Shown here one piece after another: positions 1 to 64,000 of a stretch of 64,000 nucleotides of DNA. Position numbers and translations under genes: made by a program. Position 1 is the first letter of the stretch. Each line of letters opens with the position of its first letter. The DNA is taken from NCBI RefSeq assembly GCF_026151205.1, contig NC_087077.1, positions 11,878,983 to 11,942,982 of the forward strand, in the 5' to 3' direction. The notes below the pieces were generated by a model. That model ran no database searches. It was not told the DNA's origin and saw only the letters and a list, made by a program, of their open reading frames with translations. This DNA is from Bolinopsis microptera (taxonomy: Eukaryota; Ctenophora; Tentaculata; Lobata; Bolinopsidae).

Positions 1-97
1 ATTTAGCACGCTCGGTAATAACAAGTCTTAGCAGCATATTTGTTTGAGAGATATCACAAAGTCATCATGAACCAGGCATTTGTGAATATATGGTCTT

Positions 98-547
98 TTG
101 AGTAAAACATTCCACAAGTATTTAAATCAATGTTTTCTTGTCGTCCACCAACCAAAACGGATTAAACGGATTAAACGGATTAAACGGATTAAACGGATTA
201 AACGGATTAAACGGATTAAACGGATTAAACGGATTAAACGATTCAAAAGTCAAATTACAATGGTAATGTCTGACCAGATATTAAAAAAATTAAATTTACC
301 CAAAAGTCATAAAGTATATATATATTTTAGTACCATAGCCTCCTATAATTCCTCACTTAGTAAGCACCTTTCTGTCATTATAGTAGACGCTTTAGTATTT
401 GAGCCTAATATTAGTAAAGCAGACAAAGAAAAGGCTATGGAAGCTAGAGAGGGGTTCTACCAGACCCAATTGAAAACCCTTGAACGGTTTGGGGGTATGA
501 ACACCCTTGATAGTAACCATATACTTTTTAAATCTGCCGGAGCTTAG
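98..547 (+). pseudogene. Retroelement-tail-like ORF with repeat-encoded N-terminus
   Basis: Open frame of 149 codons. Its first third is largely the 9-bp minisatellite, read as Arg-Ile-Lys repeats. The last 95 codons look more like protein, and the segment REGFYQTQLKTLERFGGMN resembles the Arg-Glu...Leu-Lys-Thr...Gly-Met-Asn tail seen at the C-terminus of some reverse-transcriptase or GIY-YIG endonuclease ORFs. No catalytic core is present, and no splice signal links it to a neighbour. Resemblance is by eye only, so this could equally be a chance ORF next to a repeat. Confidence 0.25.
152..241. repeat. 9-bp minisatellite (ATTAAACGG)n
   Basis: About nine near-perfect head-to-tail copies of ATTAAACGG. 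The unit is a multiple of three, so the surrounding frame stays open. It is one of three 9-bp arrays in the window; the others start near 32700 and 42876. Confidence 0.95.
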
Positions 548-823
548 TTTTAGTTTTAGTATATTTTGTAGATTTTATTTAGTTATACCATTATTCCAGA
601 GACGTGCATACTACATTTTTTACTTTAGTATTAATTTTACAGGTTTTTTGTTGTGATTTTAAGTGATTTTCCGAGAATCAGTTATCAATATTTAGATAAG
701 AGATAAGATAAGAGTGCATTTTTAACGGCTTTCAGTTTCTTTTTTAAATTTCAGTTCATCAGATTTTCCCACTGCTTTTAGTTTGTATTTATTCTCAATT
801 GTATATGATTCGTATTTGTTGTA
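548..823. other. AT-rich spacer
   Basis: No coding, RNA or repeat signal seen. It ends at the TA dinucleotide that flanks the first CCTTATCGG element. Confidence 0.6.
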
Positions 824-2491
824 CCTTATCGGACCTTATTTGGACGGACATTAAATGAACGGACATAATTATGAACGGACATTAATATGAACGCTAGAAG
901 GCACTCAAAACCATCAAAAATCCGATTTTTTTTAAAAAACGGTTTTTTATTCCAGAAAATGATTTTTAAAACCATTTTTTATACAGTAAGTAAGAAAAAC
1001 ATTCGTTAAGCAGTAAAAATGTTAAAAGATGTGTACATGATCAGTGTTTAATATCGCATATCATCTTCATCATAAATGGGTTTTCGTGCATGAAATAGTT
1101 CAACGTTAAAAAATTAACCTTTAAAGTTAACCAACGTTGGCCTATAAGTATAAAACGTTTAAGAACTTTTCATTCACAATATAAAATTAAATACAACGTT
1201 AAAACGCTGTTCAATTTTAAACGTTGCTCATATCAATTGGTTAATCTTTTTGGGCGTTGGTGCAGGTGTAATGTTTTTTATCCCAGTTTCAACGTCTTTT
1301 CAGTTTCAACGAGTTAGCTAGAAACTTGATCTCTATTTCCAGACTTTCATAATGATCATTAGGCTTACAACAGCTGGAATAAAAATTAAAATAGGTTAAC
1401 CTTCTTTCTGGCTCACTTGTGGGCTGCTTCAGAAGGCTATACTATATATAACTGTCTAATTGAATAATTGGAAGAGAACTCCATCAGGCCTAGCTGAACC
1501 AAGCGGGGAGCTGATAGTGATACACCTTTCACAAGCAAGAGCCACTTTGGTCTACTTGCTGTGAGGTGTCTCAGCTACGCCTACATGGGTTGGGGGTCCC
1601 CCCTTTTCTTTTCTTTTTGGCTTTGCTGTTTTGTCTGCACTGATCACCATTATTTGGGACTCGACATGATTTAGTGTTTTACAGTGTGGGAGCTTGGGAG
1701 TAAATCGTTTGATACATGTTTCGCGCGCGAAAAGTGGCATGCAACGTATGTCATTGTCAATAACTCTAAGAGGGAATATCTTCGATAAGATTTGCAAGGG
1801 TTTTGCTTGACCGTCCTTTTTCCAATTCCCGCTCTCATTAGCGATTCGTCAAGAGCGCTTTTTCCATGGGATTTATTTTCGTTGACTTACATATTGCGTA
1901 GTCTGAACTCTAATATCATTATGGTAATTTAATTTCCCGAAGCTGCAAGATTTTGCAATTTTTAATTCCCGGGTGCAGATACAGACATAAAATATAATTA
2001 AAGTCGATGTACCAAGCGCTTAAGGGCCTTTGCAATCAATAAATCAATTTTATATTCGAGAAACTCTTTAGTCTCGTCTAATAGTATAAATAGACAATCA
2101 ACAATGTCCTTGGCAACACGATTTACCGTAATATATGTAGAGGCTGGAACAAGTTTGTAATGTTGGCGGGGACTAGCTCATGAACTATGTTGTTGAGTGC
2201 CATAATTTCGTTGACTTTTTCCGCTAAGTGCCCCTTGGAAACATCATATACTAGTAGAGTTTTCTGTGCCTCCGGCAGACCAAGGAGAACCTTTCCGTCG
2301 TTAACTTACGGCACAATAAAGTTCTCATAGTTGTCATATTCTGGACAAAAAGTTCGAATTTTTGAAAACAATTCAACGGACTTTAACTTGGACGGACCTT
2401 AAATGAACGGACTTTATTTGAACGGACATTGAGATGAACGTTAAGGCCTCCAGCGTTCAATTAATGTCCGTCCAAATAAGGTCCGATAAGG
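824..2491 (-). mobile_element. pogo-like DNA transposon remnant, copy A
   Basis: Begins CCTTATCGGACCTTATTTGG and ends with its inverse, directly flanked by TA at 822-823 and 2492-2493 as expected of pogo/Tc1-mariner-type insertion. The transposase remnant lies on the minus strand. About 2100-2240 encodes the family's QPLD...VNR region (seen better in copies D and E), but the rest of the gene is missing. About 1102-2098 is unrelated sequence inserted or substituted in the body. Beside each terminus are several short direct copies of (A/G)TGTCCGTYCAA and a hairpin around GAACGCT...AGCGTTC. Not autonomous. Confidence 0.85.
1102..2098. other. Foreign segment inside copy A
   Basis: Sister copies run straight from the GTGCATGAAATAGTCCATG region into transposase sequence; copy A instead carries about 1 kb of unrelated DNA. 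Its first 220 bases hold many AACGTT or AACGTTG motifs, a subterminal-array look like that of the other elements here. A minus-strand frame at 1552-1797 is open for 81 codons without recognisable domains. No clean target duplication was found, so its limits are approximate. Confidence 0.45.
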
Positions 2492-3098
2492 TATTTCTTA
2501 TTCCTGTCATCTTCAACATTGAATTAGAATGTTTTGAACTTAAATGTACCTGCTGAACTACTTTCGATGAGTCTTAATGCCTGGAAAACAATAAAGGGGA
2601 TATAATCGTACAGGGGGTAAATAGTGTTGTGAATAAAAGGGCGACGGTAATGCTTGCCAGCATTGTGATATATACTTCACGACAATCTGTTGTAAAACAG
2701 GGGTTCCAGAAAACCCACTTCCCGATACTCCTGAAACATGAAATTTTTTTTACAGTCGATTTGGACAAGGTCTAGACGCCCTGCAAAGTTTCATATCTCT
2801 AACTCAATTTTAACATGGTTTTTAAGGCACCTGAATATGGCGATTTTGGGTTTTTTACCTAATTTCGTATAACATGCTGGCGCGTATTTTGCGCAAATTT
2901 CTTAAAAACCTCCACATAACTATTTCTTATTCCTGTCATCTTTAACATTGAATTAGAATGTTTTGAACTTAAATATGCCTGCTGAACTACTTTCGATGAG
3001 TCTTAATGCCTGGAAAACAATAAAGGGGATATACTAGTATAGGGGGTAAATAGTATTGTGAATATAAGGGCGACGGTAATGCTTGCCAGCATTGTGAT
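2492..3098. repeat. 178-bp direct repeat pair (2492-2669 and 2921-3098)
   Basis: Two copies at a constant offset of 429 bases with only scattered substitutions. Each begins TATTTCTTATTCCTGTCATC and ends GCTTGCCAGCATTGTGAT. The first copy starts at the TA that closes transposon copy A. About 250 bases of other sequence separate them. No coding content recognised. Confidence 0.9.
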
Positions 3099-3901
3099 CA
3101 AGTTTTCTTGGAAACGCGTAGCTCCAGTATAGACATGGGTTTAAGTATAAGTATAAATTACAAGTCATTATCAGGGTACCATACCAACTACCACATAACG
3201 ATTGAGAAATTTAATTATATCTCCCCACGAATTTTACCTGGGGACCTCTCTGTTCATAAACAGATTGAATATATATTGGAATAACAATTGATAGGCCGAG
3301 CGCCGCCCAGTAACAAGAATTTTGATAGAATTAATTTGTTTATAATAATATGCTCTCACGTACCACAATTAGAAAGTTTATTATTTTACTCTTAGTTCCC
3401 AAAAATTATTTCGACAAACATTTTGGCGGCCCTCTCGTAAATTAATGGCACATATAAATGTTTGCATTGCATTGACACTATACAATATACATGTAGTTAA
3501 ACTTAAATTATTTCATGTTCAATTCCATTGGAAATAGTTTTCAACCAAAACCCAAAATTGGGTAATAATATAAAGTGCATGGAACATAACAAAAGTTTCC
3601 TTTTTCCAAATAAAAGGAAATGATATCAAATTAAATTACCGTTTCTGTACTAAACGCGAAATGTTGCCGAGAATGAAATCGGCCGTGAATGAATCAGAAT
3701 AAGAAAAGCGGACGACCAATATAAATTGAAGTTTTGTTTTTCACATTATCTGGCATCCTGAGGATAGAAATAGCCGCAGAGATATATGTTTATCTTAGAA
3801 ACATAGTATGTCCACAGGCTGGGTTATCGTCAAGGGAAGCATTACCTTACCGTAGATGTTTACTTAACGGCTAGGAAAGATTCATAGATTCCTCTACTGG
3901 G
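3099..3901. other. Gene-free spacer with an element remnant near 3385-3465
   Basis: Mostly featureless AT-rich DNA. Around 3388 the sequence TTAGTTCCCAAAAATTATTT followed by a GGCGGCCCTCTCG stretch resembles the end of the element at 30615-31821, so a decayed terminus of that family probably sits here. No gene seen. Confidence 0.4.
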
Positions 3902-5737
3902 TTAACTTCCGGTTACCTGATTTAGATTTGTATGAAGTCGTGACCCCCATACCATTGTCGTGACCCTCATAACATCATGTCGTGACCCCCATACCATTGT
4001 CGGTCCACTTAGTGTCGGGGTGCAAACGTGAGGTAAAGTAAGATCATTTCCAGAAATTCCAGAAATCCTCCATAAATTTCAGAATGTTTAAGGGCTGTTC
4101 CACACCAATTATACAGTCATAAAATATTTCTTGTTTCATTGAATCATTCAGTCGGCTAAGCTAATTTATCATTCGATCCCACCGCCAGCTCATTTTTGGA
4201 CTTGGGTCTTATTTTCAATTTTCAATTTTCTTCGTCCATCAAATTTTCCTGAACGTCACTTATTATATTATTGACTTTTTCCGCCAAGTGACCCTTGAAA
4301 ACATCATATACTAGTAGAGTTTTCTGTGCCTCCAGCTGACCAATTAAAGGAGAACCTTTCCGTCGTTAACTTACGGCACAATAAAGTTCTCATAGTTGTC
4401 ATATTCTGGACAAAAAGTTCAAAGTGGACAAATTTTTGAAAAAAATTTCAACGGACTTTAACTTGGACGGACATTAATTGAACGGACTTTATTTGAACGG
4501 ACATTAAAATGAACGCTAGGGCCTCCAGCGTTCAAGTAATGTCCGTCCAAATAAGGTCCGATAAGGTAGTTACTTTAATGATATAATTTCTCAGAATTGA
4601 TGTAAATAAATGATGCAAAGACTTTCGACGATCTAATCACAACCGCTTTCTTTTATTGTGTAGAAGTCCAGCCATGAAATATATATATATACAATGAACC
4701 CCGTAAATCTTATGAGTGAGATTCAAAATACTTAATAATTTAAATGAACTTATCTGAAAGTGTTCCGAGTCATAGACTATAATTTGGCAATATTGTTAAT
4801 GTTAGGAATTTGTTTGGAGGACGCTTAAGGGAATCTTCGTTCATGAGCTTTGGTAAGGAACCTTCCTAGGTCTCCGATGGTTGTAGGGTGTGCGAAGATC
4901 TGTCCAATGTCAGAGAAGAGTATTGTTTTACTTTGTTGGGACAAACAGTGGCGGAGATCTTCATAGAGAGGGCAAGTACGCAATACATGAAGTTCATCTT
5001 CGATGATTGGATCAGGGAAAGGAAGCTCTAGAAGAAGATCGAGTGACTCCACATTTGTAGTAGAACAGTGTTTGCATGCCCTATTCGAAAGTTTATGTCG
5101 ATGCATGCCGTGTCTTCCAGTTTCGATGTTGTATTGATGCGAGCTTGTTCTGAGTTGCGCAAGTCTCCTAGTCTGCTGTGGCCGTAGGTTGATCGACAGG
5201 TATGTTTCGCAACCGAAGCTTGCCTTGATGAGGTCGTAGAATCCTAGTTTTCTGTTGAGTTTTCGCTCTTTGTTCCATTGTTGAACGAAAAGGGTTTTCA
5301 TAGCCTCGCTGATTTTGAGCGGGTTTGAAATATCACTTCCTCCTATCAGTTGTTTCACTGTGTTCTTGGTGGATTCCAGCCGGGAGAGTCCCTCCAACCT
5401 CCCGAGGTAGCTATAGACTTGGGACGTAAGCTCGATGGCAAGCGGGTATCTTCCAGTGTCACCCCACACAGCGGTGTTTGAGGTCGATTTGTTGACATTC
5501 ATAGTCCATTTCATAAATGATAGGTGAACTTTCTCCAGGGGGTCTTTTGCTGTATCCTGAGTAGCCGGATAACTCCCCGTAGCAAAGATAGACATGAAAT
5601 TTGTCATGGGAAGCCAGATCTGACACCCGTAGGATAGAACAGGAACAATCAGAGTGTCGAAAAGCTTAAACACAGTTGTCTTCCGGAGGTATCGAAGGTC
5701 AAGCATACTCTTGAGAGAGAAGTAGCTCCGGAGCCCT
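3902..5737. repeat. Tandem duplication, unit 1 (1,836 bp)
   Basis: The segment recurs immediately downstream at 5738-7573 with no mismatch in the parts I compared and a constant offset of 1,836. The unit contains a set of short GTCGTGACCCCCATACCATT repeats (about 3936-4005), one end of a CCTTATCGG element, and the 3' half of a LINE on the minus strand. The junction at 5737/5738 shares two or three T bases (microhomology). Either a very recent duplication or an assembly duplication. Confidence 0.95.
4268..4566 (-). mobile_element. pogo-like element, terminus only (copy B)
   Basis: Ends in the inverse of CCTTATCGGACCTTATTTGG, followed by TA at 4567-4568, with the subterminal GTCCGTTCAA-type motif array and the tail of the transposase region. 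The other end is lost near 4268, where similarity to copy E stops. The LINE 3' end abuts this terminus. Confidence 0.75.
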
Positions 5738-5739
5738 TT
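4825..5739 (-). pseudogene. LINE ORF2 C-terminal fragment (duplicated)
   Basis: The readable frame at 4825-5706 is residue-for-residue the C-terminal 293 residues of the longer LINE ORF at 6661-8237. It contains the post-RT region and the CKHC...H...C zinc-knuckle-like tail but no reverse-transcriptase catalytic motifs. It is cut at its 5' side by the duplication junction, so it is a dead copy. Confidence 0.85.
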
Positions 5740-7573
5740 AACTTCCGGTTACCTGATTTAGATTTGTATGAAGTCGTGACCCCCATACCATTGTCGTGAC
5801 CCTCATAACATCATGTCGTGACCCCCATACCATTGTCGGTCCACTTAGTGTCGGGGTGCAAACGTGAGGTAAAGTAAGATCATTTCCAGAAATTCCAGAA
5901 ATCCTCCATAAATTTCAGAATGTTTAAGGGCTGTTCCACACCAATTATACAGTCATAAAATATTTCTTGTTTCATTGAATCATTCAGTCGGCTAAGCTAA
6001 TTTATCATTCGATCCCACCGCCAGCTCATTTTTGGACTTGGGTCTTATTTTCAATTTTCAATTTTCTTCGTCCATCAAATTTTCCTGAACGTCACTTATT
6101 ATATTATTGACTTTTTCCGCCAAGTGACCCTTGAAAACATCATATACTAGTAGAGTTTTCTGTGCCTCCAGCTGACCAATTAAAGGAGAACCTTTCCGTC
6201 GTTAACTTACGGCACAATAAAGTTCTCATAGTTGTCATATTCTGGACAAAAAGTTCAAAGTGGACAAATTTTTGAAAAAAATTTCAACGGACTTTAACTT
6301 GGACGGACATTAATTGAACGGACTTTATTTGAACGGACATTAAAATGAACGCTAGGGCCTCCAGCGTTCAAGTAATGTCCGTCCAAATAAGGTCCGATAA
6401 GGTAGTTACTTTAATGATATAATTTCTCAGAATTGATGTAAATAAATGATGCAAAGACTTTCGACGATCTAATCACAACCGCTTTCTTTTATTGTGTAGA
6501 AGTCCAGCCATGAAATATATATATATACAATGAACCCCGTAAATCTTATGAGTGAGATTCAAAATACTTAATAATTTAAATGAACTTATCTGAAAGTGTT
6601 CCGAGTCATAGACTATAATTTGGCAATATTGTTAATGTTAGGAATTTGTTTGGAGGACGCTTAAGGGAATCTTCGTTCATGAGCTTTGGTAAGGAACCTT
6701 CCTAGGTCTCCGATGGTTGTAGGGTGTGCGAAGATCTGTCCAATGTCAGAGAAGAGTATTGTTTTACTTTGTTGGGACAAACAGTGGCGGAGATCTTCAT
6801 AGAGAGGGCAAGTACGCAATACATGAAGTTCATCTTCGATGATTGGATCAGGGAAAGGAAGCTCTAGAAGAAGATCGAGTGACTCCACATTTGTAGTAGA
6901 ACAGTGTTTGCATGCCCTATTCGAAAGTTTATGTCGATGCATGCCGTGTCTTCCAGTTTCGATGTTGTATTGATGCGAGCTTGTTCTGAGTTGCGCAAGT
7001 CTCCTAGTCTGCTGTGGCCGTAGGTTGATCGACAGGTATGTTTCGCAACCGAAGCTTGCCTTGATGAGGTCGTAGAATCCTAGTTTTCTGTTGAGTTTTC
7101 GCTCTTTGTTCCATTGTTGAACGAAAAGGGTTTTCATAGCCTCGCTGATTTTGAGCGGGTTTGAAATATCACTTCCTCCTATCAGTTGTTTCACTGTGTT
7201 CTTGGTGGATTCCAGCCGGGAGAGTCCCTCCAACCTCCCGAGGTAGCTATAGACTTGGGACGTAAGCTCGATGGCAAGCGGGTATCTTCCAGTGTCACCC
7301 CACACAGCGGTGTTTGAGGTCGATTTGTTGACATTCATAGTCCATTTCATAAATGATAGGTGAACTTTCTCCAGGGGGTCTTTTGCTGTATCCTGAGTAG
7401 CCGGATAACTCCCCGTAGCAAAGATAGACATGAAATTTGTCATGGGAAGCCAGATCTGACACCCGTAGGATAGAACAGGAACAATCAGAGTGTCGAAAAG
7501 CTTAAACACAGTTGTCTTCCGGAGGTATCGAAGGTCAAGCATACTCTTGAGAGAGAAGTAGCTCCGGAGCCCT
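5738..7573. repeat. Tandem duplication, unit 2 (1,836 bp)
   Basis: Second copy of the unit. Here the LINE continues past the unit boundary to about 8237. This copy therefore keeps the older, uninterrupted context on its right side, while unit 1 breaks off at the junction. Confidence 0.95.
6104..6402 (-). mobile_element. pogo-like element, terminus only (duplicate of copy B)
   Basis: Same sequence as the terminus at 4268-4566, shifted by exactly 1,836 bases, so it was copied by the tandem duplication and not by transposition. Confidence 0.8.
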
Positions 7574-8237
7574 TTTTGTCTAAGCTTTATCTGAGCAAGT
7601 TTTAATGATCCCGTGAGTGTGAACGTAATTCCAAGATATGTGTACTCACGCACTGATGGCAAGGTCATTTCCCCGTAGACAAAATTAGTACTGTCCTTGA
7701 GCACCCGTCCTGCCCGGTTAAACACCATAATTGCTGTTTTTGATATGTTAACCGATAACCCCCACTCTTGACAGTAGGTGTGTAAAACTTCTAACATTCT
7801 TTGAAGACTCTCTTGATCGAGAGCCAACAGAATCAGGTCATCGGCCCAGAGGAGGTGGGTTACTCTAGTACTTTTCAGTAACGGTACTTCGACATTTTCC
7901 ATAGAATTAAGGTCTTCTGATAGTTGGTGTATGAAGCATTTGAAGAGTTCTGGAGACATGGGGTGTCCTTGTTCAGTCCCGCAAAGAACATCGATCTTTT
8001 CAGAGAGCTTGTTCAAGAGCTTGATTTTTGCTTTGGAGTTTGTGTACATGAACTCCATGCAACCAAAGAATCTTCCTTTGATGCCTAGTTTCCAGAGTTT
8101 GTACAAGAGTGCCTCCCGGCAGACTGTATCAAACGCTTTGGCGTAGTCAACAAAACAGGAGAACAATCTGCCTTTAGATTGTTGAGCTGTTTTAAAGGGA
8201 CCGTTATATGTTTCCGGCCTCCGGGTAAAACTGTGTA
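6661..8237 (-). pseudogene. 5'-truncated non-LTR retrotransposon (LINE) reverse transcriptase
   Basis: Minus-strand frame of about 525 codons, open from an upstream TGA near 8238. RT motifs are visible in order: FVDYAKAFD (motif A aspartate), GTEQGHPMSPELF (motif B), HLLWADDLILLA (motif C, WADD in place of the usual YADD) and GLSVNISKT. A C-terminal CKHC...H...C knuckle follows. The endonuclease and the N-terminal part of the RT are missing, so it is a typical 5'-truncated insertion, yet the remaining frame has no stop codon, which suggests moderate age or recent arrival. No ATG fits the start; the frame simply emerges from truncated sequence. Confidence 0.85.
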
Positions 8238-8239
8238 AG

Positions 8240-8714
8240 GTGTAACTGTTTCACAGTTGTTTTAAATGGAAGGGTTTATTTCAATTTACACATTTGAGTG
8301 TAAGATTGGTTGACTGACAAACCAACTGTCCGTTTGGAGCCGTCCGCTAACCTCTGCACCTGACTGTCAGCCAAGCCTGTGGTTGGTCCTCACGGCCACA
8401 GGGTGACTGCTAGCGGAGTGCTCATTGGCGAGACTGCGTGTCACGTGGTGCAAGCAGATGCGTGTACCGTCACGCATCCTAGCGTGACAGGATTTTGAGA
8501 TTATACCCGGAGAGCCAGAAGCGGAGAGCTCACTTCTAGTTGCCCCTTAATCCGATTTGCCCCTTGGATCCGATTTGTCGATAGCCAGTTTGACTGAGCA
8601 CTATCTCCTGTGATTAGACACGTCGAGTGATCTATATTCACGTCAATCGTTTGGCATGGAGCGAACGAAGGAGTTTTATCTGTTGACGTTCACTTTGTAT
8701 TACTTTTCTATTTA
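8240..8714. other. Gene-free spacer
   Basis: Slightly GC-richer than its surroundings, containing one CACGTG. Possibly the 5' flank or untranslated part of the adjacent LINE, but no protein frame or terminal repeat is visible. Confidence 0.5.
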
Positions 8715-9035
8715 CCTTATCGGACCTTATTTGGACGGACATTTAATAAACGGACATAATTATGAACGGACATTAACAATTAATATGAACGCTAGAAGGC
8801 ATTCAAAACCATCAAAAATCCGAATTTTTCCCCATTTTTATTTAAGTTTTTTATCACAGCAAATTATTTTTAAATCCGTTTTTTATACAGTAAGTAAGAA
8901 AAGCAGTCGTTAAGCATGAGTAAAAATATGTGTACATTACATGATCAGTGTCTACTGTCTAATATCACATATCATCTTTATCATCAAATGGGTTTTCGTG
9001 CATTACATAAAATAGTCCATGCTTAAAGCATCAAT
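8715..9035 (-). mobile_element. pogo-like element, terminus only (copy G)
   Basis: Starts CCTTATCGGACCTTATTTGG after TA at 8713-8714, followed by the subterminal motif array and the region encoding the transposase C-terminus (FMHENPFDEDD-type end) on the minus strand. Similarity to copies D and E stops near 9035 and no matching right end follows. A truncated copy. Confidence 0.75.
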
Positions 9036-9849
9036 GAAAACGATGCGATGGTACACACATTTTGAAAATCCGAGCAAGTTTAATTTTATCGTGCACCTCC
9101 TAGTACATAGTACTACTACTAGTAGTAGTACGTGTATAACTTTACCATTATCCAAAGAATCTCAATGAGGGGCATAAAACGAACTCGCACATATCATGTC
9201 ATGTTCTATTTGCTAATGCTATTGTAACACAGCTCTCCCCATCGCTTACTCAGTTAACTGTAGATAATATGAATCGTTAACTTAACGGTCTGGAGGTCAG
9301 AAAAACAATAAATTAGTTTAACTTTGATGAGTTTCAACTGTTGGTTTATTAATTAATAGGATAAACATTGAGACTTGAGTCTAACGTTGCATCACATCAA
9401 CGTTTGAGCTGGCGACTAAGCATATTACATTGTTAATATTAATAATAGTCTAATTCTATCGTCTATCGATCATGGTCCTTAGTTGCATTAGCCACGGTTA
9501 GAAATTATACATTATACATGCTGCCTTGATGATAATAAGGCGACGCGATTTCAATCTGTTGGGGGTATTGCGCCAAATTGGACCAAGCGCGACAAGTTAA
9601 TCATTATCACATTTTACCCTTTCTCGTTCGATGAATCAAGCTTTTGCCTCTGACTGAAAGTGAATCAAGTTTCATTAGGGGTCCGATTCCGAACTCTACG
9701 GTTATGACGCCCCAAAAACAGGGCTGTACGGTGTGGAGACGTGAAAAACAGGATTCTACGGCGGCAACAACAATAACATTTTTTCCAAATTTCGAAAAAA
9801 TCAAACCTAATTTTATATACTCCGTACAAAGACGTAACAGATCAACCTA
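9036..9849. other. Gene-free spacer with a 22-bp perfect palindrome
   Basis: No gene recognised. At 9110-9131 lies GTACTACTACTAGTAGTAGTAC preceded by another GTAC, a perfect 22-bp palindrome of TAC/GTA trinucleotides. The overlapping short frames at 9607-9883 show no domain or splice context. Confidence 0.6.
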
Positions 9850-10886
9850 CCTTATCGGACTTTATTTGGACGACATTAATTGAACGATGGAGGCCCTAAC
9901 GTTAATATCTTAATGTCCATTCAAATTAAGTCCGTTCATTTAAGGTCTGTTCAAGTTTAAGTCCGTTGAATTTTTTTCAAAAATGTTTCCACTTCGAAAT
10001 TTTTGTCCAGAATTCTGGCAACTATGATAACTTTATTGTGCCGTAAGTTAACGACGGAAAGGTCCTCCTTGGTCTGCGGAAGGCACAGAAAATTATACTA
10101 GTATATCAATATGATATTTTCAAGGGTCACTTGGCGGAAAAAGTCAACGAGTCGAAATTATGGCACTCAACAACATAGTTAATGAGCTAGTCCCCGCAAA
10201 CATATGACAAACTTGTTCCAGCCTCTAGATATATTGGCTCTTACTAAATCGCTCGCCCAAAAATTTCACGTGACTTTGGTTTTTTTGGTTTTGCAGCCGT
10301 ACAAAACGGTTTTACATAAACCCTAATCCCAACCCTAACCCTAACCATAACCCCGAAGCTATCCATAATCTTAACCACAACCCTTACCCTAACCCGAGCC
10401 CTAAATAATCGAATTCACGTTTTACTAGCCTGTCACGTGACCAAAACGGTTTTTTGCCCATAACTGTCCAGGGAAGCATTTTAACCCTACGTCATGGGGG
10501 GTGATTCGGAATCAGCGTCCAAAAATAGACTGATTTCGATCAATTCCATGCCTAAAGGGCCTTTTCACAAGAATTGTCTTAAAATTTGGGCGAGCGATTT
10601 AGTAGGAGCGAGATATATTACAGTAAATCGTTGCCAAGGACATTGTCCGACGTTGTTATAGTTCATATATTTACTGAGGGGAGGTAATGAAACAGTGCTA
10701 GGAAAGCTCCACTTGATGTTAAGGTTAACCTAAAGTTGTCTAAGATAAAAACCACTTCACACCGAATGGCTTGTAAAAGTTATCACTGAAATGCAGGACC
10801 GGGGTAGTACTAGTTTGATTTTTTTAAAAGGTTTCCATAAACGTAGAAATCACTGATGCTTTAAGCATGGACTATTTCATACAGTG
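9850..10886 (+). mobile_element. pogo-like element, copy C, interrupted by a nested element
   Basis: Starts CCTTATCGG after TA (9848-9849) with its subterminal motifs degraded. It carries transposase remnants on the plus strand (LNNIVNELVPA region near 10160) and the C-terminal coding tail near 10860. A 375-bp element is inserted at 10236-10610. The right terminus is missing; similarity ends about 10886. Confidence 0.75.
10236..10610. mobile_element. Nested 375-bp MITE with 9-bp target duplication
   Basis: Inserted in the transposase remnant of copy C. The duplicated target AGATATATT is at 10227-10235 and 10611-10619. The termini are imperfect inverted repeats, sharing CTACTAAATCGCTCGCCCAAA on the inverted right end against TTACTAAATCGCTCGCCCAAA on the left. 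Inside are several CCCTAA/CCCTAACC telomere-like runs (10318-10400). A 9-bp duplication fits Mutator-like non-autonomous elements better than hAT (8 bp), but the class is an inference. Confidence 0.8.
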
Positions 10887-11021
10887 TTATACATGCTTAT
10901 GTATAACATTTTGAACTTGTTACTTTATTCATTCTGCTGCCTTATTCCTTTATTCATTCTCCAGTTTAGCAAAGAATTTCCATTAAGGCACCTGTACAGC
11001 AGGGTGTTTGGATGATAATTA

Positions 11022-12297
11022 ATCACTCTACTCTCGACTGTCACGTGACTTTTTCTACCCGTTCTGTAGCTGGTCCTGAACGACTATTCGAAACCCTAAC
11101 CCTCTTATAGTTATCTGATCCCAACCCTAACCCTAACCCAATCCTTAACAAAAGCATATGCTGAAACCCTAACCCTAACGAGAAATTACCTTATCGGACC
11201 TTATTTGGACGGACATTACTTGAACGCTGGAGGCCCTAGCGTTCATCTTAATGTCCATTCAAATAAAGTCCGTTCAATTAATGTCCGTCCAAGTTAAAGT
11301 CCGTTGAAATTTTTTCAAAAATTTTTCCATTTCGAACTTTTTGTCCAGAATATGACAACTTTGAGAACTTGATTGTGCCGTAAGTTAACGATGGAAAGGT
11401 TCTCCTTGGTCTGCCGGAGGCACAGAACATTCTACTAGTATATAATGTTTTCAAGGGTCACTTGGCGGAAAAAAGTCAACGAAATTATGGCACTCAACAA
11501 TATAGTTCATGAACTAGTCCCCGCCAACATGACAAACTTGTTCCAGCCTCTAGATATTACGGTAAATCGTGTTTCCAAGGACATTGTCCGACGTTGTTAT
11601 AGTTCATATTACTCAGGGGAGGTAATGGAACAGTGCTAGGAAAGCTTTATGTTAAGGTTAACCTTAAGTTGTCTAAGATAAAACCACTTCACGCCGAATG
11701 GTTTGTAAAAGTTAACACTGAAATGCAGGACCGGGGTAGTTTGATAAAAAAGGTTTCAATAAAGCTAGAAATCACTGATGCTTTAAGCATGGACTATTTC
11801 ATGCACGAAAACCCATTTGATGAAGATGATATGTGATATTAGACACTGATCATGTACATATATTTAACATTTTTACTGCTCAATGACTGCTTTTCTTACT
11901 TACTGTATAAAAAAATTAAAATGGATTTAAAAATCATTTGCTGAAATTTAAAAAACGTCAAAAAAATTGAAAAAAATTCGGATTTTTGATGGTTTTGAAT
12001 GCCTTCGAGCGTTCATATTAATGTCCGTTCATAATTATGTCCGTTTATGTAATGTCCGTCCAAATAAGGTCCGATAAGGTAGACTAACTTCCTTATACGG
12101 TCATATCACGTGATCGAGACAGTTTCTCGCCTATATCTCGTCAGTACTGGAGTATTGTAACCCTATGTCATGGGGGGGGGGGGGGGGGGGGGGGGGGGTG
12201 ATTCGGAATCAGCGTCCTAAAATACATCGATTGAATTTGGTTTCAACTGTCGGGGGCCCTTTTAGAACAATCTCGAAGATCGACTGTAGAGTGATTT
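11022..12297. mobile_element. MITE with telomere-like runs, split by pogo-like copy D
   Basis: Left part 11022-11188 carries AATCACTCTAC near its start and CCCTAA-type runs at 11094-11180. Right part 12081-12297 ends with the inverse, GTAGAGTGATT. The right half shares the GTGATTCGGAATCAGCGTCC segment with the nested element at 10236-10610, so the two are related. A run of 27 G lies at 12172-12198. Copy D sits at a TA inside. Outer limits are approximate. Confidence 0.6.
11189..12079 (+). mobile_element. pogo-like element, copy D (complete ends, 891 bp)
   Basis: Both termini are intact and flanked by TA (11187-11188 and 12080-12081). The plus strand encodes the transposase C-terminal part in two frames: 11445-11639 with HELVPANMTNLFQPLDITVN (the QPLD aspartate region of DDE_1/pogo-type transposases), then 11633-11836 with the HAEWFVKVN region ending in FMHENPFDEDDM. 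The N-terminal DNA-binding domain and the first two catalytic acids are absent, so this is an internally deleted, non-autonomous copy that can only move in trans. Confidence 0.9.
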
Positions 12298-12329
12298 AGA
12301 ACGCTCGAGGGTGTTTTATGGTATTATGA

Positions 12330-12397
12330 TTAATCGCTCTACACTCGACTGTCACGTGACTTTTTAAACCCGTTCTCTAGCTGGTCCTGAATGACTA
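12330..12397. mobile_element. Fragment of the telomere-run MITE, cut by copy E
   Basis: Repeats the 11022 element's left end (AATCGCTCTACACTCGACTG, GTCACGTGAC, AGCTGGTCCTGAATGAC) and stops at the TA used by copy E. It shows that both D and E landed in members of the same MITE family. Confidence 0.6.
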
Positions 12398-13270
12398 CCT
12401 TATCGGACCTTATTTTGACGGACATTAAATGAACGGACATAATTATGAACGGACATTAATATGAACGCTAGAAGTAGAACTAGAAGTCATTCAAAACCAT
12501 CAAAAATCCGAGGTTTTTCATTTTTTTGACGTTTTTAAGCAGTAAAAATTTTAAAATATGCGTACATGATCAGTGTCTAATATCACATATCATCTTCATC
12601 AGATGGGTTTTCGTGCATGAAATAGTCCATGCTTAAAGCATCAGTGATTTCTAGCTTTATGGAAACCTGGGAAACCTTTTTTTTTATCAAACTACCCCGG
12701 TCCTGCATTTCAGTGTTAACTTTTACAAGCCATTCGGCGTGAAGTGGTTTTTATTTTAAACAACTTTAGGTTAACATTAACAATAAAATAACGTAAATTA
12801 GCTTTCCTAGCACTGTTTCATTACCTCTCCTGAGTAATATGAATATTGAACTATAACAACGTCGGACACAGTGTCCTTGGCAACACGATTTACCGTAATA
12901 TCTAGAGGCTGGAACAGGTTTGTCATGTTGGCTGGGACTAGCTCATGAACTATGTTGTTGAGTGCCATAATTTCGTTGACTTTTTCCGCCAAGTGACCCT
13001 TGAAAACATTTTATAGTTAGTAGAGTTTTCTGTGCCTCCGGCAGATCAAGGAGAACCTTTCTGTCGTTAACTTATACGGAACAGTAAAGTTCTCATAGTT
13101 GTCATATTCTGGACACAAAGTTCGAAGTGGAAAAATTTTTGGAAAAAATTCAACGGACTTTAACTTGGACGGACCTTAAATGAACGGACTTTATTTGAAC
13201 GGAAATTAAGTTGAACGTTATGGGGCCTCCAGCGTTCAATTAATTTCCGTCCAAATAAGGTCCGATAAGG
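12398..13270 (-). mobile_element. pogo-like element, copy E (complete ends, 873 bp)
   Basis: Opposite orientation to copy D. Inverted termini intact, TA at 12396-12397 and 13271-13272. The transposase remnant at 12807-12992 (minus) reads KVNEIMALNNIVHELVPANM and onward through QPLD. The right end lies only about 200 bases upstream of the FMO start codon, so its motif array could influence that promoter (inference). Confidence 0.9.
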
Positions 13271-13471
13271 TAATAGTTTCTCTCTTTCATTGACTCGTTT
13301 CATTTCTGTCATACGGTACGCCCTGCCGTTCGTGTTACGTGACTAGAGCTTGACTAGCATACACTATTACGCCAGAAACTCAGTTTTCAATATTGGTGAG
13401 TGGTGACATAAAATAAAAAAACATAAATTAAATTTTTACAAAAATAAAATACAAATATTCTACTATCCAGG

Positions 13472-15439
13472 ATGGTTGTTCGTGTTTGCATAGTGGGTGC
13501 CGGTCCTAGTGGTATGAGCACTCTGGCAATGTTCAAAAAGCTAAAAGACCAGGGTGTGGAGTGCGAGGTGACGTGCTTTGAAAAACAGGAACAACCAGGC
13601 GGTCTTTGGAATTTGACTTGGAGAACCGGTTAGTTTATTGTATTGTGAAAACAAGGAAGCCAGCCAGGCCCAGTTATAGCGTCATTGTGTTCAGTCTGTA
13701 ACCCTGCTGCAGTGCGAGTGGCGCTGCACCAGCAGGGTTACACTGAATTTAAGTTTGGAATATTTCTGTCGATCGTGGTAACTTTGGAATATTTGACTTT
13801 TTGCCAATGTTCAATGTTCATCACAAAACGGCAGTAATAAATGCAGTTGGGGCAGGGTTTGAGATAAAACTAAAATTTATTACCGTGAATGAAATATTAA
13901 ACGAAGCCTCTCGATCTAGTTGATTGAAATAAGTGCAAACATATAAGCCTTTGACGGCCTAAGATAAATTAAGCCTTTCAGCACTCTCTTTACGTTCATC
14001 GGAATGTTTTTCATCTTGATGTTTTCAGGTACTGACGAGTTTGGGGAACCAGTGCATTGTTCGCAGTACCGCGACCTTTTCTCAAATGGTCCGAAAGAAT
14101 GTCTGGAATTCCCAGATTACACTTTTGATGACCATTTCGGGAAGCCTATCCCGTCCTACCCTCCTCGTGACGTGTTGTTCGATTACCTGCGAGGCTACTG
14201 GAAGTTTCATGGGGTGAAAAAGGAGGACGTTCTTACGAGGCACGTGGTCAGGAATGTTAGTTTTGATGATAAAACTGCTACCTTCACAGTTCGAGTAAGG
14301 AATCTCGTGCAGGGATTGGATATTGAACAGGAATTCGACCGACTGATCGTAGCTTCGGGCCATTTTTCTGTTCCTAACGTTCCTCATTTCGAGGGTATTG
14401 AAACCTTTGAGGGACGTGCCATGCATTCCCACGACTTGAGGAATGCGAGAGAGTTTACTGGCAAGAGGATTTTGGTAGTCGGTTCCAGTTACAGTGCCGA
14501 GGATATTGCTCTCCAATTGTTCAAATTCGGGGCAGAACAAATCACTATTTCATACCGTACAGCCAAGTTGGGTTTCAAATGGCCTGAAAAGATTCATGAA
14601 GTGCCCTTACTCATAAAAATCGAGGGAAAGACCTGCCATTTCAAGGACGGCACCTCTGGAGATTATGATGCGATTATTCTCTGCACTGGTTACAGACACC
14701 ATTTTCCCTTTTTGCCCTCTGAGCTGAGCCTTCCAAATGGAAACGTCTTCAATCTGCCCAACCTCTACCGTAACGTACAGTGGTATGGTGTCACTGAAGG
14801 CAAGAAAAACGCAAGCGGGCTGTTCTACCTTGGCATGACGAACCAGTTCTACACCTACACCATGTTCATGATGCAGGGTCTGTGGGCTGTGAGTGTCATT
14901 AAGGGTATCATCCAGACACCAGAGAGGGAGGATTGTGTGGAGGATATTGAGAAGAGGTATGCGGAGAATGCTAATCTTACGGACTGCTTCAAGATGATTG
15001 CCTCACAAGCTGATTACATGAAGCAACTATCGACTGATCTCAACTATACTGAGGTTCTGGATTGTGAGGAGGTATGTGTTACATTATTTTGAATTAAGTG
15101 CGTCGTACATATTGATTTTGCATTTATCATATTTTTATATTTTGGCTGTTAGAAGATTCAGCCAAGGCATTCAAATTTTGAAGATTTTTATTTTTGGAAC
15201 TCTTTTTAAAAAGGTGACAACGATTTTGTTGATAATAATCCCAATTGAAAACAATCAAATTGTTAATGCACATCTTATTTCAGCTGTATTACCAATGGGT
15301 GCAACATAAGCTTGATGACATCATTACGTACAGAGACAAGTGTTACAAGTCCCTGTACACGCTCAAGGATTCCCCTGTACACCCCACTCCTTGGGTTAAG
15401 TGTTACGATGACTCATTGGAAGCTTTTATTTCTGCTTAA
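13472..15439 (+). CDS. Flavin-containing monooxygenase, trimethylamine-monooxygenase-like
   Basis: Three exons, 13472-13628, 14029-15071 and 15284-15439, joined by consensus GT-AG introns in matching phase, give 451 residues, close to the usual length of bacterial Tmm and short animal FMOs. GAGPSG (9-14) is the FAD Rossmann motif. FEGRAMHSHDL (179-189) matches the FMO signature FxGxxxH. VVGSSYSAED (202-211) is the NADPH-binding turn, and LCTGY lies further on. The segments EPVH.SQYRDLFSNGPKECL, SYPPR, YRTAKLGFKWPE and the end TPWVKCYDDSLEAF follow the Tmm-like group more closely than vertebrate FMO1-5. Predicted role: NADPH- and O2-dependent N- or S-oxygenation of soft nucleophiles such as trimethylamine or sulfides. 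There is no C-terminal membrane anchor, so it is probably soluble. The first in-frame ATG sits directly before the FAD fold. Substrate is inferred from family only. Confidence 0.92.
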
Positions 15440-15483
15440 CTTAACAAAGCAAAGTATGGACTTGTGGATTGTTGTATTGGGAT

Positions 15484-15710
15484 TAAATGTGGTCATTTAC
15501 AATATTTTCAAGGAAAGTTTACCAAAACCTACCTCTTTATTTAGGTATTATAGATATTATTATGTAGATATTATAATGTACAGAGTGGACCAAATAGATA
15601 TTTAAATGTGGTCATTTACAATATTTTCAAGGAAAGTTTACCAAAACCTACCTCTTTATTTAGGTATTATAGATATTATAATGTACAGAGTGGACCAAAT
15701 AGATATTCAT
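15484..15710. repeat. 119-bp tandem duplication in the FMO 3' region
   Basis: Two copies offset by 119 bases, beginning TAAATGTGGTCATTTACAAT and ending at the GTGGACCAAATAGATATT segment. The second copy lacks a short TTATG-containing piece. It starts about 45 bases after the FMO stop codon, so it probably lies in the 3' UTR. A possible polyadenylation signal (AATAAA) follows near 15754. Confidence 0.9.
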
Positions 15711-15800
15711 ATTACTGCCTGATATGTTGAGATTTGTTTTTTATAGCCAGAAATAAATACATTAATGATCACCTGATGTTTAAATATTAGTCCTTACCCG

Positions 15801-15974
15801 AGGTCGTTCACATTACGTAATTTGCCCAGCGGGGGGGGGGGGGGGGGGGGGGGGGGGGAGGGTTTCCAAATGATTACGCTAGTTTAATTTTGACACAATA
15901 GCTATGTGTAAAACTGATTACGGAGGGGGTTAAACATTGGCCAAAATTGATTACGTAATATGTGAAAGACCCCT
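15801..15974. mobile_element. Short G-rich inverted-repeat element
   Basis: Termini AGGTCGTTCACATTACGTAA and, inverted, AGGGGTCTTTCACATATTAC. The interior holds a run of 28 G at 15831-15858 plus TTTCCAAATGATTACG. The same termini and interior motifs recur at 38398-38971, so this is a family and not chance. No coding capacity. Confidence 0.75.
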
Positions 15975-16139
15975 AAGAGCGAAAAAAGATTACTAAAAGT
16001 ATTAAGTGTTATCAATGTGCATCATCCAAACAGCCATCCAAACAGCCATAACTTAAATTGGAGTCCTCGATCAGGTTATACTCATATAGTGCCAAAGTTA
16101 ACATCGACCGTAGTAATTATTTTAGAGCTATAATACCAG

Positions 16140-17299
16140 TTTACCATATACATGGTTCAAGACGTTATTAACCTATTTAAGAATAAAGCTACTCTTGACA
16201 CCAAAATCCAACCACTAAAAATTGCCAACAGCTGTCATAATTTTACCACTGTATTGGCCCACGTTGTTAACAGCTCGTTCGAACAAGGGGTCTTTCCCCA
16301 TGCCTTGAAAACGGCAAAAGTAGTTCCTGTACATAAAGGTGGATCTAAAACTGACATCAAAAATTACAGACCGATATCTCTACTTGCCACTTTCTCAAAA
16401 GTCTACGAAAAGCTTATGCACAATCGAGTCATAAATTTCTTGGATACCTACAATATACTTTGTGAAAATCAATACGGCTTCCGCCCAGGTAGGTCTTGTG
16501 AACATGCACTTCTTAATGCTAAAGACAGAATCCTCAATTCAATGTCCAAAAAGCAAGTTACTTTGCTCCTTTTGATTGACTTTAGCAAAGCCTTTGACCT
16601 TGTGGATCACTCCATACTCCTGAATAAGCTTGAGCACTATGGCATAAGAGGTCTAGCTTTAAACTGGTTTAAATGATATCTTATGAACAGAAACCAGTTT
16701 GTATCAATTGGATCCTCTGAATCCTCAGCCAACCCCATTATTTACGGTGTTCCCCAAGGTTCAATTTTGGGACCTCTCCTTTTTATAATCTACATAAACG
16801 ATCTTCCTCCAATATCAGAAATAGCTAATTTCATCATGTACGCAGATGATGCAAACATTTTCCTAACAGGAGAAAATATAAACGAGGTTTATGATAAGCT
16901 CAAAATTCTTAGCGATGTCTTAGTTAAATGGGTAGATAACAACGGATTAGCTCTAAATCTTTAAAAAACGAATTATATGATCTTTTCTCGACAAAGAAAC
17001 CTCATTTATCGCGATGTAGTAATTTCTGGTGTCACAATCGAAAGAAAAACAGAAGCCCGTTTCTTAGGAGTTATAATAGATAACAAACTGAACTGGTCGC
17101 AACATATTTCTGCCATGAAAATGAAAATGGCCAGATACATTGGAGTCATGTACAAACTTAAAAAAATATTTGCCTCTGGAAGCACGTTCACAAATATATC
17201 ACAGCTTTGTGCAGTCTCACCTTAATTACTGCTCCCTCGTCTGGGGTTTTGTTGCCAAATCCCATATAGAAACACTATTTGTAAAACAAAAAATGGGTC
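16140..17299 (+). pseudogene. Jockey/CR1-type LINE reverse transcriptase, 5' part
   Basis: RT motifs in order: NYRPISLL, ENQYGFRPGRS, LLLIDFSKAFDLVDH (motif A), YGVPQGSILGPLLF (motif B), FIMYADDANIF (motif C), NGLALNL, and FLGVIIDNKLNW. Three lesions are visible: an in-frame TGA at 16674-16676, an in-frame TAA at 16962-16964, and an extra A in the A-run near 17160 that shifts the frame before the YLPLEARSQIYHSFVQSHLN region. The copy is 5' truncated near 16140. It is interrupted at 17299 by another retroelement and resumes at 19281. Confidence 0.92.
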
Positions 17300-19280
17300 A
17301 CGAAATCCTCTCCGAACCTCCACGTGGTGTGGCCTGGTTGGCACTAACGGGTGGTGTGCTCTCTTGTTGAGTACTAAGGTTGGGACTTGCCAACTCAAAG
17401 TTCCCATGGGAACCAGGAAGTCAACAATAACAGCTACCAAGCACGAGGAAATTTCTCTTTCAGATATCAGGTTACAAGATAGTACACACACAAATGACGA
17501 TACGTTAGACACAGATACCTAGCTCTAAGAGCTATTAAATCACCAGGAAATTCTCTTTCAGCTTTCAGGTCCCATCGAAGTCACCCACCACAGAGCTAGG
17601 GATTCCAATTCGCTCATCCTGACTACAAGGACACACTGATAATGAGTAGTCTTGGCACTTCTCCCTCCAGTAACCACTTTTCAGGTCTTTTCAGTTAAGA
17701 CAGCTAATGCGTAAGGGCTGACACAGGCTAGACACAGGCTCGTGATAAGACAGATTTAGGCCAGGGATTTCAACTCTGACTACGAGGACACACTGATAAC
17801 GAGAATTCCTGGCACTTCTTCCTCCAGTAACCACTTTTCAGGGGACCGGGTTAGCTTTGACACTCTTTATTGAAGTGTGACTGGACGCTCTACAATCATC
17901 TAGTAGCAGCAGAGTTTGACTGACATCCTTACTGGTTCTTTTCAGTTTCTACAGCGGAAGTTCTCAACACTCGAATCAGTTCATCTCGGACATCCTGCAG
18001 AGATGCTTTATCACAGCCTGCCCCATTACACGGGGAACCCTTAGATCTACAGTACCCTGGTGGACAGCTTAGCTCTTTAAGCATAGTGGACCTCTTTAGT
18101 TCTGAGACGCAAAGCTAACCGGACCAGGAATAAACATCAATGCAATGCTTAGGGGATGCAAATAGGACATACAACGTTTAACGATTTACTCGAACTTTTG
18201 ATTCATTTTTAAGCTCGACGTTACATGGTATCAATTCAGGACAGATATTCCTTCTTCAGGTTCATTGAGGAAATCGTACCCGCTATTTGCGTTATACATG
18301 GCAAGTATCTGGACTAATGATAACTTAGGACCTCAATCAATCATAAATTCCTTTCAGATTCCCAGGCTGCATTTAAAGCCCTTAACAGCACCAATTTTAA
18401 CTCCAGGTTCGTTCTGAACATCTCAGACCAACTCAACTCGCTAGGTTTTCTCATCGAGTAGAACTTTGTTCCAGGACATGAAGGAGTATACGGTAAAGAA
18501 CTATAATCAACACCCAAATAAAAGATAACCTCTTCAATCTCCATATCAAGAAGTATAAACAGGTGGCACTCAGTGATAAAGGAAAAACCCCACTAACATT
18601 TTTCCTCAACAAAAACAGGTACAAGGAAATTAACATCACAGGTACTCACATCACTACATCAGATGGCTAACATGGCTACTATCAGGACACAGCCCACTAG
18701 CATACTTCCAGACGGTAGCAAACAACTCTAATTTCGAAACACAAGACTGTGAACACTGCCCAGGGGAAGCAGAAACATCACAACACTTCCTATGTGAATG
18801 CATCCAGCTGATGACAACTAGAATGAGGATATTTGGTAAACCCATCCTAACAATTGAGGAACTCATCAATAGTAAACTCGACCACATTATCAAATTAGTG
18901 GAACAGTCAACAAGGTTTGACAGAGACGATCTATTTGGATAAGCATCTAGGACATACACCAAGGATCATAAACAATCATACACTAGACCCACACAGGACT
19001 ATCTCAGATAGTGACACATATTCAGGTGTGGACCATGCTCGGAAGTCCCTCGCCTGCCCGCCAAAGAAGAACATCTGAAGTGGGTTTGCTCTGAGCAAGG
19101 TAGTAACAGCTTCGAGACTCTAGAGGTCTGTTGCGTTGATATCTATTATTCTATGTTTTTGTATATACTTAGGGAGTCCTGGAGTGTGGCTAGCAGGAGT
19201 CACACTCTGTGGGCACGGCGAGAAGGCCTCCCTCTTCACTAGGAGGCCAGAAACCGTTGACCAAAACAGAGAGAGAGAGA
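17300..19280 (+). mobile_element. Second LINE inserted in the first, with 5-bp target duplication
   Basis: Flanked by GGGTC at 17295-17299 and 19281-19285; removing it restores the frame of the host LINE. Near the 3' end a plus-strand frame at about 18655-18942 reads WLLSGHSPLAYF, then C-E-H-C...H-F-L-C-E-C and ends ...DRDDLFG-stop. This is the post-RNase-H zinc-knuckle tail typical of Jockey/R1-like LINEs. The element ends in (GA)n just before the target duplication. The 5' part (17300-18300) carries no readable frame and contains two roughly 76-bp direct repeats (about 17607 and 17766) ending CAGTAACCACTTTTCAGG. An A-box/B-box-like head near 17325-17400 is possible but weak. Confidence 0.8.
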
Positions 19281-19746
19281 GGGTCTTAGAGCAATACTAC
19301 CAGATTTTGTTAATTACTGGTACAAAGATGGTACACCACCAGCAAGTACCAAGTCTGGTTTCTATGTACACAAAATATTGACAGTTCATAGTATCATCGT
19401 AAAGAACGCATTAGTTTTTATACATAAGCTGAAAAACTTCCCAAGTCTAGTGCCTCCTTCCATAAAGAAAACAATACTTAACAGTGCACCAATATTTAAC
19501 GTCGCCGATCCGGATTCGAGTCTTACAACTTCATGGTCAGATGAATACGGTAAACACCCTTACAATAATTCAGTATTCTACAAAGGTCCACTATTAGCAA
19601 TAAACAGATATAGTGTCGCAGCAACTTCCTTGCCAAGTCTATTCAACCTTAACATCTACAAAAGGTGCATAAAAAACATGCTCATTGATCAACAAAACGA
19701 GGGCATTGCAGACGAATGGCCTAACTTTATGTTATACAATATATAA
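19281..19746 (+). pseudogene. Jockey/CR1-type LINE, 3' part after the nested insertion
   Basis: The frame restarts with a FVNYWYKDGTPPASTKSGFY segment, runs through HKILTVHSIIVKNALVFIHK and LVPPSIKKTI, and stops at 19746. This is the C-terminal tail characteristic of this LINE group. It continues the frame of the 16140-17299 half once the inserted LINE and one target-site copy are removed. Confidence 0.88.
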
Positions 19747-21598
19747 CGGGACTAAGGAAATCAGAGCGCAACATCAACCGTAATGCTAATAATAACTCTG
19801 TCTCATAAGCAAGCCATCACAGAATCAATTTCACTGCATACCATCTCAGTTACACTGCCATCAATTCGCCAGCAAAAACGGCATGACGCTGTGCGACTGA
19901 TAGTGATAACAGTCGTTAAATTTTTAAAATTTTGGAATAGCTAGCTAGCCATAGTATAGCTATGCGCCTGTTTCCACTCTAACAACTCTAAAAGCGCATT
20001 AATATGATGATTTTAACTAAAGGCAACTTTTTATGTGCTCAGCTATGTTTTGTTCGACAAGCTCCATTATATACATTTTAATCGTTTCAATGAGATCTAA
20101 ACTAAGAATCTTGTGTGAGTTTTGAGTTTGAATCGATAACACTTATTATATATATTATTTTTTGAGTAAACATTGGCTGGTACTTCGGGCCGGTCCCCAA
20201 CAAACAAAAAATACATGCATGATTAATTTATCCCAATCAAGCTATTTATGTTATTATACAACTTCAAATTATGAAAATATGTATGAGTATAATAACTACT
20301 AACGCTCAGCGCTAATCAATAATATTCGACTTAGTGTTACCAGTGATTCGCTACCAATACCATATATAACTGAACCAACCAGTGAAAAAATCCTGAAAAC
20401 CTTAGGCTTATCAGTCTCGAGGCTCTCAAGTTACATCGACTATCTGCACAAGCTGCAATTACCTGCGTCATGTGCATTGTGCAGCGTGTTTATCAATATC
20501 AGCCGTTTTTGTTTCCCTATGTTTTACAAATATCGTTTTCTGCTTGATTGATATTTTGAACCGCTGTTTCCAGTTTGAACTTAGAAGTTTTTATGTTTGT
20601 AAAAACCAAAATATCTTGGTGGTGATAATTTGACAGATAATGGTAACGTTATCGTAAGATAGGGGGACACAATGGCTATCCCTTCAGCTCTTAACCTGGC
20701 TATCAGTACTTCATTATCCATTCTAAATTCAAGATAGCAATTAAATATAAGGATTATACTTATTCAGTTTAAAAGCAGATCTGTAGTGTGTACAAATTTA
20801 TACGTATCACACAGAAAGTGTGACTTTTTTGAATAATGATACAAAATATTTTGAAGGAGCAGTTGCTAAAAAACTCTTTATCACATTATGTCAACATGTG
20901 TCGAATTTATTATTATTGTATTGCTATTGAAATTAAAGAACCTTCATTTAATATTTAATTTTAAGGAAGTGTAATTTGATTATCACGTCTCGTTGTAGAA
21001 TTACTGTAGGTTATTTTAATTTGCACTTGTTTCAAAAATCTGTTTTTCTAACTATTATTATGCATGTATAAAAGTCGTGTAAAATTATCGTTCCAAATGA
21101 CACCGAAAATAAAAACGGTCGTTCGCTTTTGCATAATGGCTTTGAAGAACTTCCATTCGTTATCAAATTCTGTAATACTTTCTTGAATTTGAATCCCTCG
21201 ATGATTGACTGAGGAGAGCAGATCTTTTTCATTTGAGTTGATAGTACATTGAAAGTTTCTGTTTTAATGTCGTTGGAAAAATGCCCTTTTTTGTTTAACT
21301 GTAATGTTTAAGCATTTGACCTTCGACGGTTTAAAGAATGAATCATTTATAATTGTCTTGTTACAACACTTGACATTTTGATACATCTCATTACCCAATG
21401 TGGCTGAATAACAAGCTAGGGATTCACTATTCCGCAGCATTCCTCCAACACCAATAGTGAGCTACTCAACGTACGAAATCACGTTTATACAGAATTTATA
21501 CATTGTGATCTAGGCTAGAATTATATGGTATAACTTTTACATTTTTGCACTGCGTTCTTAATTGCTAGAGTTTTGTCTCTGCATGTTTATACTTCATC
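19747..21598. other. Gene-free AT-rich spacer
   Basis: The first part is probably the untranslated LINE tail. No exon with convincing codon structure plus splice sites was found, and no RNA gene or repeat family was recognised. Confidence 0.55.
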
Positions 21599-21983
21599 AT
21601 GAATGACTTTGGATTCAATAAAAAATTCATCTCTGATCTGATAGTGATATTTCTGGTTTTACAACTCCTTCTCTTGACAGTAACTGTAAGCTGTCTTTAC
21701 AATTACGGTAAGCTTGGGTTCGTTTTACAGTTACTAGTTTGTTTAAACCTTGTTCGATTAATTAAGAGGCTACAATACCACATTGCCACATTAATTACCC
21801 ATACAGGAGCACGTATACTGCAGTGGTGGTAAGGGAGAGGTACAGTTGTCTTGGTATAAAGATGAGATAAACTGTACAGGGGAAATGTCATGTGATTTGT
21901 ACTTCAAGAACGTCGTAATCCAGGAGGAGGGCATGGTGACGAATTTCTCAGAAGAAACAGCTCCATTTAAGTTTGGATTTTGA
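21599..21983 (+). CDS. Candidate small membrane or secreted protein, two exons
   Basis: Proposed exons 21599-21685 and 21807-21983 (87 residues). Exon 1 encodes a short polar start and a hydrophobic stretch, DLIVIFLVLQLLLLTVT, suited to a signal peptide or signal anchor. Exon 2 follows an ACCCATACAG acceptor in phase 0 and encodes a hydrophilic domain with SWYKDE, three cysteines and two N-glycosylation sequons (NCT, NFS). The LSWYKD piece recalls an immunoglobulin strand, but the fold is too short for a full Ig domain. Support is splice consensus, phase agreement and composition only. It may be the end of a longer gene or a pseudogene. Confidence 0.35.
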
Positions 21984-22383
21984 ACTCAGGAGATTTACGT
22001 TCCTAATATTTTTGTCTCGAGTTCCACCGTTGTGGTAGTATGTTTAAACTGTTAACTGAAGCAATTGTTCTGATGCCAAGTCTAGATGATTTGTAGACAC
22101 GTCATATCTAAAACTTTAAAATGCCACAGTTTTAATTATTTCCTATTTGTATGATATAGTAGTAAGTAGTATAGGACTTGTTACAATAAGTGTGACGAAT
22201 GTTCTAGGTTCTAGCGTATCTTTCTTCTGAGAGAGGTGGGGCAGTCCCGTCGTCTCTCGGTCATAGTGTTGTGTGATCAATGCCATCTGTTTTAGTGATG
22301 GCTTAAGTCAACTTAAGTCGGACAACTTAACAATTTATACAAATAATAAAACTGGTATCTCTTTTACTTGAAACTCTGTTTTC

Positions 22384-22577
22384 AGTCGATTTGGCCATTG
22401 GCCAACGTTAAGTCTTTAGAGGCTCTGAAGAGGACCTCCAACTCATTTGTTAATTGTTACATGTTCTTTTTACCTAAACGATTTTATGCAATTCTCGCGC
22501 TGATTATTATGTGTAATGCAATGAATTTCAATATATTCCAAACTCAAAATAAACCTTTTCAACTTCTTTATTGTTGA
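22384..22577 (+). other. Possible 3'-terminal exon
   Basis: After a CTGTTTTCAG acceptor an open frame of 64 codons begins SIWPLANVKSLEALKRTSNS, includes the hydrophobic stretch FYAILALIIMCNAMNF, and stops at 22577. It could belong to the same transcription unit as 21599-21983 through alternative splicing, or be chance. No homology recognised. Confidence 0.2.
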
Positions 22578-22677
22578 GAATAAAATCGACTGTCACTTAA
22601 AATAAGTAATAGTTGAGAATTTTACCTTATAACTTTACAAGGCCTTAAACTAGAGTCTTTTAGCATAATTTACATAT

Positions 22678-22752
22678 GAGTCAGTAACCATGGTAACTAT
22701 GAGTTAGTAACCATGGTAACTATGAGTCAGTAACCATGGTAACTATGAGTCA
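22678..22752. promoter_or_regulatory. Three tandem X-box-like (RFX-type) motifs
   Basis: A 23-bp unit with GTAACCATGGTAAC is repeated three times, about 1.1 kb upstream of the sulfatase start. The GGTAAC half matches the RFX half-site RGNAAC; the other half (GTAACC) deviates at one position. Could be a functional cluster or a simple tandem repeat. Confidence 0.5.
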
Positions 22753-23803
22753 TGGTTTCCGTGAGCACGACAATGATTCTTCACTGTTCTAGAGGCGTGT
22801 TAGTATTGTATTGAATGCTTTTTATACGTGATAGGAATCACAAGACGAAGATTCTAACCATAATCGGAAACCGTGAAAGTTATTAACTATGATTGTGAAA
22901 CTATTATGAATATGAACCTGGGCTCTTGCCAAGGCCAAGATAAGTTGGAATATTGATTGAGAATATACAAGACACTTTTCCATGCAGTGTGGAAATGTTA
23001 GTGTGACTGTTAAAGTGTAAAGTGTATAACTGTATTATGATGATATAGTTACATAGTGTTATGTTACAATGAGGTGCATCATCATATTCATATCATCTAC
23101 TATTTATCCAATTTTACGTTAATGTTATTAGTGTAAGGGTTATGCCTTTAAAATATACAATTTATTATCTTGCGGATTTGTTTGGCGTTGTTCCAGACGA
23201 TGGTGTTAGCGCCCCCTCAGTGCTCGGTCTACTTAACTTGTATTCCTCGTACTCGTGTGTTCCTTGTACTCGTGTTTTCCTTGTACTCGTATGTTCCTTG
23301 TATTGCTGCCGAACCATTTATAATTTGGCTGCTCATCTTACCTAATTAAACTTATACATTTATCATTTATGTAGGTTAAATTCTTTTTTTTCGGGTCTGG
23401 TAACTTTGTGAACCTATAATTATGGCTTATTTGAATTTGACGAAAATTCGATTCGTCCCGATTATGCGTTCTGATCCATGTTTAATTTTATCTGCTGATC
23501 ACTGATCAGTGATAGTACAGATTTGTCACGTACACTGTACAGGTTGAGGTAGTTTCATGGAAAAATTTTGCAAAAAATTGATATCAATAACATGAAGATT
23601 GAAGATGCGTTTTCAAGTCAAGAAACAGTTTTGCCGACCTTAAACAAAACTCGTTACAACCACTGCAATTGTCAGTTTGCGTGACTCACACCAATCTTGA
23701 ACCACCTAATTACCCATTGCATTTTTTTCCATCGGAAGAAGGTAATTAAATATGATGGAAACAATTTTTGGGGTTGAAGCTAAATCTTATTCGAACAGCA
23801 GCA
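22753..23803. other. Upstream region of the sulfatase gene
   Basis: No exon recognised. A short repeat of TCGTGTGTTCCTTGTACTCG type lies near 23250-23310. The 67-codon frame at 23142-23345 overlaps it and lacks other support. The sulfatase promoter is expected here but no TATA-type element stands out. Confidence 0.5.
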
Positions 23804-26800
23804 ATGCAGAAGCTGATGTTAACGTGGTTACCATGGTTACTGACTCTACTAGTTCTACAAGTTGACTCTGTCACCCAACCCAACATTGTCATGATGGTCG
23901 CTGATGATCTAGGTTCGTTGAACAAATATAAATAGTATACACATTATAGTTTATATTCACAACAACTTTAGAACTAACTCACACCTTATCAAAATTTTCC
24001 AATAATATATACGGATGCTTTTAACTTTAAGTACACATTGATATTACAATCGCTTTATTTAAAGTAACTGTCACCCCCAGGCTGGGCGGATGTGCCATGG
24101 CACGATGCTCTTACGATTGCCCCGACCCTGTCCTCACTGGCAGATACAGGGATAATACTGGACAGGCACTATGTTCAGCCCATCTGCTCACCTACAAGAT
24201 CTGCGCTCATGACAGGGAAATATCCCAGCAGACTGGGACTTAACCATGATACCATCAACGCCGTGAGTTAAGGGAGATATAGCAGCACAGAGGATGTTCT
24301 ACAAACAAAACTAGGCCGAAACCGGGGAAAAGGAGTCCAAGGAACCGTTTTTTGTAAAAAAATGATTACTTTTAGATAATATTTAAAATTTCAGGGAGAA
24401 CCGTACGGTCTGATGGTGAACGAGACAATAATCTCCAACTACATGAGCGAGTTAGGATACTCTACTCACGCAGTGGGAAAGTGGCATCTGGGTTACTGTT
24501 CCTGGGACTTGACTCCTGCTAAGAGAGGGTTCGATTCGTTTTACGGCTACTACAACGGACACGAAACTTACTATACTAAAGTCACTCACAAGTTCTTTGA
24601 TTTCAGGTGAGTTTAACGTTGAGGTAATATACCGTTGTTGATTTGTTGATATATATCAGGTTTTCGACGAATAGCATCTTTAGCACGCATTAAACGAAAG
24701 TGTTCGTTGTGATGATTCCCCGATTTAATCCCGATGTTGTGTGGTCTACATCATTTGATCAAGATATAACGCATATTTCCAATTCCAAGTTTATGATATA
24801 GCTGTGATCAAGGCTTCTAGAACGTCTTATTTCCTCCCAGGTTGGACACCCGAGCGGTACACTCAATCAATATTCCTCCCAGGTTGGACACTCAAGCAGA
24901 TGACGGATCCGTAAACAGTGAAGTTGTCTGGAAGGCTAATGGCACTTACTCTACCGAGCTTTACGCTGACCGAGCTGCGCAGGTTTAAATGAAAACTGAT
25001 TAAAAACATAAAATATTTAATGTTTTAAAATATCCAAGTTTTAAAACTTTTCATTTCAACATTGACTTGAATAACATATATTTTAAATATACAACAATAT
25101 CTGTATGATATCTGATGATAAATTGTAGTCATTACACAATAACTCTACTCTTACAGATAATCAAATATCACAATCCATCCCAACCTCTGTTTCTGTATTA
25201 TCCCATGCAAAGCGTCCATTTCCCCAACGAGGTCCCTGAAAAGTACCTTAAGGTAAGCAATAATCCCTCAAATTGCATTGAAAATTCCCAAAACTCAGAT
25301 AATATTGCACTTGCAGGTTATAGAGAAACACGATCAGAGCAAGCCTCTGTTCATGTACCTACCATTTCAAAGTGTCCACAACCCAAACGAAGTGCCTGAT
25401 AGTTATTACCAGGTTTCTGCATGGTCAACATGTCACATGTCACATGTTATCAGCTCGTCTATTGGAATTTGTGCTGTAATTTGTAATTGGTAATTTGTAA
25501 TTGGTAATTTGTAATTGGTAATTTGTCAGTACTGTGTTATTGTGGTAATTGTGGTAATTGTAGCGAATGATCGAGTGACGCCCACTCCTCGAATGGTAGG
25601 TAGCCTTCAAACAGACTTTTCTTCAAACTGCGCTGTTCAGGTTCCCCCACTTTTAGCTTTCGCATATGCTTGGCATGATTCTTTCCCTTGCTGTAGACGT
25701 AGTTACAGTGGATAAGGCGACTGTTTAAAGTTGAATGACAAGTGATATTTGATGTCAGTTTTTTGAAGTTATTTATTGGCCCTAATTCTTCTGGCCCTAA
25801 TTCTTCTGGATGGACGTATCATGGACCATTCAATACATATTTGTCCTGTTCTTGCTTTTTAAAATTTAATGAATCTTAGATTATAAATATACCTGTATGG
25901 AAAATGAATGTGATTAAAAATTGAAATAAAAATGGTTTTGAAGGTATTTAATCGCACGGCTGGCCTCCCAGAGCCATCACATGATTATCGCATCGTAGGT
26001 CGAACATGGCATGTGAAATACATAATCAATTTAACACTTATAAGTTTTTAAAACAAATACAGCGAATTATAGAATTAAAACTGTCATCAAATACATGAAA
26101 TAATGTTGCAGATGTACGAGGGGATAGTGGAGAACGAGAAAAGGAGAACACTGCTCGCAATGGTGACTGCTATGGATGATGCTGCTGAGGTGAATTTTTA
26201 TGTTCTTAAATTAAAATGCTTATTTTGAAAGTAAGTTAATTTGTTTACTAAATTTTGTAATATGTGATCAGAAAACTATGAAAATGATATGGTTATTTGC
26301 TGAAATTATTTAATAAACTTTAACTTTGCAGGTAGTAGTAACGGCTCTAAAACAGTCTGGAATGTGGGAAAATACTGTCTTTATCTTCTTCAGCGACAAC
26401 GGAGGACCACTCGAGGGAATAGGAAATGGCCAGGTTAGTAGTTAACCTATAAAATAAGAAATGTATAATGTATAATGTATAATGTATAACAAATGGGGGA
26501 CAGGCACGTAGCCAGGATTTATCTTTGTGTACGCTGTTCACTGTTATGTAGTTGGTAAATGTAAAACAAACTTTTTTGATCAGCCTCGCGCTGAACCAGT
26601 GTTGCAAAGTAAAAATTGTGTATTTTTTGTACATTTTTGTGTGTAAATTAATTTATTAATTTATCACTTGTACACATATTATCACAAATTATTTTATTAT
26701 AATAAAACCACTTCTGTGAAATTGTGATTTTGACTTAAAATACTTAAACTAAATATCAAATAATTGTGGGTATAAATAAAATTTTATATAGGGTGTTTTA

Positions 26801-29800
26801 GACTACATTTGGCATTAAAGAATTTTGTAGGACAGCAATAAACTGGGACTGAAAAGAATCAAGTACTCACGTAAATTTGGTAACTTCACAAGAGCAATCT
26901 GCATTCTCCAATCAGAATTTACGACTTACTCAGGCCTCATTGTCTTGATAATTTGACGATTTTGAAGATTTTGACGATTTTGAAGTCAATTGCCTACCGT
27001 TTCAACAGTACAGACTGCAGTCATAAACACAGCCCAGTTACCTGGCCCCCCCTCCCTTGGCTACGTGCCTGATGGGCTGGGACCATCAGTCGTTGGGTGT
27101 TGAGCTTGACAGTACAATATTTCTGGACGAAGAAGATATTATGTGTTTGTAGGAAATTAAAAATAATGTAGTCCTGATCGAAGATCGAAGATGGTAGAAT
27201 AATAATTGATCCGTTTACAAGAGGCCCCAATCACAGATTATGGTTGACGATATAAACATATAAATATAAAACTTTTTGGTAAATTTGTGCTATACAGCTA
27301 AAATCATGAGCAACAACTTGAGAAGCTTGTAACATGACAATAAAATTAATTCAGGTAAACTACCCACTAAGGGGAGGTAAATATTCGTACTGGGAAGGTG
27401 GAATCAGATCTAGCTCCTTCATCCACTCTCCCATGCTACCAGGTAATTAATATATACAGCTCGTTTATCTGTATACCACCTGTATACCACCTGTATACCA
27501 CCTGTATACCACTTGTATACCACCTGTATAGTGTATACCACCTGTATAGTGTATACCACCTGTATACCACTTGTATACCGCCTGTATATCACCTGTATAC
27601 CACCTGTATACCACTTGTATACCACTTGTATACCACTTGTATACCACCTGTATACCACTTGTATACCACCTGTATAGTGTATACCACCTGTATAGTGTAT
27701 ACCACCTGTATATCACCTGTATACCACCTGTATACCACTTGTATACCACCTGTATACCACTTGTATACCACTTGTATACCACTTGTATACCACTTGTATA
27801 CCACCTGTATACCACTTGTATACCACCTGTATACCACTTGTATACCACCTGTATACCTGTATACCACTTGTATACCACCTGTATACCACTTGTATACCAC
27901 TTGTATACCACTTGTATACCACTTGTATACCACCTGTATACCACCTGTATAGTGTATACCACTTGTATACCACTTGTATACCACAGATAGAGCTGTATGC
28001 CGTGAAATCTATTCGAACCTTACTTCTACGGGGTCCGGAATTTCATCTATTTCCAGTGTCAGAAATGTACAATCTCCCTAAAATACCTAAACTTTTTAAT
28101 GTGCTCAGGTGGAGTGATTAACCAAGAGCTGCTCCATGTAACGGATTGGTTACCCACTCTTGGGCACTTGGCAGCTTGTGGTGTTGAACCCAACGATCAA
28201 TGTACAGGTTAGTTAAGTTTGGTGAAAACTGTTAACAAGATTTTGTATCTAGTGTTTATATTGGCCGAGATTATGTAACTTGTATCGATAGTAATTAAAA
28301 CTTGGGAATCACGGAACACCATACCAGCACCTCCACTTTCAGGGCCCGATATGGGAGACATTGATGGAGTTAACCAGTGGAACGCTATAGTTGGGGCGGG
28401 AAAGAGTAACCGGACAGAGTTTCTTGTTAACATCGACCCAAAGGCTAAGAACTCTGCTCTAAGATGGGGACCCTGGAAGCTTTACCATGGTCTGTAGTGT
28501 TTTATAAAGTAATTAGCAAACCCGTGGTCACAGTACAGGGAGGAAGCTAATACTAATAGTATTCTTTGGTAGTCAGTTTTTATTGCATCAAAAAATATCC
28601 TACACAACCGAAGATACAGCCGATTAAAATGTTGCTGGCACTAAACACAAGTGCAACGTAATATCAACAAAACCGATAAAAATGCCGTTCTAACAATCTT
28701 TGCACGTGCACGTGCGTGTAACAACCTTCGTTCTTTTTACCTTATTTGCACGTGGGCGGTCGTACATACATTATACATTAAACAGACAGACAAACATAGT
28801 CTTTCGAATTATAAGTATGATTACATTCGATAATTAAAGCACAATTTACGCTTTACGAATTTCATCGCAACTTTTAATCCAGATGTAGTAAAAAGTTTGT
28901 GACTAATTCTCCTCGTCACATAATCTACTATCTAATACATAATATACAAGCTAATATTACCGTGTCTCGTAACTCCTTTATCATAGGTAACCCCGGTAAA
29001 GGTGACTGGGTACCACCACCCAGCGTAAACGAACATCGCTACAACCAGCAGTTTACACATGGACTGAGGGACAGGAACAAGTTCGAAACTGACCAGGAGT
29101 ATGTTTTCTCTGAGGGTATCTATAATCCAGACACGGTGAGTTATATCCGTATATGGTTACTATAGTAACTGAGTTTTATTTGATAAACAGATGAGAACTT
29201 ATCAAAAGAAGCGGTTTTTTAGTGCTCATAGGGACATAGGTATTTCGAAGTATTCATCCATCCTCGAGTGACTTCAAATGACCATTATACTTATAGTTGA
29301 TATGTGGATGACATATTTTTGTACGAAAGCCTTCCTATTCGAATATTCAGATCATGTTGTTTGACGTTGAAGCAGACCCAGCAGAAACAAATGAAGTATC
29401 AAACGACAATCCCGACGTTGTGAACACAATGCTAGAAAGACTAGTCTACTATGAAAGCCGGGTAAGTGTTCGCGCAGATTATCTAAATACAGTATGATGA
29501 ATAATGAATATTATCAATTATCATACAGTCTTGGTTGGTATACCGTTGGTATACCGTTAAATCGATTTAACACCGCAATTCCAGTCGCAAGCCTGGGACC
29601 ACTACTAGCATTGTCACAACATCTACAAAGCTGCCATATAGCCTGACTGACAATTTTCTCGACTGACTGACAATGTTTCTTCTTTTCCCCATTTAGAATA
29701 CAAAGATTAGTACATTTTAGCTTATGATTAATATTATATTTTTACCTATAGTTTACCTAGATTGATACTATGTTAATGATAATGATTAACATACAGTGAC

Positions 29801-30009
29801 AATTGGAAATAATTCTTGACTATCAGTTAATCATTATCATTTGTATAGTAGCAATGATTAGTGTTTGCCGCCACAATATGACACTAAAGCATTTCATTCT
29901 GTAATCCAATTTTTTTCAGACAATTCCTCCAAGAAATTGTGTTAGAGACCCTGCCTCCGATCCTGCTCAATTTGGAGGAGTTTGGACTCCCTGGTTGAAA
30001 ACGTGCTAG
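23804..30009 (+). CDS. Arylsulfatase B-like sulfatase
   Basis: Exons: 23804-23912, 24081-24262, 24395-24606, 24883-24982 (or from 24841), 25157-25252 or 25317-25412, 26112-26189, 26332-26433, 27355-27442, 28109-28207, 28343-28489, 28987-29135, 29351-29461, 29920-30009. Phases agree throughout, giving about 520 residues with either middle exon (human ARSB has 533). A signal peptide ([12 protein letters not shown]) leads to Asp34-Asp35 (metal). Cys72 in [12 protein letters not shown] is the formylglycine site. GKWHLG supplies Lys126 and His128, QSVH His222, SDNGG Asp281-Asn282, and LRGGK Lys302. Every catalytic and calcium residue of the family is therefore present. [19 protein letters not shown] and [18 protein letters not shown] place it in the ARSB/ARSI/ARSJ group. 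Predicted role: lysosomal or secreted hydrolysis of sulfate esters on glycosaminoglycan-like polysaccharides. It needs a formylglycine-generating enzyme. Substrate is an inference. Confidence 0.93.
24832..24982 (+). other. Sulfatase exon 4 with two in-frame 3' splice sites
   Basis: The acceptor context TTCCTCCCAG followed by GTTGGACAC occurs twice, with exon starts at 24841 and 24883. The distance is 42 nt, so both choices keep the frame and differ by 14 residues ([14 protein letters not shown]). Family alignment from memory of ARSB favours the second acceptor. The first may add a loop between the catalytic GKWHLG region and the middle exon. Confidence 0.7.
25157..25252 (+). other. Sulfatase alternative exon 5a
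   Basis: Exactly 96 nt, phase 0 at both ends, with a CTCTTACAG acceptor and a GTAAGC donor. It encodes 32 residues including [20 protein letters not shown], with the active-site histidine of QSVH. It is homologous along its whole length to the next exon, 64 nt downstream. Confidence 0.88.
25317..25412 (+). other. Sulfatase alternative exon 5b
   Basis: Also exactly 96 nt and phase 0, with a TTGCAG acceptor and a GTTTCT donor. It encodes 32 residues with [20 protein letters not shown]. The SKPLF form is closer to the human ARSB consensus; exon 5a has SQPLF. Including both exons would place two copies of an active-site strand in one chain, so the two are probably mutually exclusive. Confidence 0.88.
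25413..26111. other. Sulfatase intron with a GTAATTTGTAATTG repeat
   Basis: About 3.5 copies of the 14-bp unit GTAATTTGTAATTG at 25474-25530. It lies just downstream of exon 5b and could affect splicing or simply be a microsatellite. Nothing else recognised. Confidence 0.6.
27470..27986. repeat. 11-bp minisatellite in sulfatase intron 8
   Basis: About 47 units of TATACCACCTG and TATACCACTTG with occasional TATAGTG variants, starting 27 nt after the exon 8 donor at 27443. Because 11 is not a multiple of 3, all frames on both strands are open over long spans and give periodic pseudo-peptides. These are not genes. Every unit junction contains GTATAC, a palindrome. Confidence 0.95.
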
Positions 30010-30614
30010 TCGTTCATATCAGCAAACTGTGAACAGATCATGAATCTTAACTGTTATTGTTAACTAATCTAAATTCCGAACCATATACATAACGGCATAA
30101 CAATATTTATATATATCTGATATAACCAACGTACAATCGTATTCGTACATTGTAAATGCATTTTCAAAAAGGAACTGTCCTTTTGTATGCTGCCTTGTAT
30201 AGTAATTTTTTATATCAGTGTTTACCGTGACCCTCAAAGTGTAATGAGGTTATGTTAAAAGTGTTAAGTGAATTTTCACTACGATGCCCTTCATAGAATT
30301 GAAAAAATGAAATAATTTATAAAAGTAAACTGTTTGCATGATTGGTTTTTTAGTTTTTATTTCAAATAAACTATGAGTAAAATATATGACATAGATAACA
30401 AGCTTGTTTAAATTGGTAAATATGTCTATTCACTATTGTCTAATAATATATGACTTTTTGGTGATCTAAATGGGGCACACTATTATATCTCCACAAATCG
30501 AAAAACGTATTTGCATGATTTTGATCTGGTAGTGGTAGTATATATAGTGGTATCCAACTTTGTACGTATGTGCATGAGCGGTTAGAAATTCCAGAACCTT
30601 TCACTTTCAGTAAA
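30010..30614. other. Sulfatase 3' region
   Basis: AT-rich, with a possible polyadenylation signal (AATAAA) about 355 bases after the stop codon near 30364. Nothing else recognised. Confidence 0.5.
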
Positions 30615-31821
30615 CCTTAATTCCCAAAAATTTGGGCGACAAAAAATTTGAGCGGGCCTCTCGCCCAAATTTTTTGCAGACCAAATTAATTGCATAAATC
30701 TTTTCCGTCTGCTAAATTTTTTGCTAACCAAACTTTTGGCATTTGGCCTGTGGCCCTGAAATCTATCTAGAAAGATGGCTTTTTCTTCATATCCAAGTGA
30801 AATAATATTTGAAATTTTAGTTTTCTAATCTGTCATTCATGGCTTGACCATGTAAAAAGGCTTATATTTTAAATGAATAGAAATAACTGGAATAGCTAAC
30901 ATCTACTAATAAAACAAATGGCTAGAGGTACGGATAGAGTCTAGAGATGTAAACAAGATCTGCAAATGGATTATCATCCACCGTAAAGTCTGATCTACAA
31001 GCATCAGTTATACCCGACTTCCCAAAGCCTTTCCTTATGTCATCTGGCCTCCCTTTTAAATATACAAAAAGTTCGTTGATCCAACGAGCGTGTACTTCAC
31101 GGATCACTGTCAAGCGGGTATCAATTTTCACATTGTCTGATGAAACTCCTCCATTGAGCTAACACACTGTGTTTTTCGCGTACCAATCTTCGTACTTATT
31201 GCGCATGAATTTCTTAGCCAGTCCATTGATAGATTAGTTTGATAGATTAGTTTGATAGATCATGTAATGATGTAAACCTTCTAATTTTCTTCCAAACCTT
31301 TCGACCATCTGGTGAGGCGTCATAATGATAATTGTATGTGAAAGGGGTATGATAAGATATGCTGAGTGTAAATAGACTAAACTATCTGATTGAGAGACTA
31401 AATATCACTATTGTATATTTATCTTGTATCACGTTGCGACCCCCACGGTCGTTTCACTATGTTACGACGATACAAGGGGGGGCCTCGGGTCATACAACGT
31501 ATGACAATTTCATTTTGTACTGTGCCATCATCACTGTATTTTTTAGTAGTTACTGAGCAGATCGTAAATTTCACAATGTGAAACAACTCAAACTACCACC
31601 TACATGCTTAAAATTGAAAGCAAAATGACTGGAATAATAAGGAATAATAATGAACTAAGGCAAATATCTAACTGAAATTTTAGTGGAAAATCGTTCATTT
31701 TTCGAAGAATTTGTGCCCAAATTTTCGGTCGCCCAAATGAGTTCAAATTTTCTGCCCAAATTTTTCGGGCTCAAATAAATTGTGCTCAATATAATGGCAC
31801 ACAAATTTTTGGGAACTAAGG
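30615..31821 (-). mobile_element. Second pogo-like element family (CCTTARTTCCCAAAAATTTG ends)
   Basis: Left end CCTTAATTCCCAAAAATTTG at 30615. The right end is its inverse with one change, ending at 31821 and followed by TA; the left flank is AA, so the target duplication is not clean. Short AAATTTGGGC-type motifs repeat next to both ends. The minus strand at 30922-31131 encodes a transposase C-terminus (VHARWINELFVYLKGRPDDI and later DDNPFADL), matching the C-terminal layout of the CCTTATCGG family. The rest of the transposase is absent. Confidence 0.75.
30922..31131 (-). pseudogene. DDE_1/pogo-type transposase C-terminal fragment
   Basis: Sixty-nine codons reading KIDTRLTVIREVHARWINEL, then GFGKSGITDA and a DDNPF end. 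The family layout is a (K)P.HARW..(D/E)L..YL block followed by G(W/F)..(A/S)GI.DA. It lacks all three catalytic acids. A molecular fossil inside the 30615-31821 element. Confidence 0.7.
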
Positions 31822-32690
31822 TAGTTTTAATTCTCCTGTTTTCCACTCAGTTCTGGTATAGCTAACAGGAAAATAGATTGATATCCGACTATTTTCGATT
31901 CAGCAGCCAAATCTCTAAACCGGTACTCGCGGTTACTAGTCGTTTGTGATAATATAAAGTGTGGTATGTGGTAGATATTTATATAGCGTACTCTACAATC
32001 TAGATCTATAAAACGGAGTAAGAGTTACTACGTTAGTCTTTTATCTCTCCGCTAAGTCTACAATTCTGCTAACTAACAATTGACTTATGAGTATGAGGAC
32101 AATTAAATGTTCATAGATATGGATCATAGAGATTACATTCACAAATAATTGAACAGCATGAGACAAGTGGAAAACAAACAAACGAATAGATAACAAGCTC
32201 GTTTACTTCAAAAAGTTTATTTTCATGAATTTTTGTTTTTGATAATCACTGACGTTCACTAACGTTCAATAACGTTCACTACAAAATGAGTGGAACGTGC
32301 GTTCAATACGTCAAAATCCACCGTTCACTACAACTAAAATTCAAAATCACTGAAAATGCACCATTCTGCAAATTTAATATAATATGCATCAGTCACTGAC
32401 TGAGCAATTGGCCAGAGAGCTCCATAGAACTATAAAAGTAAGGGGCCTACTCTAGCCAACAGTTCTACTACTAGCAAATTACCTGAGGTAGTCTCACGAC
32501 AATTAGTGCAATGTGCACAAGATATTCTTGAGCAGTGACAAATTTAAACCCAAATTTCACTGTTTCGACTGAATTTTTCTTCATGCTTCAATGACCATAT
32601 TACAAGGACACTGAGGAATGAGGATTAGATGGCACAAGACACGATTGAGGTACTCAATAACTTTGATTGACGATGTCTACCCTTCCAGAT
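31822..32690. other. Spacer with an ACGTTCA motif cluster
   Basis: At 32248-32335 ACGTTCA or its variant occurs at least five times (GACGTTCACTAACGTTCAAT and similar), the same motif-array style as the transposon ends elsewhere in the window. No paired terminus was found. Otherwise featureless. Confidence 0.45.
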
Positions 32691-32698
32691 CGTTGCTC

Positions 32699-32854
32699 TG
32701 CTTGTCGATCTTGTCGATCTTGTCGATCTTGTCGATCTTGTCGATCTTGTCGATCTTGTCGATCTCGTCGATCTTGTCGATCTTGTCGATCTTGTCGATC
32801 TTGTCGATCTTGTCGATCTTGTCGATCTTGTCGATCTTGTCGATCTTGTCGATG
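32699..32854. repeat. 9-bp minisatellite (CTTGTCGAT)n
   Basis: About 17 head-to-tail copies with one CTCGTCGAT variant. All frames through it are open (Leu-Ser-Ile, Cys-Arg-Ser, or Lys-Ile-Asp on the other strand), and the short frames around it are products of the repeat. Confidence 0.95.
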
Positions 32855-35846
32855 CGAAGCAAGAATGCTAGTTTGCGCGGTGCGTCGAAGCGGCGAAGTC
32901 CTCTAATCAATAACTCAAAGTTTTATTCCCAAAGAAAGCTTTGATAAACGGAAAATCATCAGAATATAAAAAGAGATTTTGGAATATTTTTGAAAAGAAA
33001 CATTTCTGCAGTCCCCTTGACCGAAATTTCGCGGTTTTTACTGAAATTTCGTCGTGGCAGCATGCTGCTCTGATTTATAAAGTGGATCATGACTCATGCA
33101 AGCGTTTATTTATAATATTGTACGTGTAACGTGACTCATTTAGCTGTAAAAACTTAGTGGTCTTAATTAGTAGTCGGTATGAATTATTAGTCACGGTATG
33201 TCGATTATGTAGCAGATACTGCTGCAACCAAGTTGTATATCCCGGGATTTTGGTTGAGGTTAATTGCAATTACATGTTAACGATGATAACTTTCAAGTTT
33301 CTTCCTACTTATACAGTAGCAATCAATCCTTTCTAGTCTCAATTTAGGAATACACTGCACCTTTCAGTACGATAAGGATTGGGGTTTAAAATACATTAAT
33401 CGTTGCGTCTTACTCCAGTATAGTAAGGCTAATTTTATTTTAATTGGCGCAAGGTTCTGGAGCTATAATATAGTGCTGAGATCATATTACTGTTAAATTA
33501 GCTTTACGGGCCTCTCAGTCAGATTTCGAACAATGAAAAGTTTTCAATGGGATGTTCATGCATATGACATCGACCCTGCGACAGTCCCTGCACTACATGT
33601 ATCAACATAATTACACATATTATGTCTCGCGTAAAAATAGAAGGCTCCTGCGTGACCACGAGGACTGTTTCAGCTCTGTATCTCTATAATAGCCATCTTA
33701 TTATCGAGGCCGTTTTAAATGCCTAATCGATTGAACTGGCCATGCTACCATTTGCATATAGGCACGCTGTGTAGGATTCCTCTCACTGATCTATTTACAT
33801 AAGTGATTGGCTTGTCTCTTAGAGAAAGGATCTGAACTGTTTGCGGAGTATTTTACGGTCATTTGCTTGAGCCACTGTCCTTGATAACCCATTAAATGCC
33901 TTATCTTGCGGTTACTTCTGCAACCAGACATGTTTTCAGCAACTGTCAGTGTCATCGATGATTGTTATAGATTTTTCTTATTTTATGGATTTTTGGAATT
34001 GCATTAGTGAGACAACAAGATTGGAGATTGGCATACACAGTGCACATCAGTTTCAATCGTTCAAAAGAATGGCGCTCTTTTACTTTTAGACGAAATTTGT
34101 TATACGAGCTATAATATCTAGCTGTAACTATTACAGCTGTATTAGCTGCAGATAGTTATTACTTATATTTGCTACTGTGGATACTTTGCTCAGCCAGTCA
34201 CAACTTACGACTTAGTCTTAGGCAGGCCAACAAACGGGCTCCTTAACTGCATAGTATCTCTTATCGGTATGCCATAGTCCTTATCATATAGATTGATTCT
34301 GTGCTTTATTTCCTTTCCAAATCGATTTGATCGAGACATATTGCTTTAAAGAACATTTGACAATATATTCTAGCCATTCAACTAATTCATCACCAAGACC
34401 ACGTACTAGGGCCAGGAGATGCTGACGCTTGTGTTAGCCTCACACCATAGCTATGTGTAAACATCTTGACAATATGGGGGAGGCGTAACTTCAAAAATAA
34501 ATTTCTGGCTTTATTATTAATATTATCAAAATATATGGTCAGTTGCTTTGTAACAGAAATTTGACAACTACAAACTTACAAAAAAAAACACATCATTAAG
34601 GTCTCGATGATGAAATTGTAAATACCAATTTCTTCATACTCAAAGTTATTTAGAACGTCTTTTTCAATGTCATTGAGTCAGGTAGAGAATTAAAAATAAA
34701 ATCAATCAATTTTGGTGGGTGGATGGGTATGGTTTAGTTTGGTTGTGAATAGACATAGTGACTTTTATTAGTGTTAGGGTTGCACTTCCTGTCTCGGCTT
34801 GATGGCTCTAAATAGTTTAGCCCGGTAAATTTGAGTTTAAAAGTTTCGCTTTAGAAGTAAAATATGTGGAGACAAATACTTGAGAAGAGCCTGACTTTTT
34901 AAGGAATAATCCAATGGTAGAAATGATCTGAAACTTTCGATTAGAGATTAAAATTATAAATTAAGAAGTTCATTGTTTTACTTTTGCAACTCCGGGCGGC
35001 TCTATATTTATCTATTTAGAGAGCACAAATCAAAATTAGCGTCCACATTAATTTTTGATTACAATTATGTGCGTCAGAGTCACTTAGGCAATTGAGATTT
35101 ATGTCTATGATTGTATTTATTTAAAAGAATGGGACCCTAGGTATGACATTGGAATTTTCAAATTTTGTTGAGCATTTTTCCCGCCAATAGTAGATGTTAG
35201 CATTTAATGGCACATATTTGATATTTCTCATAACCCATGCATAAATGTGCATGTGTCAATTTCGGTTTTTCTTTCCGGATCATTGGAGCCAGCCTATCTC
35301 TCCAGCCTCTCTCTCCTCCGAGGTAAATTGTTTTTTATCTGGTGTCCGAAAAAAAAAGGCGTTTTTGCAATTCCCTCAGACAAAACTTAAATGCAGCTCG
35401 ATTCCCGATAGTCTGAAGGTCTGCCAGATTTTACGATTGTGGTCATTGCTTATACCGCTTCTTGAGTCTTGTGTTCTATATGGAGGCCCATATATCTACA
35501 GTTGAAGTTTAATTCTATATTTTTATGCCCATAAATTTCCCCCTAAACAGTTTGGATGGTAAAAGTTGTTTGGTGTTTCTAGAATACTGGACTGTAAATG
35601 AATCCATGGTTTTGGCTGAATACGATCAACACAAGTCATTTGAAAGCTTCTGGAAGGAACAAAATGTTCGAACACTAAGATGTTTCAATAACCTCCTCCA
35701 ATATGGTTTAGGGTTCTTTTCCAGATTCAGTTGCGTTGCTGCTAGGCTTCAGTTAAACTAACATGGTGATCATGTCATAGATTTAACCTGATGTTTAGAT
35801 TTGTCTACGTCACATATGTAATTTTGAAAGTAATGCGTTTATTGAT
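32855..35846. other. Gene-free 3-kb spacer
   Basis: AT-rich with scattered short frames (for example 35245-35505 and 35525-35761) lacking recognisable domains and consistent splice signals. I see no gene, RNA or repeat family here. Confidence 0.55.
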
Positions 35847-35873
35847 GGTGACGTCACCATGACGTCACCATGG
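35847..35873. promoter_or_regulatory. Paired CRE-type sites (TGACGTCA)
   Basis: GGTGACGTCACC is followed immediately by ATGACGTCACC, so two perfect TGACGTCA palindromes lie 11 nt apart. They sit about 375 bp upstream of the EF-hand start codon and just before an (AT)n tract (35930-35949), a plausible cAMP/Ca2+-responsive (CREB/ATF) promoter element. Confidence 0.65.
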
Positions 35874-36221
35874 TTCACTGACAGAGCCAGCATCCTGCTG
35901 CACTGTCGTCAAGGAAACAGCGTTAGCTATATATATATATATATATATAGATATAATATACATATATAAACACATAACTTAACGCACAGACGAACATATT
36001 ATACAACAGCTGCCAGGCAATTTCAACTCGACTATAATACCGCACATCCCTCCTCCGGGTCAAGGGCTATAATGAGCCGTATAACTATATTATCATCATG
36101 TAATTGTAAACATCTTAAATAAGATCCTTCACAGTACTCGGGTAGTAGTATATTATGCCAAAGTTGCAGTAAATCTCACGTATTTAGTTGGCTGTGTGTT
36201 GGGTGATACGAGAAGGATGTA

Positions 36222-37639
36222 ATGGTCATGTACGGCCTTGAGTCGGACTTTGCCTCGGACAGGGACATCTTCTCAGACCAGGACATATTTTCGCTACCTC
36301 TATCAGAGGATTCGTACATGTTCCAGGTAAACATTTACGCCATTTCAAACGGTTTTTACACGGTTTACAAACTATTGAAAGCTATTAAAAGCTACATTTC
36401 TGACGTGGTTTTGTATATTGAGTAGAAATAAATTTGGGTCAACAGTTTCAGAATCGAAAGCGAACACCTTAATATTTCCTCTAATTTTACCGAAACAGAT
36501 TTTCTCTCTGGCGGCCGACCATCAAGGACCGTGAAAATGGTATCATAGATTTCATAATCATGTTGATGTAGCTTAATAACCCTAGCTATTGAAGAATGTT
36601 TAAATTAACAACTATAGTAATAATAGTAGAAGTAGAAGTATTGATGATACACCTTAGGCTTATCTAATAACTTTCTTTAACAATAAAGCCGAGATTTATA
36701 TAGTATTTGTTGAACAATGTTTTATCATTTAAATTGCATTGATGGTTTTTGTGTTTCCCAACTTTGTAGCTGACCTGAATTGTCTTTCAGCAGAAAAATC
36801 CCGCCAGAAAGGGACCCCCAATCAGGAACCAATTGATCAGGTCCCACAACAGCACCCCCTGCACGCGCTCCAGCACCCCCTCCGCAAACCCTCGTGCCAG
36901 CAAACTTCAGACTATCTTCAAGCGTGACAGCCCTCTGATACCTGTTACCTTGACTTTAGACCAAGTGATGGAATATGAGTCCGCGTTCAGGATGTACGAT
37001 ATCAACGGAGACGGTGTTATTTCTGTGCTCGAGTTTAAAACTCTTCTCCACACTGTCGGTTGGTTCCTTACAATTTTATCGTCTTAATGCTTCAATGACT
37101 CATTATGGATGATAAAGTGCATTTTACAGTATTATAGTTGTTTCTGGTTGAAAATAATTTTAATATCAGGTATTGTGCTATTCTGATTTCTGATCAATTC
37201 CAAACTGCAAACCCGTTGAATTTTCACTTTACTGTCCATTAGCATTTAGTTATCCAATCTGTTTTTTAGTGGTTGCTCTCTTTCAGGTTTAAAGCCATCA
37301 GATGAGGAAGTAATGGAAATGATAGAAAGTGTAGATATAGACGATAACGGGGTCCTCTCCCTCTGCGAATTCATCAGACTCATGTCAAACAAGCACAAAC
37401 CTTTTGTCACCCCCAAAGCTCAGTTTGAGGCAGTTTTCCGAGCGTTTGACTCCGACGGTAACGGTCAATTGAGTCGGGAGGAATTCAAAAAGTCTCTGTT
37501 CAGCGTGGGTCAAAGGTGCAGTGAGGATGAGTTTGAGAATTTGATGGGCGAACTGGACCGAAATATGGACGGTCGAATAAGTAAAAAGGAGTTTCTTAGT
37601 GTGTTTCTCACGCAAGGTCACAGTAATGCTGCCTGCTGA
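36222..37639 (+). CDS. Calmodulin-like protein with four EF-hands
   Basis: Exons 36222-36326, 36791-37058 and 37287-37639 give 241 residues. Residues 1-100 are a non-conserved extension, acidic at first and then rich in Ser, Pro and Arg. Four EF-hand loops follow: DINGDGVISVLE (105-116), DIDDNGVLSLCE (141-152), DSDGNGQLSREE (179-190) and DRNMDGRISKKE (215-226). All keep Asp at position 1 and Glu at position 12. The paired spacing is that of calmodulin/troponin C, so all four probably bind calcium. The N-terminal extension makes it a calmodulin-like sensor, not calmodulin. Exon 2 begins at CAGCAG, so alternative acceptors 3 nt apart could add or drop Gln36. CRE-type sites lie upstream. The exact subfamily is not determined. 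Confidence 0.88.
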
Positions 37640-38397
37640 GGATATTTTCAGTATTTTAATTGAAGAGATTCTGATTCGATTTCCAATTTTTGACAATATC
37701 TTTCATAAAATTCTTCAAAAGGATCCAACGTTATGAAAGATTCTATTTTTTAATTTTTTAGAGCGATTTAGGAAAATCGAACTAAAGGTGTTATAATTTA
37801 ATGGATGATTCAAGTTCAATTTAAGATTTTTTTTGTATTTAACTTCAAGTGATCTCAAAAATATTTGAATCAAACTGTTTTCAGAATAGTGGCTAATAGG
37901 GCTTCAAGTTCAGCTTGATCGGAAATGGGACTATGATTGGGAGCTCGCCTACACGGAGAATACTTGTTTGTCTACTTTTGGAGAGGTTAAGCGTCGGGTA
38001 GAAGATATTACGGGCTCTTTTTATTGATCTTTCAGCTATTTGATTTCTGGACAGATATTTTTGATCTACCGTTTAATTCAATATCAACAAATGATTATGA
38101 ATAAATTTTTTGTTAGATTTTATATATTTTCGTAAAGGAGTTTCCTCAATTATTCATAAAACAGAATACAATAAATTTAAAATTTTACCATCTATCATTA
38201 TCATTAATACTCTTAGAAGATCATCCCACCGACTCAAAAACCTATCTTAGGTCAATTAATAGATTAATTTAATCTACAAATTCTTAGAAATTTTAAACCA
38301 ATTACAAACGCTTTGTCAAAGCAGAATAATAAAACATTACTTTATCTTAATAAGGTTGAGCATATCAATTTAAACAGATTTAACGGATTTCTCTTAG
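37640..38397. other. EF-hand gene 3' flank
   Basis: AT-rich and without further coding signals. It ends where the G-rich element begins. Confidence 0.5.
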
Positions 38398-38971
38398 AGG
38401 TCGTTCACATACTACGTAATCAGCCGAGGAGGGGGGGTTTCCAAATGCTTACGGTTGATTACGCGGGGGGGGGGGGGGGTTTGGTCGTTGATTACCTGAT
38501 CAAAACTCTCTTTTTTACCCTCTAGAATAATAACAATTGGACAATATTTTAATTCAAACTCCACTCAATTTCATTCTGATAGTGATAAAATTTAGAAATT
38601 GATCGGATATTCGACTATTATAGTTATAAGTCGAATATCCGATCAATTTCTAAATTTTATTAATAATATTAGTGAGTTTTATTAATAGTATTAGTGAGTA
38701 GTTTGAAAGGTGCTAGGCCAGATATCATAACAATTATATTATAACAATGATATCATAACAATGATATCGGCTCATCATGATCAGGGTAGCATGAAACTTA
38801 AAGAAAAAGTCAAAGGGGGGGGGGGGGGGGGGGGGGGGGGGTCAGGCCATGATTACGTTATATTGCTGTCAGGGGGGGGGGGGGGTTGGGTCTTGATTAC
38901 GGTTGATTACGGAGGGGGGAGGGGGGTAAAAATTGCTAAAATAATGATTTGGTAATATGTGAACGACCCCT
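38398..38971. mobile_element. G-rich inverted-repeat element, larger copy
   Basis: Left end AGGTCGTTCACATACTACGT; right end GGTAATATGTGAACGACCCC. Same family as 15801-15974. It contains G-runs (38465-38479 and a 27-base run at 38815-38841) set among repeated GATTACG segments. The middle is occupied by a 31-bp-arm hairpin (38586-38659). Probably a non-autonomous element expanded by internal insertions. Confidence 0.7.
38586..38659. repeat. Perfect inverted repeat, 31-bp arms
   Basis: Arm 38586-38616, a 12-nt loop, and arm 38629-38659, perfectly complementary. The arm core is AGAAATTGATCGGATATTCG. Could be the terminal hairpin of a tiny foldback element or a transcript hairpin. Confidence 0.95.
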
Positions 38972-39567
38972 TAATAGACCGATTTAACGATGCTAAAACA
39001 CAAATCGGCGTTTTGTTATGAGTTATTACCTCCTTCTACGAGGCGCTTTTTTACTAGTACTACCAATTCGACTGAACACTAAGACTTACACGACGTATAG
39101 TAAAATAGTAAAAGTATAATAAAATAAAATGACTATGATTGTTTCCTTTTGCAAGCTCTTATCGATGTATGTGAGCCCTATATTGGTTCAAATTAATTAG
39201 GTGTTTTTAATCTAATTTGGTCTGTTTAATAAGTACAACCTTCAACCCAACAACCGTATAAAGGAAATGTTGACTAGTGAGAGTTAATTGCAAGACAAAT
39301 GATTTTAGCTGAATGGTAAGAACAAAAGCTCCACGTGTGATTGTATTGCCGGACCTAATCAACCAATATCTCACACACAGCTGTATTGTGTTTAGTTGTG
39401 TTGTGTAGGTATTCAAGAGGCACAACAATAAACCTTTATACAATTTTGACACTGCATCTCGCTTGTCTCTGCCCTGAGAACTGTATAAGATTCAACATTG
39501 CTACTTTATATGATTTTAGCTTTGATAGAATCGGATTTTAAAAAAATTTTCAAAGCATTAATTGGCG
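38972..39567. other. Upstream region of the membrane-protein gene
   Basis: No exon or repeat recognised. Confidence 0.5.
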
Positions 39568-42500
39568 ATGGAATGTTTTCATGAGTACAGTCCTGTACTG
39601 TGGACCTGTGCGCTGACTGCCTTCAGCCTCTTCGATGTTGTCTACTTCTTACGGCATATTTGGGTAGCAATTGAGGTGAGTAAGTTTGTTAGTCAGTTTG
39701 TTTCATTACCTCAATGCTAACACATTACAACCAGGTTTAGGGTTAACTACCAAGTTATCTAATGAGTCAAGTTTGATGAAAATGTTTTACATTTTTTCTT
39801 TCTTTGTGGCTACTTCGACCACTAACCTTACCATTTTCGGAACATCATTATCTTTACTGAGTTATGCTCGATGAACAAGGATGATCCTATGAATTTGATG
39901 TGCTACACCATGTACTATTATAGCTATTGTAGCTACTTCATGTAGCATTGTAACTTTTGTAGCTACATTATGTAGCATTGTAACTATTGTAGCTACATCA
40001 TGTAGCATTATAGCTATTGTAGCTACATCATGTAGCAATGTAGCTATTGTAGCTACATTATGTAGCAATGTAGCTATTGTAGCTACATCATGTAGCATTG
40101 TAACTATTGTAGCTACATCATGTAGCAATGTAGCTATTGTAGCTACATCATGCAGCATTGTAACTATTGTAGCTACATCATGCAGCATTGTAACTATTGT
40201 AGCTACATCATGTAGCATTATAGCTACATCATGTAGCATTGTAGCTACTTCATGTAGCATTGTAGCTACTTCATGTAGCATTGTAACTATTGTAGCTACA
40301 TCATGTAGCATTGTAACTTTTGTAGCTACATTATGTAGCATTGTAACTATTGTAGCTACATCATGTAGCATTATAGCTATTGTAGCTACATTATGTAGCA
40401 ATGTAGCTATTGTAGCTACATCATGTAGCAATGTAGCTATTGTAGCTACATCATGCAGCATTGTAACTATTGTAGCTACATCATGTAGCATTGTAGCTAC
40501 ATCATGTAGCATTGTAGCTACTTCATGTAGCATTGTAGCTACTTCATGTAGCATTGTAACTATTGTAGCTACATCATGTAGCATTGTAACTATTGTAGCT
40601 ACATCATGTAGCATTGTAACTATTGTAGCTACATAATGTAGCATTGTACCTACTTCATGTAGCATTGTAGCTACATCATGTAGCAATGTAGCTATTGTAG
40701 CTACATCATGTAGCAATGTAGCTATTGTAGCTACATCATGCAGCATTGTAACTATTGTAGCTACATCATGTAGCATTATAGCTATTGTAGCTACTTCATG
40801 TAGCATTGTAGCTACATCATGTAGTATTGTAACTATTGTAGCTACATCATGTAGCATTGGTTGTTGGTAAAGTCTGCCAGTTTCCTGAAACTTGAATATT
40901 TGATCCTTAGTAAGTTAGCATAGTTATACTGAAACAGAGTGGTTTAAAGCACATCTTTTGTTCCAGCTACTTACCAGGGACAGTCAGAACAATTAGCGAT
41001 ATAAAACGATACAGATGATACAGTCTGTGAGTTTACTGTTACTGATAGTGGACTGTTAGTGGCTAAGTAGCTGTATCGATACTTCTGGAGAAGTCGTCGT
41101 GTCTGATCATAACTGCAGGAAAGTTCATTGCTACGTTCAATTAGGATCAGTTAAGGATTAAGGAAACGTACAGTATTTCTGCTGAAACAATTACCCTTAC
41201 AATTACAATCCCCAAGGGCTGCAGCCTACCGCGTGGTAATGGTATCTTGGTGAAGAAATTTCCTTATTTTAGTGATAGGTTTACCGTGGAGTTTGGAAGA
41301 AAGTTTTAGTACCGGATGGTAAAATGGGTTTGACAGTTGACTCACGGCTAAAAACATGGGCGTTTGATTCGATTCAGTGACTTTGTCACTGTAACGTCAT
41401 AATATAATTATAATAATTAACTTTACATATAGTCCGGTTTAATTTTAAACAACTCAAAGCCATGATGAAATACCTCCTTGCTAAGCCGTGATCAGGCAGG
41501 TGCAATTCGTTCACTTATTACGTAAGCCAGCTTACGCTAGTGCAATTTCAACAGATTAGTTATGTCTTCAGTCAAAGTGGCTTCCGGAGAGATGGAGGGT
41601 CTGGGTTAGCCTAAATCTGGCTTATGTCCTATTTGAAAGATCCCCAAGAGCTTTGCCAGGCTTAATACTTCAAATACCTTATCGGACCTTATTTGGAAGG
41701 ACATTACTTGAACGCTGGAGGCCCTAGCGTTCATCTTAATGTCCGTTCAAATAAAGTCCGTTCAATTAATGTCCGTCCAAGTTAAAGTCCGTTGGAATTT
41801 TTTTTTTAATTTTCCATTTCGAACTTTTTGTCCAGAATATGACAACTTTGAGAACTTTATTGTGCCGTAAGTTAACGACGGAAAGGTTCTCCGTGGTCTG
41901 CCGGAGGCACAGAAAACTCTACTAGTATTGCCAAGGACATTGTCCGACGTTGTTATAGCTCATATTACTCAGGGGCGGTAATGAAACAGTGCTAGGAAAG
42001 CTCCACGTGATGTTAAGGTTAACCTTAAGTTGTCTAAGATAAAACCACTTCACGCCGAATGGCTTGTAAAAGTTAACACTGAAATGCAGGACCGGGGTAG
42101 TTTGATAAAAAAGGTTTCCATAAAGCTAGAAATCACTGATGCTTTAAGCATGGACTATTTCATGCACGAAAACCCATTTGATGAAGATGATATGTGATAT
42201 TAAAAACTGATCATATACACATATTTTAACATTTTTACTGCTCAATGACTGCTTTTTTTACTTACTGTATAAAAATGGATTTAAAAATCATTTGCTGAAA
42301 TTAGAAAAACGTCAAAAAAATTGAAAAAATTCGGATTTTTGATGGTTTTGAATGCCTTCGAGCGTTCATATTAATGTCCGTTCATAATTATGTCCGTTCA
42401 TGTAATGTCCGTCCAAATAAGGTCCGATAAGGTACTTCAAATACTTAGGTACTACTGCGTTCCAGACCCTTGTATAACGCTGCAGTCAGGTTTTTCAACC

Positions 42501-44902
42501 CAAAGTTCCCTTCCTACATCAAAGAACATGACTTAAACGAGGTATTTAAACACTACTTTACACACTCAAAAACTAGAAATTTAGAAAAATATCCTGGTAC
42601 CGCTGTCCACTAGTGCAACCCGCTGAATTTTATTCCTGTTTGTCTAACTCCACATTTTCTTGTGGTTCTAAAGCTCTGTTTCAGGAGGACGTGTTTGAGT
42701 CGCGAATATTCCCCTACGAGGTGGACCACTTCTTGAGGCTAACAGACCAAGCTGGAGCAATGATCCTGGAACTAGCCCGGAACAGAGCACTTTACGGGAC
42801 TGGACTTATCCTTGTGTGTTGGGAAACTGGCACTAGTCTCTGGGTGGTGGCAAGTTCTCAGGTACATACTACCGTTGGTACATACCGTACATACCGTACA
42901 TACCGTACATACCGTACATACCGTACATACCGTACATACCGTACATACCGTACATACCGTACATACCGTACATACCGTACATACCGTACATACTACCGTT
43001 GGTGGACGTGGTTGATTTACCAAAATTTAAATATCATATTATTATTGGCGCCGGTCACCACAATAAATTGAGGTTATTTAGGTCTACACCGAAAATATCG
43101 TACTTGCCACTTGAGGGAAGATACAAGTCGTGTAAGGCCGAGCGTGAGCTTGAGATATGGATATCATCACAATTCTCGACATCTCTGTTTTCAAGGACTA
43201 GTGATCGAGGCACTGAGGCTAATGACTGATTCGACGTAGCAGACCAACAAGCGCCAAAATGTCGGCTATATTAAACCCTAAACACTGTAACCTGCAGTGA
43301 TTAGCCTTGTTTCACTTGTCCTTCAAAACAGAGATATCAAGATCTGCGGGGCTCCCAACCATTTATCTGAGAAATAATAGGTTTCCACTAAAGATTGTAC
43401 CATGCACTGAGGGAACCATCACATTTGTTCCTTACAATCATTATTTCTAAAATAGATATGACAAATCCTTTGAGCTGGTAACTTTCACAGGTTTTAGCTC
43501 ACTCTTTGCTAAATTTTACCGTCATATCAAGTATCAATATCATTGTATGCCAAATGGTAACCCCATTTTAGGCATCAATTCATACCAAAATGAACTCCCA
43601 TGTTAGGTATTAATCTATGCCAAATTGTGCTTCCATATTACTATCAACAGTCCTTCAATTATACCTCTATATTAGGTAACGTGGAGAAAAAGACCCACGT
43701 TGTTACAGAAATACTTTGTAAAGACCATTTACTCTCCCGACTACGAGAAACTGCACGCTAGATACGTGCCAATTAAACAAGTAAGTAGCACCTCTTTGAT
43801 GGGTATTTCAAGCTGTCAAATTTCAAAACGTCATGTTTTTAACTAATTAAATTGGAGTGTTTAACTTTTAAAGGATTTTGTAATGATGTGCGTGAATCGG
43901 AGGGAGCTTTGACGTAAGTTGTGGTAATTGTTTTTAGCCGGCAATACATTTAATTGAAGAAATTCCGATGCATCCTCTTTCAAGAGCACCCCACAAAATT
44001 GTAGGGGGATTCTCAGCTGAAAAATGCCTTAAATCAGTGTTGAGCAGTTTAGTTTTATATCAAGTCTTTAAAACAGATAAATGATGTGTCTCATTTATCT
44101 GATTGATACCTGGTACATCTTCTCTTTGGTGGAACAAACTCATTACTTCTCTGATAACTTCCCAGCCTTTTACATATAAACAATAAACATGTTCTGTTCC
44201 TTGACTATATTTCGTCTAGTACGAACGTTTATCAGGCTGTTCTACGGAGCATTCTAACTCGAGTAAACTTATGAATTTCATCGGGCTCCAGGAAATGACA
44301 GACACTAATAGTCAATACAAGACCGGTTATCGAGAATAGAAAGAGCTCCCGCTCTCCTCCAGCCTCATATATGGCCGGACGATAACCAGTATTACTATCC
44401 CTAGGTAATAGAGTCGGAGTGCGGTGAAGTACTCTGTGAAGCGCTTGTTACTCTGGTTCTGCCTCCCACAGCTCAGATTGGTAACCTTATCTGCAAGTAT
44501 CGGGAGAAATTTGGCGATTACAAGGGTCCGGGGAAAAGATCAAACAAAGGTATGAGTATTCGGTCCCTGTTTTCTGAACAGAAGAATGATAACGAGGAGA
44601 GTTTGGCGGATGGAAATAAAGATGAGAGTGAAAGTTCAGACCGCAGTTCAAATGTGAGGTCGGCCGGAGGTTTGAGGAGGAGTAAAAGTTTCGTGAATGA
44701 GAATGAAGATGAAGAAGAAAGTTTAGATCTTAGTTCCAGTGATGACGAAGAGATTTTCGCCAAAAAGAGTAAAGATAGAGGTGCAAGTTCCAATCGTAGT
44801 TCGAATGCGAGGCCGGCCGGGGGTTTGAAGAGGAGCAAAAGTTATGGGAGTTTTTTGGAAAATTTGTCGAACATTGTGCACGATGACCTCAGTGGACTTT
44901 GA
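39568..44902 (+). CDS. Unrecognised membrane protein with Ser-rich acidic tail
   Basis: Model: exons 39568-39675, 42685-42861, 43676-43780 and 44405-44902, all phase 0 with good GT-AG sites, giving about 295 residues. A hydrophobic segment in exon 1 (LWTCALTAFSLFDVVYFL) and another in exon 2 (LYGTGLILVCWETGTSLWVV) suggest two membrane passes. The middle (TWRKRPTLLQKYFVKTIYSP) is basic. The last 110 residues are hydrophilic and hold two diverged copies of a Ser-Ser-Asn...AGGL(R/K)RSKS(F/Y) motif separated by an acidic Ser/Glu/Asp stretch. RRSKS and KRSKS fit basophilic-kinase sites. I do not recognise the family. The first intron is 3 kb and contains repeats, so additional exons may be missed. 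It converges on the zinc-finger gene. Confidence 0.6.
39893..40857. repeat. 1-kb satellite of 21/30-bp hairpin units
   Basis: The repeated core is GCTACATCATGTAGC, an odd palindrome, alternating with ATTGTA or AACTATTGTA spacers so that unit lengths are 21 or 30 bp. Both are multiples of three, which keeps a 331-codon minus-strand frame open (MLHDVATIVT / MLHEVAT repeats). It lies in intron 1 of the membrane-protein model. The antisense frame has no other coding support. Confidence 0.9.
40858..41676. other. Intronic spacer
   Basis: No gene or repeat recognised between the hairpin satellite and transposon copy F. Confidence 0.5.
41677..42432 (+). mobile_element. pogo-like element, copy F (complete ends, 756 bp)
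   Basis: Inverted CCTTATCGG termini with TA on both sides (41675-41676 and 42433-42434). Compared with copy D it lacks the QPLD-coding stretch but keeps the C-terminal coding tail (...FMHENPFDEDDM). It is about 29 kb from the 1-13 kb cluster and closely similar to copies D and E, which indicates recent activity in this genome. Confidence 0.88.
42435..42612 (+). other. Possible retroelement C-terminal fragment
   Basis: After a CAAATACTTAG, an open frame of about 55 codons contains RPLYNAAVRFFNPKFPSYIK and ends at a TAG near 42612. It resembles the last residues of some LINE ORFs, but only by eye. It lies directly beside transposon copy F. Confidence 0.25.
42876..42996. repeat. 9-bp minisatellite (TACCGTACA)n
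   Basis: About 13 copies beginning 14 nt after the exon 2 donor (GTACAT at 42862) of the membrane-protein gene and bracketed by two ACTACCGTTGGT segments. All frames are open through it. Confidence 0.95.
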
Positions 44903-46018
44903 ACTTTTAAAACGTGTAATGTTTGTAGTAATTCGAGAAGCGCTGAAGGGGCTACATTTTATGTTGAAATATAGATTTCGTAACATAAGGTACAATTTAA
45001 AATAAAATAAAACGCGTTTGATTTTTTGAGAAAACCACAAAATACAGTCTATACAACAAAACTCGGACATTTATCTTTTTCTAATTTTCATCTTCCTGCA
45101 CGCGGAAGATAGGGGCACGATAAAATCGTAGGATTTTATAAAGTACAACCACGTCTACCGTTACAACATGGAACACCAGATCAGTTCACAAAATACAGAT
45201 AAAACCGAACTTTTGAAACCTCGCTTTCAGGACAAAACTTTACTAAGTGCTAACGGTCTCGTGAGGTAAAAATAGTTCGGCAGAGTAATTTGAAAATCGG
45301 ATTTTTTTTCGTGAACTGATCTGCTTCAATCAGGGCTTCATAGGAATTTCCTAAATCATGAAAATGTTAGCAACAAACAGAAATTGCAGAAATTATTATA
45401 CGGATTTAGAAATCACAGCATTCAAGGTGCAATTACCGTTTCATGACGAGTGCACTTATAAGTGCACTTCTAGTAGGGGCATGTCGATACACCCGTTTTA
45501 ACAGCTTATTTAACGGTATAACACTTGCTAAAGGCAACTTAAATGTTGTGATTTGTTTTTGTACATCATTCTACAAATATATTATAGCACAAATAATACA
45601 AAACAAGAGCAAATTTATAGATTACTTCAAATTCCAATTATATAACTCTAACGGCTTTAAGTTTTCCTCGAATCTTTCTAAATATATTAAGCAAACTAAA
45701 TATAAGGTTTTGAAGTTATAAAGAAAGTTAAAACACTTTAGATACACGAACTGTACAATATATTTTCCTTAACAAATAAGATTTTAGGAATACTCATCAC
45801 TTAAATTTTAATCTTTAGAGTTTAGTTTACCGTATCAAAACATTCTTTTAAATAATCGCATAACATTTCTTAAGATTTCAGAGTACCTAATAAACTTATT
45901 GCCATACATTAAGATAATACAGCAAATAGCAAAGTTCATAAAAGTCTATGAGAAAATAGACAAAAATTTGAAGCGGACATTCCGCGACGGTGTTATCATT
46001 GACATTACTCATCTTCAT
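44903..46018. other. Intergenic, convergent gene ends
   Basis: Shortly after the membrane-protein stop, AAAATAAAATAAAA near 44998 could serve polyadenylation. The 92-codon frame at 45443-45721 shows no domain. No RNA gene seen. Confidence 0.5.
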
Positions 46019-46168
46019 TTCCGACCGCACTTCTAATAGCTCCAACTTTGGAGATCTGCTCTGTCGTGGCGATCCGTTTCTGAGTTGTGTTCTTCAATAT
46101 TCTTGTAGCTTCTTCGAAAATAATATTGTATTTTCTTGATGTCTTCAGCTCGATAAACTGAAATGATT
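46019..46168 (-). other. Possible terminal exon on the minus strand
   Basis: A TCATTTCAG acceptor is followed by about 49 codons (IELKTSRKYNIIFEEATRIL, then QKRIATTEQISKVGAIRS) and a stop. A second frame over the same bases is also open (YRAEDIKKIQYYF...), so the frame is not certain. It lies downstream of the zinc-finger gene stop codon; a GTCAGT donor overlaps the end of that gene, so it could be a 3' extension or a separate gene end. Confidence 0.3.
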
Positions 46169-46693
46169 ACGTTTATTATATACAATAATATTAGTACGTT
46201 CGCTAAAGCATGTTTGCGCGGCGCTCCTTCTGTCAAAGTGGACAAGCGCGTTATAAAGTTTGATCACAAAATATGCTATCGCGCGCCACGTAAATTTAGT
46301 GATATTGCTGTTGGTGTCTCACTAGCTATACATAGTTGTATCATTTCTATCTATATCTCCCATGCAATGCATGATTCAACAAGTGTCGATCTAAAATAAT
46401 ACGCATAGTTTATGATTTCCCATCAAAATAGGCCCCGATTTGCCGATTGCATAATGATAAACTTTCAGTCAATAAGTGAAGCTATTAGGGGCAGTGATTT
46501 GAAATTTATTTGAGCATCATCGAGCTTGGCGCAGTTCTGAGTTTTGAAAATAAATCGCTCTAAATTATGTAAACAATTTTCGATTCATGACTTAATTTCA
46601 TTGGATACATAATATGTAGGACTTCGACCGACTTAGACGGGCCTCAAACTTGGCAACAACATGCAGTTCAACAAAGGTTATTTTTACTGACCT

Positions 46694-49600
46694 TCACAGG
46701 GTGGGTTGAGCAGTCTCTGGCGATAGGCATATCTTAGGAAGGCCCATTGGAGAAGTAACATCACGTGGTGATGATGTAATGATGTCACACGATGGGGTGA
46801 TAACGTCAACCTCTTGGCTCAGTTGAGTGGTGGGGGATGTTGGGATTAGGGTAACTACAGGCTTCTTTACTTCAGAGTTAAAGAAAAGTGAAGTGTTTGT
46901 TGAATTCAGAATGTTCTGGATGGACAGAGCGTTGCTGGTGGTAAAGATAGGTAACTGCTGTGGGGAGTTGATGGTGGGGATTAAGGTGGTACTTTGTACA
47001 GGTGGTAAAATAGTGGAGGTTTGTGGAGGTAGAGAGGGTTGAGGTAGAATAGTCAGTGGGATGTTGTTCTGTTTAACTCTCTCCTCGTCTGCACTGTTAT
47101 CTACTGACACCTCACCAGTGTCTGAAATAAAATTACTTTTAAAACTAGATCATGTACAAATACACTGACTGATACACAGACAAACAGACAGACGTCCGAG
47201 CAGACATGTGTCTGTTCACATAAATTCTTCCCTCTTTACATTCCAGACTTTGTTTCATTTAGGACAAACAGACTTACAATTCAGCAGACAATGACCCAAC
47301 AGAACCACCAACTGTAATCTCCCAAACTTACTGTACTACACACACCCACACACCACTATATATACAGACGAGTTCAGACGCTGTGTGGCCGATTATAGCC
47401 CAGAACCCCCACCCTTTTAAAAAGATTGTCAGGGCTTCACTTAACGTGGGGAATCACTACATCTGTGTGATGATGTTAGGTGTTCACTACGCGCGCTTCA
47501 TGTCCCCAGCACCCGGAGCGGTGAAGGAGCACGCGCTTAGTCCCTCCTACTGGCACTGCCACCAGTGAACTTGCGTCCGGTCCACGCACCCGCACCCTCT
47601 CGTGCCGCGTCGCAGGGTGCCGGGTACGGTTCATAATGTGATAGACCACAAGTGCACTACTGGCACTTAGGGGATCGAGGTAATACGGATGTTGAGGGGA
47701 GATAGTATCTTATATCTCTTATCTGGATACTACCGAGTGTAGTGTAAGTTTGTACGTGTGCGCGTGTTTGTGTGTTGTGTGTAAGTTCATGAGTATCACA
47801 AGCATGCCCGTTAGTGAGCTGATGTGAGGGAGTCCAGCTATATATTGATACATTAAAATAGCTGGAAAGAGATAATGTGATAATGCTGGAGAAGCCGGTC
47901 AAACTACCCAGCATTGGAACCCGTGTCCTGCAGTCCCACCTCTCGTACAAGTGCATCACGTCGCTACTGGTTACCAGGACATCACGTGACCACTATCCCG
48001 CTACCTATCGTCTATTGGCTATCGGTTAGTTAGGAGCCTGGCCCGGCCAGCAGAAGCATTACAAGTACTCCCAGCGCGATCAGTTACCAGACCTATTAAA
48101 CGGCCCTGTCAAATCTCATTAACGGTTACACAGTGTAACGATGTGGAGATGTAGTAAACCAGTGTGTGCGCGAGAGAGAGTGAGCGGTGGAAGTGTTGGG
48201 TGCTACTCCCGCTAACCACAAACCCTGCTCAATGTCACGTGATTGGCAGTCACGTGATCCCCCCGCAAAGTCGACTCAGCAATACAGTAAAGGGGTGCGT
48301 CTAATGAGTTGGCTTGTTACCATGGCACTCTGAGCTTACCCTGACAACACGTCGTACTTACCACTGACAACGAGGACCCTTTGACACAGTGTCAGTGTCT
48401 CAACAATTTCTCGGACTCATTTATCGGACACAGGCCTTCAGCTAGGCTGATAAATTGAAAACATTCTGATTTAACGCTCACGCACTGATTTATTGGACAT
48501 ATTTATTCGAAAATAATGGAAACGATCAGGATTAATGGCCAATGGACATCGTCTGTGTGGGTGGGCATATTATGATTTAACAGACACGGCTTAATTCAAG
48601 ACCGGGCCCATTCTATTTTAATCGAAGTAAAAGTGATCAAAACACAAAATCAAGTCTTTAAGACGCAGACAATCATTTAGCAACTCCTACGAAAACCAAT
48701 CGACAAAAGTGAACCATTTAACGTTGTTTCCTACGAAATGCTTATGAGAAATGTATTTTAGAAATGCATTTAATCCTTATTAAAAACACTACACACAATA
48801 CTGCACTGTACATAAAATTGGAGAAATAAATCAATTTCACATCAATTAATTAATTAATTACCTGAAATAGGGTCTTCCATGTCAATGTCTCCCTGAGAAT
48901 CTCCGTCTTCTATACTGTCACAGTTGCTCATCATGTCTTCAGCTATTGCACTGTCTATCAGCGAGGCAGGGGACAACGGAAACTTATCTGAAGAAGATAG
49001 TATCTGTTAGAATCGGAATAATCTCTACTGTAATAGTGTGGAAATCTGTGGAAAATTACGACATTTTGTAAGGAGAAATTTGGAAATTACGGGCATCACC
49101 ATACGAACAATTTATCGGATTGGAAAAGGCAAAATAGTTTAAAAGTTTTACAAAACTTTGTACGGTTTTGGCAATTTCCATATTAATTCCATTCACATTA
49201 TTTCCGATTAAATTGCATTTTAAGTAGTGATGACAACGGGAGTTTTAAAACATCCTTATCACCACACAATTGTCACATAGGACTAGCAACTCCCAGATTT
49301 CTCAACAGAGTTGAACCGACCCCTGCTCGACTGCTTTGGAGTCAAGTGACATAACCACTACACTACCCCCTCCCTTCACCCCTACCCTCAGATACCACTA
49401 AAATATTATTTAAACGTACTCATAGCACCAAGTTGGAGTATCAGCTGTAGCGTCTCTTCAGGGATAGTGCCAGGTTGCTGGCCATCAACCCCACCTCCAG
49501 CACCATGATGCTGGGTGTAGTTAGCTGCCTCCATCTCGTGGATTTTAACGTGTCGTTTGAGGTGGTGGCTTCTACCAAACCTCTTGTGGCAAACCTCACA

Positions 49601-51452
49601 CTCGTACTTCCTCTCCCCCGTATGCACGATCATGTGTCGTTTCTGAGAAAAGGAGGGTCGTAACTTACGAGACTATTGTAAATTTTGAATTGTCATGGGA
49701 CTTTCAAATTATCTTATAAGTGACAGAAATTATTTTTTTCTCCTTGCTTTTGAAAGAAGTCGTAGAGAACTACTACATCATAGTTACATACAATTAGATC
49801 TGTCAATGACAATTATTGATTGCAGTAAATTAGAATGAAGCCAATAATTAGGTTCTTACCAAGGAGCTCTGATTCTGGAATCGCTTCTTGCAGACGGTAC
49901 AGGGGTGCTTGTAGTTGCTTCTGTCAGGACACACTTGTCGCATGTGTGTCTGCAGTACGTACTCGTACGCGAAGACGCGTGCGCACCGTGGACACTCATA
50001 CCGCGCTTGGTCCCCAGAGGAGGATGCGCTCGTCCCAACTGCGGCTGCAGAGTTGTTCAGCAGCTCTTCCACTATGTTGCCTGGAAAAACTGAGAGTGAT
50101 TTGTGGTGAAATTCAGTTCGGTGAGAATTAATTATGTCAAAAAGTCATCGTTACAAATTACAATTATATCCAAATATTGAGGCTGAGTTTTAGTAAAATT
50201 TTAAGTTGAATTATGTGACAACATATTATTGTCTACGTTAAAATGTTCAAGTATACCGCGACGTTTTATTATTTCAGTTCGGCTACTACATCATTTGAAT
50301 AATTACCACACAGCATTGCAACATAAGGTAACTCATTCAGGAATTTCGGTACTGCCAATATTTGTACATATATTTCAGGGAGGAGTATTAAGTTTTTATT
50401 ATCCGCCACCTTAATTCTAAGTAGTGGGTCCCCACTCAATGTTCAGTGTTCACCAGTTCTCTACATAAACTCACAAAAGATGCAACTTCTCAGAACTGTG
50501 ATTGGTTACACCTCGTCACGTGAGCGCTTTCAGGTATCTGATTGGTTGCTACGAGACGGCGCCACAGCTTGTACCATACGGTCAAGTGATTACTTATTAA
50601 GAGGCCGGGATATTTTAACACTGTATTTTGAAAACATTACCCCACGTGCTCCGATACTCAGGAACGATCCCCACGTGACCATCTCACCATCTCTAGGGGG
50701 ACCGGGGCTTCTCTTCACCCGCCCATCTTATCTCCCCAGATATTATCGTGCACAAAGCCAGGAAAAAACAAAGTCCCCTCGGTGCTGCCTTTAGCCAAGG
50801 AGAGGGGATGTGAGCTGTAATTTTGTAACCCATAATAGTGTTAACACGTATTTATCGGACGGGGGATACGTCTCTCCCTTCTTGATAACATGTGTCAAGT
50901 GTTGGAGTGTGATCTAGGAGGGCACTCAGGACCACAGGGAGGTGTTATGTGTAGTTGTTATGGGTAACTGGTCACGTGTCACTGAGTTACTAAGTTACTC
51001 GATAGTAACTATTTAGTTAGTTATTCCACCCTGGTAACTCTGGTCATTTGTAGTTAGGTTGTAAGGTTTTTATTTTGCCAGGGAAGAGTGGTTACAGGTT
51101 CCTAGGTTACCAAGTTACCAGGGTGAAGTTTTTACATGTGTCCGTCAATAAAACAGGATTCTTATAGGAAGCATCGTGCAAGACATTAGAAGCACCATTT
51201 TATAAGTCTACATTTTTCAATAGCCATTCTTGTTGCGGTATTCTACGATTAAACCAAGATACATACCAGGGTATTCCTAAGTAACCAGGAGGAGTTACGT
51301 GTTACTAAGTAACCAGAGCGAGGTTGTAACTGTTCCCAGGTTCCTTAGCTACAAGGTAAGAGGGAGGTGCGAGACTGTACCCCCAAATCACGTCTACTGC
51401 ACAGCACATCTAAAACACTGTAGCTCAGCACCTCAATATCAACACCTATCAA

Positions 51453-51497
<45 letters not shown>

Positions 51498-53814
51498 GTA
51501 AGCACAGTAAGCATCACGTGATACCAGTGTATTTTTGTGGTAATATCTCGGAGCTGGGAGACACACACACACAAATATACTAAACGTGTTTGTGTTTTTA
51601 TCAGGGGTGTTTATCTAGAGAGACGTTGTATTGTCCGTACCGCACAGTTCCCATGGTAATGCCACCACAAAGACACGTGGTGGTACTTGGTACGACTATA
51701 CACATGTGTATTAATATGTGAACTATGAGATCACCCCTGTGTGAGATATTTACGAGGTATGGGAGTTACTCCCCGCTCAGATACGAAGTATCTCTGCACG
51801 TCTATTTAAGGGCTGTTTTGTAACAAGTGTCTCGAATTTTCTTCATTCCTCTGGAAGAAAGGTATGGGGTCAGGGGGTCAGGTGTTCAGATGAAAAAGAA
51901 GCGCTGAATAATAAATTAGATGCCATATCAGACCTTAAGCTTTCCAATATTTCTTCAGTATTGCTTCTTTTTGAAAATATTGCACGATTTTTGTGAAGAT
52001 ATTTCACAACAAGATAACTGCAGATGTTTTTGGGGTGTAAGGAAAGTCGGAAAGTGTTTTCATAACCATATTTCCATGATATGCTGATAAGGAATGTGTA
52101 ACCATAGCAACAGTCGGCTGTAGTGACTCAGGGTGGTTGCAAGTGTAACCCCAGCGCTGAGAAACAATGTAGCTATATTTGTTCTGATCACGTGACCCCA
52201 GTAACCCTGTCCGCTCTTCTACTCTATAAATCACCAAACCACGTGACACAACACACTAGGATATTGAAAACTCCACCCACCCCCGTCACTGGTAACTTAA
52301 AACAATGCGCCATTGTCATGGCAACCGCGCATCTTGTTATGACAAGGTCACGTGACAGGTGCATTGTATTGAGCCGGGTGAGACTGAGACTCCCTGGACA
52401 CGCGGCTGGGCTGTGACGCCTGGGTCGATAGATCTCAGGTAGTCAGGTCTACACGAATCTCTTTAAATCTAATTAGAGAAAACAATCCACCCTGTTGACC
52501 GTTCTATTGTTGCCGTTAATTCGGAGTGTACTTGTCCTAGGGTAATGCTGGAGCACGTGGGTATCGCAGGAGTGTCGTACCCCAGAGCCCGGCATTGTGC
52601 ACTTCAGCTGGGGTAGCTTTGTGTTCCAATTAGTGTGGCAGTGAGAGGTGTGGAGTGAGGTGGCAAGTAGTGCGGAGTACCAAAGCCCGCACGTACACGC
52701 GCCTCAGCGCAGTTAACCGCGCATACCGCCCTTATCCTACACTCATTTAGTTATATGGTCAGCTGGTTAATGATTACCTCAAATCAGACTAAGAATCATA
52801 CTTCTGTCTATACTTTTTTTCTGCGGAAAAGAGGATATTCGCCTGTTGAGTGAGCATAGTCTGGAATATATCATTTTGACCATAAAATTACCATTTCAAC
52901 CTGGCGAACCTATAACGTGTAAATATCGTACATTATTCGGTCATTGGAAATTTGATTAGATAAGGAACTTACATTACTATGATTCTTTATTTTGAAAACA
53001 CATCAATTGCCAATGAGGCTAAGTGCAATCTACTTTAAAATTATGTTAGTTTACAAAGGGTTTACAAAGCAGTAGAATTCGCACGCAATTTGCTTGCATG
53101 GGATTGCGTCCTAGAGTCTATGATGTAGTAGATAATATCATCTAGTGTATATTACATTATGCTTATACAACCATTTTATTAGCAATAAGCCATTTTAACC
53201 GTTTTTTAACGTATTAAGCTAAAACATTTAAAAAGTGCCGTACGTGACGTCGACTAAGTGCAGTTTTGGACTTTACAAAAAGGACCCACCCACCCCCTTC
53301 ACGGTACTAACTGCTGTTTCGGATAATATTAATATTTAGGACACCCACCCCCTTTTGCCGGCTTTTGTGGTACTAACTGTTGAGAAATCACGGTACTAAC
53401 TGAGTAACTGAGTCTGGGTATATAAAATAAGATACCCGCCCATAAATTGCTTTAAACAGCTCATTAAACATTGGAAATGGGCAAATTATACCCACTATTT
53501 AGTAGGGGTTTTGTTTTCAATGTACGGTAGTCGAATTAGATAAAAAGTTACAAACAAATTTCAAAAATTTCAAAAAACCCAAAAAAACTCAAAAAAAACC
53601 TCAAAACCCATTCCCAAAATTGAAATTTGAGGTAAAATGGGTTTTTTGGGGGTTGGACACCCAAAAAATGAACCCCTTAGTACCATGTACTAACTGTTTT
53701 TCTGGGAAATGAACAGCAGACCCACCATTTAGTACAAGAGTACTAACTGCGTTTTGGAAGAAAATATGACCCACCCACCCAACGTCACGTACGATTCTGA
53801 CCATATGATCCCCC

Positions 53815-53848
<34 letters not shown>

Positions 53849-56800
53849 TGGACCAGTATGGCCCACGTAGGATGACTTGCCAATTTGTTATTATACCATA
53901 GAAATGAATAGTAAAATGAACGTTTTTGAAATATTTTAAAATTAAACGGGACTTCTCAGGACTTCTGTGTTTCAATTGTTCAAAGTCAGTATTCGCTCTA
54001 GATGTCATTGAATACCGAATCCACTGCATTTTATTTCTGTAAATCCATTCGACCTGTGCAATTGACTGCGTACTAATAACATCGGTACTAATTTTCGGGA
54101 CAATGTAGGTTTATCTGCATTCCTTGTATTTGAAGAAGTCCACAGTTTATGACTGTAGTACTCCAAATCAGTTGAGTAACTGCAGTGTCTTCCCTGTCAC
54201 CTGACTTACAGACACTAAGTTGCCAAGACAACTCTCTCCCACTCGGCCCATCTCACAGCGGAGATGCCAGTCCTTGGTATAAGGCGAGCATTATATGGGC
54301 ACGTGTTGCAATGGTTACGGGCCACGTGACCCAAATCTCCCTCATAATGGTTCCGGAAATGAGAGAAATCCATGGTTAAACAGCACAGCTCCATTACTGG
54401 ACAGTAACCATGACTACAGCGCGGTGATTGGCCCAATCTGGTCACGTGCCTGTAACCATGACAACACGTGAGGGGGGTGGTCGCGTGGGATTGGGGGAGG
54501 TGGTTGCTCACTAATGTTAATTAATGCAATACACGCACCATTAGCGACCGGGAATTATAAACGTAGATCTGGGTGCTCATTACACACCGGATCCCAGAGA
54601 GAGAGAGAGACAAGACACAACTCGTACCAAACACACTGACCACGTGCCCACTGATCCCGGTCGTCGTGGTAATCCAGGGACACCACGTGACACAATAATC
54701 ATCCACACATGATGACCGAGATCTCGGGGACACGGCTACCAGGAAATGGGGGACTATTGGATGACAACAAAGATAACCACCAACAATAATGACACATGGG
54801 CACCATGGCAACGACAGCAAGAAATGGTCTAGGGGACGAATCGGAGGATTGGAGACTCTACCAGGATTACAAACAGTCGGGATGTACTTTAAGAAGGGGT
54901 TGTAACTGGTTTAAACTGCAGTAAGTATCTTAATATACAGAGAGTCAGGGAGTACGTTAGAGAGAGAGAGTATGGTAAATAGTGTGGTACACAACCACGG
55001 AGACATGTCCCGACCGACTCAGGCCGGATTACAGTCTCCATACTGTGACAGGCAGCATTGTAGAGAAATGAAATCCTAAAAAGGGTCAATCTTGGATCCT
55101 ACAATATATCATAATGTTGCCAACACACGCTGTCACGTGAGGTAATGGAAATTCAAGGCAGGGGCGGGGTAAGTAGTGGGCGGGAAGTGGGGTAGAAGGA
55201 GGTAGAGCGGATAAATATTGGGTAGAGAGGAGTGGAGAGGAGGTGGTTAGCAGGAGTGAAAATGGAACTAAACTCACCAGTTTGGGAGAGGGCAGTTGAG
55301 GAAGTGGTGGAGGAATGTTGGAGGGAGGAGGGGAGGTCCCCATCTTTACTTCCGACTCTGAGTTAGAGGAAGAGAGACGAGACAGGACCGAATTGAAGTC
55401 TATCTTGGGCTTGTTATGGTCTGGAACACTGAAATGATGGATTATTCAGTCATTGTATTTGCAATTAGTCGCCAATTTTTGCTGTGTCATTTTTGCTGTG
55501 TCATTTTTGCTGTAATATTTTCTTGTATTATTGTATCACTGCCTTTCATGACGTCAATATGATAACATCAACATTCAACTATCTAGAAGATTCTTTTTAA
55601 TGACAAACCTGTTCACGAGGTTGTTGACCAGGTTGGGCTGCTGGATCAGTTTGTTGACAAAAGAGCAGTCAAGATCCTTGAAACGCCTCTGTTTTAGCTG
55701 TCTTTGCACAATCAATTCCTGCAGCAAATTCAAACTTTTAGAAGTTTTCTCCAAACTTATTCTCAATTTAAGCTCTCATCACTTGCAACACTATTAGTTG
55801 TAAACTGAACAAATTCAACTTAGTGATACGATACAACGTAACTAAAAACGATTAACGTAAGACAACTTTGCAATTATGTAATACTTGTCTCCATCCTGCT
55901 TCCTACAAAGTTACCCCCCTATTCGCAACGCCTCCCCACTAATCTACACAACCCTGCCTCCTCACTGGAGTAGAAAACTTTACAAACCTGGATAGCAGAG
56001 TCGGTCTGTAGGAAGCTGATAGGGAGGTTGTTAGTTCCACTCCCGGAGGTTATGGAGGTGGTGGTGGTAGCTGGTAATCCGGACCGGTCCTCTGTTAGCT
56101 TTATTATATCCTCCATCGCGTTTATATTGTGCGAGTTTTCTATCTTTACCTCCTGATTGCAGGGCGGAGTTTAGTCACCTTTTTTCAAGCTCGAACACTT
56201 TTACAAGTTTAACATTAAGCTTATTTAGTGGTTTAATATAATGGTGCATGTCTGGCTTTAACGGCTTTTTATCTCAACGCAACACGATAAGATAATTTAA
56301 TTTAATGTGGGATTTAATATTCCTTATAAATAGATAAATGGTCTCCCAATGTCTCCCCAATAAGCTCCCTGTATTAAACAACCAATAAACGTCTCTCTGT
56401 TTTGACGTATACCTACTTTAGAAGTTATAACCGCCCAGTGCCCGAGGTTGGACTCCCTGGGTTGCTAAATGGCACAGTTTAATCTTTACCTGATCCCCGT
56501 TGTAGGAAAAGTTGTGGCCTTGGTCTTGAGAGGCACCGGTGAAGGGCAGTAGAGTTGAACGGCACTGAATTTAGTTTGGGTATTTTAAAAACGGAAAAAT
56601 ATAAAATTCTGGCTAATAGGTAAAATAAATACCGCCGCTCGCGCTCTAGAGCCGCGCCGGTTATATAATATCCATTAACTATTTAGTCGAATCGGATAAA
56701 AAGGGACCTTTAAGTATATAAATAAGGAACGACTACGAGACAACCATAATTATAAAATTGGGTATAATTTATAAAAGAAATATTTGAGAAATGAAAAAGT

Positions 56801-59800
56801 AGCATAATTTAAAACTAACCCGAGGAGTCTTAATATCAGGAGTTGAGAGTGGGTAGGGTCTGATGGGCTCTTTGTTGAAACTGCCCTGCTCCTTTGAAAA
56901 TCCACCAGCAGGAGGAGGACTCATGTAATAAGGCTTCTTCTGTAAAGCCTGGCTCTGTAAGTAGGCTTGTCGTGTAGCCTCCGTCATGTTAGAGAACACC
57001 TTCAGCATTTGAAGGTGGTGGAGGGATTTAAGGGCTGCTGCTGACATGTCTTCTCCTCCTTTATTTAGTAGATTCTTATTTTCCAGTTCGTCTTCCTTTA
57101 CCGCTCCTCCCTGGAGTTAATTACTAGGATTTATAATATCTAGATAATCACTTGCTCAACAGGGCCAGTAACCAATAATTGAATGGTGGATGATCTAAAT
57201 TCTAAGCTAACCACCCCGTGCCGTTAACTCAGGCTAAGTAATCAGGGCCTGGTAAGGATATTAGTTTAAGTTATTAGTTAAGGCGTACTAGTTCCTTATT
57301 GGGTTGCATGAATCGGGCCAATTTGAATTATATAGAATATTTAAGTTTAGATTTTAGGAATAATATCAGTTTAATAGACATAAGCACACAAACAAACCTG
57401 ATTCTGTATTATCTGTGATAGTGCTGGATGAAAAGCACTTTGTTGGGCGCCCATTTCACCGGTAAGATTCTGGTTATTTTCTTGCGGTCGGTTATTATTA
57501 TCTAATGTTCTGGAAATTTCCTTCCTGAGTTCGAGGCTGTTCTCTGGCACTCTCTCTCCTTCCCCTAAAGTTGCATTAAAATTAGAAATTCAGCAGATAA
57601 ACGTTCAGATAATACTGTATAAGGTCTCAAAATCTGAAGGTCTCAATATATAAATATTTATTATATATATATTATATATACTTATTACTTATCTATAGCT
57701 AATCCCCACACGTACAGACAAAGAGTCACGTACATCGTGAAACCTGAACGCAGCTATGAACAACACCATATTATACTGCCTGACCTGATTAAGCTTTAGT
57801 TGTATGACAGGATAATACTTATAGATATAAACTTGGGCTTGTTTCTATTTTATTACCCTATTTATACAGCTTAACCTTACGTAGCAATTTTATCTCTTAA
57901 AAAACAACAAAAACGGCTAACCCCATTTGTTTTCATTGATACAAACACTTAGCGCGTAGATTAAACGATAAGCTTATCACTGGGTCTATCAGTCTACATC
58001 AGGACGATAAACTTTTAAGTGCTTAAAAAGAGCTCGCGCCCAACTCAGGGACTTAAAGGACCGACATTGTATGGACAAAGTGAATGCAGTAAAGGAGCTC
58101 CAGCAAGCAGTGACGGTCAACGTTTTTCTAAGAGGTAGCGTCTAGCTAATAACTATTTCAAATAAAAGAACCATTTCTCACAAAGAAAGTGGACGGGACT
58201 CTTTTCGACCTCTTAACCCTAAAGTAATCACGTGACCACTGCCATCATTTTGTAGATTATACCGAAAAACTTGAATACCAAAACTCGAGCTCCTGTACAT
58301 GCGGTGACAGTACGGTAGGTTGTCTAGAAACAATCACAGGAATAGTGACCAACCGGAGCTTGAATAGCTGGTCACGTGGCCACGACCCCGTGGGGCGGCG
58401 ACTTATCAAGCAATATGTGTATGCTGTGTGAGGTACGGTAAGGATAACACATATTATTACACTTGAGCAATCTTATCATTAAGAGCCGGACCGTACAGCT
58501 GTTAGGCTGTGTGCTGTACGCTAACAAGTGGACTACATTTGTACGGGATGATCTGTAAAATAAACCGTCGTCTTAGGGACAAATCTTAGCAAATAACGCG
58601 TAAACAACCGGTCGGATGATATTGTCACCGGCAACCGGAAAAGTCAGAGGCAAAGTCACGGGAAATAGAATAATAGGTCACCGTCTAAATGTAAAACTGT
58701 AAAGGTGGCACTGATTACAGGAGCAGTCAGCGAGCAGCGAAAGAAACGGTGTTACACTGTAACGGAGGGACAAAGAACACTGAACGAGCAAATTACGCTC
58801 AGTCAGTAGTCCAGTTCCAACTACCCTGCCTACCACACTCAGGCAGAAAATTAAAAATGGGGCAACCCACAGAGCTGGGGACTCCCTCTCAATCACCCTC
58901 CCAGTCACCAATCAGGGAGCTTGATTTCCCTCACGTGACACGAAGGTGACCAATGGAAAGAGCTAGAAGTAGACACGTGTGGAACTGAGATCGCGATGAC
59001 AACACACGAGTTGGTGAAACCAAACAAAGTTAAATCTCGTTAAACTGGCAATAGTCTATACTAGGTGTGTCACCAAACCCCCACATCCTGATCTATCACT
59101 CCATTATACACCACAACACTTTTAAATATATACCCTGAGATATATACAATGATTTTGGTGGTGGACTGGAGCAAAATTTTGTAACATGTTGGTGCTTGTG
59201 CTGTTTTTGAAGTTGAATAAGTTTTAAGCCTTTTTAAGGAGATTTTACCGAAAAATGGAGATATTATCAAGTAGCTCCCGGAAAATGGGTCCGCTATAAC
59301 TAAGGGTAAATTCTGTTCCTTTAAAGGGCAAAACTGCAACTGGTGATAGCACGAAGTCAAGATACGGCCTCGTTACCGACATCATAAGGCCTCTGAACGT
59401 GTCCAATATACCTAATCGCCTAGTTTCCAGGATATTGTACCATGAGAAGGAAGGGAAGCACTTAGAAGTAAGCATTAGAATTGCATTTCATAAATCTCAC
59501 TGTCTTACAAGATCTCAACTATAATGTCATGCTGAATATTGACATTATAATATCTGCCTGTGTAACTGGGTCTGTACGATATTCACAGTCAGGTATAGAT
59601 ATATCTGTGAGATAAGCTGCCCTGTGGAGCAGAGGTCATGTGACCCCGATCACCATGACAACGATGGTGATACTCTGATGAATTGCATGCCGGGAGATAA
59701 GTTCTCATCACTAGTGGTCACTGTGAGGGGGGTAACTTATCTTCTACACCTTCGTATACTAGCGCCGTTACTATCTACAGTAACCTCACAAAGTGTGCAC

Positions 59801-62724
59801 CCCGGTGTGGGGAGGCCGTGTTACACCATACAAATACAGCCAGTTAAAATACCGTCCAGTTTCAAGGCCTAGCTGCAGTGAGACTAAGGGGAGATTGGGT
59901 TTGTAATCAACAGAATCCACAATTCCCTGAAGTGGACTCACTGTAACAAGCTCCTATTTCCTAGCTACTTCTAAGGTCAATGTAGTAATATTGTTCGGAT
60001 ATGCATCATGCATACGTGCTTAAGATATCCAGCAGTGATAAGCAGAATAAGAAATTTCATTTCTTGACTAGTTATGTCTTAAAGGACTGGACTGAAGTAG
60101 GATAAAGTTCCAGAGACTGACGAGAGATAGAATACTGTATTACAAGATCAGCTGTGCTTTTTACAAAACGAAATAAAGGTGGGCATTAGAAAGATGGTAA
60201 AGTTTCACCATTTTGGCGATGGTGCAATATTAATACCCTTAATCGGCAAAGAAATAGATTTAAGTGAATGGGTCTGAAACGAGGTGCGTAAATCGACTCT
60301 GGGATTCATAAAGATTTTTGGGGTAGTCGGTGCATGGTGATGGCTTCCATAACGCATTAAATTGAACTGGTGAGTGCTTTATAAATCCCCCTGTGGTAAA
60401 ACAGTCCAGCTAGTCCGGTTATTCGAGATAATGTTAACTAAGGTTGTGATTGGTGCGATGTGACGCTAAACCGTCAAGCTGGGAATATAAGATAAAATAA
60501 ACTCTGATACAAAGGGAAGCAGGAATTAGGTAAAGGTAAAGGTAAATGATAAGGTGCACTGTGCCGCAGGCATGAAATGGAAATCTTAAATACGATTTTC
60601 AGCTAGTTAATGGGATTTTAAGAGCAATAAGTTTAACCTATGCCCGCTAAAAAGTTAAATCTGCCAGTGAATAAGTACTTAAGCGTGCGAGAGCCTGGAT
60701 GGTTAAATATAGATGAGACCAATGTTTTAGAGTGAACGGATTCAAGTCAAAAATGGACCGCTGTGATTGGTTGACTACAGTATAAAGGGATAACTCATCT
60801 CGCGTTTAACAGCTGTACAGCTCTGAGAAATTGTTTTAAATCGGACTCCTCTCAAAAAATGGTTGTGAAAAGTAGGTGCGATAACTCGTCTTGACAAAGT
60901 GCAGCAGGTCTAACTAAGATCTCAATTTGTTGAAAGGCTGGGAGGGATGACGGAGGGATCTGAATTAGTGGGCTAGAAAAAAAGTGTTTAAGAGAAGATG
61001 CTGTGGTCGAGGTCAGCGGTCATTTTATCACATCTATAGTAATTGGGAATGGTTCTGTTCTCTCACGGCTGGCAAGAGCTGAAATATGTAGTTCATACCG
61101 TGCTGACTTATCAAATATGATAGCTGCGGTATAGCTGGGACGGCGGGGGTTTAAGTTAGGGTGGGTATGATTTCGCGGCTGAAAAATGGTTAAGGTGGTT
61201 TAGTTGATGGTTTAACTTATAAGGTGGTTAAGTCTTTTAAATTGGAGCGGGGTCAACCCGGACACCCAGAAATGCCGCAGTAAGGAAATTTCAATATAAT
61301 CAGAGAGTGTTCTAACCAGCGGTTTAAATATTGCGCTCCTTTCTGGAGATTTTGTCCTTCGTGAATAAATTTTTCTTGGAATGGATGATTCGGGACTGCA
61401 CCAAAATATAGGGTTAAATTGGGTGTGGTAGAGCTTTTACATGTTGAGCGTTTCAGAAAGGCTGGTTATGTTAAATAATGATATCTGCTGCGAAACAACC
61501 AACATAATATGGTAACCTATTTGTAGAATGTAGGCCTCATCTAAAAACCAAACAATATGTACGGTATAAACCTGCCAGTCATGGTTGTATCAAGAGCTCA
61601 ACATTGAAAGTTAACTGTACCGGATATCGGTTAAATTGCTCTCTCATCATAAATACCATGTCTATAAAAGAAAAGGTTACCGCAAATAACGACTATTAAC
61701 CGTCACAGAGGTTAAACAATCGGAAAGCTCACCAAAGAGAACCAGATGAGAGCACAGTATCTAACTTAAAGGGAGTGAGAGGTCAGAGAGTAGACAGCTC
61801 CGATCCCTACCAGGAAGTGGATCGGTAGTGGGCACGGTGACGTAGTCTCGCCATTACACTCTGTCTAACAATCCTGCGCCAAGTGGTGCCCTGTGCGCCC
61901 GTTCCCCTGGGTAAGTGGATAACGGCTTCCCCTTCACCGGCCCTGCCACTGTTACGCTTGAATCTCGTGCACGTGCTGCGTTTGTAGTACACTTGGTGAT
62001 AACTTTGCGGAGGAGTCAGTATAAACGAACTGCTATTTTCGCAGAAAACAACTTGATATAGATATCTTGCGGAGGGAAATTGAATTAATATAAAGCGAGA
62101 TCTCTCTAAATGAAATACAAGATCACCAAAAGCTTCACTGTGATGAAGACAAAGTTCGTAAGAATAAGTGATACAGCCATTGCACCAAGAGAGAGTGTTT
62201 CGGTAATTTAAAGTTGGTCGTATAACCGTTAATAGTTCTGATCGATTTAAAGAGATGTCAAATCTTGGCGAGAGAGGGTTGCTCATGAGATACCGTTGAC
62301 AGACGCACTTTCTAGCAAAACCTACGGAGGAACAACTGAACCGGAGTGGAATCTGAGCTGAGGCAATATAAACAGCTCTAATTGAATATGGGGTAGATAT
62401 CTTTGGCACTGGAGTCCCCTCACTAACCACCTAAACTGTTGTCTAGAACTAAAAATAAATTCGCACCAACTCTCACCATAATTAGGGAGAAATATGAATA
62501 ACATATTTATAAAACCCGCTCTACCCTATTTAATACTTCTATGACTCGTGTATGATAAGTTAAAGAGCTCCTGTAGTAGCCAAGTTTAGCCAATGAAATA
62601 GGAAGAGAGGATCCTGGATGCTACAACCTACCATTATAAGGATTAATGAGACTCACTTTCGCCAAGGTTCATGTCATCAGGGCAGCTGCCGTTCATTTGG
62701 AGTGTCATGAGTGTCAGGAATCGG
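46694..62724 (-). CDS. Zinc-finger protein (one C2HC and two C2H2 fingers), at least 11 coding exons
   Basis: Coding exons from 5' to 3' on the minus strand: 62708-62657 (exon begins 62724), 57564-57398, 57110-56820, 56564-56490, 56152-55988, 55718-55609, 55428-55278, 50080-49860, 49642-49420, 48987-48862, 47121-46694. Phases match except between 55278 and 50080, where one short exon (length 1 mod 3) must be missing. Finger 1 is C-x2-C-x12-H-x4-C (CPRC...H...C). Fingers 2 and 3 are C-x2-C-x12-H-x3-H joined by TGERKYE; an intron splits finger 2. The N-terminal half is Gln/Asn-rich with [20 protein letters not shown] and a coiled [17 protein letters not shown] segment. The tail is acidic, then Pro/Thr-rich. 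About 670 residues. Predicted to be a nuclear DNA-binding regulator. No named ortholog recognised. Confidence 0.8.
47122..48861. other. Zinc-finger gene last intron
   Basis: GC-richer than its surroundings, with CACGTG motifs at about 47983, 48236 and 48251 and a GTTACCATGGCA motif near 48318. No exon seen. Confidence 0.5.
51467..51492. repeat. (CT)n microsatellite
   Basis: Roughly thirteen CT dinucleotides in the zinc-finger gene intron. Confidence 0.95.
53235..53845. mobile_element. Short inverted-repeat element with GTACTAACTG repeats and C-run
   Basis: CGTACGTGACGT near 53239 is matched by its inverse ACGTCACGTACG near 53783-53794. GTACTAACTG occurs five times inside, and GGACCCACCCACC-type blocks sit near both ends in the same orientation. 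A run of 29 C follows at 53817-53845. It resembles the G-rich elements at 15801 and 38398 in architecture but not in end sequence. Non-coding. Confidence 0.6.
57565..62656. other. First large intron of the zinc-finger gene
   Basis: Five kilobases without a convincing exon. It contains AT microsatellite at 57655-57685 and five CACGTG motifs (58230, 58373, 58933, 58974, 61970). Minus-strand frames at 59245-59475 and 61807-62430 are open but have no recognised domain or clear splice framing. Confidence 0.5.
61807..62430 (-). other. Long unassigned ORF in intron 1
   Basis: A 207-codon frame, unusually long for this sequence outside repeats. It has no recognisable domain, no repeat content and no clear signal peptide. 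Its C-terminal part is Arg-rich. It lies on the same strand as the zinc-finger gene, 227 nt after exon 1's donor. Could be an alternative first-intron exon or chance. Confidence 0.2.
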
Positions 62725-64000
62725 CTGAAAACCACTGATTTATCAGTAGATTTATCACTCTGGGTCACAAGTTTTGCGGGTTGAGAGAATTAGGGGCCGG
62801 AAAATCCAGGGCGGAACTACAGAACAACAACCCGAACCTGATGAAGAGTGGGCATACTTAGAGCACATCGCCCAATGGGGGGAAGCAGGGACTGTTTCAG
62901 CCAATCACAGGCAAGTACTAAGTCACGTTGGGTAGATGCTCAAGATTGGAGTACAAGCGAGTATTTGAAGTAATTAGCAGAGTGTATTAAGGCCTGTAAA
63001 CCTGGCAGGGTAAAATCAGAACGGGGCACTACAAGCATACACAAGCCAGCACGAGGAGTACAAGCAAACATCTCCACATACCTGTTATACGCATCTACAA
63101 TCAAATAATTCTTAAAACGCTACACCCACAGAAACAAACGTCGGAAACAAATTTCCACTGCAATTTACGACACATTTAACGACCTGCCGACTACAGCCTT
63201 ACAACGAGAGGCCGGGTAAGATACAGGCCTGCCGGCGGTATTTCAGGTCGAGAGGAGGCACTCGACAAGGTTTCGTAACAAGAGCCACACACACTGACAC
63301 GCTCACAACTCACCGAGCAGCGCGGCCAACCTCTCAAAGACAAATGACAGGGTAATCCAGCAAACTATCCGATCAAGCAACTATCCGGCCCGCTTCCTGA
63401 TCTCATTCTCTCACCAAAACAAGCGCAGACGTGACAACAGCAGGGAGTGTACGTTAAACGTCATGGTAACTTTGCAGCGGCGAAACAGATAACTTTGCAG
63501 TGGCGAAACAGATAACTTTGCAGTGGCGAAACAGATAACTTTGCAGCGGAGAAAACGGAACTGGTAACGTTAAGCCGTAAGATAACTTTGGAACAGGCGA
63601 CATACGATTAACGTTGAAAGATAACTTGGTGGTTGTTGGATGGAACAGCAGTTAATCGCTGGGTGTCATATTAATTTCTCAGTGATAAAACGAAAAAAAG
63701 GAAAGAGGACTGAACATAGTCGATTATTGTTTTGCAAAAATACAAGGTTGTAAGAAACGTTAAAAGCTAACCAAGACGAAATGAAATGGGATTCAAGTAA
63801 AATGGGAATGCGAATGGATTCATAAAAAATTACGGATTCATCATTTTAGTAACATTGTGACACTGAAGCACAAAATAAAATCCCAGTGCCACAACCGCGA
63901 ATAGTTAAAAAAGCAAAGGCTTTTTTACAACTCTACACTTTAACAACTTATGCAATTAAGTAAAACGAACGAAGACACAACTTACTACTCAAACTGTAAA
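62725..64000 (-). promoter_or_regulatory. 5' region of the zinc-finger gene
   Basis: A GGTTTTCAG acceptor at 62725 just before the start codon and a CAG/GTATGT donor at 63082/63081 suggest a 5'-UTR intron, so a non-coding first exon ends at 63082. The promoter would lie beyond. At 63467-63558 a 23-bp unit (ATAACTTTGCAGYGGCGAAA...) is repeated four times. No TATA-type core recognised. Confidence 0.45.
63467..63558. repeat. 23-bp tandem repeat, four copies
   Basis: Copies start near 63467, 63489, 63512 and 63535, differing by C/T in GCAGYGG. Degenerate AGATAACTTTGG copies continue to about 63620. It is located in the presumed promoter or first-exon region of the zinc-finger gene. Confidence 0.9.

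Follow-up and report, generated by a model that had tools for sequence, protein, structure and literature searches.

Results

An ARSB-type sulfatase gene carries two versions of exon 5

We analyzed a window of 64,000 nucleotides from the genome of the ctenophore Bolinopsis microptera (C6:11878983-11942982) and searched the genome itself, which comprises 264,652,675 bases in 232 contigs. A sulfatase gene occupies positions 23804-30009 of the forward strand. With the tandem exons 5a and 5b taken separately it has 14 exons, and every one of its introns has GT-AG ends in the gene model. Its features are as follows, in window coordinates.

23804..23912, + strand, exon 1: start codon, N-terminal hydrophobic stretch, and ADDLG (gene model, PF00884 and 1fsu alignment)
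24081..24262, + strand, exon 2: CSPTR formylglycine-type motif (gene model, 1fsu alignment)
24395..24606, + strand, exon 3: GKWHLG (gene model, 1fsu alignment)
24883..24982, + strand, exon 4 (gene model); alternative in-frame acceptor at 24841
25157..25252, + strand, exon 5a: 96 nt, phase 0, QSVHF version
25253..25316, + strand, 5a-5b spacer: 64 nt, GT...AG
25317..25412, + strand, exon 5b: 96 nt, phase 0, QSVHN version
26112..26189, + strand, exon 6 (gene model)
26332..26433, + strand, exon 7: SDNGG (gene model)
27355..27442, + strand, exon 8 (gene model)
28109..28207, + strand, exon 9 (gene model)
28343..28489, + strand, exon 10 (gene model)
28987..29135, + strand, exon 11 (gene model)
29351..29461, + strand, exon 12 (gene model)
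29920..30009, + strand, exon 13, stop codon included (the 14th if 5a and 5b are counted separately; gene model)

The reading frame stays open with 5a or 5b (520 aa), with both (552 aa), and with neither (488 aa). The two forms with a single exon 5 matched the PF00884 Sulfatase profile with 169.9 and 171.0 bits (cut-off 25), and the search of NCBIfam gave no match above cut-off for the protein. The best match in the PDB was human ARSB, an N-acetylgalactosamine-4-sulfatase (1fsu, E 5.2e-103), with an alignment running almost end to end in which CSPTR, GKWHLG, and QSVH of both forms find their counterparts. We take CSPTR to be the formylglycine motif CxPxR, which together with the active-site histidines marks S1 sulfatases. 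The QSVH histidine presumably corresponds to His242 of human ARSB, its position being placed by the 1fsu alignment. Judged by its domain, motifs, and closest solved relative, the predicted product is an ARSB-type S1 sulfatase.

Exons 5a and 5b are identical at 18 of 32 residues and 58 of 96 nucleotides. Their BLOSUM62 score is 107, whereas 20,000 shuffles of one of the peptides averaged -23 and scored at most 36. In gap-free comparison with 1fsu, 5a is identical at 19 and 5b at 16 of the 32 residues, and 14 residues, QSVH among them, are common to all three. QSVH stands at positions 18 to 21, and the 14 differences between the two versions include positions 15, 17, and 22, which flank it. The first-pass annotation had proposed two adjacent, homologous 96-nt exons of phase 0 with QSVH in each, separated by 64 nt and differing beside the catalytic residues, all of which was borne out here.

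Both acceptors read CAG, and the donors read GTAAGC (5a) and GTTTCT (5b). The held-out donor scores of 5a and 5b, 5.64 and 6.36, are at the low end of the range for the gene (5.57 to 13.17), the scores of its other donors being flattered by training. The two exons thus show equal length, the same phase, matching splice sites, and homology; similar length, same phase, splice sites, and homology are used to predict mutually exclusive exons (PMC3228551).

We scanned the window on both strands for pairs of the form AG-exon-GT with equal length, a shared phase, and a score of at least 80. Four groups were found on the forward strand and seven on the reverse strand. The 5a/5b pair is one of them, and the other ten resemble minisatellite or repeat copies by their translations. 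The same scan of block-shuffled windows returned no pair in three of three. No third copy of exon 5 was detected by tblastn within the sulfatase gene.

On the minus strand of the window, two similar 94-nt stretches at 2559-2652 and 2988-3081, beginning LPSPLYSQYYLPP and LPSPFYSQHYLPP, are flanked by AG and GT and lie 335 nt apart. They are probably repeat copies.

Relatives in the genome have a single exon 5

Two close paralogs, P1 (L001) and P2 (L002), each have one 32-residue, phase-0 exon 5, and an intronless relative on C5 that is 59% identical has a single such segment. A single exon 5 therefore appears to be the usual state. Human ARSB (1fsu) likewise has one version of this piece where the sulfatase gene has two. 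The two exon peptides had 14 and 36 listed genome matches, from searches that score the best candidates only, and among these only the pair in the window lies less than 1 kb apart on the same strand. No relic of a second exon 5 scored above 18 bits by tblastn in P1 or P2.

P1 and P2 lie at C6:8.67-8.70 Mb, a few kilobases apart and in opposite orientation, and share about 94% identity across exon 5; they thus look like a recent inverted duplication. In P1, roughly 260 nt containing stops break into exon 3 (L001 1541-2052) some 20 residues from its beginning, whereas exon 3 of P2 is continuous. P1 may be damaged, or may have gained an intron-like insert. A fragment at C11:18319009-18319167 has sulfatase exons 1 and 2 adjoining with no intron between them, the state expected of a processed copy.

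The acceptor of exon 4 in the window gene is doubled by a 42-nt repeat (24831-24982), with TTCCTCCCAGGTTGGACAC at both 24831 and 24873. Splicing to the upstream acceptor, which starts the exon at 24841, would lengthen the protein by 14 residues and keep the frame. This acceptor is single in the stretches of P1 and P2 examined.

The exon pair looks old and constrained

Between 5a and 5b, the proportion of differences was 0.867 at silent sites (pS; 15.75 of 18.2) and 0.286 at replacement sites (pN; 22.25 of 77.8), a silent excess with a Fisher p of about 3e-6 on rounded counts. Divergence at the silent sites is close to saturation. We also simulated neutral evolution of 5b at 0.7 substitutions per site: only 0.06% of 5000 runs kept an open frame with QSVH, and none of the 5000 kept 18 identities. 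The silent excess and the simulation together argue that both exons have been kept by selection, and as a pair, the level at which the comparison gauges constraint, they look, from their codons, old and constrained.

Outside exon 5, the gene differs from P1 by pS 0.495 and pN 0.112 (316 codons) and from P2 by pS 0.523 and pN 0.110 (334 codons). A pS of 0.867 was reached in 8 (P1) and 16 (P2) of 5000 random samples of 32 codons, and in none of the contiguous windows (0/285 for P1, 0/303 for P2). As silent divergence is greater between 5a and 5b than between the gene and its paralogs, the duplication of exon 5 seems to predate the split from P1 and P2. This suggests a pair at least as old as the paralog split and probably older, with one copy lost in P1 and P2.

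Which copy the paralogs would have retained is answered differently by silent sites and by residues. Silent sites bring the paralogs nearer 5a (5a-P1 0.635, 5a-P2 0.717; 5b-P1 0.906, 5b-P2 0.796), whereas residues bring them nearer 5b (20 and 19 of 32, versus 16 and 18 for 5a). In trees of 5a, 5b, P1, P2, and the intronless relative, made from 32 codons with two codon models and HKY+G, three topologies were inseparable, all being in the 95% set. The protein sequence of exon 5 changes fast (pN 0.23-0.29, versus 0.11 elsewhere), and given this, a later duplication followed by fast change may also account for the pair.

The spacer is shorter than the introns sampled

We collected 47 inferred introns from genes of the myosin, TCP1, and SNF2 families. 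They were hand-picked from family searches, with inferred ends, some of them uncertain, and several poor scores; the sample covers pairs without wide profile gaps in the loci retrieved, apart from the myosin spacer described below. Their lengths run from 98 nt (with 125 and 131 nt as alternatives for this shortest intron) to 1484 nt, and none is 80 nt or less. The 12 other introns along the sulfatase gene measure 132-921 nt, eight introns of P1 165-1308 nt, and a single channel-gene intron, delimited by eye, about 134 nt. The 64-nt spacer is thus shorter than all 47 ordinary introns sampled in the genome. Introns of about 64 nt are spliced in flies, and the sulfatase spacer, with its canonical ends, might be spliced too.

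The spacer has canonical GT and AG ends, with a good-looking donor, GTAAGC, on the 5a side. Loose matches to YTNAN lie 18, 29, and 45 nt from this donor, and no strict YTNAY match was found within the spacer. In OGDH exons 4a/4b and in alpha-tropomyosin, exclusion arises because the branch point lies too close to the 5' splice site, with a threshold of about 50 nt (PMC7969005). The candidate adenines of the sulfatase spacer, if any of them is used, would give a short distance between 5' splice site and branch point. The cases differ in that OGDH and alpha-tropomyosin may have longer spacers and their branch points are mapped, whereas in the sulfatase the whole spacer is short and the candidate branch points are placed by a loose motif.

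A myosin gene offers an inexact parallel

Mutually exclusive exons, termed cluster-0, were predicted by Kollmar and co-workers in Mhc2 of another ctenophore, Mnemiopsis leidyi. These exons follow the P-loop, and the 3' exon encodes a loop-1 longer by nine residues (PMC3912159). In Bolinopsis we found a pair of the Mhc2 type, its orthology being judged from position and loop length.

C3:9154013-9154205 and 9154265-9154487, Mhc2-type exon pair: 193 and 223 nt, 59-nt spacer

The 3' exon of this pair is 10 residues longer. The sulfatase pair resembles Mnemiopsis Mhc2 in that a ctenophore gene has two predicted tandem homologous exons for a piece beside the active site, and the sulfatase and myosin pairs would both vary the rim of an active site. 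It differs in that Mhc2 is a myosin motor whose exons are unequal and are not multiples of three. At 193 and 223 nt, the two myosin exons would put the reading frame out if both were included, so that decay could help there and the parallel is inexact.

Both known tandem pairs, only two in number, have spacers (64 nt in the sulfatase, 59 nt in the myosin) well under the sampled introns. Joining of 5a to 5b had initially been described as perhaps sterically disfavored, and this view gains support from the intron census and the 59-nt myosin spacer. We tentatively raise the possibility of a ctenophore spacer rule, obeyed by the 64-nt and 59-nt pairs, against a lower limit near 100 nt for the introns sampled in the genome.

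How one exon would be chosen

A tandem duplication of exon 5, with 5a and 5b spliced as alternatives and used exclusively for a steric reason, is the best explanation of the locus and, as far as the gene sequence can tell, a probable one. Such a duplication, in the ARSB-type gene of a ctenophore, would have given two alternatives that supply the same 32-residue segment, each with the histidine of the catalytic site. The 64-nt spacer would be too short for the spliceosome of this ctenophore, so that 5a would not readily be joined to 5b. With one exon per mRNA, the gene would make two sulfatases whose 14 residue differences surround the histidine and which are probably adapted to distinct sulfated substrates or sites of expression. 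Exclusive splicing, its steric cause, and a difference in function between the 5a and 5b forms are what we infer, and the placement of the differing residues makes a change of substrate plausible. RNA-seq and Iso-Seq were used in annotating Bolinopsis (PMC10232365).

The alternative that survives best keeps 5a and 5b as exclusive choices and ascribes the exclusion to competing RNA pairing or to a regulator rather than to the short spacer. Such exclusion is known elsewhere, for instance in Dscam (PMC6071210 and PMC8042237). In this one species, we found no inter-intron pairing stronger than in shuffles among intron 4, the 5a-5b spacer, and the 5b-6 intron: the observed duplex energies were reached by 142, 96, and 48 of 200 shuffles. 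We consider this alternative unlikely as the cause of exclusion, even though a protein regulator of exon choice acting on top of steric exclusion is likely.

Constant inclusion of 5a together with 5b, which would produce a 552-aa sulfatase in which the 32-residue insert is duplicated, strikes us as quite improbable. In its favor, the frame is open with both exons, and the GT-AG ends of the spacer include a donor that looks good. Against this, no sampled intron is as short as the spacer, P1, P2, the intronless relative, and 1fsu all have a single segment, and the Pfam sulfatase match splits in two, although its sum is 176.5 bits versus 169.9 and 171.0 for the single-exon-5 forms. As 96 is 3 x 32 and the 552-aa double form is open, decay would not remove double inclusion; the exon length being a multiple of three, we found no frameshift route to decay.

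We give equally little credence to the idea that one exon is used and the other is a remnant that has yet to decay, which the single copy of the relatives and the low donor scores would allow and which the old, strongly silent-biased divergence, the two open frames, and the residues that both copies retain in common with 1fsu speak against. Finally, neither 5a nor 5b has a U12-type donor by reading against the U12 consensus, and both introns read as U2-like. With RNA pairing, U12 splicing, and frameshift clean-up unsupported, steric exclusion by the short spacer is left as the best explanation.

Tandem exons used in a mutually exclusive way are an established type of arrangement, the most familiar cases being ion channels, muscle proteins, and Dscam. 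The first-pass annotation knew of no such arrangement in ARSB-type genes. Our literature search, which covered few subscription papers, listed no report of mutually exclusive exons for any sulfatase. If the spacer rule is true, this sulfatase would be the first whose catalytic strand can be exchanged. Substrate choice by sulfatases could be followed cleanly, as a natural experiment, in an enzyme that exchanges the strand bearing its catalytic histidine. A ctenophore spacer rule would allow such exons to be found genome-wide in a simple, testable way, and would bear on the age of mutually exclusive splicing.

A repeat in a channel gene

A possible doublet of pore exons in a channel gene was rejected, as it is a near-identical 93-nt repeat. 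This potassium-channel-like gene (L049, minus strand, C2:22711600-22713400) has six near-identical 93-nt pore copies with TVGYGD. The copies may be a recent repeat, an array in an intron, or an effect of assembly. They form one open frame, and each ends in a GTAAGT-like donor, the last in GTTAGA.
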